A stretch of 64,000 nucleotides of DNA, from NCBI RefSeq assembly GCF_038003525.1, contig NZ_JBBOPI010000001.1, positions 3,093,001 to 3,157,000 on the forward strand. The letters are read 5' to 3'. Origin of the DNA: Solibacillus sp. FSL H8-0538 (lineage in GTDB: Bacteria; Bacillota; Bacilli; Bacillales_A; Planococcaceae). Positions 1-64,000 of the stretch are shown one piece after another. Under the pieces are notes generated by a model, which did no database searches, had not been told where the DNA came from, and saw only the letters and a program-made list of their open reading frames with translations. Position 1 is the first letter of the stretch; each line of letters opens with the position of its first letter. A program made the position numbers and the translations under genes.

Positions 1-210
1 TGGGGTGCCTCTTCTAATAGCTTAAAAATTGAAAATCGCATTTCCAAAGATGTGCGCGTAAATCTTCAAAACGATGGTCATGAGCTTGAGGTGTTAGCTG
101 ACTTAACAGATATTATGGGTCATGCCGGCGCGATATTTATTCACGAGGAGACAAACGTTAAATACGGCGGCGCTGATCCACGCGGCGACGGAGCAGCATT
201 AGGTTATTAA
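1..210 (+). CDS. gamma-glutamyltransferase, C-terminal end (partial)
   Basis: The gene enters from the left edge and only its last 69 codons are visible. The tail reads 'GGADPRGDGAALGY' and stop, the typical C-terminus of the small subunit of gamma-glutamyltranspeptidases, which move or hydrolyse the gamma-glutamyl group of glutathione and related compounds, usually outside the cell. The catalytic Thr of the family lies upstream and cannot be checked. It reads toward the chromate transporter genes 20 bp downstream and may share a transcript with them. The family call rests on the tail motif alone. Confidence 0.7.
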   Translation, partial: WGASSNSLKIENRISKDVRVNLQNDGHELEVLADLTDIMGHAGAIFIHEETNVKYGGADPRGDGAALGY

Positions 211-230
211 CACATTCAGGAGATGAGTTC

Positions 231-785
231 ATGGGAATACAAAAGGATATTTTTATAGCCTTCTTTCGCTCAGGCATTCTTGGGTTTGGTGGAGGTCCTT
301 CTACCATTCCCCTTGTTCATAAAGAAGTCGTTGGCACGTTTAATTGGATGACCGACGAGGAATTTTCAGATGTACTATCCATCGGAAATACGCTCCCAGG
401 TCCAATCGCCACAAAAATGGCCGGCTATATCGGCTACCGCGTTGGTGGATGGCGAGGATTAGTGACAGCCCTAATTGCAACGGTATTACCAACCGTTGTC
501 TTAATGGTCCTGTTTTTAGGCTGGTTCAACCAATACAAAGATTTAGATTTTGTAAAAGGGATGACGAATGGCGTTGTACCCATCGTTGCAGTAATGCTCG
601 CCGTAATGACATGGGACTTTCTAAAAAAATCTCAAAAATCACTCGGCTGGAAGGTTGGAGCGCTAATACTAGTAACTAGCTTTGTTTTAATGATAATACT
701 AAATATTCATCCTGGCATTGTAATTGCTATTTTACTACTTCTTGCTCTCTTCCTACCTATTAAAAATGAGGAGGAAAGTGAATGA
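231..785 (+). CDS. chromate transporter, first half-size CHR subunit
   Basis: This 184-residue membrane protein is one CHR domain. It has the 'GFGGGPSTIPL' signature near residue 18 and 'LPGPIATKMAGYIG' near residue 55, followed by hydrophobic segments. Long ChrA proteins carry two such domains; short ones occur as adjacent gene pairs, as here. The stop overlaps the start of the next CHR gene (ATGA), so the two are translationally coupled and probably form a heteromeric transporter in opposed topology. Family members export chromate or related oxyanions; the actual substrate here is not shown. Confidence 0.88.
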   Translation: MGIQKDIFIAFFRSGILGFGGGPSTIPLVHKEVVGTFNWMTDEEFSDVLSIGNTLPGPIATKMAGYIGYRVGGWRGLVTALIATVLPTVVLMVLFLGWFNQYKDLDFVKGMTNGVVPIVAVMLAVMTWDFLKKSQKSLGWKVGALILVTSFVLMIILNIHPGIVIAILLLLALFLPIKNEEESE

Positions 786-1309
786 TTTATTTTCAAATCT
801 TTTTAGCCTTCTTCTTTCCAGGAATTTTAGGTTATGGCGGTGGCCCTTCCTCAATTCCGTTAATAGAGCATGAGGTCGTAGAAAAATATGACTGGATGAC
901 AACAGCTGAGTTTAGTGAATTACTTGCAATTGCAAATGCCTTACCTGGTCCTATTGCTACGAAAATGGCCGGCTATATTGGCTTTGAGCAAGCTGGGGTT
1001 TTAGGCGCTGTCATTGCCCTGTTTGCAACAGTTGGACCTTCACTCATTTTAATGCTAATTTTATTAAATCTTTTATATCGGAATCGCAATTCACCTCGTG
1101 TGAAGCGCTTATCCAATTTTATCTTACCTGCTATTACGATTTTACTAGCGGATTTAACATTCGACTTTTTACATACGTCGTATAATTTAATTCACTTACT
1201 GCCAACTATCGCAATCGTTATTATTAGTTATTTTGCGCTTGAGAAATATAAAGTTCATCCAGCTTTTGTAATTATCTCTGGTTTAATCGTTGGCGGTTTA
1301 TTTTTATAA
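782..1309 (+). CDS. chromate transporter, second half-size CHR subunit
   Basis: This 175-residue partner of the preceding gene repeats the CHR signatures 'GYGGGPSSIPL' and 'LPGPIATKMAGYIG'. The start ATG shares bases with the upstream TGA stop. The two halves are clearly homologous, which fits an ancestral duplication that never fused. No dedicated regulator such as ChrB is present. An IS1182-type remnant starts about 30 bp after the stop, so the gene's natural terminator is not obvious. Confidence 0.88.
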   Translation: MIYFQIFLAFFFPGILGYGGGPSSIPLIEHEVVEKYDWMTTAEFSELLAIANALPGPIATKMAGYIGFEQAGVLGAVIALFATVGPSLILMLILLNLLYRNRNSPRVKRLSNFILPAITILLADLTFDFLHTSYNLIHLLPTIAIVIISYFALEKYKVHPAFVIISGLIVGGLFL

Positions 1310-1337
1310 TGATAAGAGGGAGAGATTCCCTTTTGGA

Positions 1338-2165
1338 GGGCATTGAAAAAGTCTATAAAGTAGTTTAGCCAGTTCTTGAACGATGAATCGTTCAAGAACT
1401 GGCTTTTTTTCTTCGATGTCGTTGATTTCCGTTGCGGCGAACGCTTTTCTGGGGGCGAGCCTTGAGCCGCTTCGAGGAAATAATGGAACAAAGGCTAAGT
1501 ACGCCACGTCCTGTGGCAACGCCTTTGTGACCAACATAGTGTTGGCCTCATTCCAGGGTCTCAAGCTGCTCGCTAATCCCCTAGAAGTCGTCGCCTCCAC
1601 TCCAATCAACTTGTATCTGTTAAGAATGAATGGTTCGTTCTCTTATCTAAAAAGAGTGATTTTCTTGTATAATAAAAGGAATAAATTACAGGTAGTGCTC
1701 ACGATGATTTCAAACCAAGAAACACTCAATTTAAGCCCGTTTATGGCGATTTACGATATTGTTGTGCCAAAAGATAACATGCTTCACCAAATCAATGAAC
1801 TTGTTGATTTCCCATTATTTTAGAAGAGTTAAAAACAAAATATTGTTTAGACAATGAACGTAACGTGATTCCCCCAAACCGTATGTTTAAGTACTTATTA
1901 TTAAATTCGATTCATGATGCATCAAACGTCGACTTAGTAGAACGCTCAAAATACGGAATCAGCTGCGGGTCTATTTGGCATAAAAATATTAGGTGCCACA
2001 ACGATATTCACTGTCAATCTAAAACGGATATTGAAGCTATTATATGAAAAAGAGTAAGGAATAGAGAAAAAAATAAGGCACGTCTTGTTCAAAATTGAAC
2101 AAGACGTGCCTTATTTTTAACTGAAAAAGATTCGTCATTTTAAAAATATTAGCTTTTCAGTGCCC
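1338..2165 (+). mobile_element. IS1182-family-like element remnant (copy 1)
   Basis: The element is bounded by inverted ends 'GGGCATTGAAAAAG' (1338) and 'CTTTTCAGTGCCC' (to 2165). Just inside the left end is a long hairpin (about 1370-1405, 'CCAGTTCTTGAACG' stem). A GC-rich non-coding block of about 250 bp follows, then the transposase pseudogene (1704-2057) and a nearly perfect hairpin at about 2071-2117. Two further remnants in the window (10846 and 14121) have the same ends and the same left block. The IS1182 assignment comes from the transposase N-terminus and is from memory of the family. Confidence 0.75.
1704..2057 (+). pseudogene. degenerate IS1182-type transposase
   Basis: The reading frame opens with 'MISNQETLNLSPFMAIYDIV', the familiar N-terminus of IS1182-type transposases. 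It breaks by frameshift near 1818 and continues in another frame as 'LEELKTKYCLDNERN' up to 'DLVERSKYG'. It then jumps straight to the C-terminal 'GATTIFTVNLKRILKLL' in a third frame, ending at 2057. The catalytic middle, several hundred residues in an intact protein, is deleted. The copy cannot make a functional transposase. Confidence 0.8.
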
Positions 2166-2199
2166 TTCCTTTTAGCGCACCCTTTATTTTATGGTAGTG

Positions 2200-3060
2200 T
2201 TATTTTGCTACATAGTTTTTATTTGTAAAGAAAATGCCAACAGTGCCTAAGCCGACATGCGAACCGATGACAGCGCCTATTACTGTTGTATCAAATCCTT
2301 TAGGTGATAATCGCGCTTCAATTGCAGCCTGCATTTCTGCTAAAAATGCGGGATCATTACTATGGGAAATCCCTACGATTTTGTTAGAAAAATCTCCGCC
2401 GCGTTGCTCCATTAAATTAACCATATGTGTAATCGATTTTTTATGACCGCGCACCTTTTCAATAGGCACAAGCTTCCCATCTTCTACATTTAAAATCGGT
2501 TTAATGCTCAGCAGACCACCTAAAAACGCACTCGCTTTTGAAACACGTCCCCCTTTTGCCAAATAATCTAAATCGTCCACTGTAAAAAGATGTTCCATAT
2601 TCGATGCCATGTCACGAATGGCAGTAGCTACTTCTGTAACAGTCTTACCACTATCTCGCAAGCGGACTGCTTCTTTAACTAAAAGCCCCTGACCGAGCGA
2701 CGCACATTTTGAATCAATAATTGTTAATTTGAGCTCTGGGTAACTTTCAAGTACTTGATTTCGAATCATCATTGCGGTGCTATATGTACCGGATAATTCA
2801 GAGGAAAAGGCAATATATAAACCCTCTTCTTCATTTTTGGCTAATTGTTCAAAGTGCGTTAGGAAAAGCTCAGGTGAAACTTGCGATGTTTTAGGCTGAG
2901 CTCCTTGCGCGATGGCATCGTATACTTGTTGTGATTCTATAGCAAGTATATCATCGTATTCTTCACCATTTAATTGTACGCGTAATGGAAACAATATGAC
3001 ATCATGCTCCGAAAAATAGGCTTTCGATAAATCACAGCTACTATCTGTGAAAAGTTTCAT
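2200..3060 (-). CDS. DegV family fatty-acid-binding protein
   Basis: The 286-residue protein starts 'MKLFTDSSCDLS' and carries 'AFSSELSGTYSTA' near residue 83, both typical of the DegV fold. DegV/FakB proteins bind a fatty acid and present it to a fatty acid kinase (FakA) for phospholipid synthesis; FakA is not in this window. The ATG follows 'AAGGGAGG' at suitable spacing. The gene is isolated between two mobile-element remnants and reads leftward, so it is probably transcribed alone. The family is secure; the ligand is not known. Confidence 0.9.
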   Translation of the reverse strand: MKLFTDSSCDLSKAYFSEHDVILFPLRVQLNGEEYDDILAIESQQVYDAIAQGAQPKTSQVSPELFLTHFEQLAKNEEEGLYIAFSSELSGTYSTAMMIRNQVLESYPELKLTIIDSKCASLGQGLLVKEAVRLRDSGKTVTEVATAIRDMASNMEHLFTVDDLDYLAKGGRVSKASAFLGGLLSIKPILNVEDGKLVPIEKVRGHKKSITHMVNLMEQRGGDFSNKIVGISHSNDPAFLAEMQAAIEARLSPKGFDTTVIGAVIGSHVGLGTVGIFFTNKNYVAK

Positions 3061-3133
3061 GTATGCTAGCCTCCCTTATAAAAATAGTAATAATCTCTCA
3101 TTAAAAACTACATATAAATACTATTAAATAATT

Positions 3134-3441
3134 GGCTCTACACCAAAATCTGTACTTGACAGCACATTGCACTCCAGGCGTACGCTTTCCGCGGGCGTGG
3201 CTTGAGCCTCCTCGGGCCAACACGATGTTGGTCACGAAGGCGTTGCCACAGGACGTGGCGTTCTTAGCCTTTGTTCTTAGACGCTACGTGCGGGGTCTCA
3301 AGGCTCACGCTTTTCCCGCAGGAAGCTTTGCTCTGTAGCGAAAGGCGAATGCCGTCAGCTACACTCGCCGCCTTCCGTTCCATGTGCTTATAAGTAGTAT
3401 ACTTTCTTTAAAAAGTAAAGGTTATGTTTTGGTAAAGACCC
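3134..3441 (+). mobile_element. ISL3-like MITE, long version (copy A)
   Basis: This 308-bp non-coding element has inverted ends 'GGCTCTACACCAAAAT' (3134) and 'GTTTTGGTAAAGACCC' (to 3441), resembling ISL3-family termini. The outer arms match copy B at 40978-41099 in reverse orientation. Between them this copy carries an extra GC-rich block with a hairpin module (about 3216-3280) also found in the IS1182-like remnants. No target duplication could be seen here. The rest of 3061-3587 holds only AT-rich DNA and the ecsB terminator. Confidence 0.75.
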
Positions 3442-3544
3442 TATACTATACGTATCTTTTCGGATATTCTTCTTACTTTAATAGTTTTATGCTTTCTATT
3501 TTTCATATATGCATAACTCTCTCCGCATGCTTTAAACCATTATT

Positions 3545-3586
3545 TTAAAAAACAGCCACCTAGAGTTCTTCTCCAGATGGCTGTGA
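3545..3586 (-). terminator. terminator after ecsB
   Basis: Read on the minus strand, the stem CAGCCA/TGGCTG is followed by a run of T directly after the ecsB stop. Confidence 0.75.
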
Positions 3587-3587
3587 G

Positions 3588-4772
3588 TTATTTCTTTGAT
3601 AATCTTAATGTCAGTTCACTTACAACAATAATTAGTAGAGGCGTTATGTAAAAATAGGGGTGCCCAAAATTACATAATCCTACAATAATCGCTTGCACAA
3701 CACTGCTTGCACGCAATAATGTTTGCACGGCTTTTTTACGTGAACTTCCTGCCACAGGATACAACATATCCATACGGAATTCACCCGAAGAAAGTAGTGC
3801 ATATTTCAACTGAATTGTCGTAGCAAAAGCAAGTGTTGCTGCCATAAACCACGTCACAATTGTAATATCAACAAACATTGCTACAACTGCAGAAATCGCT
3901 GTTAGGCGTAGCCACAAATAAAAATGATCATCCGTTCGAATAAAGGTGCGGAATACTAAATAAGTTTGTGCATTTTCCTTTTTATACGGAATCCATTTAT
4001 ACACTATATCTAACCAAGCGCGGTGACGAATTGAACCGCGCAAATGCGGGACATCGGTAAAATAATTCGCAAAACGGTAAAAGCGCATCATACGATTTTG
4101 TTCGAGACGTACGAAATGCTCATACGGTACAGGCTGATTCACTACCTTTTTGCGGAGCGACATATTATACATAATAAATAACACAAGATAAACAAACCCA
4201 ACTGCTAAGCCGCTCGTTAAGATAGTATGCATGGCTAATATCGATAACGCTACACGGGCTAGACGGTCAATCAACACAGCTTGTCCACGGTTACCATAAC
4301 GATAATTAAATTCACTTCGAACATTAAAATACTTTAAACTAATTAAAAAGCCCACTCCAATCCAAATTTCAGCTACAGCTAGTTCGGTTACAGCCTTCAA
4401 CAAAGGAATGGCTACGATATAAACGATGGCTGGGACGAGTACCTGTGACCAAAACGTCCAGTTTACAGCCCTTTTAAAATACTGTGGCATTTGCGATTCA
4501 AGCGGCAGTAGATACACTTGGTCCGGCTCACGAATTAGTGTTGTGGGACTGCTAAACGCTAAAATGCAACCTACTACGACCGCTACAAGCCATTCAGCTG
4601 GAAACTCCGTCGATGCTACCTTTAACCATTCACTATACTGAAAACCTCCTGCTCCGAGCACAAAGACGAACACGATGGCAATATGCCCCGTGAATACAAA
4701 ACGCATATATTTCATCAGCTCATTTATATAGTGCTCGAAGCGCTTAGACCAAACACTATGCATGTTGTTCAT
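3588..4772 (-). CDS. ecsB: ABC transporter permease EcsB
   Basis: This 394-residue polytopic membrane protein begins 'MNNMHSVWSKRFEHYI' and contains about ten hydrophobic segments. It directly follows ecsA and overlaps it by 17 bp, the standard ecsAB arrangement of Bacillales. In B. subtilis the Ecs transporter affects protein secretion, competence and intramembrane proteolysis by RasP; the transported substrate is thought to be peptide-like but is not settled. The start has AAGGAG about seven bases upstream. The third gene, ecsC, is absent here; an IS-rich segment lies downstream instead. Confidence 0.9.
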   Translation of the reverse strand: MNNMHSVWSKRFEHYINELMKYMRFVFTGHIAIVFVFVLGAGGFQYSEWLKVASTEFPAEWLVAVVVGCILAFSSPTTLIREPDQVYLLPLESQMPQYFKRAVNWTFWSQVLVPAIVYIVAIPLLKAVTELAVAEIWIGVGFLISLKYFNVRSEFNYRYGNRGQAVLIDRLARVALSILAMHTILTSGLAVGFVYLVLFIMYNMSLRKKVVNQPVPYEHFVRLEQNRMMRFYRFANYFTDVPHLRGSIRHRAWLDIVYKWIPYKKENAQTYLVFRTFIRTDDHFYLWLRLTAISAVVAMFVDITIVTWFMAATLAFATTIQLKYALLSSGEFRMDMLYPVAGSSRKKAVQTLLRASSVVQAIIVGLCNFGHPYFYITPLLIIVVSELTLRLSKK

Positions 4773-5505
4773 TGTCCTGCTCCTTCGTCATGGCAATGTA
4801 CAAATCATCCAATGTCGCTGTAGGCATTTCAAAGACAGCTCGCAAATCATCCATTGTTCCTTGAGCGCGAACACGTCCTTCGTGCAATAAAATAATGCGG
4901 TCACAATGCTTCTCAGCGGTTGATAAAATATGCGTTGACATTAAAATCGAAGCACCATCACGCTTTTTCTCATCCATTTGGTCAAGCAGGGACTGAATAC
5001 CAAGCGGATCAAGCCCAACAAATGGTTCATCAATAATGTATAACGCAGGATTCACTAAAAACGCACACATAATCATCACCTTTTGACGCATCCCTTTAGA
5101 GAAATGCGAGGGAAACCAGTTGAGGCGTTTTTCCATCCGAAATTCCTTCAATAGGATTTCCGAACGGGCAGCAAGTGTTCTCTCGTCTAAGCCGTATGCC
5201 ATCGCAGTGAGCTCCAAATGTTCTTTTAATGTAAGTTCATCATATAATACCGGCGTCTCGGGAATATATGAAAAGCTTGAGCGGTACGTATCTAAATTTT
5301 CCTTCATCGTTACCCCGTTTAAACGAATTTCACCTTGTCGTGGTAGAAGTGTCCCGATAATATGCTTAATTGTCGTACTTTTCCCGGCACCATTTAGTCC
5401 GATTAAGCCAACAAGCTCTCCTTTATTAATATCAAACGATAAATCTTTAATAACTGGTTTACGTGTATAGCCACCCGTTATATTTTGTACTTGTAAAATG
5501 GTCAT
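4756..5505 (-). CDS. ecsA: ABC transporter ATP-binding protein EcsA
   Basis: This 249-residue ATPase has Walker A 'GLNGAGKST' (about residue 37), the signature region 'FSKGMRQKV' and Walker B 'YIIDEP'. It energises the EcsB permease encoded immediately downstream. The ATG follows GAGGAG with seven-base spacing. It is divergent from hit, with about 100 bp between them that must hold both promoters, as in B. subtilis. Confidence 0.95.
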   Translation of the reverse strand: MTILQVQNITGGYTRKPVIKDLSFDINKGELVGLIGLNGAGKSTTIKHIIGTLLPRQGEIRLNGVTMKENLDTYRSSFSYIPETPVLYDELTLKEHLELTAMAYGLDERTLAARSEILLKEFRMEKRLNWFPSHFSKGMRQKVMIMCAFLVNPALYIIDEPFVGLDPLGIQSLLDQMDEKKRDGASILMSTHILSTAEKHCDRIILLHEGRVRAQGTMDDLRAVFEMPTATLDDLYIAMTKEQDNEQHA

Positions 5506-5606
5506 GTCGTCACTCCTCTTCTTGACTATAGTTTATCAAAAAATGTCAAAACAATCAGTTCACATATGTTAAAATAGTACAAACAAACAGAAAGGATGTT
5601 TTACTA

Positions 5607-6032
5607 ATGAGCGATTGCCTATTTTGTAAAATTATCGATGGACAAATTCCAAGCTTAAAAGTGTATGAAGATGATCATGTATTTGCGTTTATGGACATTA
5701 TGCCACTAACAAAAGGACATACATTACTCATTCCGAAAACACATTGCAAAGACCTTTTTGAAATGCCAGAAGACGTGGCGCGCAATTTATATGCAGCCGC
5801 ACCAAAAGTAGCTAATGCAATCAAATCTGCATTCAATCCAATCGGTATGAACACGATTAATAATAATGGTGCAGAAGCCGGCCAAACTGTATTTCACTAC
5901 CATCTGCATTTAGTACCCCGTTACGACGACGCAGACGGACTTAGAGTGGAATGGAACCATCGCCAAGCAGAGTTCCCAACAGACGTGCTAACAGACGTAG
6001 CAACTGCAATTAAAGCCAATTTATTGCCATAA
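5607..6032 (+). CDS. hit: HIT family nucleotide hydrolase (Hit)
   Basis: This 141-residue protein of the histidine triad superfamily starts 'MSDCLFCKIIDGQIPS' and has the triad 'HYHLHLVPR' near residue 100. HIT proteins cleave nucleotide phosphoramidates and related adenylates in the cytoplasm. Two N-terminal cysteines (C4, C7) are consistent with the zinc-containing subgroup. The position divergent to ecsAB matches B. subtilis hit. AAAGGA lies upstream of the ATG. Confidence 0.95.
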   Translation: MSDCLFCKIIDGQIPSLKVYEDDHVFAFMDIMPLTKGHTLLIPKTHCKDLFEMPEDVARNLYAAAPKVANAIKSAFNPIGMNTINNNGAEAGQTVFHYHLHLVPRYDDADGLRVEWNHRQAEFPTDVLTDVATAIKANLLP

Positions 6033-6073
6033 CGGAACAAAGTATAGATTTTTAGAATAGTAACGTAAAACTA

Positions 6074-6102
6074 TTGCTTTTTAAAGCTTCACCGATTACA
6101 AT
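6074..6102 (+). promoter_or_regulatory. likely sigma-A promoter of trpP
   Basis: TTGCTT and TACAAT are separated by exactly 17 bp. Transcription would start near 6109 and give a leader of about 74 nt that contains the TAG/GAG run. This is inferred from the match only. Confidence 0.5.
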
Positions 6103-6139
6103 CATGAATAAGTTTTCGCTAATGGCAACTAGTGCACAT

Positions 6140-6178
6140 TAGGAGAATTTAAGACTAGTTTAGTTTAGAGGAGACGAG
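6140..6178 (+). promoter_or_regulatory. candidate TRAP-binding site over the trpP ribosome binding site
   Basis: TAG, TAG, TAG, GAG and GAG triplets begin at 6156, 6161, 6166, 6171 and 6176, one every five bases with two-base spacers. TAG and GAG also occur at 6140 and 6143. The last triplets are the Shine-Dalgarno of trpP (ATG at 6183). In B. subtilis the tryptophan-loaded TRAP ring binds such repeats and blocks trpP translation. Confidence 0.65.
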
Positions 6179-6182
6179 AAAA

Positions 6183-6716
6183 ATGAATACAAAAAATTTA
6201 GTTTTAATGGCGCTTTTAGTAGGTGTAGGAGCCGCACTTTATGTTGTGACGCCTGGTATGGTAAACGGTATGAAGCCAGACTTCATGCTAACAATGATGT
6301 TTATCGGCATTATCTTATTCCCTTCCGCTAAGGAAACTTTTTTACTTTCTTTAACGACGGGCGTACTTTCAGGATTATTTACAACATTCCCTGCAGGCTT
6401 AGTACCAAATATTATAGATAAAGCGGTTACTGGTTTTGTCTTTTTAGCGGTAATCTTACTGCTTAAAAAGCTAGCAAGTAATATTGCTGTATCAGCTATA
6501 TTAGTAGGATTGGGAACGATTTTATCAGGATCAGTCTTCCTGTCAGTTGCATTATTCGTATTCAATGCGAATGTAGGTGCAACGTTTGCTGCGTTATTCG
6601 TTGGTGTTGTTTTACCAGCAGTTGCATTTAACGTCATTGCATTCATCATCATCTATCCAATCATTACAAATTTAGTAAAGCGCTCAAACTTTAAGACATC
6701 TTTGAATCAGGCATAA
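6183..6716 (+). CDS. trpP: tryptophan transporter TrpP
   Basis: This 177-residue protein with five or six hydrophobic segments begins 'MNTKNLVLMALLVGVGAAL' and has 'MKPDFMLTMMFIGIILFP' near residue 30, as in B. subtilis TrpP (formerly YhaG). It is expected to import tryptophan across the cytoplasmic membrane. The genomic position near hit and upstream of yhaH and hpr agrees. A periodic TAG/GAG run over its ribosome binding site suggests translational repression by TRAP when tryptophan is plentiful. A terminator follows at 6724. Confidence 0.9.
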   Translation: MNTKNLVLMALLVGVGAALYVVTPGMVNGMKPDFMLTMMFIGIILFPSAKETFLLSLTTGVLSGLFTTFPAGLVPNIIDKAVTGFVFLAVILLLKKLASNIAVSAILVGLGTILSGSVFLSVALFVFNANVGATFAALFVGVVLPAVAFNVIAFIIIYPIITNLVKRSNFKTSLNQA

Positions 6717-6723
6717 TGTATTC

Positions 6724-6766
6724 GAAGCTACACGGTTGCATCTTAGCAACCATGTAGCTTCTTTTT
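6724..6766 (+). terminator. terminator after trpP
   Basis: The stem 'GAAGCTACA' pairs with 'TGTAGCTTC', with an inner GGTTGC/GCAACC stem, and is followed by TTTTT. Confidence 0.85.
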
Positions 6767-6859
6767 CATTTCTACAATTCGTGGTTTAATATAAATAGAA
6801 AATGGAGATTGTAAGTGAATACTTATTTTCAAGCTTCAAATACAAGGGAGATGAACTTA

Positions 6860-7231
6860 ATGAAAGCAAAATCATTATTAATCGGACTTACTGCAGGCAT
6901 CGTCGGAGGTGCAGTAGCGGTGTTATTAACAACTCCGCAGTCAGGCGAACAACTACGTACCAATTTAATACGTAATACAAATAGTGCAAAAGAAAAAATC
7001 TGCGACGTAAAATATCAAGCATCAGCCGTGAAACAATCGTTTTCAGTCTTATCAAATGAAGCGAAAAATAATATACCTAATATAATAAATGAGCTTAAGG
7101 AAACTTTTGCACACTTTAAACAAGACATTGAACCTGAAACTGTAATATTGAAACAAGAAATCGAAAATTTACAGAAATCTATTACTGAAATCGAGAGAAA
7201 TCTTTCTAAAAACGAAAAAAACGAAAATTAA
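6860..7231 (+). CDS. yhaH: YtxH-domain protein, YhaH-like
   Basis: I chose the ATG at 6860 because GGGAG lies nine bases upstream; the in-frame ATG at 6815 has no good site. The 123-residue product begins 'MKAKSLLIGLTAGIVGGAV', a glycine-rich membrane segment followed by 'TTPQSGEQLR', the YtxH-family pattern. The rest is a charged, helical, probably coiled-coil tail ending in Lys/Asn. Family members are stress-linked membrane-associated proteins of unknown biochemistry. Its place between trpP and hpr matches B. subtilis yhaH. Confidence 0.8.
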   Translation: MKAKSLLIGLTAGIVGGAVAVLLTTPQSGEQLRTNLIRNTNSAKEKICDVKYQASAVKQSFSVLSNEAKNNIPNIINELKETFAHFKQDIEPETVILKQEIENLQKSITEIERNLSKNEKNEN

Positions 7232-7417
7232 TAAACATTTCCAAAATAACTAATAATACCCATTCATTATCGAATAACCACCACAAATACATGAAAAATT
7301 ACCATTTTTTATCATTTTTAAGACGTATTTCAATTATTCAATTTTTCTAACTTTAAACTTTTTTCTTTTATTGCTATAATAATTTCTAAACGCTAATGAA
7401 AGAAGAAGGTGATTGCT

Positions 7418-7966
7418 TTGTCTGAAGAATTATACACTCAGAAGGAGGCTATGTTATATAGCCAAAGAATTGCACAATTATCAAAAGCACTTTGGAAAGC
7501 CGTCGAAAAAGATTGGCAAACATGGATCAAGCCTTATGATTTAAACATTAACGAGCATCACATTTTATGGATTTCTTATCACTTAAAAGGTGCCTCAATT
7601 TCTGATGTTGCTAAATTCGGAGTGATGCATGTTTCTACTGCCTTCAATTTCTCGAAAAAATTGGAAGAGCGTGGTTTACTGACATTCTCAAAACGCGACA
7701 ATGATAAACGTAATACTTATGTTGAATTGACGGATACAGGCGCTACACTTATTTTACGTATGTATGAACATTATCATGACACACATCATGCAATACTAGA
7801 AGGTTCATTAGCATTAAAAGAGCTCTATGGCCGCTTCCCTGAGTTTTTAGATGTGATGGCAGTTATTCGCAATATTTACGGTGAAGACTTCATTGAAATT
7901 TTCGAACGCTCTTTCCAAGATTTCGAAGAGAGTTATGATAACCTTCAACAACAAGTATCACTTTAA
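7418..7966 (+). CDS. hpr: MarR-family transition-state regulator Hpr (ScoC)
   Basis: The 182-residue protein contains the distinctive Hpr core '[16 protein letters not shown]' and '[20 protein letters not shown]', followed by a winged-helix '[17 protein letters not shown]'. ScoC/Hpr represses protease genes and sporulation-linked genes during the transition to stationary phase. I prefer the TTG start at 7418, about eight bases after AGAAGGTGA, over the GTG at 7409 that overlaps the ribosome binding site. The product is shorter at the C-terminus than B. subtilis Hpr. Confidence 0.93.
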
Positions 7967-7975
7967 TTATTTTAG

Positions 7976-8055
7976 AAAAAGAGTGTTTTAGCTCATTCTT
8001 TTTTATTAAAACGTAACCATTCGTAAAAAAGAGTGTAGCTGTACACTCTTTTTTT
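7976..8055 (+). terminator. tandem terminators after hpr
   Basis: Two A-rich/T-rich hairpins lie in a row: an imperfect one at 7976-8004 and a strong one at 8025-8055 (GAGTGTA/TACACTC, with A6 and T7 flanks) that could work on both strands. Confidence 0.8.
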
Positions 8056-8090
8056 CTATATACTGAATTCCTAAGAAAAGGAGGGATTCC

Positions 8091-8633
8091 GTGCATTGTT
8101 GGAAAACCATTAATGTAGAATATGAATATGGAACAACACGGCTTTTTTTACTATCTGGAATTACATTCATCTTCGTTTTTTGTTTTGCCTATATTGCGTT
8201 AAGCTTTAACTATACGGGAAAACACAATGATCATAATTTGTGGTTGCTTCTTTTAGTTGTTCCATTCATCTATCCGCTTCATAAGTTGCTACATTATGTA
8301 TCATTATTCGACTATAAAAAATCGCTTGTCTTTCGTTTTAAAATTCGGCATGTATGTATTCCAATTGTGCATATGCGCCTACAACAAACAATCCCGAAAC
8401 ACCGTTACTTAATAACGCTACTAACACCTTTTTTCTTTTTGAATACTGTAATTATTATATTAGGTGTGTACTTCCAACAATATGCTCATTATTTTAGCCT
8501 TTTGTTAGCCTTACATTGCAGCATTTGTTTAATGGATATTTTATATGTAAAAAATTTAGTATCTGCACCTCGAAATGCTATAATTGAGGAAACGCCTAAA
8601 GGCTATGAAATTTTAGTTCCAACAATTATTTAA
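8091..8633 (+). CDS. DUF3267-like membrane protein
   Basis: The 180-residue protein starts at GTG after a strong AAAAGGAGGGA. It shows four hydrophobic segments (about residues 18-40, 50-62, 105-125, 130-150). 'HKLLHYVSLF' near residue 64 resembles the metalloprotease-like H-x3-H pattern of DUF3267 proteins. Its role is unknown. It lies between hpr and prsA, where B. subtilis has the small yhaI/yhaJ/yhaK genes, so it may be a positional equivalent of one of these. It may be cotranscribed with the 61-residue protein downstream. Confidence 0.65.
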   Translation: MHCWKTINVEYEYGTTRLFLLSGITFIFVFCFAYIALSFNYTGKHNDHNLWLLLLVVPFIYPLHKLLHYVSLFDYKKSLVFRFKIRHVCIPIVHMRLQQTIPKHRYLITLLTPFFFLNTVIIILGVYFQQYAHYFSLLLALHCSICLMDILYVKNLVSAPRNAIIEETPKGYEILVPTII

Positions 8634-8708
8634 TGGCACCTTATACTTGTTTTGCCACTCAGTCATTTGATATGCTTGAATTCGAAGTATTAGAGGGGAG
8701 GAATAGAT

Positions 8709-8894
8709 TTGCTACTTTTGATCGTAGTGCTATTCTCAGTATTTTATTTATTTCAAATTAACCGTATGACAGCAGCGCTATGCATGCGACGTGAAATCCC
8801 AGAAGAAAAGCAACCTAAAATATTCCGAACAATTAATGTGCTCATTACGATTTTACTCGTTACTTTTTATGTGGAAGTTTTATTTGCAGTATAA
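8709..8894 (+). CDS. small membrane protein of unknown function
   Basis: This 61-residue frame starts at TTG eight bases after GAGGGGAGG. It has two hydrophobic segments (residues 1-17 and 43-61) joined by a charged loop 'CMRREIPEEKQPK'. The ribosome binding site and the terminator right after the stop support expression. It sits between the DUF3267-like gene and prsA. I do not recognise a family. Confidence 0.65.
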   Translation: MLLLIVVLFSVFYLFQINRMTAALCMRREIPEEKQPKIFRTINVLITILLVTFYVEVLFAV

Positions 8895-8938
8895 AAAAAA
8901 ACGAAATCCAACTTTGATTGGATTTCGTTTTTTTTTTT
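8893..8938 (+). terminator. bidirectional terminator
   Basis: 'AACGAAATCCAA' pairs with 'TTGGATTTCGTT', flanked by A and T runs, starting at the stop of the small membrane protein. Confidence 0.9.
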
Positions 8939-8941
8939 GGA

Positions 8942-9017
8942 TAAGAAAGTATAACTTTCCGTTCCACATAAGTAAGGACATCAACTCGCCCTATTTGGGC
9001 GAGTTGTGTCTTTCTAA
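8942..9017 (-). repeat. double-hairpin intergenic repeat (copy 1)
   Basis: This reverse-orientation copy reads 'TTAGAAAGACACAACTCGCC', an inverted GGGCGAG arm, GATGTCCTTACTTATGTGG, and the GGAAAGTT/ACTTTCTTA arm. It matches the copies at 16210, 21384 and 57541 closely. Confidence 0.85.
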
Positions 9018-9102
9018 TATTTCCGTGCCAACACTAGGGTCGGCACGATGCTTTTCAGTAAACCGTTTCCACATGAATACGGAGACAGTTTACTACCTTA
9101 TA

Positions 9103-9213
9103 TTAGTATAGAAACGCTGCACCGACAATAATTAATAAAATGAACAATACGACTATTAAAGCAAAACCTGAGCCGTATCCACCACCGTTATTATAGCCAC
9201 CTCCGCTGCCCAT
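9103..9213 (-). CDS. YjcZ-family small spore-associated peptide
   Basis: This 36-residue frame reads 'MGSGGGYNNGGG' then a hydrophobic 'GFALIVVLFILLIIVGAAF' tail. That is the pattern of the YjcZ/SscA family of short Gly-rich membrane peptides linked to spores in Bacillales. AGGGGGTGA precedes the ATG at good spacing. It is convergent with the small membrane protein upstream and divergent from prsA. It is too short for usual gene finders but well supported by family pattern and ribosome binding site. Confidence 0.85.
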   Translation of the reverse strand: MGSGGGYNNGGGYGSGFALIVVLFILLIIVGAAFLY

Positions 9214-9352
9214 TACGTCACCCCCTATCTAACTTCTATCGTATGCACTTACTTTTGTAAAACTTAGGCAATTCATCCAAGGAACCATTTAGTTTTCAAA
9301 TCGTTTATGTTATAGTTACTAGTGCAATATAGAATGTTAGGAGAGTAAAAAA

Positions 9353-10225
9353 ATGAAAAAAACATTTATGGCGTTAACATTAGCTGCTTCACTTGGCTTA
9401 GCTGCTTGCAGTAACCCTGGCGATGAAGTAGTTGTTTCTTCAAGCGTTGGCGATTTAACTCAAGATGAGTTTTATCAACAAGTAAAAACTTTAGCGGGTA
9501 CTCAATTACTTGAGCAAATTATGATTGAGAAAATTCTTGCGGATAAGTACGAAGTGTCTGAAGAAGAAATGACTGCTGAGTTCGATGCTTTAAAAGAACA
9601 GTACGGCGAAGAATTTGAGTCTGTATTAGCTCAAAATGGACTTACTGAAGAGGCATTAAAAAACAACATTCGTTTCAATCTTTTACAAAAAAAAGCAACA
9701 GCTGATGTTGAAGTGACAGACGAAGAAATTAAAGCTTATTATGATGAAGCATCAAAAGAATTGAACGCTCGTCATATTTTAGTTGCAGATGAAGCAACAG
9801 CTAACGAAGTAATTGAAAAGTTAAATGCAGGTGGAGATTTTGCTAAACTTGCAAAAGAATATTCATCTGACCCTGGTTCAGCTGCTAATGGTGGGGAACT
9901 TGGTTGGTTTACAGTTGGGAAAATGGTTGCTCCATTTAGCGATGCCGCGTATGCACTTAAAATTGATGAAATCAGTGCACCAGTACAATCCGAACACGGC
10001 TTCCATATTATCCAAGTTACAGACAAACGTGATGTTGAAGGCTACGGAAAATTAGAAGACAAAAAAGAAGAAATCCGTGAAACAATCGCTGCTACAAAAG
10101 GCGACTGGAATGCAAAAGTGGCTGAATTAATTAAAGATGCAAAAATTGAAGTAAAAGATGCTGAATTAAAAGACGCATTCTCTAGCTACAAAACTGCTGA
10201 AGAATCAACAAAAGAAGCTAAATAA
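9353..10225 (+). CDS. prsA: peptidyl-prolyl isomerase foldase PrsA (lipoprotein)
   Basis: The 290-residue protein begins with a lipoprotein signal 'MKKTFMALTLAASLGLAAC'; the lipobox Cys is residue 19. A helical chaperone region is followed by a parvulin domain (about residues 140-230) with 'NARHILVADE', 'GGDFAKLAKEYSSDPGSA' and 'GFHIIQVTD'. PrsA sits on the outer face of the membrane and helps exported proteins fold. The place near hpr matches B. subtilis, where ScoC/Hpr and PrsA both affect secretion. A hairpin terminator follows. Confidence 0.96.
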   Translation: MKKTFMALTLAASLGLAACSNPGDEVVVSSSVGDLTQDEFYQQVKTLAGTQLLEQIMIEKILADKYEVSEEEMTAEFDALKEQYGEEFESVLAQNGLTEEALKNNIRFNLLQKKATADVEVTDEEIKAYYDEASKELNARHILVADEATANEVIEKLNAGGDFAKLAKEYSSDPGSAANGGELGWFTVGKMVAPFSDAAYALKIDEISAPVQSEHGFHIIQVTDKRDVEGYGKLEDKKEEIRETIAATKGDWNAKVAELIKDAKIEVKDAELKDAFSSYKTAEESTKEAK

Positions 10226-10233
10226 TCGAATTT

Positions 10234-10316
10234 AAAGGACCTCATCTCACCCTAAAAATAGGACGAGATGAGATCCTTTTATTATTTCGTTAAGAAAGTA
10301 AAATTTTCTCAAACCA
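10234..10316 (+). terminator. prsA terminator built from a degenerate double-hairpin repeat
   Basis: The AAAGGA-CTCATCTC arm pairs with GAGATGAG-TCCTTTT (10234-10280), and GTTAAGAAAGT follows. The order and words resemble the dispersed double-hairpin repeat, here recruited as the prsA terminator. Confidence 0.65.
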
Positions 10317-10354
10317 AAAAAAATGCGAAGCTGCTTAAGCTTCGCATTTTTTTT
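10317..10354. terminator. bidirectional terminator between prsA and the PhnA-like gene
   Basis: 'AATGCGAAGCTG' pairs with 'CTTAAGCTTCGCATT', with A and T runs on both sides, between convergent genes. Confidence 0.9.
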
Positions 10355-10691
10355 AGTTCTTTTTCACGAATTCTGATTTTAACTTCATGGCACCAAAGCC
10401 GTCGATTTTACAATCAATATTGTGATCGCCTTCAACTAAGCGAATGTTCTTTACACGCGTTCCAATTTTAAGCGTTGATGAACTGCCTTTTACTTTTAAA
10501 TCTTTAATAACGGTCACAATGTCTCCATCTGCAAGTAAATTTCCATTTGCATCTTTGACAAATAAACCTTCCTCTACTACTTCAGCTATCTCTGCTGACC
10601 ATTCATGTGCACACTCTGGACATACTAGCATGACGCCGTCTTCATATGTGTATTCAGATTGGCACTGTGGGCAATTAGGTAATTTTCCCAT
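10353..10691 (-). CDS. PhnA/YjdM-type zinc-ribbon protein
   Basis: The 112-residue protein has an N-terminal zinc ribbon '[13 protein letters not shown]...CPECAHEW' and a C-terminal SH3-like part with '[17 protein letters not shown]', the usual architecture of PhnA-like proteins. Despite the name, most members have no shown part in phosphonate use, and no phn genes are nearby. A ribosome binding site (GGAGG) precedes the ATG. It is convergent with prsA and shares a bidirectional terminator with it. Confidence 0.88.
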
Positions 10692-10845
10692 TATCTATAC
10701 CTCCAATATATTTATCACTTCTATACTGGCATATTCCATCTTTAATAACAAGCTACCTGGTATTTTAAGCATGAAAAAGAACAACAACGCGATCTTATTG
10801 TAAATTAAGATAGTTGAGAATAGCTATTAAAGAGAGGCATCAAAA

Positions 10846-11010
10846 AATGAGGGTACTGAAGAAGTCTAAAAAGTAGTTTAGCCAGCTCTTGAATGAGATA
10901 TCGTTCAAAAATTGGCTATTTTCTTCGCTGTCGTTGATTTTTCGTTGCTGCAACTCTTTTCTGGGGGCGAGCCTTGAGCCGCTTCGGGGTAATAAAGGAA
11001 CAAGGGCTAT
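10846..11010 (+). mobile_element. IS1182-like left-end remnant (copy 3)
   Basis: It starts 'GAGGGTACTGAAGAAGTC', followed by the decayed CCAG-CTTGAA hairpin and 'CTGGGGGCGAGCCTTGAGCC', colinear with copies 1 and 2. It breaks off at 11010, so the transposase and right end are gone. With the preceding 150 bp of plain AT-rich DNA and the short fragment that follows, it fills the gap 10692-11158. Confidence 0.8.
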
Positions 11011-11064
11011 AGTAATGTGCCAATTGAAGAAATTATAAATGATCTTAAATTACTAGCAAAATAA
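11011..11064 (+). pseudogene. C-terminal scrap of an unknown gene
   Basis: Directly after the truncated IS end, the frame 'SNVPIEEIINDLKLLAK' and stop look like the tail of a real helical protein, followed by a small terminator-like hairpin (about 11066-11095). There is no start. It is probably what remains of a gene cut by the insertion and deletion. I cannot assign a family. Confidence 0.4.
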
Positions 11065-11158
11065 AAAGAGTAGACAAAATGCACCTACTCTTTCTTCATT
11101 GTGTGATTTCCCTACGAGTGCTCGTGAAAATTGTTGGAGTAACTCATTTTATATCGGC

Positions 11159-11749
11159 TTAATTATCACGTTTAAAAACACCAAAAAACATCATATTTTT
11201 GACGGATTGTAAGAACTCTTCTTTTGGTATATTTGTAGGGTTAGGTATGGCTACACTTTGAAAAATAAAGCCTAAAATCAAATTATTTTCTAGCTCTGCG
11301 TGTAGCACTTGCTCTTGTTTCCCTTGCTCAATCATTTTTTGCATCGGCAAATACATCGATATATGTAATTGCTGGAGCAATTTTAGCTTTTGTGCAATTT
11401 CCTCATTACCACGATCATTAATAATATACGTATAGCTTAGTATTTGATGTAAATCCTTGGTTTGAAATATAACATCTAGTAGTTCATTTAGTTGTTCTGT
11501 GAATGATGCTTCCACATTTATTTCTTTTATTGATTCAATACATGTTGTCATGCGTTCAATCATAAAATCAGCAATTAAATATTCTTTATTCGTATAATAT
11601 TTATAAATTGCTGCACGTGATACATGTAGCTCTTCTGCCAGTAAGCCGATTGTGAATCCTTCATAACCCACTGTTAATAGCAATCGTTCCGTTATATTAA
11701 ACAGTTCCGAAATCGAAAATTTTCTTCCACGACCCAAATTTAACACCAC
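11159..11749 (-). CDS. TetR-family transcriptional regulator
   Basis: The 196-residue protein has an N-terminal TetR helix-turn-helix 'GLLAEELHVSRAAIYKYYTNKEYL' at about residues 36-60, with a helical ligand domain behind it. The target is unknown. The next gene on the same strand, an FNT channel, lies upstream (11873-12649), separated by a hairpin at about 11830-11870. The start is uncertain: two GTG codons in tandem precede 'LNLGRGRKFS', with no strong ribosome binding site. Confidence 0.85.
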   Translation of the reverse strand: MVLNLGRGRKFSISELFNITERLLLTVGYEGFTIGLLAEELHVSRAAIYKYYTNKEYLIADFMIERMTTCIESIKEINVEASFTEQLNELLDVIFQTKDLHQILSYTYIINDRGNEEIAQKLKLLQQLHISMYLPMQKMIEQGKQEQVLHAELENNLILGFIFQSVAIPNPTNIPKEEFLQSVKNMMFFGVFKRDN

Positions 11750-11829
11750 ACTTATGCTAGTTTATATGTAATTTCATTATAGCATCTCTGTATTCAAATA
11801 GGACTTTTTGGAGGTTTTGCACTAATATT

Positions 11830-11870
11830 TACAATGAAAAAGACTGTAACAATTTCTTGTCACAGTCCTA
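11830..11870 (-). terminator. terminator after the FNT channel
   Basis: GACTGT-AACAA pairs with TTGT-CACAGTC. The A run on the plus strand gives a T run on the minus strand. Confidence 0.65.
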
Positions 11871-11872
11871 AA

Positions 11873-12649
11873 TTACGTATTCTCTCTCGGCTGACTATAC
11901 CAGAATAATGACCCAATAATAGCGCCGCCAATTGCATTACCAATTGTTACAGGAAGTAAATTATGTAGCATGCCACTCAGTGACACAAGTTCCCCGTGCG
12001 GAATCATCAGTGCCAATGAAAACAGCGTCATATTTGCTACGCTATGTTCAAACCCCGATGTTACGAACGGGAAAATACAGCAGAAAATCATAATAAGTTT
12101 ACCTGATTCACTTTTCAGCTTATACGCACACCATACCGCCAGACAGACTAACATATTACATAAAACCCCACGGAATAATAACTCAGAAAAACTTGCGCTC
12201 ATTTTAATGCCGGAAATTTTTTCAATATACTCTCCCGTATGTCCACTAGCTAAGCCTGTCATGAAAAAAAAATAGGCGCATACTAATGACCCAATAAAAT
12301 TACCACCATAGCTAAATAGCCATATTCTCACTAAATCTAACCACGACGTTTTCTTCTCAAGCGCTCCAATTGTCATTATAAGATTATTGCCTGTATATAA
12401 ATCAGCACCACCAAGTACGACCATGCTAAGTGCCACGCCGAATGCTAAACCTTGGATAATTTTCATACTAGGTACACCGGCAGAATCAAGAAGACCACCA
12501 ATAACAACTAAAATGACCATGCCAAATCCGACAAATAGACCTCCAAGTAATGTCGCCATTAAATAGCTAAATTTGCTTTTTTGTAATGTCGTAATTTTAT
12601 ATACTGCTGCAGTAGAAATAGTATCGAATACGTCTTTCATCCTGTTCAC
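11873..12649 (-). CDS. formate/nitrite transporter (FNT) family channel
   Basis: The 258-residue protein has six hydrophobic helices and family signatures: 'GGADLYTGNN' (residues 80-90), 'GNFIGSLVCAYFF', and 'SGFEHSVANM' near residue 197. FNT pentamers pass formate, nitrite or hydrosulfide across the membrane; no nitrite reductase or pyruvate-formate lyase lies nearby to choose between them. GTG at 12649 is preceded by AGGAGGT at five to six bases. Confidence 0.88.
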   Translation of the reverse strand: MNRMKDVFDTISTAAVYKITTLQKSKFSYLMATLLGGLFVGFGMVILVVIGGLLDSAGVPSMKIIQGLAFGVALSMVVLGGADLYTGNNLIMTIGALEKKTSWLDLVRIWLFSYGGNFIGSLVCAYFFFMTGLASGHTGEYIEKISGIKMSASFSELLFRGVLCNMLVCLAVWCAYKLKSESGKLIMIFCCIFPFVTSGFEHSVANMTLFSLALMIPHGELVSLSGMLHNLLPVTIGNAIGGAIIGSLFWYSQPRENT

Positions 12650-12894
12650 ATCTACCTCCTGCCGTTAGAAAAGTTATTTACACACTAACAACCCAAATTA
12701 TAGCAATAAAAGCTTTTTTTTCAACATTTTGCATTAAACTATTTTGGTCCCTTTTAATAGAACGCGAAAGTTATGTCCATTTTTCCTTTTTTTTGTCCAT
12801 TACAGCAAAAAAATTTATGCATTTTGCCATTTATAGCGTAAAAGAGTATATTATCAACATAGGAAATCATTCATATGAAAAAGGAGTGTTCAAA

Positions 12895-13983
12895 TTGACT
12901 TTAAAAAACCGCGCTTACAATTTTAATGCTGGTCCTTCTGCTTTACCTTTAGAAGTACTAGAAAAAGCACAACAGGAGCTTGTCGATTTTCAAAATTCAG
13001 GTATGTCTATTATGGAAATGAGTCACCGTAGTGCTACATTCGAGGAAGTACATAATGGGGCAATTGCCCGCTTACGTAAAATTTATTCCATCCCAGAGAA
13101 CTACGAAGTATTGTTCCTTCAAGGAGGGGCAAGCCTTCAATTCACTATGATTCCAATGAACTTCTTACAAGAAGGGCAAACAGCTAGCTATATTCAAACA
13201 GGTGCGTGGTCTGAAAAGGCATTTAAAGAAGCGAAGTTTTTTGGTACACCTGTAGAAGCAGCAAGCACAAAAGAAAACAACTATAAAAACATCCCAACTG
13301 AGTTCTCATTTAGTGCAGATGACGCTTACGTTCACTTAACATCAAATAATACAATTTTCGGTACACAGTGGAAAACGTTCCCTGAAACAGGCGAAGTGCC
13401 ATTAATTGCTGATATGTCTTCTGATATTCTTTCTAAACCAGTTGATGTTTCTAATTTCGGCATAATTTATGCCGGTGCACAAAAAAACCTAGGTCCTTCA
13501 GGTGTTACGGTTGTTATTATCCGCAAAGACTTACTGGAAAAAGCAAATAAAAATATTCCAACAATGTTAAAATACACAACGCATGCAGATAACAACTCTC
13601 TATACAATACACCACCAACATTCGGTATTTACATGCTAGGGGAAGTATTAAAATGGGTTGAGAATGAAGGCGGACTTGCAGCTATCGAAGCACGTAATGA
13701 AGTCAAAGCAAAACTAATTTATGATGTGATCGATAATTCAAACGGCTTCTATACTGGTCATGCAACACCGGAATCTCGTTCATTAATGAACATTACATTC
13801 CGCGTAGCTGATGAAGAGTTAGAAAAACAGTTTTTAGCAGAAGCAACAGCAGCAGGATTTATCGGCTTAAGTGGCCACCGTTCTGTAGGAGGCTGCCGTG
13901 CATCAACTTACAATGCTGTACCGGTAGAAACTTGCCAAGCATTAGCTGAATTCATGATTGAATTCCAAAGTAGCAATCAATAA
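12895..13983 (+). CDS. serC: phosphoserine aminotransferase SerC
   Basis: The 362-residue PLP enzyme converts 3-phosphohydroxypyruvate and glutamate to phosphoserine and 2-oxoglutarate. It opens 'LKNRAYNFNAGPSALPLEVL' and carries 'YAGAQKNLGPSGV', whose Lys binds PLP, and 'SGHRSVGGCRAS' near the C-terminus. TTG at 12895 has AAGGAG eight bases upstream and gives the usual family length; the longer frame back to 12793 is unsupported. serA, the preceding step of the pathway, is at 19770 under T-box control. No T-box is visible before serC. Confidence 0.94.
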   Translation: MTLKNRAYNFNAGPSALPLEVLEKAQQELVDFQNSGMSIMEMSHRSATFEEVHNGAIARLRKIYSIPENYEVLFLQGGASLQFTMIPMNFLQEGQTASYIQTGAWSEKAFKEAKFFGTPVEAASTKENNYKNIPTEFSFSADDAYVHLTSNNTIFGTQWKTFPETGEVPLIADMSSDILSKPVDVSNFGIIYAGAQKNLGPSGVTVVIIRKDLLEKANKNIPTMLKYTTHADNNSLYNTPPTFGIYMLGEVLKWVENEGGLAAIEARNEVKAKLIYDVIDNSNGFYTGHATPESRSLMNITFRVADEELEKQFLAEATAAGFIGLSGHRSVGGCRASTYNAVPVETCQALAEFMIEFQSSNQ

Positions 13984-13992
13984 TTGCGTTTG

Positions 13993-14020
13993 AAAGAAGC
14001 GGCCGCGGCCGCTTCTTTTT
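13993..14020 (+). terminator. serC terminator
   Basis: 'AAAGAAGCGGCC' pairs with 'GGCCGCTTCTTT' with almost no loop (overlapping GCGGCCGC), followed by T5. Confidence 0.85.
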
Positions 14021-14120
14021 GTTGTAGTTGTTAGCGGGATGAATTGAATTAGTGCGTTTAGAACCCCCACAAGTACGTTACGAAATTACAACCAATAAAA
14101 AAATCTCCCTGTCATTTCGA

Positions 14121-14717
14121 GGGCACTGAAAAACTTACATTTTTATAATGTCAAATATTTTTCAGTTAAAAATAATTCACTTATTGTTCGATTTTGAACA
14201 GGAAGTGAATTATTTATTTCTCTATTCCTTACTCTTTTTCATTTAGTAGCTTCAATATTCGTTTCAGATTGACAGCGAATATCGTTGTGGCACAACCATA
14301 TCGTAAATCTCCATAAACGGGCTTAATTTGAGTGTTTCTTGGTTTGAAATCATCGGGAGCACCGCCTGTAATTCGTTCCTTTTAGTAGATAAGAAAATCA
14401 CTCTTTTTGATGAGAGAATGACGCATTCATTCTTAACAGGTACTAGTTGATTGGAGTGGAGGCGACGACTTCTAGGGGATTAGCGAGCAGCTTGAGACCT
14501 TGAACTGAGACCAACACGATGTTGGTCACAAAGGGGTTGCCACAGGACGTGGCGTACTTAGCCTTTGTTCCTTTATTTCCCCGAAGCGGCTCAAGGCTCG
14601 CCCCCAGAAAAGCGTTGCAGCAACGAAAAATCAACGACACCGAAGAAAAAAGCCAGTTCTTGAACGATGTCTCGTTCAAGAACTGGCTAAACTAATTTAT
14701 AGACTTTTTCAGTGCCC
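14121..14717 (-). mobile_element. IS1182-derived non-autonomous element (copy 2)
   Basis: This copy is in reverse orientation. Inverted ends are 'GGGCACTGAAAAA' at 14121 and 'TTTTTCAGTGCCC' to 14717. It keeps the outer hairpins and the GC-rich left block of copy 1, but the transposase is cut down to about 125 bp (14229-14353). At about 600 bp with both ends intact it has the form of a non-autonomous derivative. It fills most of the gap between serC and yhaM. Confidence 0.8.
14229..14353 (-). pseudogene. transposase remnant with internal deletion
   Basis: The frame reads 'MISNQETLKLSPFMEIYDMV' then runs at GTGCCA directly into 'ATTIFAVNLKRILKLLNEKE' in a different frame and stops. The same words are at the two ends of the transposase remnant at 1704-2057, so everything between the N-terminal 24 residues and the last 20 was lost. 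Confidence 0.8.
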
Positions 14718-14746
14718 CCTGCCATTTCAGCAGAGGAGACCCATTC

Positions 14747-15682
14747 TTAAATAGATGGCTTATAGAACGAACGATTATCCAGTGGGAATAAACGCTCTGT
14801 AAATTCACCTGGTTTCGTTTTATCTAAAGCACGCGTTAACATATTCATTTTGGCATCAATATTATCGATGTAATGAAGAATTTCTGCCTCTTGAATCATT
14901 GGCTTTTTCGGGCTACCCCATTCTTCTTTGCCATGATGCGACAATACTAAATGTTGCAGCAGCATAATTTCTTCGCCTTCAATATTCAGCTCTTTTGCAG
15001 CTTGGCCGATTTCATTCACCATAATTGTAATATGGCCTAGTAAATTACCCTCTACAGTGTAAGCCGTTGCTACTGGGCCTGTTAATTCAATTACTTTACC
15101 AATATCATGAAGAATAATCCCAGAGAACATTAAATCTCGGTTTAATGTTGGGTATAGCTCACAAATGGCTTTCCCTAGGCGCAGCATAGATACAACATGA
15201 TCAAGTAACCCTGAAGCATAATCATGGTGATTTTTAGACGCTGCAGGATACACTAAAAACTCTTCCTCATATTTTTTAATTAAGTGACGCGTAATCCGTG
15301 AAATATGTGGATTTTTTATTTCAAAGAAATATTGCGTTAGCTCATCATACAGCACCTCTTTTGGTGTAGCAGATGATGGTACTAAATCATTAATTTGCAC
15401 GCCTTCTTCTGGACGAGCTAGACGAATTTGCTTAATGCGTAATTGGTTTTTACCACGATAATCATGGATTTCGCCGCCTACACGTACGATTGCCTCCGCA
15501 CGGTATGTTTGCTCATGCTCTTCGTTTGTATCCCATAACTTAGCCTCAATATCCCCACTTTTATCTTGTAAAACAAGTGACATAAATGGCTTTCCGACCG
15601 TAGTAACACCTTTACTAGCTTGTTTAATTAATAAAAACTGATCAACCTGTTCCCCTACTTGGAGTTTTGTAATTCCTTCCAC
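14747..15682 (-). CDS. yhaM: 3'-5' exoribonuclease YhaM
   Basis: The 311-residue protein has an N-terminal OB-fold ('[17 protein letters not shown]', '[13 protein letters not shown]') and a C-terminal HD domain with '[13 protein letters not shown]', '[14 protein letters not shown]' and '[12 protein letters not shown]'. YhaM shortens RNA 3' ends in the cytoplasm. I chose GTG at 15682 because AAAAGGAGT lies nine bases upstream and the start '[12 protein letters not shown]' aligns with B. subtilis YhaM; an ATG 13 codons earlier lacks a site. Confidence 0.93.
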
Positions 15683-15964
15683 GCTAGAATCACTCCTTTT
15701 CATTTCTTTAAAATTTTGCATTTGTAATTTCGTCCATGTCTCTATTTTATTGTATCATGTGTACTCAATGGTTTCGATTGATATGCCATGTAAATTACTA
15801 AAAACAATGAAAATATCTTTTTCAAACGTATTTTTTAATTCGTACAAGTTTCCGACAAAACTTAATAAAATACGGTTAAACTGTATTTTATTAACTACAT
15901 TCTATTAATTATCGCAATTTTTCGTGTATAATGAAACTATCTTGTATTAAAAAGGGTGATTAGT

Positions 15965-16150
15965 ATGGAGAATTATCGATTCACAGCATTTGAAAAAACA
16001 GGGGAAACGCTTTTTGATGAAGTTTGGGCATTCGAAAGCGATGCAAAAGCGAAATTAGAAGGCCAAAAGCAAATTGAAGAAAAAGGCGTAGCAGAAAAAA
16101 CACACCGTCTTGTTAACGTAACTGGTAAACTTATTTTATTCCATGTATAA
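15965..16150 (+). CDS. yhzD: YhzD-family small protein
   Basis: The 61-residue protein reads 'MENYRFTAFEKTGETLFDEVW' at the N-terminus and 'KTHRLVNVTGKLILFHV' at the end, resembling B. subtilis YhzD, which is the same length and maps to the same region. Function is unknown. ATG at 15965 follows AAAGGGTGAT; an in-frame ATG nine bases earlier overlaps that site. It is followed by a double-hairpin repeat. Confidence 0.75.
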   Translation: MENYRFTAFEKTGETLFDEVWAFESDAKAKLEGQKQIEEKGVAEKTHRLVNVTGKLILFHV

Positions 16151-16209
16151 GCTCCTATACCATACGAGTACATTAGACTGCTTATACGTTAGAAAGACAT
16201 ATCTTAAAC

Positions 16210-16280
16210 TTAGAAAGACACAACCCGCCCAAAATAGGACGAGAGGATGTCCTTTATTAGTTGGTATACTTTCTTAACCA
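16210..16280 (+). repeat. double-hairpin intergenic repeat (copy 2)
   Basis: 'TTAGAAAGACACAACCCGCC', an inverted GGACGAG arm, GATGTCCTTTATTAG and GGTATACTTTCTTAACC. A 21-bp partial repeat of its own first part ('TTAGAAAGACATATCTTAAA') precedes it at 16189. Confidence 0.8.
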
Positions 16281-16281
16281 T

Positions 16282-16332
16282 AAAAAGAGTACTATGAATC
16301 ATTTCGCATGACTCATAGTAGCTCTTTTTTTA
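16282..16332. terminator. bidirectional terminator
   Basis: 'AAAAAGAGTACTATGA' pairs with 'TCATAGTAGCTCTTTTT', between the convergent yhzD and glycine-zipper genes. Confidence 0.85.
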
Positions 16333-17526
16333 TTGCATTGATTGCAGTACTTTGTAAATTTCTTGATTTGTTGGTACGTGTAAATACATACGGAGCTTCA
16401 CAATACGTGATAACTCACTTTCAATTAAGTTTTTAGCAAATGCTTCGCGGTCCTCCGAGGCATACATCTCTCGAAGCTGGTTCGGCATATCATGCAGCGT
16501 ATTGAAGTCATGCAATGCTTGTTTCAATTCTTGTTCATTTAACAAGTAATCCTCTACACTAATTGCTAGTTGAGTATTAAAGATTTCTAGCATATATAAA
16601 GAGTCGTCCTTAATAAATAGATCCAACACTTTCTTCGTCACTTTACTTGCAAGACTACTACCAATAAGTAATCCAATAATTCCCCCGATAATACTAACGA
16701 CTGTTGTACTAACATTAGGAATAGAAAAGCCAACTCCACCACCGATAATTGTACCCGCGATACCTCCTGCTACACTTGCCGTAGTTTTGGCAATATTTTT
16801 GAATAATTGTGCCGGCGATAGCTCCCCTTTAATAGCTCGCGCAATGTCTACTGTTGACATAACACCCGTTACAAGAGCACCCGTTACAACATTGGCGTTT
16901 AAGAGCAAAATGGCCTTTTTCGCCATTACCGAACCATACATCGCTTTTTGTGTCGCCTTTGTTGCCATTTTTTTGACGACAACCTTCGCACCGTTTTGCT
17001 TCACTGCATAAACGATACCTTCATCTATTTCGATATGCTCTGACGCATTAATTCGTTCTAATTCATGCGAAATGACATCCTCTGCAAATGCATCACCTAA
17101 AATTGTTAAGCCTGTAACTACTCCATTTTCAATTGCTGTTTTTCGTTCTGCACCGTTCCACTTACTTTGTGCGAAAGCAATGGCTGTGCTAATTCCTATC
17201 GGTTCATCTTCAAAATAAATTCTCCCTACTACATTTACATGCAGATGATGAATATTTCCTGCATCAGCAGTATGCTTGACCTGTGCATACGTAAACGCAC
17301 CTTGTTTTACAACATCTTTTACAACAACTTCTGCCCCTAATTGCTCTGACAAAATCGCGATGACTTCACCGTACTGATCAAATGGTACCTCGATACAAAT
17401 TGCGTGCGCAACGTCCTTGTATTTTAATTCACTATTTTCAATACACGCTATTGCTGTTAACTCACTCGTAGGGCAATAAGCATTTTCAATTAATCGCTGT
17501 TGCTTACGCTTGTAGTTTTCGTCCAT
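16330..17526 (-). CDS. hypothetical protein with glycine-zipper membrane hairpin
   Basis: I do not recognise the family. The 398-residue protein has a soluble N-terminal half (about residues 1-190), a block rich in Ala and Lys ('KKMATKATQKAMYGSVMAKKA'-like), and two Gly-rich hydrophobic segments, 'ASVAGGIAGTIIGGGVGF' and 'VSIIGGIIGLLIGSSLAS' (about residues 253-305). A charged helical tail ends it. The Gly spacing suggests closely packed helices that could insert in a membrane. ATG at 17526 follows GGAGG by ten bases. It seems to be a single-gene unit. Confidence 0.7.
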   Translation of the reverse strand: MDENYKRKQQRLIENAYCPTSELTAIACIENSELKYKDVAHAICIEVPFDQYGEVIAILSEQLGAEVVVKDVVKQGAFTYAQVKHTADAGNIHHLHVNVVGRIYFEDEPIGISTAIAFAQSKWNGAERKTAIENGVVTGLTILGDAFAEDVISHELERINASEHIEIDEGIVYAVKQNGAKVVVKKMATKATQKAMYGSVMAKKAILLLNANVVTGALVTGVMSTVDIARAIKGELSPAQLFKNIAKTTASVAGGIAGTIIGGGVGFSIPNVSTTVVSIIGGIIGLLIGSSLASKVTKKVLDLFIKDDSLYMLEIFNTQLAISVEDYLLNEQELKQALHDFNTLHDMPNQLREMYASEDREAFAKNLIESELSRIVKLRMYLHVPTNQEIYKVLQSMQ

Positions 17527-17606
17527 TAATGTAAATCCTCCATTCAAGCCCTTTTAATGATAATCAGCCGCACTCATTCTGTACAGTAATTTGTATACAA
17601 TTCGAT

Positions 17607-17688
17607 TCGAAAGATACAACTCGGCCATAATCGAAATGATGTCCATTATTGTGAAGTTAAGAAAGCTATACTTTTTTTCCACTAAAAA
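17607..17688 (+). repeat. double-hairpin intergenic repeat (copy 3, diverged)
   Basis: 'CGAAAGATACAACTCGGCC', a weak inner arm, GATGTCCATTATTGTGAAGTTAAGAAAGC and TATACTTTTTTTCCACTAAA. It is colinear with the better copies. Confidence 0.7.
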
Positions 17689-17722
17689 AGTGTATTAGTA
17701 AACGTTCTACTAATACACTTTA
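17684..17722 (-). terminator. terminator after yhaR
   Basis: 'AAAGTGTATTAGTA' pairs with 'TACTAATACACTTT', with a T run on the minus strand just after the stop at 17728. Confidence 0.85.
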
Positions 17723-17727
17723 CCTGT

Positions 17728-18510
17728 TTATTTACCAATAAATTCAGGCAAACGTTTTTCAACAAATGCTTGAATGCCCTCAAGATGGTCTTGCGTTTTG
17801 CGCATCTTTGTTTGCCCCTCTGCCTCGCTAGTTAAAATACCTTCTAGCTGCGGTAGTTTTTGGGCGTGTAAAATCTTTTTTGTTTCAATCATGGCTGCAA
17901 TTGGCGAGGCTAATAATTTCCCAACAATTTGATCGACCGTTGCGGCAGCCGCGCCTTCAGGTACATTATAATCAATTAATCCAAGACTTGCTGCTTCATC
18001 GCCGTTCATGACCTTGCCTTCCCAAATGAGCTGCTTTGCCTTCATTGTTCCGACACGTTCCTGCATAAAGAAATGACCACCGCCGTCAGGAATAAGCCCT
18101 ATACCAATAAAATTCATCGCAATCTTACTTGGCGTTTCTGCAACAATGATATCACTGCCCAGTGCGAGGCTGAAGCCAAGACCTGCTGCTGCACCATGTA
18201 TTTTTGCAATAGTAATCATCGGCAATGTATAAAAAGCGCGAACTAATCTAGTAATAACACTCATAATCTTTTCAAAATCATTCGGATCTTCAGACTTCAG
18301 CATCATTTTCACATCGCCACCTGCTGAAAACACCTTGCCCTCACCTTTAATAACTAATACTTGCACAGATTCTTCTTTATGTAACTGCTCAAAGCAATCT
18401 GCTAGTTCGCGCATCATGTTATAGTCCATTGCGTTCATGGCGTTTGGACGACTTAACAATAAAACCGCTCTACGATCATAAATTTCCAATTGAATTGTAT
18501 CATATTCCAA
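17728..18510 (-). CDS. yhaR: enoyl-CoA hydratase/isomerase family protein, YhaR-like
   Basis: This 260-residue crotonase-fold protein has the oxyanion-hole segments 'KGEGKVFSAGGDVKMM' and 'KIHGAAAGLGFSLALGSDII' and then 'NFIGIGLIPDGGGHFF'. The second crotonase glutamate position reads Asp ('IPDGG'), common among non-hydratase members, so the exact reaction is open. The gene order with yhaM and hemZ matches B. subtilis yhaR. I placed the start at TTG 18510, eight bases after AAGGGG; a GTG three codons earlier overlaps the site. Confidence 0.85.
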   Translation of the reverse strand: MEYDTIQLEIYDRRAVLLLSRPNAMNAMDYNMMRELADCFEQLHKEESVQVLVIKGEGKVFSAGGDVKMMLKSEDPNDFEKIMSVITRLVRAFYTLPMITIAKIHGAAAGLGFSLALGSDIIVAETPSKIAMNFIGIGLIPDGGGHFFMQERVGTMKAKQLIWEGKVMNGDEAASLGLIDYNVPEGAAAATVDQIVGKLLASPIAAMIETKKILHAQKLPQLEGILTSEAEGQTKMRKTQDHLEGIQAFVEKRLPEFIGK

Positions 18511-18589
18511 ATTCAACACCCCTTTATTTTAATGAATATCTATTCACTAATTTAATTCGACCTTGTTCTCGAAAAACCTTTTATTTCAT

Positions 18590-18667
18590 GGTTAAGAACT
18601 TATTATTTCTTATCCAAATAAGTAAGACTAGCACCTCACGCTCGGGGAAAAATGTATCTTTCTAACT
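18590..18667 (-). repeat. double-hairpin intergenic repeat (copy 4, diverged)
   Basis: Reverse orientation. The words TTAGAAAGA, GGTGC, CTTACTTATTTGG and AAGTTCTTAACC are still recognisable, but the arms no longer pair well. Confidence 0.6.
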
Positions 18668-18671
18668 TAAA

Positions 18672-18980
18672 TTATTTTCATCTTGGCGTCCCTTAAATAA
18701 GCAACCACTATTAAATGTCCCTTCATGTAAGCCGTAGCCGTTTACACCACCAACAAATCCACAGGCCTCCCTAGTCGCAAATAAGCCGCCAATTACTCCT
18801 CCTTGTTCGTTTAACACCGCTCTGTTTAATTCCAGCTGGAGGTCACCTAACGTTTTACGCGTAAAAATATCGAATTTGCTGGCTCCTAGTCAACAATTAA
18901 TACACGCGTATTTGACTTCAATAGTTCACATGCTACAGATAATCCAGCTAACCCTGCACTAAGAATATTCACATCATACT
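18672..18980 (-). pseudogene. FAD-dependent dehydrogenase (KstD/fumarate reductase-like), internally deleted
   Basis: On the minus strand the N-terminus reads 'YDVNILSAGLAGLSVACELL', a damaged Rossmann motif, and reaches a stop after 'RVLIVD'. A second piece reads 'LNRAVLNEQGGVIGGLFATR' then 'CGFVGGVNGYGLHEGTFNSG' and 'CLFKGRQDENN', the C-terminal FAD contact of the KstD-like flavoprotein family. The several hundred residues between are missing. Two ends with nothing between them and a stop inside mark it as dead. Confidence 0.75.
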
Positions 18981-19333
18981 CCTCCCCCCTCCATCAAAAA
19001 TATAATGATTACATTCGCCTTGGACTTCTAAAGAATTTTCCATTTCAAAATTAATTAGACCGTAATAAAAAATAAAAATTGACAAATTTGTGTCAACGCT
19101 AATGTTCGTTTTATTTTTTCTTTTGAATAAAATTACTAGGGTATTTACTCAATTTAAGTGTTTTAAATTTTCTGTCATTTATGTATATACCTATTAGTAA
19201 TGCACGGAAAAACGCTTACATTTAACAAGAGTAAAAATACGAACGAAATTAAATATATACATCAAAATAGTTCGGTTTTAGCTAATGTTTGATCATGATT
19301 AAGTAAATATTTTAATTTTCATTTCAAATATCA
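18981..19333. other. AT-rich intergenic region
   Basis: I see no gene in this stretch. It holds an inverted repeat TTGACA-N6-TGTCAA at 19079-19096, in the position expected for a regulator site of the pseudogene at 18672. Confidence 0.5.
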
Positions 19334-19363
19334 TTGACAGAAGTGAACGATGAGGATTATGAT
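19334..19363 (+). promoter_or_regulatory. sigma-A promoter of the serA T-box transcript
   Basis: TTGACA (19334-19339) and TATGAT (19358-19363) with an 18-bp spacer lie just ahead of the T-box leader. The transcript would start near 19370. Confidence 0.65.
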
Positions 19364-19369
19364 GTTAAC

Positions 19370-19659
19370 AAATTTAATCACGAAAAATATAACGATAGAG
19401 ACATGCTTGTCGACTTGTATAGCGAAGAGAACTGGTGGTTGGTGCAAACCAGTGTATGCGACGATTTAGTTCCACTCTTGAATAGATTAGCTGAAACTAA
19501 GTAGGTTATTCCGGCACATGCACGTTACGCATATAGATAAGGTTGCACGCATTTTTTTCAGACTGTTGCGGCAACGAATAAGGGTGGTACCGCGATACTA
19601 TAGTTTTCAATAGCCTTTCGCCCCTTACATTAACATGTAAGGGGCGGAAGGCTTTTTTA
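19370..19659 (+). ncRNA. T-box leader of serA (Ser specifier likely)
   Basis: The diagnostic T-box core AAGGGTGGTACCGCG is at 19580-19594. A strong terminator hairpin follows ('AGCCTTTCGCCCCTTAC' pairing with 'GTAAGGGGCGGAAGGCT', then T6; 19612-19657). Upstream is a stem I with the GGTGCAAACC apical segment (19441-19450). The likely specifier is TCC (Ser) at 19471-19473, followed by ACT-CTTGAA as in other leaders. Uncharged tRNA-Ser would pair with specifier and T-box, favour the antiterminator and turn on serA. The T-box core and terminator are certain; the codon is inferred. Confidence 0.92.
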
Positions 19660-19680
19660 TTTGCAGATATAATTTTAAGG

Positions 19681-19740
19681 CTATCCGCCTAAACATGGAC
19701 ATCATCTCGCATTTCTTTTATGCAAGATGCGTATTTCTAA
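19681..19740 (-). repeat. double-hairpin intergenic repeat (copy 5, partial)
   Basis: Reverse orientation: 'TTAGAAATACGCATCTTGCA', a GCGAGATGATGTCC arm and part of the second arm. It lies between the T-box terminator and the serA ribosome binding site, so it is in the 5' leader of the read-through mRNA. Confidence 0.65.
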
Positions 19741-19769
19741 TATTTAATTAAAGGGAGCGAAACAAACTC

Positions 19770-21383
19770 ATGGTAACAGCAACAGCAACAAAAACAATTA
19801 ACGTATTTATCGCAGATCCACTTAGTGAAGATGGTATTTTTCCACTTCGTCAAGAAACAGGTTTAGACTTAAATATTATTATTGATACAGGTCTTACACC
19901 AGAACAGTTAATTTCAAAAATCGAGGATGTAGATGTATTACTAGTACGTTCTCAAACAACTGTTACACGCGAAATTATTGAAGCAGCTAAAAACTTAAAA
20001 TTAATCGGACGCGCTGGTGTTGGTGTTGATAACATTGATTTAACAGCAGCAACGGAGCACGGTATTATCGTAGTTAATGCTCCAGACGGCAACACAAACT
20101 CTGCAGCTGAACATACCATTGCAATGATGACATCACTTGCACGCTACATCCCACAAGCATTTAACACACTAAAAAATGGAAAATGGGATCGTAAATCATA
20201 TGTAGGTGTTGAGCTAAAAAATAAAACATTAGGTGTTATCGGTATGGGCCGCATTGGTGCTGAAGTGGCATACCGTGCAAAAGGTCAACGTATGAACGTT
20301 ATCGCGTATGACCCATTCCTAACTGAAGAACGCGCGATAGAACTTGGCGTAACAAAAGGTACAGTGGATGAAGTATGTGTCGCAGCTGATTTTATTACAG
20401 TACACACTCCATTACTTCCTGAAACACGCAATATCATTAACAAAGAACGCTTTGCCATTATGAAAGACGGCGTACGCATTATTAACTGTGCTCGCGGCGG
20501 AATCATTAACGAAGATGATTTATATGATGCAATCGTAGAAGGTAAAGTTGTTGGTGCAGCACTTGACGTATTCATTGAAGAGCCTGCAACAGATCACAAA
20601 TTATTAACATTACCACAAGTGATTGCAACACCACACCTTGGTGCATCTACTGTTGAAGCACAAGAATCTGTAGCGGTTGACGTTTCAAACGACATTATTA
20701 AATTTTATAAAACAGGCACAGTAACAAATCCAGTAAACATGCCTTCAATTCCAAAAGAAAAGCTGGCGGAAGTAGAACCTTTCTTCGCATTAGCCGATAA
20801 GCTTGGTAAATTCTTAATCCAAGTTACTGGAGAAGTTGTAAAAGAATTAAATATTTCTTATGCTGGCGATGTAGCGAACTATGACGTACGTCCACTAACT
20901 GCTAACGCAATCAAAGGATTACTTTCTACAAACCATGGTACACATGTTAATGACGTAAACGCTCGTTACCTTGCAGAACGTATTGGCATGAAAATTAATG
21001 AACATAAAACAACAACTGCTAAAGGTTTCACAAACTTAATTACAGTTGAAATTAAAACAAAAAATGAAGTACACACAGTTGCAGGTACGCTTCTTAACGG
21101 TTTAGGGGCACGCATTGTGAAAGTAGAAAACTTCGTAGTAGATGTTATCCCTGAAGGTCATCTTCTATACATTAAAAACACGGACAAACCAGGTGCTATC
21201 GGTCGTGTAGCAACTAAGCTTGCTGAAAAAAATATCAATATCGCAACAATGCAAGTAGGACGCGCTCAAATAGGTGGAACTGCTGTAATGATGCTAACGG
21301 TTGATAATGAAGTAACTACAGAAGACTTAACATTCGTTGGGCAACTTGAAAACATCGACGAAGTAAAAGCAATCACACTTTAA
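19770..21383 (+). CDS. serA: D-3-phosphoglycerate dehydrogenase SerA
   Basis: The 537-residue enzyme oxidises 3-phosphoglycerate to 3-phosphohydroxypyruvate, the first step of serine synthesis. The NAD-binding motif '[13 protein letters not shown]' is at about residue 153. Catalytic-site words are '[12 protein letters not shown]' (Arg) and 'ATPHLGAST' (His). An ASB domain and a C-terminal ACT domain ('[19 protein letters not shown]') follow; ACT domains often bind serine for feedback inhibition. The gene is preceded by a T-box leader, so transcription should rise when tRNA-Ser is uncharged. AGGGAG is somewhat far (12 bases) from the ATG. Confidence 0.97.
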
Positions 21384-21467
21384 TTAGAAAGACACAACTC
21401 GCCCAAAATAGGGCGAGTTGATGTCCTTACTTATGTGGCTAGGAAAGTTATACTTTCCTAGCCACTA
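21384..21467 (+). repeat. double-hairpin intergenic repeat (copy 6, near consensus)
   Basis: First hairpin CAACTCGCCC-aaaata-GGGCGAGTTG, linker ATGTCCTTACTTAT, second hairpin GTGGCTAGGAAAGT-TATACTTTCCTAGCCAC. Both stems are near perfect. It starts at the serA stop codon. Confidence 0.9.
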
Positions 21468-21509
21468 AAAAACGAAAGGCAGTCGCAATTTTGCGGCTGC
21501 CTTTCATTT
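21467..21509 (+). terminator. terminator
   Basis: 'AACGAAAGGCAGTCGCAA' pairs with 'TTGCGGCTGCCTTTC', followed by ATTT. It follows the repeat after serA. Confidence 0.8.
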
Positions 21510-21668
21510 ATATACGTCGAACTATTTGCACGTACTTTCTTTTCCAAGAGACGACAAAAACAACTCTTCGCATAAATACTATTTCCTCCACATATAAATA
21601 ACCAGTTTGTACTATTTTTACATAAATATACTATACTAGTTTAAATGTATTTCGGAGGGGGAATATGC

Positions 21669-22916
21669 ATGAAAAAGTGCTGGCTTATGATATGTATGAT
21701 TATTACAGCATTGATCGTTTTTCAATGGTCTCACCAGCAAGGGTTTGCTGCTGAACAAGTACAAGTTAAAACACTGTTAAACGGAGCAAATTTATATAGT
21801 GAGGATTATTTAACTGTAGTAAATATTGTCCCGAAAAATGGATTTGTTCTTATTCTTGAAGAACAGGAAGTATGGAGCAAAGTAAGCTATCAAAATGAGA
21901 TAGGCTATGTTAAAAACGCAGCCCTATCACACACAAAACCTACTTTAAAACGAGTAGTCTCACAGAGTTCACCGATTGTACGTTTAACGAATGAAAAACA
22001 TGCACAGCAGATCGGAACATTAGAATTAAATACATTTGTAACTGTTTATGCTGATACCGAAAACGGTTTTTCACTTATCCAAAGCGGCGATTTTTTTGGC
22101 TACGTTTATTCCACTGTCCTAGCTACACCATCCATTACTAAAATGGTTGTACACGATAAAAAAGGCGCCGCGGTTCGCCAACTAACAGACATGTCACAAC
22201 CGATTTCCACGACGCTTGTGCATAAAACCGTCGTGGATGTCTACTCATTGGCAAATGGATGGGCATTTATTCAAGCTGACGGAATCAAAGGTTATGTAAT
22301 CGACAGCAAACTAAAAGCAATTACGGTTCAAACAGGAAAATATAACGTTGGTGTTGTATCTACTAGTAAACGTGTAGCCCTAACATTTGATGATGGCCCG
22401 CATCCAAAGGTGACACGTCAAATTTTAGAAACACTTAATAAATACAATGCGCTGGCAACGTTTTTCATTACTGGAAGACGTGTTGAAATTAGTCCTACAG
22501 TGTTAAAAGAAATTGCCGCAGCAGGTCACGAAATCGGCAACCATACCTATAATCACCCGAAGCTCACGACACTTAAGTTAAAAGAAGCAAAATCACAAAT
22601 AGACTTGACTAATAAACTAGTAAAATCAATTATTGGAATTGAGCCTAGTTTATTCCGACCGCCATATGGTGCCTACAATGAACAAATACAAGCGCAATTA
22701 GAAGTCCCTTTAATTATGTGGTCTGTTGATACGCTAGACTGGCAGCACCGCAACCCCCAAAAATTGTTACAAAATGTGAAGGCACAAACGAAAAATGGCA
22801 GTATTATATTAATGCATGATGTTCACCAAACAACAGCAGATGGACTAGATGCTGTGCTTGCTTATTTAACGCAGCAAGGCTATGAGTTCGTCACTGTTTC
22901 CGAAATACTTAACTAA
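21669..22916 (+). CDS. secreted polysaccharide deacetylase with SH3-like repeats
   Basis: The 415-residue protein starts with a signal peptide ('MKKCWLMICMIITALIVFQW', cleavage probably after 'GFAA'). Two or three SH3b-like segments follow (about residues 30-215). A NodB deacetylase domain (about 235-410) has 'VALTFDDGPHPKVTRQ' (catalytic and metal Asp), 'HEIGNHTYNHPKLT' (metal His pair), 'FRPPYGAYNE' and 'MHDVHQTT'. It probably deacetylates N-acetyl sugars of the cell wall from outside. ATG at 21669 follows GGAGGGGG; an upstream in-frame start lacks a site. Confidence 0.92.
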   Translation: MKKCWLMICMIITALIVFQWSHQQGFAAEQVQVKTLLNGANLYSEDYLTVVNIVPKNGFVLILEEQEVWSKVSYQNEIGYVKNAALSHTKPTLKRVVSQSSPIVRLTNEKHAQQIGTLELNTFVTVYADTENGFSLIQSGDFFGYVYSTVLATPSITKMVVHDKKGAAVRQLTDMSQPISTTLVHKTVVDVYSLANGWAFIQADGIKGYVIDSKLKAITVQTGKYNVGVVSTSKRVALTFDDGPHPKVTRQILETLNKYNALATFFITGRRVEISPTVLKEIAAAGHEIGNHTYNHPKLTTLKLKEAKSQIDLTNKLVKSIIGIEPSLFRPPYGAYNEQIQAQLEVPLIMWSVDTLDWQHRNPQKLLQNVKAQTKNGSIILMHDVHQTTADGLDAVLAYLTQQGYEFVTVSEILN

Positions 22917-22966
22917 AAAATGGTCCGCTACAGAACATCCGTTCAGTAGTGGACCATCGTTTATTT
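22917..22966. terminator. bidirectional terminator
   Basis: 'AAATGGTCC-CTACAGAAC' pairs with 'GTTCAGTAG-GGACCATCGTTT' between convergent genes. Confidence 0.75.
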
Positions 22967-23338
22967 CAACTGTTTTAAATGTACGAAAGACATATAGTTA
23001 TGTGCTTGTTGTAGTTGATCAGCATTTGCTAAAGTGCCAGACACTGTGTGTAAATTTTGTGATATCCCGAGGGCCGTAATTGTAACAATAAAGACCATTC
23101 CGACTGCGATTAGCATTGATAACTTGTGATGCACCTTTTGCATTTCTTTATTGGATGATTTCACATCTTTTTTTCGACAAAGTTCATAATAGCTTTCGCG
23201 ATTTATCGTTTGTGATAAAATATGTGCGCATGTCACACAAAGCTCTGCTACGTGACCACTGATCGACAGCTGTTCTATTTCTACAACTTCATTTGAACGC
23301 CCGCAATTTTCACACATACATTTTTTTATCATTTCCAC
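22961..23338 (-). CDS. zinc-ribbon membrane protein of unknown function
   Basis: The product of about 125 residues has two CxxC knuckles, 'CMCENCGRS' and 'LCVTCAH', spaced about 30 residues apart, which should form a small zinc ribbon. A single membrane segment follows ('LSMLIAVGMVFIVTITALGI'). The zinc end would be cytoplasmic and the short tail outside. I do not recognise a named family. The start is set at GTG 23338, nine bases after GAGAGGG, but an ATG at 23332 is also possible. Confidence 0.65.
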   Translation of the reverse strand: MEMIKKCMCENCGRSNEVVEIEQLSISGHVAELCVTCAHILSQTINRESYYELCRKKDVKSSNKEMQKVHHKLSMLIAVGMVFIVTITALGISQNLHTVSGTLANADQLQQAHNYMSFVHLKQLK

Positions 23339-23442
23339 ACGACAAAACCCTCTCATTTAGTAACGTTTTATTGTATACTATCACAATTAATCAGAAAATT
23401 CACTCATTAAAAATCACCCGTTAATTTCGTCACATTTTCGAC

Positions 23443-23484
23443 AAAAAAATAGCATACAGGCTTAATGCCTACATGCTATTTTTT
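23443..23484 (-). terminator. terminator after the HAD gene
   Basis: 'AAAAAATAGCATACAGGC' pairs with 'GCCTACATGCTATTTTTT', downstream of the stop at 23527 on the minus strand. Confidence 0.8.
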
Positions 23485-23526
23485 CGGAATATTGTTAGCA
23501 ACAATGATAAATTGCCTTAATCTATT

Positions 23527-24315
23527 TTAAAGCCCTTTTACAAGCTCTAAAAACTGCGTTAGTGATGTAACCTCATAAGTTGGCGTTACTTCTGGGTTAT
23601 GCGCTTTATTTTCACGGTTAATCCATACATTACGCATACCGACGCGAGAAGAACCTAAAATATCTGTCATTAAATTATCTCCTACCATTATACCATTTTC
23701 AGTCATTACTTGGGCCTTATCCATAACAAATTCAAAAATTGATGCATCTGGCTTCCCTTTACCGAAATCACCTGAAATAATAATATGGTCAAAGTATGGC
23801 GCAATTTCAGGTGTAATTTCAAGCTTTAAATTTTGTAAGCTTGGTGCACCGTTTGTTAACAATATTAATTGATAGTTCCCTTTTAATTCATCTAAAACGG
23901 CAAATGTATCTTCATATAAGAATGGAGCTTTCTTGCGTTCTGCCACAAAGCGTTCGCCTAGCTCAGCACCAAATACTGCATCGTTAACACCTAATGCCGC
24001 TAACCCATTTGTCCAAGCCTGCGCACGGTAGCCCGGTACAATTTCCTTCATCTTCTGAAACTGTGGTGTTGGATCATCAAATGTTCCCCATAATCCTTCG
24101 AACGGGTTTATACCGATTTGCACTGTGTAATCATATGTTTCATACCCTTCATAAAGCTGTCTTGCTGCAGCGCGCACTGCTTCTTCTAACTGCACAGCAT
24201 TTACATTATGTACTTCATTTGCATAGTCACATGTTTTTTCAAAAGCCGTTTTTACCGATTGTTGATCCCATAATAATGTATCATCTAAGTCGAAAATAAT
24301 TGTTTTAATAGACAT
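23527..24315 (-). CDS. HAD-family phosphatase (subfamily IA)
   Basis: The 262-residue protein has the HAD motifs in order: I 'FDLDDTLL' (residue 9), II 'LLTNGAP', III Lys in 'FGKGKPDASIFE' and IV 'MVGDNLMTDILGS'. This matches the YjjG/YfnB-like subgroup, which dephosphorylates small phosphate esters including pyrimidine nucleotides; the substrate cannot be read from the sequence. ATG at 24315 follows GGGAG by about nine bases. Confidence 0.9.
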   Translation of the reverse strand: MSIKTIIFDLDDTLLWDQQSVKTAFEKTCDYANEVHNVNAVQLEEAVRAAARQLYEGYETYDYTVQIGINPFEGLWGTFDDPTPQFQKMKEIVPGYRAQAWTNGLAALGVNDAVFGAELGERFVAERKKAPFLYEDTFAVLDELKGNYQLILLTNGAPSLQNLKLEITPEIAPYFDHIIISGDFGKGKPDASIFEFVMDKAQVMTENGIMVGDNLMTDILGSSRVGMRNVWINRENKAHNPEVTPTYEVTSLTQFLELVKGL

Positions 24316-24534
24316 CGAGCTCGCTCCCAAAATTTAAGTTATCGTGCATGTTCAAGTTTATATTTTATCATAATAAAAGGACTATTTTGACGCTATTTAT
24401 CACATTTTTCCAAATAAATTAATTATGACAATGGGTAAATCATCTGCCAAATATATATCCGCGGAAATTTGGATGATATCCGCCGATTAACAGGACATAT
24501 CCGCCAATTCCCACCCTTTATCCGCGCGCACGTA

Positions 24535-24567
24535 AAAAAGCAGGTCAAATGTCGAGTTTGACCTATT
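24535..24567 (-). terminator. probable terminator after the DUF3006 gene
   Basis: 'AGCAGGTCAAA' pairs with 'TTTGACCTATTT' around the stop of the DUF3006 gene, with the A run at 24535-24539 giving T on the minus strand. Confidence 0.55.
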
Positions 24568-24808
24568 TGCCGTTGCGCAACTGCTGCATTAGTTTTTGAA
24601 TACGCTCTTGTTGTGAGGCTGTCTCGTCTTGTAAAACCTCAATCGTATATGATTTACCGTCGTCTTGAATGTGGACGATATCTCCTTGCTTCACCGGAAC
24701 CTGGATTGCTGTACGCAGGATTAGTAATGGCTCTTGTTCCTCTGGTCGTTTTAAAAAAATCGCATAATCGCCTTCAAAGCGGTCTAACGTATATTTACTC
24801 GAGTTCAC
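24563..24808 (-). CDS. DUF3006 family protein
   Basis: The 81-residue acidic/basic protein reads 'YTLDRFEGDYAIFLKRPEE' then 'VPVKQGDIVHIQDDG', as in DUF3006 proteins, which are short and often encoded next to secreted MBL-fold proteins. The GTG start overlaps the end of the upstream MBL gene by 14 bp, so translation is probably coupled. Function is unknown; the linkage suggests a partner of the MBL protein. Confidence 0.8.
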   Translation of the reverse strand: MNSSKYTLDRFEGDYAIFLKRPEEQEPLLILRTAIQVPVKQGDIVHIQDDGKSYTIEVLQDETASQQERIQKLMQQLRNGK

Positions 24809-25997
24809 TCACAACTTCCCCTTTTGCGTTCCGTAATTGTGCGGCATCCCCTGAGTTCAGCCAAATTTGTCTTCTCGTCCATTCAAGTGAATTGGAACTT
24901 GCTTTCGCATCCGGTCCACTCGTTACATAAATCAACTCCCCAGCTTGAAGCGTCCTATTCGGGAAATTAAATACTTGCGCACCTTCCACTGAAACGAGCT
25001 GCCAACCTTGTAAATTAACCGCGTCACTGCTCTTATTTTTAATCTCTATGATTTCTGCATTTACATCTTGACTTACAAGCTCCACCTTATCTGAACTTGT
25101 TGTAGGGGGCTTAATCGAAATCGAACTAGTCGCGCCGATACCTGTCCACTGAGGTGCAGCAGTACTGTAAGAGTTCCCGTCTGTTGTAATAACAATTGTT
25201 CCAGCTTCTGCTGTACTAAAAATATCACTATCCACCTCTTGTAAATAGGCAATAACTTCCGCATGCGGGTGGCCGTATTGATTGTCCTGTCCGTAGCTTA
25301 AAATAGTTGCTTGTGGATCGACTGCCTCAATAAATAATTGCGAGCTACTCGTATTCGAACCGTGGTGCCCCGCTTTTAAAATCGTCGCATGGACATTTGT
25401 GCGCTCAAGCATCTCACGTTCCATCTCAACACCTGCATCACCCATTAACAAAAACGATATATCTCCGTAAGCAACGCGCAGCACAATCGATGCATCGTTA
25501 TTGTCAGAGGCATGTTCATCGGCACTCAACACGTCAATTGTTAAATCTCTATCTAAATTAATTGAATCATCCGTATTTGGCACTCTGTACGGGATATTTT
25601 TCTCATTAATTAGCGTTAGCATTTCCTCAAACGTTTGGGAAGTATGGACCTTGCCAGAATCAATAAAGTTTTTAATCGATATCGAGTTCAACACAGCAAT
25701 AAGCCCACCAATATGGTCAGCATCTGGATGCGTTGCGACAACATAATCCAGTTTTGTCACGCCTTGCTCTTTCAAATAGGCAACAATATTTTTTCCCGCA
25801 CCCTTCACTCCGCCGTCAATCAGCATCGTTTTGCCATTCGGGGATTGAATCAATATTGAATCCCCCTGACCAACGTCGATAAAATGAACAGACATTTCCT
25901 TGCCAGATGTCGCTAGGTTTGTTGCGTTCGGCTCATTTGTTACTTCTGTACAACCAGCAATGAGTAGTACAAAAAACATTAACAATATCTTTTTCAT
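24795..25997 (-). CDS. lipoprotein with ComEC-like MBL fold and lamin-tail domain
   Basis: The 400-residue protein has a lipoprotein signal 'MKKILLMFFVLLIAGC' (Cys 16). A metallo-beta-lactamase fold of the ComEC/Rec2 type follows with 'FIDVGQGDSILIQSPNGK', 'ATHPDADHIGGL' (HxDxDH), 'LLMGDAG' and 'LKAGHHGSNTSSS'. The C-terminal 100 residues ('EIIEIKNKSSDAVNLQGW') form a lamin-tail beta domain. ComEC's MBL domain degrades DNA, so an extracellular nuclease anchored to the membrane is plausible but not shown. It lacks the ComEC channel helices. Confidence 0.88.
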   Translation of the reverse strand: MKKILLMFFVLLIAGCTEVTNEPNATNLATSGKEMSVHFIDVGQGDSILIQSPNGKTMLIDGGVKGAGKNIVAYLKEQGVTKLDYVVATHPDADHIGGLIAVLNSISIKNFIDSGKVHTSQTFEEMLTLINEKNIPYRVPNTDDSINLDRDLTIDVLSADEHASDNNDASIVLRVAYGDISFLLMGDAGVEMEREMLERTNVHATILKAGHHGSNTSSSQLFIEAVDPQATILSYGQDNQYGHPHAEVIAYLQEVDSDIFSTAEAGTIVITTDGNSYSTAAPQWTGIGATSSISIKPPTTSSDKVELVSQDVNAEIIEIKNKSSDAVNLQGWQLVSVEGAQVFNFPNRTLQAGELIYVTSGPDAKASSNSLEWTRRQIWLNSGDAAQLRNAKGEVVSELE

Positions 25998-26425
25998 ATT
26001 CTATAATCCTTTTCACTATTTTCTTCAGTGTACATGACTTTTAATTACAAAACAAAAAGTGTTGTCTCTTCAACGTTTGAGACAACAACTATGCTCACAT
26101 TTTGGATAATCCTTTATCGCAATCAATGCATGAAAAGTTTTTTCACAGAGTCATTGTTTAACACTACTGTTGTTTTTATTGCTAATACTACCGTGGTCAT
26201 TTGGGCGCTGCCGCATGTCTTGCACAGGACGTAATGACTTCTGCGTTGTCACATGGAAGTGAGTTCTTAAGCAGAATCCACAAGGCGAAATTTTATAATC
26301 CCCTTAACAATGAAAAAAGTCGCCTCAAATATATTTTCGAGTCGACTCTTTTGAAAAGAAGCTTGCAATGCAAATTATGGGCTCAAGTAACCATAGAGAC
26401 CATCCTTCTAGCAAGGTTCTTTATA
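25998..26425. other. intergenic region with repeat debris at the edge of the catabolic cluster
   Basis: I see no gene. The stretch includes a possible scrap of the GC-rich hairpin module (about 26210-26265, 'CACAGGACGT'). At 26276-26310 is a 35-bp repeat shared with 43718-43752. A minus-strand hairpin at 26313-26349 probably terminates the meta-cleavage operon. Confidence 0.5.
26313..26349 (-). terminator. likely terminator of the meta-cleavage operon
   Basis: Minus strand: 'AGTCGACTCGAAA' pairs with 'TTTGAGGCGACT' and is followed by TTTTTTC, about 80 bases after the dehydrogenase stop. Confidence 0.65.
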
Positions 26426-27901
26426 TTATTGTAAGGCGATACAAATATTTTTTGCTTCTGTGAAGAATTCTAAGCTGTGATGCCCACCCTCACGACCTAC
26501 ACCGCTTTTTTTATAGCCGCCAAAAGGTGCTCTTAAATCACGTACAAACCAGCAGTTCACCCAAATTGTACCTGCTCGTACATCATGAGAAATGTTATGT
26601 GCTCGTTGCAAATTTTGTGTCCATATAATCGCATTTAATCCATAGTCTGTACTGTTAGCAATTTTTAATGCTTCCTCTTCTGTATCAAATGGAATAATTG
26701 TTACAATTGGACCGAAAATTTCTTCTTGGCAAATGCGCGCTTGATAGTTTTCTTGTAAGTATATAGTTGGGAGCAAATAGTAACCTGTTTTTAAATGCTC
26801 CGGTAAGTTTGGTCTTTTCGCTCCATAAATTAGTTTCGAGTTTTCAAATTCAGCAATATCTATATAACTTGTAACTTTATTATAATGCGCTTCGCTAACG
26901 ACTGGTCCCATATTCGTCGATGGATCTTGCGGATCCCCTACAACAAGATTCATTGCCGCTTCTTTAAAGCGTGTTAAAAACTCGTCTAGTATCGTGCGCT
27001 GTACTAAAATACGGGAGCCAGCTAAACATACTTGACCTGAATTCATAAATGCCGCTTGAATCGATACAGGAATTGCTTTGTCTAGGTTTGCATCCTCAAA
27101 AATGATATTTGCAGCTTTACCACCTAATTCAAACGATACTTTCTTTAATGAATCTGCACCATTTTTCATAATCGCTTTCCCTGTTGACGTTTCTCCTGTA
27201 AAGGAAATTAAATCAACTTCAGGATGTGTTGTCATAAATTCACCAGCTGATTGTGTCCCAAAACCGTGTACTACATTTACTACGCCATCTGGAATGCCAG
27301 CTTCTTTTGCTATTTCTCCCAATAGCGAAACGGTAAGTGGCGTCACTTCAGCTGGCTTAATAACTGCTGTATTACCAGTTGCTAAACATGGGCCAAGTTT
27401 CCACGTTGTCAGCATAAATGGTAAGTTCCACGGTGTGATTAGCGCTGCAACACCCACAGGTTCATAACGCGTATAGTTTAAAAATTGATCATCCATTGGG
27501 TACACTTCTCCACCTTGTTTTTCCATAAAATCAGCGAAGAACTTTAAATTTTCTGCAGCGCGTGGAATTTCTCGTTCCACAGCCGTTTGGTACGGCTTCC
27601 CTACATCCATTGCCTCAAGTCGAGCCAATTCTTCCTTACGCTCAATAATGATTTCTGCCATGCGACGAATTTTTTCACAACGCTCTGATACAGACATTGT
27701 CCGCCATGGTCCTTCTTCAAACGCTTTTCTTGCAGCATTGCATGCGCGGTCAACATCTTGGAAACTTGCTTCGTGCACTTTGGCAATGACTTCTTGTGTC
27801 GCTGGATTTTTCACTTCAAACAATCTATTAGATGATGACTCAACATACTCTCCGTTAATGAATAACTTTACTTCTTTTAGCATCGTTTCAGTTTTTGTCA
27901 T
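26426..27901 (-). CDS. 2-hydroxymuconic semialdehyde dehydrogenase
   Basis: This 491-residue aldehyde dehydrogenase has 'TPWNLPFMLTTWKLGPCLATGN', 'FELGGKAANIIFED' (general-base Glu) and 'NSGQVCLAGSRI' (catalytic Cys). By operon context it oxidises 2-hydroxymuconic semialdehyde, the ring-fission product of catechol, to 2-hydroxymuconate with NAD. It is the last gene of the phenol operon, and the upstream TGA overlaps its ATG (TGATG), so the two are coupled; AGGAGGT lies nine bases upstream. The closely related HpaE type cannot be fully excluded by sequence alone, but no homoprotocatechuate genes are present. Confidence 0.88.
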   Translation of the reverse strand: MTKTETMLKEVKLFINGEYVESSSNRLFEVKNPATQEVIAKVHEASFQDVDRACNAARKAFEEGPWRTMSVSERCEKIRRMAEIIIERKEELARLEAMDVGKPYQTAVEREIPRAAENLKFFADFMEKQGGEVYPMDDQFLNYTRYEPVGVAALITPWNLPFMLTTWKLGPCLATGNTAVIKPAEVTPLTVSLLGEIAKEAGIPDGVVNVVHGFGTQSAGEFMTTHPEVDLISFTGETSTGKAIMKNGADSLKKVSFELGGKAANIIFEDANLDKAIPVSIQAAFMNSGQVCLAGSRILVQRTILDEFLTRFKEAAMNLVVGDPQDPSTNMGPVVSEAHYNKVTSYIDIAEFENSKLIYGAKRPNLPEHLKTGYYLLPTIYLQENYQARICQEEIFGPIVTIIPFDTEEEALKIANSTDYGLNAIIWTQNLQRAHNISHDVRAGTIWVNCWFVRDLRAPFGGYKKSGVGREGGHHSLEFFTEAKNICIALQ

Positions 27902-28110
27902 CACTTCGTTACCTCCTGTTCTTGTTTACGGCGGTGAACAGACTTCCCAGCGATTCCCCAATTTGTATCAGGAATTTCATTAATCCCAATTCGAATTGAT
28001 TCAAGTGGTGCTCCGAGTACAGTTGATACGGTTTTCGTAATTTCTTCGATTAATTTCTCTTTGCGTTCTGGCGTCCTACCTTCAAGCATCGTAATTTGAA
28101 TAAGTGGCAT
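27901..28110 (-). CDS. 2-hydroxymuconate tautomerase (4-oxalocrotonate tautomerase)
   Basis: The 69-residue product begins 'MPLIQITMLEGRTPERKEKL', leaving the catalytic Pro-1 after Met removal, and carries 'IRIGINEIPDTNWGIAGKS' with the expected Arg. It interconverts 2-hydroxymuconate and its keto form 2-oxalocrotonate. The tail is a few residues longer than in XylH/DmpI. GGGAGGA precedes the ATG. It lies between the decarboxylase and dehydrogenase genes with a 19-bp gap and a 3-bp overlap. Confidence 0.93.
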   Translation of the reverse strand: MPLIQITMLEGRTPERKEKLIEEITKTVSTVLGAPLESIRIGINEIPDTNWGIAGKSVHRRKQEQEVTK

Positions 28111-28129
28111 TTGTCGTTCCTCCCATTTC

Positions 28130-28921
28130 CTATCCTTCTACTGTTACTCGTAATTCATCCATACCGTCAAAGCTCACGGTAAATTCATCGCCTGCTTGCA
28201 TCACAGCTGAGCCCGTCAACGCACCACTCAGCACGACATCTCCAGCTCGTACTTTTTGGCCACGTGCTAGCATTTTATTGGCCATCCAAGCAATCGCACG
28301 TGCAGGGTGACCCATAATCGAACCGGCTGTGCTCGTTCCAAAAATCTCGTCATTTTGTTTAAAAATACAGCCCATCTTCACTAAATCTACGTCACGAATC
28401 GAATACTTCTTATCACTCATAATGTATTTTGACGAAGATGAATTATCTGCAATCACATCAGGTAGTGTGAAATTAAAGTTTAAATAACGGCTATCAATAA
28501 TTTCCATCGCCGGTGTAACGTAATCAGTTGCTTGTAAAACCTCGGCTACGGTTACAACTGGTCCTTCTAAGTCTTTTGCAAATACAAACGCAATTTCTGG
28601 CTCAATTTTTGGATGAATTAGCGGTTTCAGTGAAATTGGCTCAGCCGCTAGTAACTCCATATTTTGTAGCAGTACCCCATAAGACGGTTCATGAACACCC
28701 ATCATTTGCTGCTTCGCTTTACTTGTTAAACCAAGTTTCATGCCAATACGCACAGTTTTTTCCTGATCACACTTCAACTTAATTAGTTGATCTTGCACGT
28801 CATACGCAACCTCTACTGTTAGTTCTGGGTATTCATCTACAAATTTCTTCACTTCATATACATCACGTTCAGCTTGAAACAATGTATACGCAATTTGGTT
28901 TACTGTATCTGTTTTTAACAT
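28130..28921 (-). CDS. 4-oxalocrotonate decarboxylase
   Basis: This 263-residue member of the hydratase/decarboxylase family carries 'EIIDSRYLNFNFTLPDVIAD', the same pattern as XylI/DmpH ('DSRYENFKF'), which separates it from the paralogous hydratase encoded at 30848. It decarboxylates 2-oxo-3-hexenedioate to 2-oxopent-4-enoate, and in other systems acts in a complex with the hydratase. ATG at 28921 follows AAAGGAGGT at seven bases; the long frame upstream overlaps the aldolase gene and is rejected. The aldolase stop is 14 bp away. Confidence 0.9.
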   Translation of the reverse strand: MLKTDTVNQIAYTLFQAERDVYEVKKFVDEYPELTVEVAYDVQDQLIKLKCDQEKTVRIGMKLGLTSKAKQQMMGVHEPSYGVLLQNMELLAAEPISLKPLIHPKIEPEIAFVFAKDLEGPVVTVAEVLQATDYVTPAMEIIDSRYLNFNFTLPDVIADNSSSSKYIMSDKKYSIRDVDLVKMGCIFKQNDEIFGTSTAGSIMGHPARAIAWMANKMLARGQKVRAGDVVLSGALTGSAVMQAGDEFTVSFDGMDELRVTVEG

Positions 28922-28934
28922 GGTGCGACCTCCT

Positions 28935-29945
28935 TTATACAAACTGTTTGCCATTTGCTAAAGCACGAGCAATTTCAATAATTAAATCTTCCTGTCCACC
29001 AACTGCCTTCATTTGTCCTAGTTGTAATAAAATTTCTCGCTCGTCGACCCCATATTTTTGGGACGCTTCTTGTGTAAATAATAAGAAGCTCGAGTAAACA
29101 CCCGCATAGCCCATCAGTAAACTCGAACCATTAATTTCTTGTGGGCGTGGCATAAATGGTGCAACAATTTCATTGGCTACATCCATTGTGGCGAACAAAT
29201 CCACGCCCGTTCCATAACCAAGACGTTCAAACACCGCAACCATCACTTCTGTTTGTGTATTACCACTACCTGCACCTAAGCAGCGTAAACTTCCATCGAT
29301 AAATGTAGCGCCTGCTTCAACAGCAGCCATAGTATTTGCCATCGCAAGTGACAAATTATTATGTGCGTGGAAACCAATTTCACACGAAATCACTGAACGA
29401 AGCGCAGTAATTTTTTCTGTTACTTCGTGGGGAAGCATTGCACCAGCCGAATCAGTTACGTATACAATTTCTGCGCCATAGCTTTCAAATAACTTCGCTT
29501 GTTGTACTAGTACATTAGTTGGTGCCATATGGGCCATCATTAAAAACCCAACCGTCTTTAAACCGAGCTCACGGCTTAACTGTATATGTTGTTTTGCAAC
29601 ATCTGCTTCTGTAACATGTGTGGCGACACGTGCCATTTTTGCGCCAGCCGTCACTGCGTTTTTCAAATCTTCTCGAATACCAATTCCCGGTAAAATAAGT
29701 ACGGAAATTTGAGCATCACCGCATTCTTCATTCGCCGCTTCGATTAGTTTTAATTCGTCTACTTTTGAAAAACCATATTGTAATGAAGAGCCACCTAAAC
29801 CGTCTCCATGTGATACTTCAAAATACTTAACGTTGGCTTTTCCTATTCCTCGCGCTACATCACGTACCTGCTGCTCCGTAAAAGCATGTCGCATTGAGTG
29901 ACTACCATCACGTAATGTAACGTCTAATATCGTCAATTCCTTCAT
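28935..29945 (-). CDS. 4-hydroxy-2-oxovalerate aldolase
   Basis: This 336-residue DmpG/MhpE-type TIM-barrel enzyme has the N-terminal 'LDVTLRDGSHSMRHAFT' (metal Asp and catalytic His/Arg), 'SHGDGLGGSS', and 'GFHAHNNLSLAMANT' with the metal His pair. It splits 4-hydroxy-2-oxovalerate into pyruvate and acetaldehyde and forms a channelling complex with the acetaldehyde dehydrogenase encoded 12 bp upstream. AAGGAGAG precedes the ATG. Confidence 0.95.
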   Translation of the reverse strand: MKELTILDVTLRDGSHSMRHAFTEQQVRDVARGIGKANVKYFEVSHGDGLGGSSLQYGFSKVDELKLIEAANEECGDAQISVLILPGIGIREDLKNAVTAGAKMARVATHVTEADVAKQHIQLSRELGLKTVGFLMMAHMAPTNVLVQQAKLFESYGAEIVYVTDSAGAMLPHEVTEKITALRSVISCEIGFHAHNNLSLAMANTMAAVEAGATFIDGSLRCLGAGSGNTQTEVMVAVFERLGYGTGVDLFATMDVANEIVAPFMPRPQEINGSSLLMGYAGVYSSFLLFTQEASQKYGVDEREILLQLGQMKAVGGQEDLIIEIARALANGKQFV

Positions 29946-29957
29946 GATACCTCTCCT

Positions 29958-30833
29958 TTAAACGACAACATTTTGTTGTTTAGCTATTTCATTTCCTACC
30001 TGTACTGCTGCAGCCGTCATAATGTCTAAATTGCCTGAATAAGACGGGAAGAAATCACCTGCACCTTCTACTTCTAAAAAGACGGATACTTTATTGCCCT
30101 CAAATACAGGTGGACTTGTCATACGGTATCCTGGTACATATTGCTGAACGTCTTTTACTATTTGTTCAATGGAATGTAAAATTTCTAATTCCTGATTTTG
30201 CTTTCTTACTAATACATGGACTGTATCACGCATCATAATTGGGGGTTCCGCCGGATTTAAAATAATAATTGCTTTCCCGCGATCTGCTCCACCTACTTGC
30301 GCTATTGCTTGAGCGGTTGTTCTTGTAAATTCATCAATATTGGCACGTGTACCCTGACCTGCACTTTTACTTGCAACAGTCGCCACGATTTCAGCATATT
30401 CAACATCTGCTATACGATTAATGGCATAAACAATTGGAATAGTTGCTTGCCCACCACACGTCACCATGTTGACATTATCTGAAGTAATATACTGTTCTAA
30501 ATTCACACATGGCACAACAAATGGACCAATTGCAGCTGGCGTTAAATCAACCATTTTCTTGCCTAATGCGATAACCTTCTCACTATGTTCTTGATGTGCT
30601 TTTGCTGTTGTTGCATCGAACACAATATCAAATAGTTCTGGTCGCGCGATTAATCCATCAATGCCTGTTGTAATTACTTCATAGCCACGACTTTTAGCGC
30701 GCGCGATCCCTTCTGAATTTTCATCAATTCCGACCATGACACTCATTTTCAAATAATCACTACGTTCGATTTTATACATCAAATCGGTTCCAATATTACC
30801 AGACCCTAAAATGGCTACTTTTAGTTTTACCAT
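29958..30833 (-). CDS. acetaldehyde dehydrogenase (acylating)
   Basis: The 291-residue DmpF/MhpF-type enzyme opens '[17 protein letters not shown]' (NAD site) and has '[17 protein letters not shown]', whose Cys (about residue 126) forms the thioester. It converts acetaldehyde, NAD and CoA to acetyl-CoA, taking its substrate from the aldolase through a tunnel in known homologues. AGGAGGT precedes the ATG. It is the penultimate chemical step of the pathway that links phenol to central metabolism. Confidence 0.95.
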
Positions 30834-30847
30834 TATTTTTGCACCTC

Positions 30848-31621
30848 CTAATATTTAAACGTTGCGGATACGTCACCTAAATGAGCAAATGAGGCTGAAA
30901 ATGTATCGCCGTCTTCAATAGGGACTGCTGCTGTTAAAGCACCCGATAATACAAATTCGCCTGCTTCTAGCGCGATATTATAATGGCCTAATTTATTCGC
31001 TAACCAGGCAACGGCATTGACTGGATTCCCCATCACTGCCGCTGCTGCTGCGCTATCAAATAACTCCCCGTTACGATAAACATTCATACCGATATGTGAT
31101 AAATCTACCGAATCAAGTTTCGTTGGTGTACCTCCAATAATGGCCATTGCAGAAGAACCATTATCTGCAACTGTATCTTCAAACTTTATGTTCCAATCAG
31201 CAATTCTACTGTCAATCACTTCTAATGCGGGCACAATATAATCCGTTGCATCTATTACATCTTGTGGTGAAATAGTCGTTCCAAATAGTCTCTTTTTCAG
31301 CACAAAGGCAATTTCAAATTCTAGTTTTGGTTGAATTAGGTGCTCCAGTGAAATCGTCGCTCCATCTACTTCAACCATATTCGATAAAATATGACCATAA
31401 TCTGGTTCATTTACTTTAAACATTTGTTGCATCACTTTACTTGTTAAACCAATTTTCTTTCCTACAATTGTATGACCATCTAGCTGTTTTTTCTCAATTT
31501 GCAATAATTGAATAGCATACGCATCCTCTACTGTAATAGAGGGGTTTGTTACAGTTAATGGTACAATAGGGTGTTTCATTTGTTCTGCCTGCTGTAATTG
31601 TTGTGCATATTGTTGTCTCAT
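30848..31621 (-). CDS. 2-oxopent-4-enoate hydratase
   Basis: The 257-residue protein has '[20 protein letters not shown]', the XylJ/DmpE pattern, and '[20 protein letters not shown]', which marks it as the hydratase rather than the decarboxylase paralogue. It adds water to 2-oxopent-4-enoate to give 4-hydroxy-2-oxovalerate. I chose ATG 31621 (AGGAGG nine bases upstream); the longer frame would overlap the flavin reductase gene. The two paralogues sit on either side of the aldolase and aldehyde dehydrogenase genes. Confidence 0.9.
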
Positions 31622-31637
31622 CACATGATTCCTCCTG

Positions 31638-32114
31638 CTATTGAATTGCAACCTTTTCCTTTAATTCGCTATATTGTCCATTGAAGAAAAGAAGCGGATT
31701 ACCATCTTGTAAACAAACATCTAGTACATGACCTATAAACAACGTATGGTCTCCTTCAGCATGGGAGGTCGCTACTTCACAACTGATTTGAGCAATCGCT
31801 CCTGGAATCGCCGGTGCACCATTTATATCATCAAAATCTACTTTTTGCGGATCTTTGATTTGACCAGCAAAAAGTTGAGAGTAATATTGTTGATCTTCTG
31901 CTAAAATATTTACTGTGAATTTATTACTTTGTTTAATACGTTCAAGCATTGATGCTTTTTCGCCTACCGATATGACGACTAATTTGGGATTAAGTGAAAC
32001 AGACATGAACGCGTTTGCCGTCATGCCATAAATTTCGTTATTTAGTTTTGTGGTAATGACTGTAACACCAGTTGCAAACTTACCCATTGCTGTTCTAAAA
32101 AGGCGATCATCCAT
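31638..32114 (-). CDS. flavin reductase component of phenol 2-monooxygenase
   Basis: This 158-residue flavin reductase-like protein has 'GKFATGVTVITTKLNNEIYG' then 'MTANAFMSVSLNPKLVVISV' and 'SHAEGDHTLFIGHV', as in HpaC/PheA2 proteins. It should supply reduced FAD to the HpaB-type oxygenase encoded two genes upstream. In many relatives the two components are adjacent; here the ring-cleavage dioxygenase gene lies between them. GGGAGGAG precedes the ATG. A hairpin at 32125-32160 separates it from the dioxygenase gene. Confidence 0.88.
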   Translation of the reverse strand: MDDRLFRTAMGKFATGVTVITTKLNNEIYGMTANAFMSVSLNPKLVVISVGEKASMLERIKQSNKFTVNILAEDQQYYSQLFAGQIKDPQKVDFDDINGAPAIPGAIAQISCEVATSHAEGDHTLFIGHVLDVCLQDGNPLLFFNGQYSELKEKVAIQ

Positions 32115-32126
32115 TTTAAAAACTCC

Positions 32127-32178
32127 TCCCGAATAACGTGATAGCTGCCTTAAACGTTACTTCGTTCAAGGCAGCATA
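32127..32178 (-). other. intercistronic stem-loop without T run
   Basis: 'GCTGCCTTGAACG' pairs with 'CGTTTAAGGCAGC' around a six-base loop, between the dioxygenase and flavin reductase genes. The base after the stem is not a T run, so it is more likely a processing or stability element than a terminator. Confidence 0.6.
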
Positions 32179-32191
32179 TACTTGCTTTTTT

Positions 32192-33160
32192 TTACTTGAT
32201 TACCGGTACTTTCGCTGGCTTATCTGGTGTACCGTATAGGAAGTACTCGTTCGGTAATGGTGAGCCGTACCAAATAATAGCTTCATTTAGCTCGTGCTCA
32301 CGCCATACTAATGGTTTCCAATCTGGGTCAAAAATTAAGTAACCTGAGTCACCGAATAATTCTACTCGATTTCCGCCTGGTTCGATTACATACATAAAGT
32401 ACGCTTGGCTCACACCATGTTTACCAGGGCCTGCTTCGATTTTAATCCCGTTTTCAGCAAAAATATCAGCAAGATCCATTAAGTGTTGTGGATAACCATA
32501 CCAGAAGGCAATATGGTGGAAACGTCCACTATTGCCTGTTTGGTCGCCCATTAATGCCACTTCATGTACAAGTGGGCTCACACTCATCCAAGCACCAAGC
32601 TCCTGGTTTTCCCCTACGATAATTTGTTCTCTTAATTTAAAGCCAAGCTGTTCAGACATAAATTCGCGATTTTTCGCTACATCGCTACACATCATATTAA
32701 TGTGGTCAAGACGTCTTGCTGGAATGCCTGTTAATGGACGCTTTTGCGGACGGCTTTTTAGTAATGTTTTTTGATCAGCAGATGCTTGGAAATAGTCCAC
32801 TTCCCATAAGATTTCTTGATTATGACCATCTGGAGTTACAAATTGGTAAGCTCGGCCATGCCCTAAATCTCCATCGATCCAGCCTTTTCCATAACCACTT
32901 TGTTGAATAGATGCTACACGACGCTCTAGCGCTTCTGGTGAACTTGCACGCCATGCAACATGCCCCATTCCTGCTTCCTTTGCTTCCGTTAACTTTAATG
33001 TGTGATGATAAAAATCTTCATAACCACGTAAATATACAGATTGACCTTCACGTGCTGTAATTTGTAAGCCCATATAATCTGTGAAAAACTTTAGAGATTC
33101 CTCTGGCTTTGGTGTATAAAGCTCCACATGTGCTAATTGTGCAATATCAAAATTTGACAT
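32192..33160 (-). CDS. catechol 2,3-dioxygenase
   Basis: This 322-residue two-domain extradiol dioxygenase has the Fe(II) ligands visible in the C-terminal domain: His in '[10 protein letters not shown]' (about 152), His in '[10 protein letters not shown]' (about 218) and Glu in '[10 protein letters not shown]' (about 269). It opens catechol between C2 and C3 to 2-hydroxymuconic semialdehyde. The length and order after an HpaB-type gene resemble PheB of Geobacillus phenol degraders. Start ATG 33160 is eight bases after AAAGGGGG; the ATG two codons earlier is too close to it. Confidence 0.93.
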
Positions 33161-33186
33161 AATCATTTCCCCCTTTGTTAAGTAAA

Positions 33187-34725
33187 TTATTTATTAGTAA
33201 AGTAATTAATATCATCAGGATTAATCCATGTTGAATTTGTCCAACCATTTAGGTCGTAGTCAGACATACATTGATCAGCAAATGCGATTAATTCATCTGT
33301 TTTACCACTGCCCTGTGCACCGAATAATGTTTGTAGTCGAATATCGTCCTGGTTCCCCGCATAGTTACGTTCATATAGTTCGCCACGACCACCAAATTCA
33401 GTACCAATTGCATCCCATAGCAGTTTGACTGTTTTAATTTTTTCAAGCGCATCAATACCATTCGAACCGCGATATAATTTATCGAGCGTTGGACGGAAAT
33501 CCTCATTTAGGAAGTCACGTGCGCTTGATGGTTGAACGATAAGATTACCGGCTACTAATTGTTGAATCATCCCCGTAATTTTTGGCCAACCTTCTTGTAA
33601 AAAGATTCGATATGCTAAGCCTCCTTGTAAGTTCGGTACAACAAAGCCATTGTCACGCTGTTCTGGATTTAGTGCCATCGCATCACTTAATGACCAGAAC
33701 ATGTGACGCCATGCAATAATTTCACCGACACTCGCTTGGACACCTCGGAATTGATCCGTACCTGCTGTTTTTAGCGCTTTCAATAACACACCAATGATAA
33801 AGTCAAGTTTGACAGCAAAACGTGTCACTCCTTGGAATGTAAAGCGGTTAATAAAGCCACTTTCTACGAAGAATGATGTTGTTTTTTGCATGTCTTCATA
33901 AATTAAGACATTTTCCCAAGGGATTAACGCTTGGTCGAATACTAATACCGCATCATTTTCATCGAAACGGCTGCTTAGTGGATAATCAAAAGGGCTACCC
34001 ATTACAGCAGCATTCATTTCATATGAGGCACGGCTAATTAATTTCACGCCTGGTGCATCCATTGGCGCGATAAACACTACCGCAAACTCTTTTTCTTTAA
34101 TCGGTAGTCCATAGGTACCAACAAAGTTATAGTTTGTAATGGCTGAACCAGTGGCAACCATTTTTGAACCGCTTACAATTAATCCTTGATCCGTTTCACG
34201 TTCAACGCGAATAAATACATCGCCTACTTCATGTACTTCTTTATTACGATCAACTGGTGGATTTACAATAGCGTGGTTAAAGAACCAGTTGCGCTCTTGT
34301 GCTTCCTTATACCATCTTTTTGCATTCTCTTGGTACGGCGAGTAATACTCTGGATTACTGCCAAGTGTCGCTAAAAATGACGCTTTATAATCTGGTGTAC
34401 GTCCCATTTGTCCATAAGTAAGTCGTGACCATGCAGCAATTGCATCGCGTCCTTGAATCAAGTCATCTGCACTGCGCGCGGCACGGAAATATTTATGAGT
34501 AAAGCCGCCATTCCCAGTGTCAGTTTCACAAGTTAAAACATCTTTGTATTGTGGATCATGCATAGCGTCATAAAGACGTGCAATGGAACGAGCTGAATTT
34601 CGAAAAGCTGGATGATTTGCTACATCTTTAACACGTTCACCATGTAACCAAATTTCACGTCCATCCTGTAAACTTTCTAAATACTCTTTGCCGGTTAATG
34701 GCTTCGTCGCTTGTTGAGTAACCAT
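33187..34725 (-). CDS. phenol 2-monooxygenase oxygenase component (HpaB/PheA1 type)
   Basis: This 512-residue FADH2-dependent monooxygenase of the HpaB family has the acyl-CoA dehydrogenase-like core: '[20 protein letters not shown]', '[20 protein letters not shown]' and '[10 protein letters not shown]'. HpaB proteins ortho-hydroxylate phenols with O2 and FADH2 from a separate reductase. The substrate is inferred as phenol because the next gene is catechol 2,3-dioxygenase and the path downstream is the catechol one; 4-hydroxyphenylacetate would need HpaD and HpaE-G, which are absent. It is the first gene of the operon, with GGAGGGA before the ATG. Confidence 0.88.
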
Positions 34726-34729
34726 CTCT

Positions 34730-34837
34730 ATTCCCTCCTACATTTGTTACTTGTTTGACATGTCCTCCTAAATTTATATTATTCTGAATAATTAAGTAAT
34801 TTATAAAATGTATAGTAATTTCTCTTTTCACTTTCAT
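34730..34837 (-). promoter_or_regulatory. control region of the phenol operon
   Basis: On the minus strand ATGAAA (34837-34832) and TATACA (34814-34809) are 17 bp apart, a weak promoter as expected for activator control. A perfect 15-bp palindrome ATTATTC-T-GAATAAT (34778-34792) lies just downstream, near the start point. A second AGGAGG (34764-34769) precedes a four-codon frame MSNK-stop in the leader. All assignments are by pattern only. Confidence 0.45.
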
Positions 34838-34863
34838 TTTTGTATAAATAATCTCAAAAAAAC

Positions 34864-34893
34864 AAAAAAACCAGCGTCTCCACTGGTTTTTTT
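34864..34893 (-). terminator. terminator after the regulator gene
   Basis: 'AAACCAGTG' pairs with 'CGCTGGTTT', with T7 on the minus strand, between the regulator stop and the operon promoter. Confidence 0.85.
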
Positions 34894-34903
34894 AATAGTT
34901 ATT

Positions 34904-36679
34904 TTATTGTAATGAGCGCACGGCATAATACACTTTAATCGCAAGCTGACATCTAAATCGCCCTTCGCCGTTTCGTAAATCTTCCTGCAGTAACGATTCA
35001 ATTTTTTCCATCCGATAGCGGAAGCCTGGAATAGATAAATTCAGTTCTTTGGCTGCCTTATTAACATTACCTCCGTTGTTCAGAAATACTTCTAAAGTTT
35101 GAATAAACGCCGTACTATTTTGCTGATCATGTTTTAACAAATGCTCAAGCACCTGCTCATAAAACACAATGAGCTCTTTTGGATTGGTCGTTTTCAAAAA
35201 CAGTATTATATGCTGAAAATCTTCATAAATTGCTCCCTGGGTCTCACTAGGTGTAATGTTTTGTAAAAATCTACTCACAAGTTTTGCGTCTTGATAACTA
35301 TGTCCGATGTCGCTAAGCTCATTCGAATTATGACCAATCCCAATATGAAACGTTACTTGTTTAAAACGATTTTTCAACTTAGTAACTAATTGCTTCATAA
35401 AGCTTTTTACATGCTTACTATTTTCTGTTTGTTCTTCTAAAATCATTAATATTTCATCATTTTTTATAAAACACTCAATTGACGGATATTCTATTGTTAA
35501 ATAATTCAAAATGGTTTCTGTTTCTTCGAATCCAACTGCTATTACAATCAACCTACTACTCTTATTCGGATCGAAATTAAATATATTTCTTGCCTTTTTT
35601 ATCATTCTTTCAATTGCTACTTGTCCATTCAACATCTCGTCTAAAAAATCCGACTTGCGTTGCCACTGAGACTGAGCGATTTGTGCTTGTATATACAAGT
35701 ACACAGAAAATACAGAGATAGCACTCTCAATCATCATTTTCTGCTCTCGAGTAAGTGCCTCATCATGAATAACCGTCAAATTTCCTAATTGCTTATTCAT
35801 CGTCATAATCGGGAATTTATGCAAACGCTTTCTTATATGAGAGTGATTTTTTATAAAATATTGCTCATCTTCTACTGTTTTAAAAGATGTTGCAATTGGC
35901 TTGTGCATATTCACTTTTTCAATTATAAGACTGCTATGCAACCCTTCACTTAACATATTTAATAATTGATTAAGTGTATATCCTTCTAACATAGCATTTG
36001 TTAACTGTTTTTGAATCGTCTCCGAATGGACAATTGAGTGATTTAACTCTTTTAATTGTTTATAGGCTGCATCCAATTCATGCTTTAGTGAATCTTCTTT
36101 AAAATATTTTAAAATATCAAGTTGTTCCGGTGCTGCATGTTCTTTTGTGCGAACAATAAAGCTACAATAATCGTCTCGTTTACCTCTACACTTGTCTTCG
36201 AAAACAACTAATTCTTTTGGATAAATTTTTGCTAAAAATCCTGCTACATAGCCAACCAACGTCCAACATATACTTTCTTCACTAAAGCCAAAATGTCGAA
36301 CATGTTCAGCAGCTTCATAAGAATGATACCATCTTCCTTCCATTTCAAACTTATGATCATCTACTTCTAGTAACTCAATTTCTACACTGACTACACCTTC
36401 TAACGTGTGCATTGCTGCCCCAGCCATTATGAGTTCTCTTATATCATTCCAATTATATGATTGTTTAACAGACTCACCAGCACTATACCCACACGCCCAA
36501 CCGTATCTTAGCAAAAAACCCTTTGCTCGTTCCATATCTAGCGTTTTGACAATATCACGCCGAAAAATTCCAAGAGCTTCAGCCGATTTTAACACCATTC
36601 GGTTGCCATTGAAGCGAATAATTCCAGTACGAGGATTCACATCAAATGAATTTTCAAACACTAGTCGATTTGCTTTCAT
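34904..36679 (-). CDS. phenol-responsive regulator: XylR_N-V4R sensor fused to a PucR-type DNA-binding end
   Basis: The 591-residue protein is built in three parts. Residues 1-180 match the sensor of XylR/DmpR/MopR activators, with a V4R domain whose C138, E161, C164 and C172 reproduce the C-x22-E-x2-C-x7-C zinc site. W117 and H91 fall where the phenol-contacting Trp and His of MopR lie. The middle (about 330-480) looks like the degenerate GGDEF-like domain of CdaR/PucR proteins. The end ('LEVFLNNGGNVNKAAKELNLS') is a PucR-type helix-turn-helix. No AAA+ sigma-54 domain is present. It probably activates the adjacent operon on binding phenol. ATG 36679 follows GGGGTG. Confidence 0.85.
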   Translation of the reverse strand: MKANRLVFENSFDVNPRTGIIRFNGNRMVLKSAEALGIFRRDIVKTLDMERAKGFLLRYGWACGYSAGESVKQSYNWNDIRELIMAGAAMHTLEGVVSVEIELLEVDDHKFEMEGRWYHSYEAAEHVRHFGFSEESICWTLVGYVAGFLAKIYPKELVVFEDKCRGKRDDYCSFIVRTKEHAAPEQLDILKYFKEDSLKHELDAAYKQLKELNHSIVHSETIQKQLTNAMLEGYTLNQLLNMLSEGLHSSLIIEKVNMHKPIATSFKTVEDEQYFIKNHSHIRKRLHKFPIMTMNKQLGNLTVIHDEALTREQKMMIESAISVFSVYLYIQAQIAQSQWQRKSDFLDEMLNGQVAIERMIKKARNIFNFDPNKSSRLIVIAVGFEETETILNYLTIEYPSIECFIKNDEILMILEEQTENSKHVKSFMKQLVTKLKNRFKQVTFHIGIGHNSNELSDIGHSYQDAKLVSRFLQNITPSETQGAIYEDFQHIILFLKTTNPKELIVFYEQVLEHLLKHDQQNSTAFIQTLEVFLNNGGNVNKAAKELNLSIPGFRYRMEKIESLLQEDLRNGEGRFRCQLAIKVYYAVRSLQ

Positions 36680-36761
36680 TTTATACACCCCAATTAATAT
36701 ATTTTGTGCAATACGAAATACATTAAATAAAATAATAAGTAAAATAATGCCATTTAATATT

Positions 36762-36795
36762 AAAAAAACTATACTATAAAATCCCTTTTATAGTA
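36762..36795 (-). terminator. hemZ terminator
   Basis: Minus strand: 'ACTATAAAA' GGGA 'TTTTATAGT', then ATAG and T7. Confidence 0.75.
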
Positions 36796-36806
36796 CAGTC
36801 ATATCG

Positions 36807-38312
36807 TTACTTTACATAGAGTCCATTCAAAATTTCAATTTTTTTCTTAATCGCATCTTCAAACGTTAAAATATATGCGGCTGGATCTTTCGGGTTGAAG
36901 AACTGCGTAATTTTGCCCGTTTCTGGGTGAATAAATTTAGATGAAGCACCGCAGCCAATTCCTAAAATCGTCTGTACTTCTTCCATAATAACAATATTAT
37001 AAATGGATTCCTCACCTGGCTTACAGTAGCCCACGTTTTCTAAGTTCCCTAAAATATTTTTTTGACGATATAAATAATATGGAACATAGCCATTTTCAGC
37101 AGTCCAATCACTTGCCATTTCCATCATTTGCGCTACTGTATCACGGTCTGCCACACGGTATTTATCTTTATTGCGTGTCATTTCTGAAGCGCGCTTAAAG
37201 CTTAGTGTATGTACCGTTAATGATTCTGGGTGCATTTTAGCAGTTTCATCTAGTGAGTTTTGGAATTCCTCAATGCCTTCGTTCGGCAGGCCGATAATTA
37301 AATCCATATTAATATTGTTCATGCCCGAATTGCGCGATAACCAAAACTTATCAATGGTTTCCTGAACAGTATGGTGGCGACCAATTGCTTTTAGTGTTTC
37401 TTCTGTGTAAGACTGTGGATTTACCGAAATACGATCAATACCCCACTTTTTCAGTACTTCGATTTTTTCTGGCGTAATTGTATCCGGACGTCCGGCTTCT
37501 ACAGTAATTTCACGAATGTCCCCTGGATTTGGGAATGATTCAAACATCGTTTTATAGAGGGCATCCATTTCATCGGCTTCGATTGAGGTTGGCGTACCCC
37601 CACCCCAGTAAATCGACGTAATTTTCATGCCGCGCTCTGTTAGCCATTTACCCATTTCTCGAATTTCAATGTGCAATCCATCGATAAATGATTCCACTCG
37701 ACCAGCTTTACGATTACTTTGGATTGCATACGCTGGGAACGTACAATATGCGCATTTTGTCGGACAGAACGGCACACCAATATAAATAGAGATTTCCTTA
37801 CCGATTTCATCTAAATCAGGAATAATATGAAGCTGACGCGCAACAATTTCTTTCATTAACGCAATCTTTTTATCAGAAATACGGAAATCTGTTTTCAAAA
37901 CATTGAAAATCTCTTCTTCTGACATCCCTGCTTTTCGGTAATTATGATAAAGCTTTGTCGGCCGAACGCCTGTTAAGATGCCCCACTGCTGCTTCATCCC
38001 CGAATATTGCTCTAATACATCTAGCATTACGTGTGATAATGCACGCTTCAGGCGGATGTTTCGTTCTTTTTCGGTGCCTTCCGTTGTGTAGCCAATCGAA
38101 TAATTATTTGTATACTGCTGGCCTTCCACCTCTAAAACTGCGGAAGTATGCACCGTATTGTTTTCTTCGATTGAATGCTCAAACACAATCGACAGATCTG
38201 CACCGTCATGTGTGAGCTGGATAACTGAATCTTCATAAAAAAGATTCGCAATATGATTAAGGACTCGATTCCAATCCTCTTTAAGTTTTTGATTGATTTG
38301 TATTGTTTTCAT
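36807..38312 (-). CDS. hemZ: oxygen-independent coproporphyrinogen III oxidase-like radical SAM protein HemZ
   Basis: The 501-residue radical SAM protein has 'YIGVPFCPTKCAYCTFPAY' with the CxxxCxxC [4Fe-4S] motif (about residue 180) and 'SIYWGGGTPTSIEADEMD'. B. subtilis HemZ acts in anaerobic haem synthesis or haem handling; HemW-like roles are possible. It has about 170 residues ahead of the SAM core, as in other HemZ proteins. It marks the right edge of the inserted catabolic region. Only a weak GAGAAC lies ahead of the ATG. Confidence 0.92.
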   Translation of the reverse strand: MKTIQINQKLKEDWNRVLNHIANLFYEDSVIQLTHDGADLSIVFEHSIEENNTVHTSAVLEVEGQQYTNNYSIGYTTEGTEKERNIRLKRALSHVMLDVLEQYSGMKQQWGILTGVRPTKLYHNYRKAGMSEEEIFNVLKTDFRISDKKIALMKEIVARQLHIIPDLDEIGKEISIYIGVPFCPTKCAYCTFPAYAIQSNRKAGRVESFIDGLHIEIREMGKWLTERGMKITSIYWGGGTPTSIEADEMDALYKTMFESFPNPGDIREITVEAGRPDTITPEKIEVLKKWGIDRISVNPQSYTEETLKAIGRHHTVQETIDKFWLSRNSGMNNINMDLIIGLPNEGIEEFQNSLDETAKMHPESLTVHTLSFKRASEMTRNKDKYRVADRDTVAQMMEMASDWTAENGYVPYYLYRQKNILGNLENVGYCKPGEESIYNIVIMEEVQTILGIGCGASSKFIHPETGKITQFFNPKDPAAYILTFEDAIKKKIEILNGLYVK

Positions 38313-38639
38313 CTATTGTTCTCTACTTTCATATCATTAAATAGTATTAAACCATCCTTATTGTAACAAAAAATCATGCATTATTAATGCTCCGTAACTA
38401 ATCTCACCTTAAAAATTAATTCCAAAAAAATAATACTTTTACAATATTTTAATACAATTTTACCCATTATTTCAGTATACTTAATTACAATAGTCATTAT
38501 GTTCATTACTATTATTTCCACTGTATTCGCAGTGTAAATAAGGATGGAATGTATAATATTGCTAACATATTGTTAGACGAAATGCTTTATATACTCTATA
38601 ATTTTCTTACTATTCGATTATTTGGGAGGTGCATCTTAA
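38313..38639. other. AT-rich divergent intergenic region
   Basis: No gene is visible in this 327-bp stretch. An inverted repeat CTAACA-tat-TGTTAG at 38562-38576, about 65 bp before the next start codon, could be an operator. Confidence 0.4.
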
Positions 38640-39020
38640 ATGAGTAACTTAGCAATACGCTCTACTGATGATTTTACGACAATTTTACATTCAATTAACA
38701 TCAATTTGTATAAATTTGATTTAAAGCGCTGTGATGAGCGAACTTTTTATGTAACGATTTCCTTGCACTATGAACAACATGAGGCAATTTGCGATTTAAT
38801 TTACTTAATTGACAAAGAAGAACTGTATGGTGCTATTTCATTGAATAACTTATATGAACGGGCACAGCAATTTTTTCTTAAACACTTTAAGTATGAACTA
38901 ATGTACACGGATGAGATGCTTATCGCCAAAAATTTTTCGCAAACAATTCAACTCCAAGCATGCTTGAAAACATACTCTGAAAAATATCCTAAATATGTCC
39001 AACCAAAATTTTTCAAATAA
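38640..39020 (+). CDS. hypothetical protein
   Basis: I do not recognise this 126-residue protein. It is soluble, rich in Tyr, Leu and Asp, with no signal or membrane segment: 'MSNLAIRSTDDFTTILHSI' at the start and 'KYPKYVQPKFFK' at the end. GGGAGG lies about eight bases before the ATG and a terminator follows, so it is probably a real single-gene unit. It is convergent with yheA. Confidence 0.65.
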   Translation: MSNLAIRSTDDFTTILHSININLYKFDLKRCDERTFYVTISLHYEQHEAICDLIYLIDKEELYGAISLNNLYERAQQFFLKHFKYELMYTDEMLIAKNFSQTIQLQACLKTYSEKYPKYVQPKFFK

Positions 39021-39056
39021 AAAAGGACCACACTATCGTGTGATCCGGCTTTTTTT
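39019..39056. terminator. bidirectional terminator
   Basis: 'AAAAAGGACCACACTA' pairs with 'TCGTGTGATCCGGCTTTTT' between convergent genes. Confidence 0.8.
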
Positions 39057-39399
39057 ACAGACCTTCATATAATGATTGAATTGGTTGCGCTAAAATACGG
39101 TTGACTTCTTCAATCACGTTGCTAAGAGCCATTTCTGCCTCTAGCATTGCTAATATTTTTACATTCTGCTGTGCCAGTTGCGCAGCTTTTTGAACGTAAA
39201 CAAGCTCGTCTTCTTGTAATTCCTCACCAGCGACTTGTTTTTGCTGTAATTTTAACTGAATGTCGCGGAAGTTTGTAAATAATGTTTTCGCTTCTTCGTC
39301 TGCACGTACCGCCTCAACTGCTTCTTTTAATGTTTCAAATTCAGCTGTTTTACGGAATGTTACTTGTAATTTATTTATATCTTCGTAAATGTTAATCAT
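39055..39399 (-). CDS. yheA: YlbF/YmcA family protein, YheA-like
   Basis: The 114-residue helical protein 'MINIYEDINKLQVTFRKTAE' with 'EAVRADEEAKTLFTNFRDIQ' belongs to the YheA/YlbF/YmcA family. YlbF and YmcA form a complex affecting RNase Y and sporulation; YheA itself is little studied. ATG 39399 follows GGGGA at seven bases; a TTG two codons earlier is too close to it. yheB lies upstream on the same strand with a 22-bp gap, as in B. subtilis. Confidence 0.88.
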   Translation of the reverse strand: MINIYEDINKLQVTFRKTAEFETLKEAVEAVRADEEAKTLFTNFRDIQLKLQQKQVAGEELQEDELVYVQKAAQLAQQNVKILAMLEAEMALSNVIEEVNRILAQPIQSLYEGL

Positions 39400-39421
39400 A
39401 TACAATCCCCACTCTCATTTA

Positions 39422-40564
39422 TTAGTTCGTCAAAAAGACGATAATCCCCTGTGCAATACCGATTAAACCACCGATTAAACCACCTAAATAAGTGATCATT
39501 TGAAGTTCTTTCTTGGAAATACCAAGCACTAGCTCTTCTAAACGTTCTACTGGGAAAACATCAACCTGCTCGCGTACAACCTCTTGAAGATTTAAACGTT
39601 TTAGAACATCCTCCAACTTGTTTTCTGCCTGTACAAAAAATCGATCAACAAGCTTAGGGATTACATCATTTTTCGCCCAGTTGTTTCCATCTGGCCAATA
39701 GTCTTGAACCGTTTTAGCTAATCGATCATCCAGCGCCAGTTGCTCTTTCGCATAGCGTTGAATATTGTCTACAATCGGATCTAATTCTACGTTAGATAAA
39801 AAGTCCATTACCGGACGCTCTTTAATTTTTTCCCATTCTTTTGAGAAGATCGCTACGAGTAAATTTTTTGTACCCGGTGCACGCAAAAATTTAATAAGCT
39901 CCTGTTGAATTTTATCTACGATCGACGATGAATCGCCCACTAACATTTGAATCATACCACCAAAAGAACCCTTTGACGATAAAAAATCGTCTAGCATATA
40001 TTTAATTGTTTTCTCGCCTTCAGAAGATAAAAAATAGTCTTCCCCTTTAGCTAAAATTTGCTCTACCGCTTCTGGTACTTTGCGGTCAATTACTTGCTGA
40101 ATATCTTCAGGTAGTAGCGCACGTATTGATTTTGTTGAAAGTGTATTTTTTACTTGATGAAACTGCTCAGCAATAACTGCATCTACTTTTGCTTCAATCG
40201 TTTGTGGTAAATGAGTAAATCCAGTTAGTTCTAACCATTGCTGGAGCGTTTTGTGGTTGTTGAAAAGTTCCTGCTCTGCTTTTGTTTGTATAAAATGTAG
40301 AGTGCTTAAACGAACTTCCGGTGAAAAGAATTTTTTGCGAAATGTTTCTGGTGTTAATAAATACTCCGTAACCGTTTTTCCTAATTGAACCGCCAAAGCA
40401 TCTCTACGTTTTGGGATAAGTCCTGGTGTAAATGGCAATTGCCACTTGCCTATATATACCGGATTGTACGGACGAAACAACATTTTTACGGCTAAATGAT
40501 TCGTTGATGCCCCGAGAAATGCACCTACGAAAGCCATGAATATAATTGATGTAAGTAAATTCAT
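39422..40564 (-). CDS. yheB: DUF445 family membrane protein YheB
   Basis: The 380-residue protein starts 'MNLLTSIIFMAFVGAFLGAS' (membrane) then 'TNHLAVKMLFRPYNPVYIG' and 'LPFTPGLIPKRRDALAVQLG', the DUF445 signature. A long helical middle and a second membrane segment 'LGGLIGGLIGIAQGIIVFL' end it. Its function is unknown. yheB and yheA form a two-gene unit. GAGAGGAT precedes the ATG. Confidence 0.9.
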   Translation of the reverse strand: MNLLTSIIFMAFVGAFLGASTNHLAVKMLFRPYNPVYIGKWQLPFTPGLIPKRRDALAVQLGKTVTEYLLTPETFRKKFFSPEVRLSTLHFIQTKAEQELFNNHKTLQQWLELTGFTHLPQTIEAKVDAVIAEQFHQVKNTLSTKSIRALLPEDIQQVIDRKVPEAVEQILAKGEDYFLSSEGEKTIKYMLDDFLSSKGSFGGMIQMLVGDSSSIVDKIQQELIKFLRAPGTKNLLVAIFSKEWEKIKERPVMDFLSNVELDPIVDNIQRYAKEQLALDDRLAKTVQDYWPDGNNWAKNDVIPKLVDRFFVQAENKLEDVLKRLNLQEVVREQVDVFPVERLEELVLGISKKELQMITYLGGLIGGLIGIAQGIIVFLTN

Positions 40565-40691
40565 ACGTATCCTCTCATTCTTATTAAATTATTCCACCAT
40601 TATAACAGATGGGGTTTCTTGTAAGTAACTTTTGACACCCATTGCAGAAATAGTGACCTATCAAGTACGATATCAGGGGGAGGGAAGTTTC

Positions 40692-40901
40692 ATGATTCAA
40701 CATTTTAGTTTTAAACCAATATTTGAAAACATCCAAATACCAGGTTGGACGATCTCATTTTTTTATAAACAACAGCGCTATAATGCCGAGTACAAAAAAG
40801 ATGGCAGCATTGTATTTATCGGTGCCACTCCTGCAACAGACGATTTAACTGCTGTAGAAAAACTGGTTCATGAGTTAATGCTATTCCACGTTTATGAGTA
40901 A
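40692..40901 (+). CDS. yheE: YheE family protein (DUF5342)
   Basis: The 69-residue protein starts 'MIQHFSFKPIFENIQIPGW' and includes 'YNAEYKKDGSIVFIG', as in B. subtilis YheE, which is about the same length and sits near yheB. Its function is unknown. ATG 40692 follows GGGGGAGGGAAG; an upstream in-frame ATG lacks a site. A terminator follows at 40906. Confidence 0.8.
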   Translation: MIQHFSFKPIFENIQIPGWTISFFYKQQRYNAEYKKDGSIVFIGATPATDDLTAVEKLVHELMLFHVYE

Positions 40902-40905
40902 TAAA

Positions 40906-40949
40906 TTAAAGAAGACACTACTTTTTGGCGAATCGGTGTCTTCTTTTAT
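40906..40949 (+). terminator. terminator after yheE
   Basis: 'AAAGAAGACAC' pairs with 'GTGTCTTCTTT', followed by TATTTT. Confidence 0.85.
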
Positions 40950-40977
40950 TTTCAGATTAATAAAATAATTTAATAGA

Positions 40978-41099
40978 GGGTCATTTCCAAAATATATACT
41001 TTACTTTAAAAGAAAGTATACTACTTTATAAGCACATGGAACGGAAAGCTTCCGCCTGGAGTGGAATGTGCTGTCAAGTACAGATTTTGGTGTAGAGCC
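40978..41099 (-). mobile_element. ISL3-like MITE, short version (copy B) with 8-bp target duplication
   Basis: This 122-bp element ends in 'GGGTCATTTCCAAAAT' (40978) and 'ATTTTGGTGTAGAGCC' (to 41099). TTAATAGA stands directly outside both ends (40970-40977 and 41100-41107). The arms match the outer parts of copy A (3134-3441) in reverse orientation, but the inner GC-rich block is missing. It carries no coding sequence. An 8-bp duplication and these ends point to mobilisation by an ISL3-type transposase, none of which is encoded here. Confidence 0.85.
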
Positions 41100-41190
41100 T
41101 TAATAGAATTAGCTATTTTATAAAAATGAAATACATAATTTGTTTTTTTTTACGAAATATTTTATTATTATGTTATCTAATAATTTTTTC

Positions 41191-41249
41191 TAGGAGGTGT
41201 ACTCTTTACTTATCTCGCTCATTTGCGCCGTAAGTAAAGAAAGTATTTG
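41191..41249 (+). promoter_or_regulatory. ribosome binding site separated from its start codon by a hairpin
   Basis: AGGAGGTG is at 41192-41199, but the start TTG is at 41247. Between them TCTTTACTTA (41203-41212) and TAAGTAAAGA (41231-41240) form a perfect ten-pair stem with an 18-base loop. Folding brings the ribosome binding site within about 11 bases of TTG. Confidence 0.6.
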
Positions 41250-42587
41250 GACGTAGATATAGGAGAGTTAACCATTAAGCTGGCAGCATTTGCTGTCTTG
41301 ATTGCCGCTACGGCATTTTTCGTTGCAACTGAGTTTGCAATAGTAAAAGTAAGAACAACTCGTATTGATCAATTAGTTGCTGAAGGTAATAATAAAGCAA
41401 TTAAAGCAAAAAAAGTATTATCAAATCTGGATGAATATTTATCAGCCTGCCAATTAGGTATTACAATTACTGCCCTTGGTCTTGGTTGGTTGGGTGAGCC
41501 GACATTTGCGCTTATTCTTCATCCACTATTTGAACTTATGGGCTTAACTGGTCAAGTAACATCGATTCTTTCATTCATTGTTGCATTCTCACTCGTGACG
41601 TTTTTACACGTTGTCGTAGGGGAATTAGCACCGAAAACTCTAGCTATTCAAAAAGCAGAGGAAGTAACTTTAGCCTTATCTGGACCACTGTTATTATTCC
41701 ATACCATAATGTACCCGTTCATTCGAACTTTAAACGGCTCTGCACGTGCATTATCTGGTCTATTCGGTTTGAAAATGGTTTCTGAATCTGAAGTAGCTCA
41801 CTCTGAAGAAGAGCTTCGCATGATTTTATCGGACAGCTTTAAAGGTGGAGAAATTAACCACTCAGAATACGAATACGTAAATAGTATTTTCGAATTCTCT
41901 GACCGTATTGCGAAGGAGATTATGGTACCTCGAACTGAAATTACTAGCATCGAAAAAGATCAAACAATTCGCGAAGTATTTGAGTTAATGGGTGTTGAAC
42001 AATATACTCGTTACCCAATTACTGATGGTGATAAAGACCACGTCATTGGCCTTGTTAATATGAAACATTTATTAACAGCATTCATTAAAGATTCAGCAAA
42101 TGGTGATAAACCCGTTGTGGATTATATGCAGCCAATCATTCGTGTTATAGAAACTATTCCAATTAGCGACCTGTTACTGAAAATCCAACATGAGCGCATT
42201 CATATGGCAATCTTAATGGATGAGTACGGCGGTACATCTGGTTTAGTTACAATCGAGGACATTATCGAGGAAATCGTTGGTGATATCCAAGACGAGTTCG
42301 ACGAAGATGAAATCCCAGAAGTGCAAGAAATCGCAGAAGACCATTATATTCTTGATGCAAAAATGTTATTACAAGAAGTCAATGATATCTTAGGTATTCA
42401 AATTGAAGATGAAGATATTGATACAATCGGTGGCTGGTTCATGACACAGCACTTTGATGCTATTGAAGGCGATTCGATTGAAGAACAGGGCTATAAGTTC
42501 ATGATTAAAGAGCTTGATGGTCACCATATTCTATATTTGGAAGTATCGAAACTTGAAGAAGCAGCAACACAAATAGAAGAACAATAA
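41247..42587 (+). CDS. CNNM/CorC-type transporter (hemolysin family)
   Basis: The 446-residue protein has an N-terminal DUF21 membrane domain ('FAVLIAATAFFVATEFAIVK', residues 15-34), two CBS domains (about 205-330, 'IMVPRTEITSIEKDQ' and 'AILMDEYGGTSGLVTIED') and a C-terminal CorC/HlyC domain. Relatives in B. subtilis (YhdP, YhdT, YqhB) affect magnesium export. The start is TTG at 41247, since a stop lies in frame at 41235; no ribosome binding site stands right before it, but a strong AGGAGGTG lies 48 bp upstream beyond a hairpin. Confidence 0.9.
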   Translation: MDVDIGELTIKLAAFAVLIAATAFFVATEFAIVKVRTTRIDQLVAEGNNKAIKAKKVLSNLDEYLSACQLGITITALGLGWLGEPTFALILHPLFELMGLTGQVTSILSFIVAFSLVTFLHVVVGELAPKTLAIQKAEEVTLALSGPLLLFHTIMYPFIRTLNGSARALSGLFGLKMVSESEVAHSEEELRMILSDSFKGGEINHSEYEYVNSIFEFSDRIAKEIMVPRTEITSIEKDQTIREVFELMGVEQYTRYPITDGDKDHVIGLVNMKHLLTAFIKDSANGDKPVVDYMQPIIRVIETIPISDLLLKIQHERIHMAILMDEYGGTSGLVTIEDIIEEIVGDIQDEFDEDEIPEVQEIAEDHYILDAKMLLQEVNDILGIQIEDEDIDTIGGWFMTQHFDAIEGDSIEEQGYKFMIKELDGHHILYLEVSKLEEAATQIEEQ

Positions 42588-42599
42588 TTTTGGACAACC

Positions 42600-42632
42600 A
42601 AAACGACTCTCCGGCTGCGGAGGGTCGTTTTA
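42600..42632 (+). terminator. terminator
   Basis: 'AAAACGACTCTCCG' pairs with 'CGGAGGGTCGTTTT' between the CNNM and cation efflux genes. Confidence 0.85.
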
Positions 42633-42665
42633 TCATGTCCAGAACTTTTGCTAGGGGGAAACACT

Positions 42666-43565
42666 TTGGAGCTTTATACAAATTTACGCGCAGGTGAAAA
42701 AGGGGCCTGGCTTTCAATTGGCACCTATATCTTTTTGAGTGCCATGAAGTTAACAGTTGGCTATATTGGTATGTCCTCCGCTTTAAAGGCAGATGGTTTA
42801 AATAATACGACGGACATTATTGCGTCTGTTGCCGTTCTAGTCGGACTTAAAATTTCTCAAAAGCCACCAGACTCCAATCATCCATATGGCCATTTACGTG
42901 CAGAAACTGTCGCTTCACTAGTTGCCTCATTCATTATGATGGTCGTTGGTTTACAAGTAATATCGGCAACTGTTCAAAGCCTATTTCATCCGACACACGA
43001 AACCCCGTCACTGCTTACTGCATTAGTTGCATTATTTAGTGCCGTAATTATGTACGGCGTGTACCGTTATAATTTAGCGCTTGCTAATAAAATTAAAAGC
43101 ACAGCCGTGAAAGCAGCGGCGTATGATAACCGTTCAGATGCGCTCGTTAGTATTGGCGCCGCTATCGGGATCTTTGGGGCCATTTTCGGCATGCCGATTA
43201 TTGATAAAATTACAGCACTTATCGTAGGAATCATTATTATTAATACAGCTATCGGGATTTTCTGGGAAGCAGTGCAAACATTAACGGATGCATTTGATAT
43301 CGATGAAGCTGAAACATTATGGAAGCTTATTCAAAATGTTGAGGAAGTGATTGATTTAATTGACTTAAAAGGGCGCTCTCATGGTAATATGAGCTTTATT
43401 GATGTGACCGTTACAGTGAATCCAAATTTAAACGTACGTGAAAGCCATGACATTACGGAGAAAATTGAAGCTACAGTGAAGCACTTTAATCCGTACTGTA
43501 TGGTGCTTGTTCACATAGAGCCACATGAACATAATTACGCGGTGGAAGATGATTATCATTTTTAG
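42666..43565 (+). CDS. cation diffusion facilitator family efflux protein
   Basis: The 299-residue protein has six membrane helices, 'ALKADGLNNTTDIIASVAVL' (metal-site Asp pair on helix II), 'HPYGHLRAETVASLVASF' and 'AAAYDNRSDALVSIGAAIG' (helix V), and a cytoplasmic tail. CDF proteins export divalent metals such as Zn, Mn or Fe by proton antiport. The helix II/V pair here is D-N and D-D; this Asn differs from the usual zinc site and could mean another metal. TTG 42666 follows AGGGGGA at seven bases. Confidence 0.9.
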   Translation: MELYTNLRAGEKGAWLSIGTYIFLSAMKLTVGYIGMSSALKADGLNNTTDIIASVAVLVGLKISQKPPDSNHPYGHLRAETVASLVASFIMMVVGLQVISATVQSLFHPTHETPSLLTALVALFSAVIMYGVYRYNLALANKIKSTAVKAAAYDNRSDALVSIGAAIGIFGAIFGMPIIDKITALIVGIIIINTAIGIFWEAVQTLTDAFDIDEAETLWKLIQNVEEVIDLIDLKGRSHGNMSFIDVTVTVNPNLNVRESHDITEKIEATVKHFNPYCMVLVHIEPHEHNYAVEDDYHF

Positions 43566-43567
43566 AA

Positions 43568-43697
43568 CAAAAGCGCTAAAGCGCCTGCTCAGCCCCGACA
43601 GCTGCTTGCGAGCCCGAAGCGAAAGTAAACGCTCCTCCACTTTCGCCCGAGGGATCGAAGCGACCTCGAGGGGCTGGCGCTTTAGCCTAGACGTTGC
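43568..43697 (+). repeat. GC-rich palindromic repeat (long copy)
   Basis: The ends GCTAAAGCGCC...CAGCCCC and GGGGCTGGCGCTTTAGC are inverted copies, with a second inverted pair (GCGAAAGT and ACTTTCGC) inside. The element begins three bases after the efflux gene stop. A shorter relative lies at 61243-61312. Confidence 0.75.
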
Positions 43698-43756
43698 ATT
43701 TACTTTCTTTGAATGTTATCCACATGGCGAAATTTTATAATTTCCTTAACAAATAC

Positions 43757-43804
43757 AAAACGGACTATCGCAACCAGTTTATACTGGTTACGATAGTCCG
43801 TTTC
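43757..43804. terminator. terminator
   Basis: 'AAACGGACTATCG' pairs with 'CGATAGTCCGTTT', with an inner AACCAGT/ACTGGTT stem. It serves the response regulator gene on the minus strand. Confidence 0.85.
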
Positions 43805-43805
43805 T

Positions 43806-44453
43806 TTATTTCCCGCTACCTTCTGTCAAACCATGCTTTACTGCATATAGTGCAGCTTGTGTACGGTCCTGTACTTGTAACTTCGTAAAAATGTTCGAAA
43901 TATGCGTTTTCACTGTTTTTTCAGTGACGAATAGAGAGGAAGCAATTTCTCGGTTACTTTTCCCTTTTGTAAGCTCTGCTAACACATCCTGCTCTCGCGG
44001 AGTTAATGCATTTTGAATATGCGGTTTATTTTCTTCCTCGCGCAAACCTTCTTCTAACTGCGTTGTTGCTTCTGGATGGATCGTATTTTCACCCCGCATA
44101 ATTTGACGAATCGATTCCACTAAATCATCCGGCTCGATGTCTTTTAGCTGATAACCAGACGCCCCTGCTTCAATCGCTGGTAAGACATGATCCTTATCTG
44201 AAAAGCTTGTGAGCATTAAAATAAAAACTTCCGGCCACTGTTCTTTAATGCGTTTCGTTGCCTGGATGCCGTCCAGTTCTGGCATCACTAAATCCATTAG
44301 TACAATATCCGGCTTCAAGCTACGTACTAAATCAATCGCTTCAAGCCCATTTTTCGCCTCTCCAACAACTTCTATATCTTTTTGCGTTTTCAAAAAAAAT
44401 AATAACCCGCGCCTTACAACATGATGATCATCAGCAATTAGTACTCGAATCAT
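43806..44453 (-). CDS. yhcZ: NarL-family response regulator, YhcZ-like
   Basis: The 215-residue protein has a receiver domain ('IADDHHVVRRGLLFF', phospho-acceptor Asp in 'DIVLMDLVMPELDG', near residue 55) and a LuxR/NarL helix-turn-helix ('LTPREQDVLAELTKGKSNRE', about 145-215). It pairs with the kinase encoded 11 bp upstream and resembles B. subtilis YhcZ. The target genes are unknown. Confidence 0.92.
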   Translation of the reverse strand: MIRVLIADDHHVVRRGLLFFLKTQKDIEVVGEAKNGLEAIDLVRSLKPDIVLMDLVMPELDGIQATKRIKEQWPEVFILMLTSFSDKDHVLPAIEAGASGYQLKDIEPDDLVESIRQIMRGENTIHPEATTQLEEGLREEENKPHIQNALTPREQDVLAELTKGKSNREIASSLFVTEKTVKTHISNIFTKLQVQDRTQAALYAVKHGLTEGSGK

Positions 44454-44464
44454 TGATATTCCCC

Positions 44465-45583
44465 CTAATACGGTAAACGAATTAATAATTCCGTTCCTTT
44501 TCCAATTTCACTAACCCAATCAACTGAGCCACCAATTGCATGTGCCCTGTCCTTAATGGATTGAATGCCCATTGATGGGATTGTGTTATGTGCATCGACA
44601 ACAAAGCCGCGCCCCTCATCCTTCACAACGAGTAGCACATCTGTCGCCGTTACATTAATATAAAGTGCTGCATCCGTTACACCGGCATGCCGACGAATAT
44701 TATTCAGCGCTTCTTGTGTAATTCGAAATAATGTCTCCTCGACGCGAGATGGGAACTGAATGACACCTGCGACATTAACGGTTAATTTTAGACCAAGCAT
44801 TTCCGCATACACTTTAATAGCTTCAATGAGTCCGCTTTCTAAACCTTTTGGACGTAGCTGCCATATCAGCGCGCGCATTTCTGTTAACGCCTCCTGTGTC
44901 AGCTGCTGAATTTCCTTGAACGTTTCTTTTGTTTCCTGTTGATCACTCATTTCAATGCCAGCTCGAGCTGTTAATGTTACGGAAAAAAGTAGCTGGTTTA
45001 CCGAGTCATGAAGATCTCGTGCTAAGCGATTGCGTTCCTGAACGAGTGCGATTTCCTGCTGCTCATTCGTTAAATAAATCCGCTTAATTGCTGAGCCCAT
45101 CTGGAATGCGACAGATTCTAATAAATTTAGCTCCTCATCTGTAAAACGAATCGTATTTTTCGAGGCAACGTTTAGTAAACCAAAACGTTCCTGGCCAGAT
45201 TGCAATGGGACAGTTGCATGATGTGTAATGTCTTCGTGGTCGCCTACATTTGCTTCAATTGCACTCTCAATACGCTGACACTCTATTATATTCGACGCTT
45301 TTTTCAGCTCTTCATTGCGGTAGCGCGAAATACACCAGCACCCACCTCTCTTTAAGTGTTCACAGCTATTATAGGCGAGCGCTTCCGGTAAATTTTGCTG
45401 AACAACAAGTTCTGATTTTCCCTTCTTATCAATAAAGAAAATCCACCCTGTTTCAAACTTAGTACCACTTAAAAACTTGGACAGTGCGCCGTTCAACATA
45501 GGAATCATTTCTGTCTCTTCGTTTAGTAATTCCGCAATTTCTTTTAAGATTGCAATATTGGAATGGTCTTTTGCTGCCATCAT
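44465..45583 (-). CDS. yhcY: GAF-domain sensor histidine kinase with four clustered cysteines, YhcY-like
   Basis: The 372-residue cytoplasmic kinase has an N-terminal GAF domain (about 20-170), a HisKA_3 dimerisation helix with the phospho-His in 'RLARDLHDSVNQLLFS' (about residue 192) and an HATPase domain (about 275-372). No membrane segment is present. C74, C82, C84 and C102 lie together in the GAF part, as in AirS/YhcS-type redox kinases of staphylococci that hold an iron-sulfur cluster, so a redox or oxygen signal is plausible. A second ATG one codon later has slightly better spacing. Confidence 0.88.
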   Translation of the reverse strand: MMAAKDHSNIAILKEIAELLNEETEMIPMLNGALSKFLSGTKFETGWIFFIDKKGKSELVVQQNLPEALAYNSCEHLKRGGCWCISRYRNEELKKASNIIECQRIESAIEANVGDHEDITHHATVPLQSGQERFGLLNVASKNTIRFTDEELNLLESVAFQMGSAIKRIYLTNEQQEIALVQERNRLARDLHDSVNQLLFSVTLTARAGIEMSDQQETKETFKEIQQLTQEALTEMRALIWQLRPKGLESGLIEAIKVYAEMLGLKLTVNVAGVIQFPSRVEETLFRITQEALNNIRRHAGVTDAALYINVTATDVLLVVKDEGRGFVVDAHNTIPSMGIQSIKDRAHAIGGSVDWVSEIGKGTELLIRLPY

Positions 45584-45799
45584 TACACCCCGTTTACTTG
45601 CTTTTTCCCATCATATCATTGATCAGCCATGTAACGCATCGCCATATTGCTCATACTTTTGAAGGAGTTGTCCTAAATATAGTACATCATGCAAAAGGTG
45701 TTTATTTTTATGCAAATCTATGCAAATAACATGCAAAAAATTGCAATAATTTTGTGTATAATTATGGAGAATATATGTAATTACTGGGGGGATATATAT

Positions 45800-46420
45800 A
45801 TGTTACAATCCGATTCACTAAATGCACAAACACTTGCTTATAAAACAATTCGCGAACAAATTTTAGCAGGCGAGTTAGTTGGGGGGGAGAAGCTTACTGA
45901 AGAGCGTTTAGCTGAACAAATCGGTGTTAGTCGCACTCCAATTCGAGAGGCTATTCGCCGGCTTGAGCAGGAAGGTTTAATTCAAAATAAACGTGTTTTG
46001 AAGCCCACAAAGGCCGATTTGATTCACCTTTATGAAATGCAAACGTTAATTGAATGTTATGCAGTTCGGTATGCTTCACATAATATTCTTGATGAGCAAA
46101 TAGCCCTGTTGAAAAATCGCCTAGCAACAGCTCGTAAAGGGACCCTTGAGGAAATGGTCAACGTCAGCATGGATTTCCACGAAACAATTGTAGCTGCAAG
46201 TAAAAACCCTTTAATGATTGCTGAAATAGATAAAATAAGATCCATTATTTACATGTTCAGTAGTGCAATGAAGGTAGGTAAGCGCCCGCTATTAATTGAC
46301 GAGCTGGAGCAGATTATAAAAGCAATAGCTGTAGGCAATGTCGAGTTAGCAAGTAAACTATTACGTAAGCATTTAGAAGCAAATCTTAATTTCACGCTGA
46401 ATTTAAAGAGCGATTATTAA
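45800..46420 (+). CDS. GntR-family regulator with FCD domain
   Basis: The 206-residue protein has a winged-helix end 'YKTIREQILAGELVGGEKLT' and 'LAEQIGVSRTPIREAIRRLE' and an FCD ligand domain (about 80-205). Such proteins repress catabolic genes and release on binding organic acids; no clear target lies next to it. ATG 45800 follows GGGGGGA; an earlier in-frame ATG at 45689 lacks a site. Confidence 0.88.
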   Translation: MLQSDSLNAQTLAYKTIREQILAGELVGGEKLTEERLAEQIGVSRTPIREAIRRLEQEGLIQNKRVLKPTKADLIHLYEMQTLIECYAVRYASHNILDEQIALLKNRLATARKGTLEEMVNVSMDFHETIVAASKNPLMIAEIDKIRSIIYMFSSAMKVGKRPLLIDELEQIIKAIAVGNVELASKLLRKHLEANLNFTLNLKSDY

Positions 46421-46429
46421 CACCAGTCA

Positions 46430-46475
46430 AAACGACAAGAAGATGTGACCTTTTGTCAGTCACATCTTCTTGTTA
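46430..46475. terminator. bidirectional terminator
   Basis: 'AACGACAAGAAGATGTGAC' pairs with 'GTCACATCTTCTTGTT' between convergent genes. Confidence 0.85.
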
Positions 46476-48014
46476 TTTCAAATAATCTACACGGTACACA
46501 TCATGGCGGCGATCCTTTAAATGCTTTACCGTACCGTCTTGGCGCTTACGACGTAGTATTTCTAAATCTACATCGCCAATCAGCACCATTTCTACATTCG
46601 CATTCGTCTCTCCTACAATGCCATCCCGAGCAAATTCAAAGTCACTTGGCGCAAAAATTCCAGACTGGGCATATTGAATATCCATATTTTCCGTTTCTGG
46701 TAAATTACCAACCGTACCAGAGATTACCGTATAAATTTGATTTTCAATTGCGCGCGCTTGTGCACAGTAGCGTACACGCAAGTAACCATGACGATCTTCC
46801 GTACAAAACGGCGTAAAAATAATATTAGCCCCCATATCCGTAGCAATGCGTGCCAGTTCCGGAAACTCCATATCATAACAAATTTGAATCGCAATTTTGC
46901 CGCAGTCTGTTTCAAATACTTCCACCTTGCTACCGCTACTTATCCCCCACCACTTCCGTTCATTTGGCGTAATATGCACCTTATACTGCTTTTCAATTGT
47001 CCCATCTCTTCTGAACAAATAGGCAATATTATAAATTTCTTCGTCTTCCTCTTCAACGAAATGAGAGCCACCAATAATGTTAACATTATAACGGACCGCC
47101 AAATTCGTAAATAATTCAATATATTGTGGCGTAAAAGTTGTCAGCTTCCTCACCGCTTGCGAAGGGGACTTTTCATGTAAAAATGACATGAGCTGCGTTG
47201 TAAAAATTTCTGGAAACACCACAAAATCTGAAGCCGCATCAGAGCCAACATCAACAAAATACTCGCATTGCTTAGCAAAGTCCTCAAAGCAGGAAATTTT
47301 TCGCATCATATATTGCACGACACAAATGCGTACCGGATAGCTCGTTTTAAAATGACGTTTTGATAATGGTGTATAATCAACATTATTCCATTCCATCAGT
47401 GTTGCATATTTACCTGAAGCTACATCGTCCGATAAATAATTCGGATTAATGCGCATTAAAATAAAGTCATTCATTATTTGAAATGTTAACACAGGGTCAT
47501 AAATTTTATGTCGGCTTACCGCATCGACATATTCACGCGGTGCCATTTCATCTGCATGAATATGATAATTCGGAATACGTCCACCGATAATAATTGACTT
47601 TAAATTTAAGGTACGCGCTAAATCTTTACGCGCCTCGTACAGTCTTTGTCCCACCTTCATGCGGCGATAATTTGGGTGTACCATTACTTCAATACCATAT
47701 AAATTGTAACCGTCTGGATTATGATTCGTAATAAAGCCGTTATCCGTAATATCATTCCACGTATGACGATCATCATATTCATCAAAATTAATACGCAAAC
47801 TCGAGCAGGAGCCAATAACAACACCTTCAAACTCCGCCACCATCTGCCCTTCTGGAAAAATCGATAAATGACTATACAGATGAGCTCGCTCCCACGGAAC
47901 CATCCCTGGAAACGATATACGCTGAATTTCTAAAATCGCTTCAATATCTTCAATGGCCATATTACGGATCATCATTCTTTTCTCAAACTGTGATATATCT
48001 AGAGATTCTGTCAT
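46473..48014 (-). CDS. yhcX: GNAT acetyltransferase fused to carbon-nitrogen hydrolase, YhcX-like
   Basis: The 513-residue protein joins an N-terminal GNAT domain (about 10-190) and a nitrilase-superfamily domain (about 220-500) with the Glu-Lys-Cys triad seen in 'VVFPEIFTT', 'VHITPNERKWWG' and 'IAIQICYDMEFPEL'. B. subtilis YhcX has the same length and order and belongs to a family proposed to act on indole-acetate-like or other amides; the substrate is unknown. ATG 48014 follows AAGGGGAAA. Confidence 0.9.
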   Translation of the reverse strand: MTESLDISQFEKRMMIRNMAIEDIEAILEIQRISFPGMVPWERAHLYSHLSIFPEGQMVAEFEGVVIGSCSSLRINFDEYDDRHTWNDITDNGFITNHNPDGYNLYGIEVMVHPNYRRMKVGQRLYEARKDLARTLNLKSIIIGGRIPNYHIHADEMAPREYVDAVSRHKIYDPVLTFQIMNDFILMRINPNYLSDDVASGKYATLMEWNNVDYTPLSKRHFKTSYPVRICVVQYMMRKISCFEDFAKQCEYFVDVGSDAASDFVVFPEIFTTQLMSFLHEKSPSQAVRKLTTFTPQYIELFTNLAVRYNVNIIGGSHFVEEEDEEIYNIAYLFRRDGTIEKQYKVHITPNERKWWGISSGSKVEVFETDCGKIAIQICYDMEFPELARIATDMGANIIFTPFCTEDRHGYLRVRYCAQARAIENQIYTVISGTVGNLPETENMDIQYAQSGIFAPSDFEFARDGIVGETNANVEMVLIGDVDLEILRRKRQDGTVKHLKDRRHDVYRVDYLK

Positions 48015-48143
48015 AACATTTTCCCCTTCCAATTCCCTTAAAATAGTTACCCATTACTATACCCAATAAACGAAATAATTTACTTCTATTTCTATTAGAA
48101 CTATAATTAAGAATGTAAAAATTTATTTAGTAGGAGTACTTCA

Positions 48144-48569
48144 ATGACAAAAAAACTTGAGAATAGCTTACTAATGATGTGGGTCGTTGCGCTTGTTGCG
48201 ACACTTGGATCATTATACTTTTCAGAAGTGCGTGGGTACGAGCCATGTGAGTTGTGTTGGTATCAACGTATTCTAATGTACCCGCTCGTAATTATTACAA
48301 CAGTTGCATACATTCAAAAAAATGCGCGTATCGCTGTACTAACCGCAGTATTTGCCTGCATCGGCGGTAGTATTTCTCTTTATCATTATGGTATTCAAAA
48401 GCTCGACTTTTTATCCGAATCAGCCCCAGCATGTGGACGTGTTCCATGTACAGGAATGTATATTAACTGGGCGGGCTTTATTACGATTCCATTTTTAGCG
48501 CTTACTGCATTTATCTTGATTGCTGCTATTAGCTTTTACATGTTAAAGGTATTAAAGGAGGAAAAATAA
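48144..48569 (+). CDS. bdbC: disulfide bond formation protein BdbC (DsbB family)
   Basis: The 141-residue protein has four membrane helices and the two DsbB cysteine pairs, 'PCELCWYQRILMYP' (residues 36-48) and 'CGRVPCTGMYINWAG' (about 98-112). It passes electrons from a thiol oxidase to quinone. GGAGT precedes the ATG. The next gene starts two bases after the stop and encodes the thioredoxin-like partner. Confidence 0.93.
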   Translation: MTKKLENSLLMMWVVALVATLGSLYFSEVRGYEPCELCWYQRILMYPLVIITTVAYIQKNARIAVLTAVFACIGGSISLYHYGIQKLDFLSESAPACGRVPCTGMYINWAGFITIPFLALTAFILIAAISFYMLKVLKEEK

Positions 48570-48570
48570 G

Positions 48571-49044
48571 TTGAAGAAGCTTGCTATATTTGGAGGCATT
48601 ATCGTTGTTTTATTTGCTGTTATTATCGTTTTGACAAATATGTCAAATGAAGATAAATTAGCTGATAATCCTTACGGCACAAAAGATTTAAAGCAATCTA
48701 CAATTGATTTATTAACAGATGAAAATTATCAAAACATTATTTTACCTGAGCCTTTACAAGAAAAAATTGATTCAGGCGAGCCGGTATTAGCCTATTTATT
48801 CAGTCCGGAATGCTCTCATTGTAAAAACTTGACACCAAAATTAATGCCAATTGCTGAAAAACTTGATTTACAAATCGATCAATTGAACGTACTTGAGTTT
48901 GATCAGGCTTGGACAACTTATAGTTTGGAAGCAACACCCACATTAATTTATTTTGATAAGGGCGAAGAAGTAAATCGTTTAGTTGGCGATGCACCAGAGG
49001 AAACAATTCATCAATTTTTCAATGAAGTTGTATTAAAAAAATAA
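48571..49044 (+). CDS. membrane-anchored thioredoxin-family protein
   Basis: The 157-residue protein has one N-terminal membrane anchor ('LAIFGGIIVVLFAVIIVLT') and an outward thioredoxin fold with 'SPECSHCKNLTPKL' (CSHC active site) and cis-Pro in 'LEATPTLIYF'. It probably works with BdbC as thiol oxidase or isomerase; it is not a typical BdbD, which is longer and DsbA-like. The start is TTG just after an AAGGAGG inside the end of bdbC. Confidence 0.85.
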   Translation: MKKLAIFGGIIVVLFAVIIVLTNMSNEDKLADNPYGTKDLKQSTIDLLTDENYQNIILPEPLQEKIDSGEPVLAYLFSPECSHCKNLTPKLMPIAEKLDLQIDQLNVLEFDQAWTTYSLEATPTLIYFDKGEEVNRLVGDAPEETIHQFFNEVVLKK

Positions 49045-49053
49045 GTAATAGGG

Positions 49054-49086
49054 AATCGTGTTCTAATACGAGCACGATTTTTTTTT
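49054..49086 (+). terminator. terminator after the thioredoxin gene
   Basis: 'AATCGTGTTCT' pairs with 'CGAGCACGATT' followed by T8, and the T run ends just before the yhcT ribosome binding site. Confidence 0.8.
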
Positions 49087-49098
49087 GGAGGAAAATAG

Positions 49099-49932
49099 AT
49101 GTTTCAATATGAAATTGTACAAGATGGCTTAACGGTCGAGGATTTACTACGCAACAAATGGCGTTTAGGAAAGAAAATTGTGCACGAGCTGCGCATGGCA
49201 AAGGCAGTCACAGTAAACGGCGAGCCTGTATTATGGAAAGACCCTTTGGCAAAGGGGACAAAGCTACAATTTTCATTCGAAGTACCGGCTTCAAGCTACA
49301 AGCCAACTAATGCTTGCACAGTTGAGATTAAATACGAAGACGAGCATTGCTTAATCGTTTCTAAACCAAAAGGCATGTCCACGCATCCAAATGACGAATG
49401 GGACAGCAATACGTGCATGAATCATGTGATGGCCTATATTCAAGCAAACGGTGGGCATTACGCGGAGCATGTACACCGTTTAGATCAAGGAACTAAAGGC
49501 TTACTCCTTGTAGCGAAGCACCCGATTGCAAAATCAATTTTTGACCGTATGATCGAAGAAAAAACGATTATTCGTACTTATGCAGCTGAAGTTCAAGGAA
49601 ATCTACGTACGGACAGCGGTACAGTGAACGCAGCTATTGGGAAAGACCGTCACCACTCTACACGCCGCGTTGTGTCACCCACTGGACAACACGCCGTAAC
49701 TCATTATGAAGTTGTTAACCGCTATAAAGGAACTTGTGTCGTGCATTTAGTGCTTGAAACAGGCCGTACACACCAAATCCGTGTACACATGGCATATTTA
49801 GGTCACCCAATTGTTGGCGATACGATGTATGATGCGCGTGAAACAGCTAGCGGCGATTACGAGCTACACGCAATTCAATTAGAATTTAACCACCCGTTTT
49901 TAAATGAAACGACTGTTGTAAAAGATATTTAA
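49099..49932 (+). CDS. yhcT: RluA-family rRNA pseudouridine synthase, YhcT-like
   Basis: The 277-residue protein has an N-terminal S4-like part and the RluA motif 'HRLDQGTKGLLLVAKHP' with the catalytic Asp (near residue 127), and 'ETGRTHQIRVHMAYLGHP' near residue 222. It converts uridine to pseudouridine in rRNA; the position is not known. GGAGGAAAA precedes the ATG. Confidence 0.92.
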   Translation: MFQYEIVQDGLTVEDLLRNKWRLGKKIVHELRMAKAVTVNGEPVLWKDPLAKGTKLQFSFEVPASSYKPTNACTVEIKYEDEHCLIVSKPKGMSTHPNDEWDSNTCMNHVMAYIQANGGHYAEHVHRLDQGTKGLLLVAKHPIAKSIFDRMIEEKTIIRTYAAEVQGNLRTDSGTVNAAIGKDRHHSTRRVVSPTGQHAVTHYEVVNRYKGTCVVHLVLETGRTHQIRVHMAYLGHPIVGDTMYDARETASGDYELHAIQLEFNHPFLNETTVVKDI

Positions 49933-50000
49933 GAAAGTGCTGTCTCGCTCCAATGTAAGATAAGGTCTTTTATTACGTATTTTTTCAAAATAATTACTAA

Positions 50001-50038
50001 AATAGCCCCGTTAAGCAAATACTGCTAACGGGGCTTGT
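50001..50038. terminator. bidirectional terminator
   Basis: 'ATAGCCCCGTTAAGCA' pairs with 'TGCTAACGGGGCTTGTT' between yhcT and the reductase pseudogene. Confidence 0.8.
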
Positions 50039-50043
50039 TCGTT

Positions 50044-50313
50044 TTATTCGTTAAAACCTTTATCCGGATCTGTGCCTGTACGGTGGAAGGTGTTTAGAGC
50101 AGTAATGGCTGCTACTTCATCTACCGCTAAGCCAAAGTTAAATACAGCTAAATTTTCTGCAATACGTTCTGGTGTGACAGATTTCGGAATCGCAATATTT
50201 CCAATTTCTAGCTACCAGCGTAACACCTACTGCTTCATCATACGAAATACGCCGTAACCGATGCGTGGCATTTCTACACCATTTGCAAGTGTAATTGTTT
50301 TAGAAATTGTCAT
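50044..50313 (-). pseudogene. aldo/keto reductase, internally deleted
   Basis: The minus-strand frame starts 'MTISKTITLANGVEMPRIGY' and after about 28 residues reaches a stop. The rest matches only the C-terminus of the family: 'IAIPKSVTPERIAENLAVF' to 'TGTDPDKGFNE'. About 190 middle residues with the catalytic Tyr, Lys and His are missing. The intact gene at 50384 lies just upstream on the same strand, so this was probably a tandem paralogue. Confidence 0.85.
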
Positions 50314-50383
50314 ATTGTCAAACTCCCTTTTAACTGTTTAACCACTAGTATACTAACTATTCCAAAAAAATTCGATATCCGAA

Positions 50384-51214
50384 TTAAAAATCAAAGTGGA
50401 AGTTGTCGGGATTTGCACCGATACGTTCGTTGCGATTTAATTCATTTATTTGCTGCATCTCTAAACCACTTAATTCGAAGTCAAAAATAGTGATATTTTC
50501 TTCGATACGCTTCGGTGTGACAGATTTTGGTATGATAATAATATCATTTTGTAAATGCCAACGAAGTGCAATTTGTGCTGGTGATTTACCATGTACGTGT
50601 CCAATTGCCGATAAGGTTGGATCTGCCAGTACATTACCTCTTCCTAGTGGTGACCATGCTGTAACCGCAATATTATGCTCGGTACAGAAGGCACGTAAAG
50701 ACTCTTGAGATAAGTACGGATGCAGTTCTACTTGGTTTACCATTGGTGCTGTATTTGCTTTAGATAAAATAGATTGAAGATGGTGTTCATGATGATTTGA
50801 TACACCTGTTACGCGAATTAGCTTTTCATCATATAAACGTTCAATCGCACGGTATGTATCTTCAAATTTTTCTACTACCGGCCAGTGTGTTAAATATAAA
50901 TCGATATAATCCATGTTTAGTTTCTTTAAAGACGTCTCGAAAGCCCGCAATGTATTGTCATAACCTTGATCACTATTCCAAACTTTAGTTGTCACAAAAA
51001 TATCTTCACGTGCTACGCCAGAGTGACGAATCGCTTCGCCAACTTCAACTTCATTATCATATAGAGATGCAGTATCAATCGCACGGTAGCCTACCTCAAT
51101 CGCCTTTGTAATCGCGAAGATAGCTTCCTCGCGCTCCGTCATTTTGTAAACACCTAGCCCTACAAGTGGCATTTCTACGCCGTTTGCTAAAGTTCTTGTG
51201 AATTGTAAATTCAT
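50384..51214 (-). CDS. aldo/keto reductase family oxidoreductase
   Basis: The 276-residue protein has the AKR tetrad in order: Asp and Tyr in 'AIDTASLYDNEVEVG', Lys in 'FVTTKVWNSD' and His in 'DLYLTHWPV', followed by the NADPH end 'IIPKSVTPKRIEENI'. It reduces aldehydes or keto compounds with NADPH in the cytoplasm; the natural substrate is not clear. ATG 51214 follows AAGGAG at eight bases. A truncated paralogue lies downstream. Confidence 0.92.
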   Translation of the reverse strand: MNLQFTRTLANGVEMPLVGLGVYKMTEREEAIFAITKAIEVGYRAIDTASLYDNEVEVGEAIRHSGVAREDIFVTTKVWNSDQGYDNTLRAFETSLKKLNMDYIDLYLTHWPVVEKFEDTYRAIERLYDEKLIRVTGVSNHHEHHLQSILSKANTAPMVNQVELHPYLSQESLRAFCTEHNIAVTAWSPLGRGNVLADPTLSAIGHVHGKSPAQIALRWHLQNDIIIIPKSVTPKRIEENITIFDFELSGLEMQQINELNRNERIGANPDNFHFDF

Positions 51215-51373
51215 CGTAGTCACTCCTTGAGTTTGAATATTTTAATTATACGCGTAATTTAAACTTCTTTATATATCAAAAAAAACGCCTGATATAGTTG
51301 CAAAAGGGATTTGAAACGAATATTATATAAAACGTTCTTAAAAACGTTCGTGTTTTAGAAAGAGGGAATTTTT

Positions 51374-52675
51374 ATGTTTCGTTTGAAAGAAAACAATACA
51401 ACAGTAAAAACTGAAATGCTAGCTGGGCTGACAACATTTTTAACAATGGCTTATATTATTGTTGTGAACCCGATAATTTTATCAGACGCTGGTGTACCTA
51501 TAGATCAAGTATTCATGGCGACAATTATTTCCGCTGTTATTGGGACAGCTTGGATGGCACTGTGCGCAAACTACCCAATCGCCGTTGCACCGGGAATGGG
51601 ATTGAATGCGTATTTCACGTATACAGTTGTCCTGGCATCAAATGGGCAAATTGATTATGTAACCGCGTTTTCAGCCGTATTTGTTGCTGGGATTATTTTT
51701 GTTATTTTAAGTTTAACTCCGTTCCGTGAAAAGCTTATTACTGCTATTCCAGAAAATTTAAAGCTAGCGATTACAGCTGGTATTGGACTTTTCATTGCCT
51801 TTATCGGACTTCGTATGTCTGGTTTAGTTGTAGCAAATGATTCAAACCTAGTTGGTCTTGGGGATTTAACCTCAGCTCCAGTATTATTGACGTTATTTGG
51901 ACTTGCTGTAACGGTTGTACTAATGGCTCGCAATGCAAAGGGCGCACTATTTATAGGTATGATCGCGACGTCAATTATCGGAATTTTGACAGGTCAGTTG
52001 CACATCGAAAAAATCATTGCAATGCCACATTTACCTGAAGGCATTTTAGTTTGGAATCCAATCGAAGCATTTAGCAATGTCATTGAATTTGGACTGTACG
52101 GTGTTGTGTTCTCGTTCATTTTAGTTACGTTATTTGATACGACAGGAACGATGATCGGTGTTGCCAAACAGGCCGGTTTAATGAAGAACAATAAATTACC
52201 GCGTGCACGTCATGCTCTACTCGCTGACTCGGTTGCAACTACAGTTGGTTCGATGTTCGGGACTAGTCCAACAACAGCTTATTTAGAGTCTGGCGCAGGT
52301 GTTGCTGCTGGTGGGCGTACAGGTCTTACTTCGTTAACAGTAGCTGGTTTATTTATTGTCGCATCATTTTTCGGTCCGCTTGTCGCATCTCTATCTAATG
52401 TTTCAGCGATTACATCTCCTGCACTAATTATTGTAGGGAGTTTAATGATTGGTGCTGTGAAACATATTGAGTGGGATAAATTTGAGGAAGCATTTCCAGC
52501 ATTTTTAGTTGTGTTAACGATGCCACTTACATCAAGTATTTCAACAGGTATTGCTCTGGGCTTTATTTCTTATCCTTTATTGAAAATCGTTAAAGGACAA
52601 GCCCGCGAAATTCATCCGCTAATGTATGTGTTTGGAGTACTCTTTATTATTCAGCTGGTATTCATGCCACATTAA
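51374..52675 (+). CDS. NCS2-family purine permease (guanine/hypoxanthine type)
   Basis: The 433-residue protein has about twelve membrane segments and family words 'GLTTFLTMAYIIVVNP', 'VAPGMGLNAYFTY' (near residue 76) and 'GTSPTTAYLESGAGVAAGGR' (near 295). It belongs to the PbuG/PbuO-type group that imports hypoxanthine and guanine. The leader (51290-51360) has words like PurR boxes ('CGAATATT', 'AACGTTCG') but no purine riboswitch is visible. Terminator at 52681. Confidence 0.9.
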   Translation: MFRLKENNTTVKTEMLAGLTTFLTMAYIIVVNPIILSDAGVPIDQVFMATIISAVIGTAWMALCANYPIAVAPGMGLNAYFTYTVVLASNGQIDYVTAFSAVFVAGIIFVILSLTPFREKLITAIPENLKLAITAGIGLFIAFIGLRMSGLVVANDSNLVGLGDLTSAPVLLTLFGLAVTVVLMARNAKGALFIGMIATSIIGILTGQLHIEKIIAMPHLPEGILVWNPIEAFSNVIEFGLYGVVFSFILVTLFDTTGTMIGVAKQAGLMKNNKLPRARHALLADSVATTVGSMFGTSPTTAYLESGAGVAAGGRTGLTSLTVAGLFIVASFFGPLVASLSNVSAITSPALIIVGSLMIGAVKHIEWDKFEEAFPAFLVVLTMPLTSSISTGIALGFISYPLLKIVKGQAREIHPLMYVFGVLFIIQLVFMPH

Positions 52676-52680
52676 TTAGA

Positions 52681-52722
52681 AATGCGAGTTGAGCGTAACT
52701 ATGCTCAAACTCGCATTTTTTT
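52681..52722 (+). terminator. terminator after the purine permease gene
   Basis: 'AATGCGAGTTGAGC' pairs with 'GCTCAAACTCGCATT' followed by T5. Confidence 0.9.
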
Positions 52723-52909
52723 GTTCCTGCTTTGCTTCACTTTCCTCGTCAAAAATAAATTTTACAAATTATTGAAAAGTTAGTTCGCAAATGTTTCTTA
52801 AATCTCGTATAATTCATTTAACAGAATATTCTTAAACTATCACGATAATTAAAGTTGGCTACATCACTTTGTCACGGGTTCTATTTTCACATTAGAGGAG
52901 CTGGTTGTT

Positions 52910-54529
52910 ATGATGGATACACCTTTATTGTTAACAGGTTTTTTGAACCGAGCAGAACGTTATTTCCCCGAAAAGCTCATCATATCTAGAACGAGCGCAA
53001 CGAAAACGCATCGTATTCCTTATAAAGATTATGTAAAACGTACACGCCGATTAGCAGATGCATTAACAAAGCTTGGAATGACACGTGGGACGAAGGTTGC
53101 TTCTTTTGCTTGGAACCACCACCGTCACTTAGAAGCTTATTTTGCGGTTCCTTGTAGTGGTGCTATTCTTCATATGGTTAATATTCGTCTCGCACCGGAG
53201 CATATTATTTATGTTATTAATCATGCTGAGGACGAAATTTTACTTATCGACGGAGATTTATTCCCACTCGTTGAAAAAGCTCTTCCATATTTAAAATCGA
53301 TAAAGCATATTATTGTCATGCATGATGGGTTTGAAGTCCCTGAATCGAGCTTTGCCAATGTCTATTCCTATGAGCAACTACTGGCTGAAGCATCGGAGGA
53401 TTTTGTATTCCCGGATGATTTAGATGAAAATACGCCTGCTGGAATGTGCTATACAAGTGCGACAACAGGCATGCCAAAAGGTGTTGTCTATACACATCGT
53501 AGTTTAGTACTGCATAGCTTAACGCTCGGCCTAAAGGATACACTTGGACTGAGTGAGGCAGATGTGATTATGCCAGTTGTACCAATGTTCCACGTAAATG
53601 CATGGGGTATGCCGTTTGCTGCAGTGAACTTTGGAATGACACAAGTAATGCCAGGTCCTATGTTTACCCCTAGTCTGCTACTCGATCTCATTGAACAGGA
53701 AAAAGTAACTATAACGGCTGGTGTACCAACAATTTGGCTGGGTGTCCTTGCCGAGCAGGAGTCCAACCCGCGTGAACTTTCATCATTACGTTCAGTTGTA
53801 TGTGGGGGCTCTGCTTCACCAAAAGGATTAATCCGTGCCTTTGAAGAAAAGCTTGGGATACCATTTATTGTCGGCTATGGGATGACTGAGACTTCACCAA
53901 TCGTGAGTCTATCAAACTTCACTACTTGGATGGAAGATTGGGATTATGAGGACAAGCTAGAACTTCGTGCAACACAAGGCTTAACCGTACCACTAATTGA
54001 AACAGACGTTGTCAATGAAAATGGTTCAGTTCCTTGGGACGGACAAACAATGGGTGAACTCCGTATTCGTGGGCCATGGATTGCAAAAGAATATTATAAA
54101 GATGAGCGTACAGCGGAAGCTTTCCAAGATGGTTGGCTTTACACTGGCGATATCGCAGTTCTGACAAAAGAAGGCTACATTAAAATTACAGACCGTACAA
54201 AGGATTTAATTAAATCTGGTGGGGAGTGGATTTCCTCTGTAGATTTAGAAAATGGCCTCATGACGCATCCCGCAGTATTTGAAGCTGCGGTTATTGCGAT
54301 GCCACATCCGAAATGGCAGGAACGTCCACTTGCTTGTGTCGTTTTAAAAGCAGGGGCAACTGCAACGAAGGATGAACTCATTGCCTCATTAGAAGCCGAT
54401 TTTGCGAAATGGTGGCTACCAGATGATGTTGTATTTTTAAACGAAATTCCTAAAACATCGGTAGGAAAATTTTTAAAGGCCAAATTACGTGAAGAATTAA
54501 AGGATTATCAAGTAAGCACGCCTAATTAA
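52910..54529 (+). CDS. medium/long-chain acyl-CoA synthetase (AMP-forming)
   Basis: The 539-residue enzyme of the ANL superfamily has the P-loop 'YTSATTGMPKGVVYTHRS' (about residues 182-200), 'YGMTETSPIVSLS' and 'YTGDIAVLTKEGYIKITDR', and a C-terminal Lys in 'PKTSVGKFLKAKLRE'. It joins a carboxylic acid and CoA through an acyl-adenylate. The class fits short- to medium-chain or aromatic acid substrates, but this cannot be told here. GAGGAG precedes the ATG; it is a single-gene unit. Confidence 0.9.
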   Translation: MMDTPLLLTGFLNRAERYFPEKLIISRTSATKTHRIPYKDYVKRTRRLADALTKLGMTRGTKVASFAWNHHRHLEAYFAVPCSGAILHMVNIRLAPEHIIYVINHAEDEILLIDGDLFPLVEKALPYLKSIKHIIVMHDGFEVPESSFANVYSYEQLLAEASEDFVFPDDLDENTPAGMCYTSATTGMPKGVVYTHRSLVLHSLTLGLKDTLGLSEADVIMPVVPMFHVNAWGMPFAAVNFGMTQVMPGPMFTPSLLLDLIEQEKVTITAGVPTIWLGVLAEQESNPRELSSLRSVVCGGSASPKGLIRAFEEKLGIPFIVGYGMTETSPIVSLSNFTTWMEDWDYEDKLELRATQGLTVPLIETDVVNENGSVPWDGQTMGELRIRGPWIAKEYYKDERTAEAFQDGWLYTGDIAVLTKEGYIKITDRTKDLIKSGGEWISSVDLENGLMTHPAVFEAAVIAMPHPKWQERPLACVVLKAGATATKDELIASLEADFAKWWLPDDVVFLNEIPKTSVGKFLKAKLREELKDYQVSTPN

Positions 54530-54530
54530 C

Positions 54531-54610
54531 TGAAAGACACATCTCCCCCAACATGAGGGAGAAATAATATTCTATCATGTGGTTACGAAAGCTTCTCTTT
54601 TTTAACCACA
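54531..54610 (+). repeat. double-hairpin intergenic repeat (copy 7)
   Basis: 'TGAAAGACACATCTCCCCC' with its GAGGGAGA counter-arm, then ATGTGGTTACGAAAGC pairing with TTTTTTAACCACAT. The sequence has drifted but both stems are kept. Confidence 0.75.
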
Positions 54611-54614
54611 TAAC

Positions 54615-54655
54615 AAAAGCCGTAATCGCCAACAAATCGATTACGGCTTTTCTTT
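54615..54655. terminator. bidirectional terminator
   Basis: 'AAAAGCCGTAATCG' pairs with 'CGATTACGGCTTTT' between convergent genes. Confidence 0.9.
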
Positions 54656-54669
54656 ATTGCATAGTATTT

Positions 54670-56949
54670 CTACTTTAGATGACGATCAAAGAATGTGACC
54701 ATCGCATTGTAAAACTCGATTCGGTTTTCTTCGTTGGCAAATCCATGACCTTCATTTTCTTTTAGCATATATTCCACATCAACACCTCTTGCTCTTAAGG
54801 CTTCAACAATCTGATCAGATTCTGTTTTGTTGACACGTGGATCATTTACACCTTGTGCGACAAAAAGAGGTGTCTTAATTTTATCGACATGGAAAACTGG
54901 TGATACAGCCGTTAGTAGCTCTTTATCTTTTTCTGGATGTCCGACTCTCTCATAGAACATATTGAGCGAAGATTCCCAGTATGGTGGGATCGTTTCTAAT
55001 AAAGTAAAGATATTCGAAACGCCAACATAATCAACAGCCGCTGCATATAAATCTGGTGTAAACGTAATACCAGCTAATGTTGCGTAGCCACCAAACGATG
55101 CCCCGTAAATACCGATTCGTTCAGGATCCGCAATTCCTTGATCAATTGCCCACTGAACACCATCTGTAATATCATCCTGGATTTTTAATCCCCATTGCTT
55201 ATTTCCTGCCTCAAGGAATTCCTTACCATAGCCAGTTGAAGATCTGAAATTAACTTGTAGTACGGCATAGCCACGATTAGCAAGTAGCTGAACTTCTGGG
55301 TTGAATCCCCACATATCGCGTGCCCATGGTCCCCCATGTGGAACCACAATTAAAGGTAAATTTTTTGATGTTTTATTATTCGGAACAGTTAAGTACCCAT
55401 TAATTGTAAGGCCATCACGACTTTTGTAAGAAATCGAATTCATATCAGCCAATTTATTTGGATCTAACCAAGAACTTAACTCCGCTAATTCAGTCATTGT
55501 ATCTGTTTCTGAATCATAATAATAATACTTTCCGAAAACTTTATCGCTCGAAATACTAACTATAAACTTCGTCATTTCTTTATTGTAATCGTTAATGCCA
55601 AATTCACTTTCACTTACACCTAGCTTGTCTTTGATTTTATTAAAGATCTTCTCAAATTCTTTATCTAAAAATACATAATGAGCTTTATCAGTTACATATG
55701 CCCCAAAGAGTAATCTATCTTTACTAGAGCTGTATAGAGCACCTGATATATCAACATTCGGATTGGATAAAATAACTTCTTCATTAGCTTTTAAATCAAA
55801 TTTAACAAGTTCCACTTTATCGCGATTTTTATTAGATAACGCATAAATGGATTGGTTATCTTTTGAGAAGGCAATTGGAGATACTGTATCTCCTGCTTCC
55901 AACATAATAAATGGCTTAAATGCTTCATCTTCTGAATCTCGGTATAAAATGGTACCCACTACCCCATCAGATTCGATTGCCATTCTAATTTGTCCATTAC
56001 TATCGGCAAGCCAGCCTTGAATATTCCCAGGATTTTTAGCGACAAGCGTTGTTTCACCCGTCTTCACATTCAACTTATAAACATCAAAAGCTGTTGAATC
56101 TTCTTTATTCATCATGATTAAGATTTCATTTTCTACACCTTGTAGATAGTCAATCGGATATGCTACAACGTTAGGATATGGCGTTAAATCTTTCTCCTTC
56201 CCCCCTTTAAAAGAAGAAGAATAAATATGGTAATTTTCATCCCCACCATTATCTTTTAAGTATAGTATATTATCATCTTTCCAAAAGAATCCTGCAATAT
56301 CTCGATCTTTAGAGCTTGTCACTCTCACAGGTTCATTGTCACTATTCATCTCTTTAACAAAAACATTTGAACGGCTTTCCCATGATGAAGCGTATGAAAT
56401 ATAATTCCCATCAGGAGAAAGTTGGTAACCAAAGTTTCCAGGGTTTTTCATAAAATCTTCTACTGAGATTTCTTGAACCCCTTTGTCATTAATGGCTTTA
56501 TTTTTAACGTCCTTATAATTATTAAAAATTAATTCCAAATCTTTAGGAGTTATTCTTTTATCTTTAGAAATGTCTTTAAAAAGACCAAGATTATTAGCGG
56601 ATTTCTTGTAATCTGCTAAACTTTTTTCTGCTTTTTCAACTCCGAGAGCTCTAATTAAAACTCGTGCAATTTCTTCTTGGGTAATATTCGCTTTGAGATT
56701 TTTCAATTCTCCTTTATTTACCCAATTATCGACTACTTCAGCTCTCATTACTTCTGAGCCATGCTGGTATGTTAGAGCTGTTACTGCATGTTCGAGAAAA
56801 GCTTCTACTGTAACTCGTACATTTTGATTAATAGCTGCTAAATCAACCTCTTTGTTCGCTGGCGTAGATGTGTTATTAGCAAAAGTTGAAAGCGGTAGAG
56901 ATACAAAGAGACCTAGCACTAAAATAGATGATAACAATCTTTTTAACAT
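54670..56949 (-). CDS. secreted S9-family prolyl oligopeptidase-like peptidase
   Basis: The 759-residue protein has a signal peptide ('MLKRLLSSILVLGLFVSLPL', cleavage probably near 'TFAN'). An extra helical region (about 30-160) is followed by a beta-propeller (about 170-480) and a C-terminal alpha/beta hydrolase with Ser in 'GIYGASFGGYATLAG', Asp in 'VAQGVNDPRVNK' and His in 'KENEGHGFANEE'. It cleaves peptides outside the cell or at the wall. The N-terminal region is longer than in cytoplasmic acylaminoacyl peptidases. GGAAGGAGA precedes the start. Confidence 0.9.
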   Translation of the reverse strand: MLKRLLSSILVLGLFVSLPLSTFANNTSTPANKEVDLAAINQNVRVTVEAFLEHAVTALTYQHGSEVMRAEVVDNWVNKGELKNLKANITQEEIARVLIRALGVEKAEKSLADYKKSANNLGLFKDISKDKRITPKDLELIFNNYKDVKNKAINDKGVQEISVEDFMKNPGNFGYQLSPDGNYISYASSWESRSNVFVKEMNSDNEPVRVTSSKDRDIAGFFWKDDNILYLKDNGGDENYHIYSSSFKGGKEKDLTPYPNVVAYPIDYLQGVENEILIMMNKEDSTAFDVYKLNVKTGETTLVAKNPGNIQGWLADSNGQIRMAIESDGVVGTILYRDSEDEAFKPFIMLEAGDTVSPIAFSKDNQSIYALSNKNRDKVELVKFDLKANEEVILSNPNVDISGALYSSSKDRLLFGAYVTDKAHYVFLDKEFEKIFNKIKDKLGVSESEFGINDYNKEMTKFIVSISSDKVFGKYYYYDSETDTMTELAELSSWLDPNKLADMNSISYKSRDGLTINGYLTVPNNKTSKNLPLIVVPHGGPWARDMWGFNPEVQLLANRGYAVLQVNFRSSTGYGKEFLEAGNKQWGLKIQDDITDGVQWAIDQGIADPERIGIYGASFGGYATLAGITFTPDLYAAAVDYVGVSNIFTLLETIPPYWESSLNMFYERVGHPEKDKELLTAVSPVFHVDKIKTPLFVAQGVNDPRVNKTESDQIVEALRARGVDVEYMLKENEGHGFANEENRIEFYNAMVTFFDRHLK

Positions 56950-57079
56950 ACTTATACATCTCCTTCCTTTTTTTACAATATTAAGGATAACATACAGAGG
57001 TGATAAACGGTTTATATTATCAAAAAAATTCAGTTTTTTAAGGTCTCTCTAAAGGGAAATTAGGAAGCCTCAACAACAA

Positions 57080-57127
57080 AAAGAAAGAGCCACAAATGAG
57101 GAAATCCCTAATTTGTGGCTCTTTTTC
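57080..57127. terminator. bidirectional terminator
   Basis: 'AAAGAGCCACAAAT' pairs with 'ATTTGTGGCTCTTT'. On the minus strand it ends the small protein gene at 57129. Confidence 0.85.
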
Positions 57128-57128
57128 A

Positions 57129-57293
57129 TTAATTTTTGTCTTTGTCATCGAATTGCCGCGGATCTGGAATGCGGTCATCCTCTACTAGTTGTTGATCATC
57201 TCTCATATTTTCCATTTGCTTTCCGAGGAGTTTTACTTCTTCCATTGAATTGGCCATATTCCCATTTACAATCTTTCTTGATTCATCGTCCAT
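57129..57293 (-). CDS. small acidic protein of unknown function
   Basis: This 54-residue frame ('MDDESRKIVNGNMANSMEEV' at the start, 'PDPRQFDDKDKN' at the end) is highly charged and helical, with no membrane segment. AAAAGGAGGT lies seven bases before the ATG, and a terminator follows the stop. I do not recognise a family, but both signals support a real gene. Confidence 0.7.
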   Translation of the reverse strand: MDDESRKIVNGNMANSMEEVKLLGKQMENMRDDQQLVEDDRIPDPRQFDDKDKN

Positions 57294-57429
57294 CACAATA
57301 CCTCCTTTTCAGCTATTATTCCCTTTTTGGATTTTTTAGATCATTTACCTCATAATTTTGTATAGGCAACTGATTTCAGATAAGCTATACTTGGAAGTGA
57401 GTTTTATTAAACATGAGGAGGGTACTTCC

Positions 57430-57525
57430 ATGAAATTAATTTTAATTCTTGGTGTTTGTGTCTCTTTCTTAACTGCAATCTTCACTGCTGGTTATGAAGG
57501 CAAACCTGTCTCTAAAGAAAGCTAA
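57430..57525 (+). CDS. 31-residue membrane peptide
   Basis: The frame reads 'MKLILILGVCVSFLTAIFTA' then 'GYEGKPVSKES'. It is one membrane segment with a short charged tail. GAGGAGGG stands seven bases before the ATG. A double-hairpin repeat starts 15 bp after the stop. No family is recognised; a small membrane regulator or spore peptide is possible. Confidence 0.6.
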   Translation: MKLILILGVCVSFLTAIFTAGYEGKPVSKES

Positions 57526-57540
57526 TTTTCGTTAGCTTTT

Positions 57541-57624
57541 TAGAAAGACGCATCTCGTCCGAAAATATGGAGAGATGATGTCCTTTATGATGTGGTTAAG
57601 AAAATTATACTTTCTAACCACTAA
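57541..57624 (+). repeat. double-hairpin intergenic repeat (copy 8)
   Basis: 'TAGAAAGACGCATCTCGTCC' with GGAGAGATGATGTCC, then GTGGTTAAGAAAATTATACTTTCTAACCAC. Second stem near perfect. Confidence 0.85.
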
Positions 57625-57627
57625 ACG

Positions 57628-57663
57628 AAAGACAACCGTGAGATTTCACAGTTGTCTTTTTTT
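57628..57663 (+). terminator. terminator
   Basis: 'AAAGACAACCGTG' pairs with 'CACAGTTGTCTTT' followed by T7. Confidence 0.85.
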
Positions 57664-57753
57664 GTTTGACTTTTTACCATTCAGCATTTATATTAGTTAC
57701 ATATAGTAAGTTAATTATTAAAAATAAACATCTGTTAAAGGGGATTATTTAAC

Positions 57754-58641
57754 ATGACTACACCTTTTCATAAAAAACCAAATATGTACACTTCACATGT
57801 TCAATTAAAAGTTTCCGATTTAACACGTTCCCTTGAATACTACACAACAATTATTGGCTTTGAAGTGCTCAAGCAAACTGAAGATACAGCTTATTTAACA
57901 TTTGATGGTAAAAATAGTCTTTTATCATTAGTAGAAGTAGCAAATGTACAACCATTACGTGGTGGTTACACTGGTCTTTACCACTTTGCATTACTTCTTC
58001 CCTCTCGCAAGGATTTAGGCAACATCGTTCAGCATTTCGTTGAATTAAATGTACGTGTCGGCGCATCAGATCATGATGTCAGTGAAGCACTTTATTTAAA
58101 TGATCCGGATGGTAACGGCATTGAAATTTACGTTGACCGTGACGCATCAGAATGGACTTGGAATAGCGAAGGTTATGTACACATGACTACAGAGCATTTA
58201 AACTTTCAACCAATCCTAGCTGAAGCAGATGGTAAATGGGGCGGATTACCAATAGGCACGGTAATGGGACATATCCATTTATCAATTTCTGATATTGCCG
58301 CTACAGAAAAATTTTATACTGCGGTATTAGATTATGAAGTTGTCACTCGCTACGGCGCACAAGCTTTATTCATCTCTACAGGTAAATACCATCACCACCT
58401 TGGCTTAAACACTTGGCATAGTGGTGGCGGTGTACCAGCTCCTGCCAATACAGTAGGGTTAAAATCGTATACAGTCGTTTTAGAGGATGCTGCATATGCT
58501 GAAAAAGTGAAAGCTAACTTACAAACAGCTGGCTATACAGTTGAACACTTTGAAGAAGCACCCGCTTATGGTGGTACTCAATTATTCTCAGTTGTTGACC
58601 CAAATGGCATCCGCATTGTCTTTACAGCAGAGGGCGAATAG
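57754..58641 (+). CDS. catE: CatE-type catechol 2,3-dioxygenase (VOC family)
   Basis: The 295-residue protein has two vicinal-oxygen-chelate units (about 10-130 and 165-290). 'TGLYHFALLLPSRKDLG' and 'VSEALYLNDPDGNGIEIYVD' match B. subtilis CatE (YfiE), which cleaves catechol. Metal ligands are likely His 15 or in 'HFALLLP' and Glu in 'IEIYVD', plus 'GHIHLSISDI' in the second half. It is not part of the phenol operon at 26426 and differs from its dioxygenase. The reaction in vivo may be detoxification of catechol; other VOC functions remain possible. Confidence 0.82.
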   Translation: MTTPFHKKPNMYTSHVQLKVSDLTRSLEYYTTIIGFEVLKQTEDTAYLTFDGKNSLLSLVEVANVQPLRGGYTGLYHFALLLPSRKDLGNIVQHFVELNVRVGASDHDVSEALYLNDPDGNGIEIYVDRDASEWTWNSEGYVHMTTEHLNFQPILAEADGKWGGLPIGTVMGHIHLSISDIAATEKFYTAVLDYEVVTRYGAQALFISTGKYHHHLGLNTWHSGGGVPAPANTVGLKSYTVVLEDAAYAEKVKANLQTAGYTVEHFEEAPAYGGTQLFSVVDPNGIRIVFTAEGE

Positions 58642-58652
58642 TCTAGTTGAAG

Positions 58653-58688
58653 AAAGGTATTCAAAATTAATTTTTTGAATACCTTTTT
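58653..58688 (+). terminator. terminator after catE
   Basis: 'AAAGGTATTCAAAA' pairs with 'TTTTGAATACCTTT'. Confidence 0.85.
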
Positions 58689-58755
58689 ATATTTGTGTGA
58701 AACTTTTTGGAAATATTAACGTATACATTATTATCAAATAGTTGGAGGGATTAGG

Positions 58756-59520
58756 ATGTCTCTATTTAACAAAATTTTAGCAAGTGTCGGTATTGGCGCA
58801 GCTACAGTGGATACAAAATTACAAAAGTCTACATACACTGCTGGCGATACAGTAAGTGGTATCGTAGAAATTATTGGTGGCAACACAGAACAGCAAATTG
58901 ATGCCATTTACTTAACACTTTATACGAATTATATTAAGGAAGTAAATGACACAAAGGTAACTGAGCAAGCGGCTATTTCAAAAATTCAAGTGAATGAAAC
59001 ACTTACCATCAAAGCAAATGAAAAACGTGAAATTCCATTTTCCTTTACATTACCATTTGATGTCCCAGTTACAGCCGGTCAATCACGTGTTTGGATTCAT
59101 ACAGGGCTCGATATTAAAAATGCGATTGATCCAAACGATAAGGATTTTATCGACATTCAGCCAACACCGCTAGCTAATAGTGTGTTAAGTGCCGTACAAA
59201 ACCTTGGTTTCCGTTTACGTAAAGTGGATTGCGAAATAGCGCCTGCTTATTTACGTCGCCAAACACCGATTGTACAAGAATTTGAATTTTCACCAACAAA
59301 CCAAACGTTTCGCCGTCGTTTAGACGAGCTTGAACTTATCTTTGTCTCGCAAACAGCTAATTCAGCTGAAATTTTAATGCAAATAGACCGTCGTGCTCGT
59401 GGTCTTGGTAGTTTTCTATCAGAAGCACTTGATATGGATGAAAGTCACGTGCGTTTATCCCTTCATGCTAACGATAATATTCCATCAAAAATTGCAGAAG
59501 CAATTGAGCGTTATATGTAA
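58756..59520 (+). CDS. spo0M: sporulation-control protein Spo0M
   Basis: The 254-residue arrestin-fold protein begins 'MSLFNKILASVGIGAATVDT' and has 'YTAGDTVSGIVEIIGGNTEQ' and 'QSRVWIHTGLDIKNAIDPND', all characteristic of Spo0M. In B. subtilis Spo0M affects the start of sporulation and cell shape. GGAGGGAT precedes the ATG. Monocistronic, with a terminator at 59537. Confidence 0.93.
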   Translation: MSLFNKILASVGIGAATVDTKLQKSTYTAGDTVSGIVEIIGGNTEQQIDAIYLTLYTNYIKEVNDTKVTEQAAISKIQVNETLTIKANEKREIPFSFTLPFDVPVTAGQSRVWIHTGLDIKNAIDPNDKDFIDIQPTPLANSVLSAVQNLGFRLRKVDCEIAPAYLRRQTPIVQEFEFSPTNQTFRRRLDELELIFVSQTANSAEILMQIDRRARGLGSFLSEALDMDESHVRLSLHANDNIPSKIAEAIERYM

Positions 59521-59536
59521 TAGATAAATCGCCCAA

Positions 59537-59580
59537 ATGAAAGAGGCATCTCCCACAAATATTGCGGAGATGCCTTTTCA
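59537..59580. terminator. bidirectional terminator
   Basis: 'TGAAAGAGGCATCTCC' pairs with 'GGAGATGCCTTTTCA' between spo0M and trmL, which converge. Confidence 0.9.
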
Positions 59581-60054
59581 TTATTTTAATCCAGGGTAAT
59601 TCTGTTGTCTCAACACTTCATAAATTACGATTGCTGCGGTATTCGATAAATTCAATGAACGGATATGGTCACTTTGCGGAATGCGTAAACACATATCTTT
59701 TCGTTCATATGCAAAATCCTTAGGTAAGCCCGTTGTTTCACGGCCGAACACGAAATAAATATCACGTGTTGTGTCACTAAAATCATGTGTTGTGTAAGGC
59801 TCATCGCTATACGTTTCGATTAAATACACATCCCCACCTTCAGCATAGGCGATGAAATCTTCTAATGAATCGTGATACACCACATTCACATGCTCCCAGT
59901 AATCAAGACCCGCACGCTTTAGCATTTTATCGTCCGTTGAAAAGCCAAGTGGACGAATTAAATGAAGTGATGTATTTGTTCCTGCGCAAGTACGTGCAAT
60001 ATTTCCCGTATTCGCAGGGATTTCTGGTTGGTATAAAACAATATGATTTGGCAA
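59581..60054 (-). CDS. trmL: tRNA (cytidine/uridine-34-2'-O)-methyltransferase TrmL
   Basis: The 157-residue SPOUT methyltransferase has 'PEIPANTGNIARTCAGTNTS', 'FVFGRETTGLP' and 'IRSLNLSNTAAIVIYEVLRQ', the three SPOUT motifs that make the SAM-binding knot. It methylates the 2'-O of the wobble base of leucine tRNAs. TTG start at 60054 after AGAAGGG. The queG gene lies 18 bp upstream on the same strand, so two tRNA-wobble modification genes share an operon. Confidence 0.93.
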   Translation of the reverse strand: MPNHIVLYQPEIPANTGNIARTCAGTNTSLHLIRPLGFSTDDKMLKRAGLDYWEHVNVVYHDSLEDFIAYAEGGDVYLIETYSDEPYTTHDFSDTTRDIYFVFGRETTGLPKDFAYERKDMCLRIPQSDHIRSLNLSNTAAIVIYEVLRQQNYPGLK

Positions 60055-60072
60055 AACAATGACCCTTCTCTC

Positions 60073-61206
60073 TTAAATAGTTAACAGCGCAAGCCCTTTA
60101 TCAATTTCAGCAAGCACTTCCGTGTCCTGCTCGCGCGCCTTTGCATCAAGCAGTACTTCCTCAACACCCACACCGCCAATTTTCCCAAGTGCCCACGCAG
60201 CCGTCCCACGAATTACCGGACGTTCATCACGCTGCAAAAGCTCAATTAATTCTGGCACAGCTGTGACTTCCTTAAAATGTGCAAGTGCTAAAATGGCATT
60301 TCGCTGTATCGGTTTCTTGCCGCGCCATGATCCGGAAACATGGCCAAATTTCGCTTTGAATTCTTTATTTGAAATTTTGAGTAATGGCTGTAATAGCGGC
60401 TTCGCCAACTCTGGATCAGGCTTGAATTCATCATGAATCCAATTTAGCTTCCCTTTATTTTTCGGACACACGGTTTGGCACGTATCACAGCCGTACAAGC
60501 GGTTGCCAATTTTCCCACGAAACTCTTCCGGCAAAAAGCCCTTTGTTTGTGTTAGAAAGGCAATGCAACGCTGTGAATTCAGTTGACCCGGTCCAACAAT
60601 GGCACCCGTCGGACAAACATCAATACAAAGTGTACAATCCCCACATTCATCCTCCATCGGGGTATCCGGTGCAAATGGGATGTTCGTCATTAGCTCGCCT
60701 AAATACACATACGATCCGAACTCGGGCGTAATAATCGAGCAGTTTTTGCCGCTCCAGCCAATACCTGCACGTTCAGCAACAGCACGGTCGACAAGCTCTC
60801 CCGTATCAACCATTGACTTCATGTTCACACCCGGTACGCGCTCCGTTAGCCAAGCTTCCAGTAACTGCAGACGTTCACGAACGGCGGTATGATAATCCAC
60901 ACCCCAGGACGCACGGCAAAAAATACCGCGACGCTCGCCCTTCTTTCCTTGTGGCGCATCCTGCATGCGCGACGGATAGGCAATTGCAATCGCTACTATG
61001 CTTTCCGCATCTTTAAGTAAGCGAAGCGGCTCTGTTCGCAGCTCAACATCAGACTCCTCAAAGCCAGACTGGAAACCGAGCTCCTGCTGGCGGCGCAAAC
61101 GATTTTTCAGCTCATGAAACGGGGCAGCTATTGTGAAGCCAATTTTATCTACGCCTATGGACTTTGCATATTCAATTAAATCGGCCTGTAGCTGTTGGAC
61201 ATTCAT
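60073..61206 (-). CDS. queG: epoxyqueuosine reductase QueG
   Basis: The 377-residue protein has a cobalamin-binding N-terminal part ('SIGVDKIGFTIAAPFHEL', 'GWSGKNCSIITPEFGSYVYL'), two [4Fe-4S] motifs ('CGDCTLCIDVCPTGAI' and 'YGCDTCQTVCPKNKGK', about 190-250) and C-terminal HEAT-like repeats. It reduces epoxyqueuosine to queuosine in tRNA. AAGGAGAG precedes the ATG. Confidence 0.95.
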   Translation of the reverse strand: MNVQQLQADLIEYAKSIGVDKIGFTIAAPFHELKNRLRRQQELGFQSGFEESDVELRTEPLRLLKDAESIVAIAIAYPSRMQDAPQGKKGERRGIFCRASWGVDYHTAVRERLQLLEAWLTERVPGVNMKSMVDTGELVDRAVAERAGIGWSGKNCSIITPEFGSYVYLGELMTNIPFAPDTPMEDECGDCTLCIDVCPTGAIVGPGQLNSQRCIAFLTQTKGFLPEEFRGKIGNRLYGCDTCQTVCPKNKGKLNWIHDEFKPDPELAKPLLQPLLKISNKEFKAKFGHVSGSWRGKKPIQRNAILALAHFKEVTAVPELIELLQRDERPVIRGTAAWALGKIGGVGVEEVLLDAKAREQDTEVLAEIDKGLALLTI

Positions 61207-61242
61207 GTCACTCTCTCCTTACAAATGGTACAATACTAAGAA

Positions 61243-61312
61243 AAGTGCTGGAGCGCTCCAAACCTGAGTCATCGAAACGACCTCGGAGGTGTGGCGTTTA
61301 AGCCTAGACATT
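61243..61312 (+). repeat. GC-rich palindromic repeat (short copy)
   Basis: AGTGCTGGAGCGCTCC and 'CGAAACGACCTCGGAGG' then TGGCGTTTAAGCCTAGAC correspond to both ends of the element at 43568-43697, with about 60 bp missing between. It stands in the queG promoter region. Confidence 0.65.
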
Positions 61313-61359
61313 TCTTAAGTGATTATACTTTTCCAAAATAAAAACAGTAGGTGATCTAT

Positions 61360-62052
61360 ATGAACATTTCATTAAATGCTTCACTTTCTATGGTAAACGA
61401 CCAACTTAAAATCGGCATTATCCATTATACCAAAATTGTTGTCTCACAATCTCCTCAAATGATTAAAGGCCGTACACAGCTATATCAGGAAAACTTATTC
61501 CTGGAAATGCAGGAGCAACCTGTAACTGAACGCCTAGGCATTCAAGAGTGGCGTAAAGTATGGAAAGCATTCGGCGCTGATCCAAATCGTTATCGTCATT
61601 CTGCAGAAAGTTTAATGCGCCGCATCGCCAAGCAGAACTATTTAACACCGTTTCATTCAGCTGTTGATTTAAATAATTTCTTTTCACTGCAATATGAAAT
61701 TCCAATTGGCATTTATGATATGGCTAAGCTGAAGGGGGATATTAACATTGCGTTAGGTGACAAGATAACTGGGTACGAGGGTTTAAACGGCCGCTATAAT
61801 TCATTAGAAAATATTCTTTATACAGAAGACGCTGAGGGTCCCTTTGGCAGTCCGTTCGTTGATTCTGCACGTACAGCTGTAACCGAGGAAACAACGGAGG
61901 CACTACATATTTTCTATTTACGTCCTTCACTTTCTGAAGGTGAATGCTCGGAACTTTTGGAATCATCCGGTAAAATGTTTACGCAAGTTAGTGGCGGCGA
62001 TTTTACATTCGCACTTCTTACAACTTCAAATCCGACCATCACTTTAAGTTGA
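61360..62052 (+). CDS. B3/B4 tRNA-binding domain protein
   Basis: The 230-residue protein is a free-standing B3/B4 domain as found in the beta subunit of phenylalanyl-tRNA synthetase: 'QEWRKVWKAFGADPNRYRHS' then 'ESLMRRIAKQN', and 'LNNFFSLQYEIPIGIYDM'. Such solo domains may edit mischarged tRNA, but the activity of this group is not established. ATG 61360 follows GTAGGTGA. Confidence 0.85.
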   Translation: MNISLNASLSMVNDQLKIGIIHYTKIVVSQSPQMIKGRTQLYQENLFLEMQEQPVTERLGIQEWRKVWKAFGADPNRYRHSAESLMRRIAKQNYLTPFHSAVDLNNFFSLQYEIPIGIYDMAKLKGDINIALGDKITGYEGLNGRYNSLENILYTEDAEGPFGSPFVDSARTAVTEETTEALHIFYLRPSLSEGECSELLESSGKMFTQVSGGDFTFALLTTSNPTITLS

Positions 62053-62078
62053 GCATCACTTTAGTAAAAACAATACAA

Positions 62079-62104
62079 AGAGGGAGAATCGCTTCTCCCT
62101 CTTC
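62079..62104. terminator. bidirectional terminator
   Basis: 'AGAGGGAGAA' TCGC 'TTCTCCCTCTT' between convergent genes. Confidence 0.8.
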
Positions 62105-62110
62105 TCAAAA

Positions 62111-63022
62111 TTATTGTACTCCCGGTAATATACGAAGTACCTTCTCATTGGCATCTAAAATAGCATCAACGCCAAGTGGAATACCGATATTTGGTTCACA
62201 GTGACCGATTTTAAAGCCGGCTACAGCCGGTTTATTAAACGGTCTAATATAATCAGCAATTAGACTTACAACATCTTCCTCCGTTTCACCATTACCAAGC
62301 TTCGTAAAGCTACCAATGATAAAGCCTGCCGCCTGCTCTAGTTTTCGTGCTAATCGTAGTTGATTGAGCATGCTATCGATACGTTCAATGGATTCACCCA
62401 CATCCTCCATTAATAACAGCTTGCCACGCACATCAATTTCAAACTTCGTCCCGAGTGTCCCGGTAAAACGGTTTAAATTTCCACCCGTTATCTCGCCGCG
62501 CGCAACACCTTCATGAATCGTTTGAAGCGGTGCAATCATTTCACTATACTGAATTTCCATTGGGTTAAAGAGCTGCTGGTACATCTTTTTTGATAGTTCA
62601 TCTAAAGGCGCATCACCACCCGAAAGCATTGGCCCATGGAACGTAACTAAGTCTGAGAATTCATTGACCGCTGTATGTAAGTATGTCACATCTGAAAAGC
62701 CCCAAATAATTTTTGGATTTTCCTCTAATAAGGCATAATCAATTTGATCTGCAATACGTCCAAGCCCGTAGCCACCACGCACACAAAAGATTCCCTTCAC
62801 CTCTGAATCACGAACCATTTCATGTAAATCGGCTACGCGTTCGGCATCCGTACCTGCTAGATAGCCATCAAACGGTGCAATCGTATTTCCTAATTTATAA
62901 CGTAAGCCGAGCTCCTGGAAAATTTTAAGTCTGTCGCCGAGCTGTTCCATATTAACTGGGCTACTTAGTGCCACAACACCCACTGTATCCCCTTGTTGTA
63001 TTCGATTTGGACGGATCTTCAT
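62111..63022 (-). CDS. LD-carboxypeptidase-like S66 family peptidase
   Basis: The 303-residue S66-family protein has Ser in 'IIWGFSDVTYLHT' (as in LdcA GHSD), Glu in 'LLMEDVGESIERID' and His in 'GFKIGHCEPNIGIPLG', which together make the Ser-Glu-His triad. It hydrolyses the L,D-bond in muropeptide tails during murein recycling; some relatives (MccF) instead inactivate microcin-like compounds. ATG 63022 follows GAAGGAGG; an in-frame ATG 21 codons upstream lacks a site. Confidence 0.9.
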   Translation of the reverse strand: MKIRPNRIQQGDTVGVVALSSPVNMEQLGDRLKIFQELGLRYKLGNTIAPFDGYLAGTDAERVADLHEMVRDSEVKGIFCVRGGYGLGRIADQIDYALLEENPKIIWGFSDVTYLHTAVNEFSDLVTFHGPMLSGGDAPLDELSKKMYQQLFNPMEIQYSEMIAPLQTIHEGVARGEITGGNLNRFTGTLGTKFEIDVRGKLLLMEDVGESIERIDSMLNQLRLARKLEQAAGFIIGSFTKLGNGETEEDVVSLIADYIRPFNKPAVAGFKIGHCEPNIGIPLGVDAILDANEKVLRILPGVQ

Positions 63023-63149
63023 AGCTAATCGCCCTCCTTCTATTAGTGTTGATATTGTATCATACAGCTTTTCTCGAATGTGCATTGCAAAACAAAACTT
63101 TATACCCCTATAATTAATTAAACATTCAAATAATAAAGGAGTTAGTCAT

Positions 63150-64000
63150 ATGAAATTCCCTCCGCAGCTTCTGCTCATACTCGCCACGATCTTATGGGGT
63201 GGAAACTTTGTTATTGGACGTGCTGTTGCTGGCGATATTCCGCCAATAACACTCGCGTTCCTGCGCTGGTGCACAGCATTTATTGTCTTTTTACCAATTG
63301 TTTATAGACGCACGAAAAAAGAATGGTCAATGCTTAAAGCTCACTGGCCAATTGTAGTTATTTTAGCGTTAACAGGGGTGGCTTGCTTTAATACTCTCGT
63401 TTACATCGGCGTGCACTATACAACATCCATTAATGCGTCACTAATGAATTCATCCACGCCAATTATTATTTACATACTATCGTTCATTTTCTTGAAAGAA
63501 CATTTAACAAAGTTCCAACTTCTTGGCACAGGACTATCTTTACTAGGGGTATTATTCATTATTTCAGGTGGCTCTATTGAAAGTATTGTTGCCTTTACAT
63601 TTAATAAGGGGGATTTGGTCGTTTTAATGGCAGTGTTTTGTTGGAGCGTTTATTCCCTTCTTATTAAACAGTTTGCAGGACGTCTACCAGGCTATTCAAC
63701 ATTCCTTGTCACGATAGCAATTGGAGCAATTATGCTAGTACCATTTACCGTTTATGAGCTGTTGAAAACAACAACGACGATTTACTGGTCGTTTTCTACG
63801 ATTAGCGCCATTTTATATGTTGGCATTATCGCATCAATTGTCGCCTTTCTTAGTTGGAATAGCGGGGTTGTATCACTCGGAGCAAATAAAGCGAGTATTT
63901 ATCTAAATTTCATTCCTCTATTTGCATCTATTTTTGCTGTCATCTTCCTTGGAGAAGACGTTTTGCCAGCACAAATTATTGGTGGCCTAGCTATTGTAGG
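63150..64000 (+). CDS. EamA-family (DMT) transporter, partial
   Basis: The gene runs off the right edge after about 283 codons. It has repeated EamA units with about ten hydrophobic segments ('MKFPPQLLLILATILWGGNF', 'SLMNSSTPIIIYILSFIFLK', 'SIYLNFIPLFASIFAVIFLG'). EamA proteins export amino acids or metabolites; the substrate is unknown. AAAGGAG is seven bases before the ATG. The product is not truncated except by the window. Confidence 0.9.
   Translation, partial: MKFPPQLLLILATILWGGNFVIGRAVAGDIPPITLAFLRWCTAFIVFLPIVYRRTKKEWSMLKAHWPIVVILALTGVACFNTLVYIGVHYTTSINASLMNSSTPIIIYILSFIFLKEHLTKFQLLGTGLSLLGVLFIISGGSIESIVAFTFNKGDLVVLMAVFCWSVYSLLIKQFAGRLPGYSTFLVTIAIGAIMLVPFTVYELLKTTTTIYWSFSTISAILYVGIIASIVAFLSWNSGVVSLGANKASIYLNFIPLFASIFAVIFLGEDVLPAQIIGGLAIV

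Follow-up and report, generated by a model that had tools for sequence, protein, structure and literature searches.

The 591-residue regulator studied here is most probably, with a likelihood that we put at roughly three in four, a phenol-gated, one-component, sigma-A-dependent activator of the hydroxylase (meta-cleavage) operon. It is encoded in the window, i.e. the whole stretch of 64,000 nucleotides of Solibacillus sp. FSL H8-0538 that was analysed. In the mechanism proposed, phenol or a simple alkylphenol would enter a zinc-stapled V4R/XylR_N pocket, in which H91 and W117 would hold the ligand hydroxyl. The sensor dimer and its linker helix would then relay the signal to the GAF/GGDEF-like/PucR half, which would bind the operator at 34786-34816, adjoining the -35 region, and sigma-A RNA polymerase would be recruited to the hydroxylase operon.

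Domain architecture and structure model

The open reading frame extends over 34904-36688 on the minus strand, and translation from the ATG at 36679 yields 591 amino acids (Table 1). The Pfam search showed XylR_N at residues 10-107 (94.1 bits, cut-off 23), V4R at residues 119-177 (35.7 bits, cut-off 31), GGDEF_2 at residues 363-468 (35.2 bits, cut-off 24.5) and HTH_30 at residues 526-583 (58.8 bits, cut-off 27). A weak Fis-type HTH_8 match lies inside the last of these (22.3 bits, cut-off 22). Neither AAA+/Sigma54_activat, up to an E value of 1e-3, nor the PucR N-terminal domain had a Pfam match in the protein. The PucR-type helix-turn-helix end and the missing AAA+ domain, both noticed in the original prediction, are thus borne out.

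The AlphaFold2 model of the regulator, built from 57 sequences, has a mean pLDDT of 88.6 and a pTM of 0.58, values that suggest good individual domains with an uncertain relative placement. The modelled sensor superposes on PoxR (5frw) with a Z score of 27.7 and 2.0 Å over 194 residues, and on MopR (7vqf) with a Z score of 25.6 and an rmsd of 2.1 Å over 187 residues. Superposition on MopR was the check that the original prediction had set against itself, and the agreement obtained concerns the fold only. Residues from about 210 to 340 match GAF domains, including that of CodY, with Z of about 12-13; this domain adds to those originally listed. As the GAF-fold region gave no Pfam match and has just two nearly invariant residues, I291 and G299, its role is probably structural. 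Finally, residues 337-589 match the PucR-type C-terminal halves of Rv2242 and BAD_0249 (Z about 13, with an rmsd of 10-11 Å over the two domains).

Table 1 Positions in the window of the regulator gene, its domains, the control region and the downstream operon.
Feature	Position	Strand	Basis
Regulator CDS, 591 aa	34904..36679	-	ATG 36679; GTG 36688 is an alternative start
Sensor domain (XylR_N + V4R), residues 1-180; C138/E161/C164/C172, H91/W117	36140..36679	-	Pfam, alignment to MopR/DmpR/PoxR, fold match
Predicted long helix, residues 199-231, positioned as the DmpR B-linker coiled coil	35987..36085	-	Structure model
GAF-fold domain, residues about 236-350	35630..35974	-	Fold match
GGDEF-like domain (GGDEF_2), as in PucR-type regulators	35276..35593	-	Pfam
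PucR C-terminal helix-turn-helix (HTH_30), recognition segment LNLSIPGFRYR	34931..35104	-	Pfam, sequence
Probable terminator 3' of the regulator gene	34868..34889	.	Inverted repeat and T-run, read from sequence
Proposed operator ACTATACATTTTATAAATTACTTAATTATTC	34786..34816	-	Conserved in relatives; PSSM
Proposed sigma-A -10 (TATAAA), 36 bases from the operator's TATAC	34773..34778	-	Relatives' alignment
GACATGTCAAACAAG, conserved in Lysinibacillus-type relatives	34750..34764	-	Alignment
HpaB-type flavin monooxygenase, large subunit (predicted phenol hydroxylase)	33187..34725	-	Pfam HpaB_N/HpaB; TIGR02310 710.6 bits, under the 885.2 cut-off
Catechol 2,3-dioxygenase	32192..33166	-	TIGR03211 360.4 bits, cut-off 320.2
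Flavin reductase	31638..32114	-	Pfam
2-Oxopent-4-enoate hydratase-like	30848..31651	-	Pfam; under equivalog cut-off
Acetaldehyde dehydrogenase (acetylating)	29958..30833	-	TIGR03215 451.2 bits, cut-off 282.25
4-Hydroxy-2-oxovalerate aldolase	28935..29945	-	TIGR03217 488.4 bits, cut-off 286
4-Oxalocrotonate decarboxylase-like	28130..28954	-	Pfam; under equivalog cut-off
4-Oxalocrotonate tautomerase-like, 69 aa	27901..28110	-	Pfam Tautomerase E 4.2e-19
Aldehyde dehydrogenase (predicted 2-hydroxymuconic semialdehyde dehydrogenase)	26426..27904	-	Pfam Aldedh; substrate inferred from operon

Zinc ligands and ligand pocket

A phmmer search of the PDB sequences with the regulator retrieved MopR (E 7e-27), DmpR/CapR (1.3e-25) and PoxR (3.5e-20), and these matches end between regulator residues 181 and 257. 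In the alignment C138, E161, C164 and C172 correspond to what we take to be the MopR zinc ligands C155, E178, C181 and C189, and W117 and H91 to what we take to be W134 and H106. The four residues with the MopR ligand spacing, as well as the tryptophan, are as originally predicted; the histidine had been correctly named, but its placement as merely close to H106 was too loose, since the two align exactly. A Cys-Glu-Cys-Cys zinc site with a His/Trp anchor is confirmed for the MopR/DmpR family in two papers (PMC7264223, PMC10715001). In DmpR the counterparts of this His and Trp flank the phenol hydroxyl, and the sensor is followed by a leucine-striped coiled coil, the B-linker (PMC7264223).

Conservation of these residues was counted in 80 loci (L038-L117), i.e. 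the best 77 distinct loci of the 150 relatives in a scan of named genomes, together with three plasmid loci. All 80 keep the zinc ligands, while the anchoring His is kept in 76 and the Trp in 78, a conservation that is far from chance. The exceptions are L069, with Ala for His, L116, with Phe for His, and L084 and L093, with Phe for both. L084, L093 and L116, from Desulfosporosinus, Sporomusa and Acetobacterium, retain all zinc ligands despite these changes to Phe, and their proteins perhaps respond to a different, non-phenolic ligand.

The pocket side chains were compared with MopR at the level of sequence. The walls differ, with I84 in place of F99, and V159 at the position of DmpR F170 (Tyr in MopR and PoxR). 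In addition G115, a Gly conserved in 35 of 35 loci, stands for a MopR Phe that presumably lines the pocket. Since these walls are smaller or different, the ligand may exceed phenol in size, and alkylphenols are possible inducers. The PheR-type clade presents the same His and Trp in 13 of 13 members and similarly small side chains.

Relatives and gene neighbourhood

By the origin labels of the tree, the relatives among the best 77 loci are all from Bacillota; the query patterns were themselves derived from Bacillota, hence this is no census. XylR_N exceeded its cut-off in 48 of 200 genomes of the window's family, with up to five matches per genome, and in 7 of 299 genomes spread across the phylum, the window's own genome being included in both sets. 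In a tree obtained by a quick method the window protein falls among Lysinibacillus proteins, in a clade of 36 rows (SH-aLRT 99), and the PheR homologue L039 in a separate clade of 13.

The operon next to the regulator is, by predicted function, a catechol meta pathway with a complete oxalocrotonate branch. On its dioxygenase the HpaD model reached 219 bits, below the cut-off of 321.4, and the C23O model scored above its own.

Neighbourhoods were counted within 9-kb flanks of the 35 clade loci besides the window. An HpaB relative at least 60% identical was present at 31 of them and was not found in these flanks at the other four (L048, L058, L061 and L069). Ring-cleavage genes are of two types: an extradiol C23O (at least 60% identity) at 7 of the 35 loci, and an intradiol dioxygenase, detected by tblastn at E <= 1e-20 to a Priestia plasmid enzyme (Pfam Dioxygenase_C, E 3.6e-51), at 24. 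Four loci have neither type, two of which (L050 and L059) have short contig ends. As the hydroxylase is the constant partner of the regulator, its substrate, rather than a later intermediate, is likely the inducer. FAD synthetase genes were also seen in relatives' operons (L038:13224-13772 and L040:14989-15777), near genes of flavin-dependent hydroxylases or flavin reductases.

Proposed operator and promoter

An expectation-maximization search of 29 regulator-hydroxylase gaps, the window included, returned the motif TCaaTATTTTTTTgCAGTTaAAAatATTCa. Its log-likelihood was 334.5, compared to 89.8-95.8 for five resampled controls searched with equal effort; after thinning to 22 gaps it was 253.0, compared to 81.9-94.1, the sequences being mutually related. 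L050 gave no good motif in this search. In 16 of the 29 gaps the best -10-like hexamer of the searched range begins exactly 11 bases beyond the motif; when the post-operator DNA was resampled 200 times, such gaps averaged 1.31 and never exceeded 5. With a PSSM derived from nine relatives, the letters of the window being left out, on columns picked from an alignment that included it, the window site at 34786-34816 scored 20.8 and the next best of 127,940 positions 12.4.

The window and its Lysinibacillus-type relatives carry another form of the operator, ACTATAC-TTTT-TAAATTA; in L127 the form is the main one, beginning with TCTATAC. Spacing to the -10 is the same in both forms: 36 bases counted from TATAC in the window, and 36 (25 + 11) counted from TAT in the main form. 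The site is not clearly palindromic. The recognition helix of the proteins diverges together with the operator: IAG is paired with the CAGTT form in 22 of 22 cases, and IPG with the AATTA form in 13 of 15 rows (12 distinct) by pattern and by eye in L043 and L044, the patterns having been written after the sequences were seen. The AATTA form also occurs with the ISG protein of L050 and with L118, whose helix could not be read by the script. As this co-divergence is essentially one split of the tree, it lends support without being conclusive.

An exact copy of the operator core is present at a single place in the genome. A search for further targets returned 26 matches at up to three mismatches compared to 28 for the reversed control, with a pattern partly shaped on the window, so that no further target is claimed.

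Other elements were considered in the same gaps. A cre box in the window was rejected, its best match having 2 mismatches. Cre-like boxes with at most one mismatch are present in 21 of the 29 gaps compared to 4.2% of resampled sequences, by a pattern written post hoc; in the relatives (e.g. L038, L049 and L078) the box usually starts 12-20 bases past the start of the -10. At this threshold no box was found in the gaps of the window, L041, L042 and L055, and carbon catabolite control seems, from these gaps, to be lacking or to work differently in the Lysinibacillus group. A CodY box in the window, ATTATTCAGAATAAT, was likewise rejected: it departs from the consensus at 4 positions, and 43% of resampled sequences match at least as closely. 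CodY-like boxes with 2 mismatches lie at or near the operator in L041, L042, L055, L118, L120, L121, L123 and L126, that is in 8 of 35 gaps compared to 1.5% expected. These eight loci are closely related, and therefore no CodY claim is made for the window. The element GACATGTCAAACAAG contains the palindrome GACATGTC and precedes the ribosome site; it occurs in the window and in seven Lysinibacillus-type genomes (L118-L124, including L041 and L042), and it is absent from L. yapensis (L055/L125), L126 and L127 in the alignment of the relatives' gaps.

Sigma factor

XylR, DmpR and MopR act through sigma-54. The Solibacillus genome (G000) encodes sigma-54 and seven strong matches to AAA+ activators, so the sigma-54 route is not excluded simply by a missing factor. 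Three of these seven matches are on its second contig (191,584 bases), possibly a plasmid. The best -24/-12 site of the window gap departs from the consensus at 4 of 11 positions, and GG-N10-GC does not occur there. Over the 29 gaps the mismatches to the consensus range from 2 to 5, with 28 gaps at 3 or more of 11 and L063 at 2, and are distributed as in resampled DNA, while GG-N10-GC is present in 4 of 29 compared to 4.28 expected. None of 13 XylR_N loci of other Bacillota (10 new and 3 of the family) matched the AAA+ proteins of the genome, a weak result given several truncated loci and no positive control. The sigma-54-free action that had been predicted is therefore supported by three observations: the protein has no AAA+ domain, the spacing between a conserved operator and a sigma-A-type -10 is constant, and matches to the sigma-54 consensus are no better than chance.

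Alternative explanations

The alternative that deserves most attention keeps the mechanism and changes the inducer, which would be an alkylphenol, another phenolic or catechol rather than phenol itself. We consider it rather unlikely, though a serious contender. The sensor residues I84, G115 and V159 are smaller than those aligned in MopR, and the best-matching model of the hydroxylase is that of a 4-hydroxyphenylacetate 3-monooxygenase, although under its cut-off. The downstream genes are nevertheless of catechol rather than homoprotocatechuate type, as judged from the C23O and HpaD scores, and the intradiol dioxygenase of 24 of the 35 relatives also argues against a non-phenol inducer. Moreover, the PheR-type clade, which includes the pNCI001 regulator from a phe-like operon, combines the same His/Trp pair with similarly small side chains.

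That the regulator is instead a repressor, released by phenol from a site at which it blocks RNA polymerase, appears improbable. B. subtilis PucR works both ways according to PMC7652997, and the operator is very close to the -10; on the other side, the operator occupies the place of the -35, TTGACA is not obvious in the promoters (by eye, with no count), and the other PucR-type regulators studied are activators (PMC7652997). Far less probable still is an indirect route in which another AAA+ activator drives the operon from sigma-54 and the regulator merely tunes it: the genome has the factor and the candidate activators, yet the regulator lacks an AAA+ domain and the -24/-12 and GG-N10-GC matches in the gaps resemble those of resampled DNA. 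The reading of a phenol-gated activator that would use sigma-A is thus the one retained.

Implications

We lean slightly towards a wider interpretation, in which a DmpR-type phenol sensor has, across Bacillota, been freed from sigma-54 and joined to a PucR output. A single zinc-stapled sensor with its linker helix would then gate two unrelated transcription starts, ATP-driven remodelling with sigma-54 and recruitment with sigma-A. The regulator-hydroxylase cassette would precede either meta or ortho cleavage, and in some anaerobes, with Phe for His/Trp, the chassis would have moved to non-phenolic ligands. If true, a textbook sigma-54 sensor is a transplantable module that could serve in Bacillus phenol biosensors based on sigma-A and that offers an independent test of signal transmission by the DmpR B-linker. 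Given its conserved operator, promoter layout and exactly defined ligand residues, the mechanism can be put to a direct test.

Comparison with known systems

The closest precedent, and the first phenol regulator from a Gram-positive organism, is PheR, encoded in the phe operon of Geobacillus stearothermophilus; like the window protein, it goes with a phenol meta-cleavage operon in a Bacillales. Its sub-domains were reported to differ significantly from those of DmpR and XylR; a variant regulatory mode was thought likely, and the mechanism was left for further work (Omokoko et al. 2008, PMC2590616). The accessible text of that paper contains neither a naming of the output domain nor a test of the mechanism. 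A PheR homologue of P. thermoglucosidasius pNCI001 (642 aa, syntenic) carries XylR_N, V4R, GGDEF_2 and HTH_30 as the window protein does, in a phe-like operon whose gene order is that of the G. stearothermophilus phe operon. G. stearothermophilus PheR therefore probably shares this architecture. The homologue differs in being only 26% identical to the window protein and in its separate clade; pheR, moreover, lies inside its operon and is co-transcribed with it (PMC2590616), whereas the window gene precedes the operon and probably has its own terminator. The same domain order was seen in the window protein and six relatives, including the pNCI001 homologue, with V4R of L006 just under the cut-off, and the PheR-type gene adjoins aromatic hydroxylase or ring-cleavage genes in the window, pNCI001 and most clade loci.

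The architecture is thus already known. The original prediction had allowed that the mix of domains might exist in annotation, and it does, as "XylR N-terminal domain-containing", besides being in print in outline since 2008 (PheR), which makes the surprise smaller than first thought. In the literature searched, in which subscription papers are thinly covered, we found neither a tested mechanism for a XylR_N/V4R-PucR fusion nor a later answer on PheR, and no PucR fusion in the V4R papers searched by title and start of abstract. New here are the census of ligand residues, the operator, the promoter type and the evidence for pairing with the hydroxylase. A distinct protein also named PheR, from Aromatoleum aromaticum, is a predicted sigma-54 activator (PMC10715001).

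With MopR, DmpR (CapR) and PoxR the window protein shares the sensor fold, the zinc ligands, the His/Trp hydroxyl anchor and a long linker helix after the sensor; these three have an AAA+ ATPase and sigma-54 promoters, whereas it has GAF, GGDEF-like and PucR helix-turn-helix domains. PcrS, the p-cresol sensor kinase of A. aromaticum, likewise joins a V4R aromatic sensor to a non-AAA+ part, but belongs to a two-component system with a sigma-54 consensus promoter and is not a one-component PucR-type protein (PMC10715001). With the PucR-type regulators (B. subtilis PucR, PutR and AdeR; C. glutamicum GabR) the C-terminal HTH_30 is common, as is the GGDEF-like domain, which is absent in GabR. According to PMC7652997, this domain occurs in about half of PucR-type members, the members studied are activators, PucR of B. 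subtilis being both activator and repressor, and PucR's own site is non-palindromic, like the window operator, whereas the operators of AdeR, PutR and GabR are inverted repeats, which the window operator is not evidently. Unlike in these regulators, the N-terminal half of the window protein is an aromatic sensor; ordinary in its parts, the regulator is unusual in their combination.
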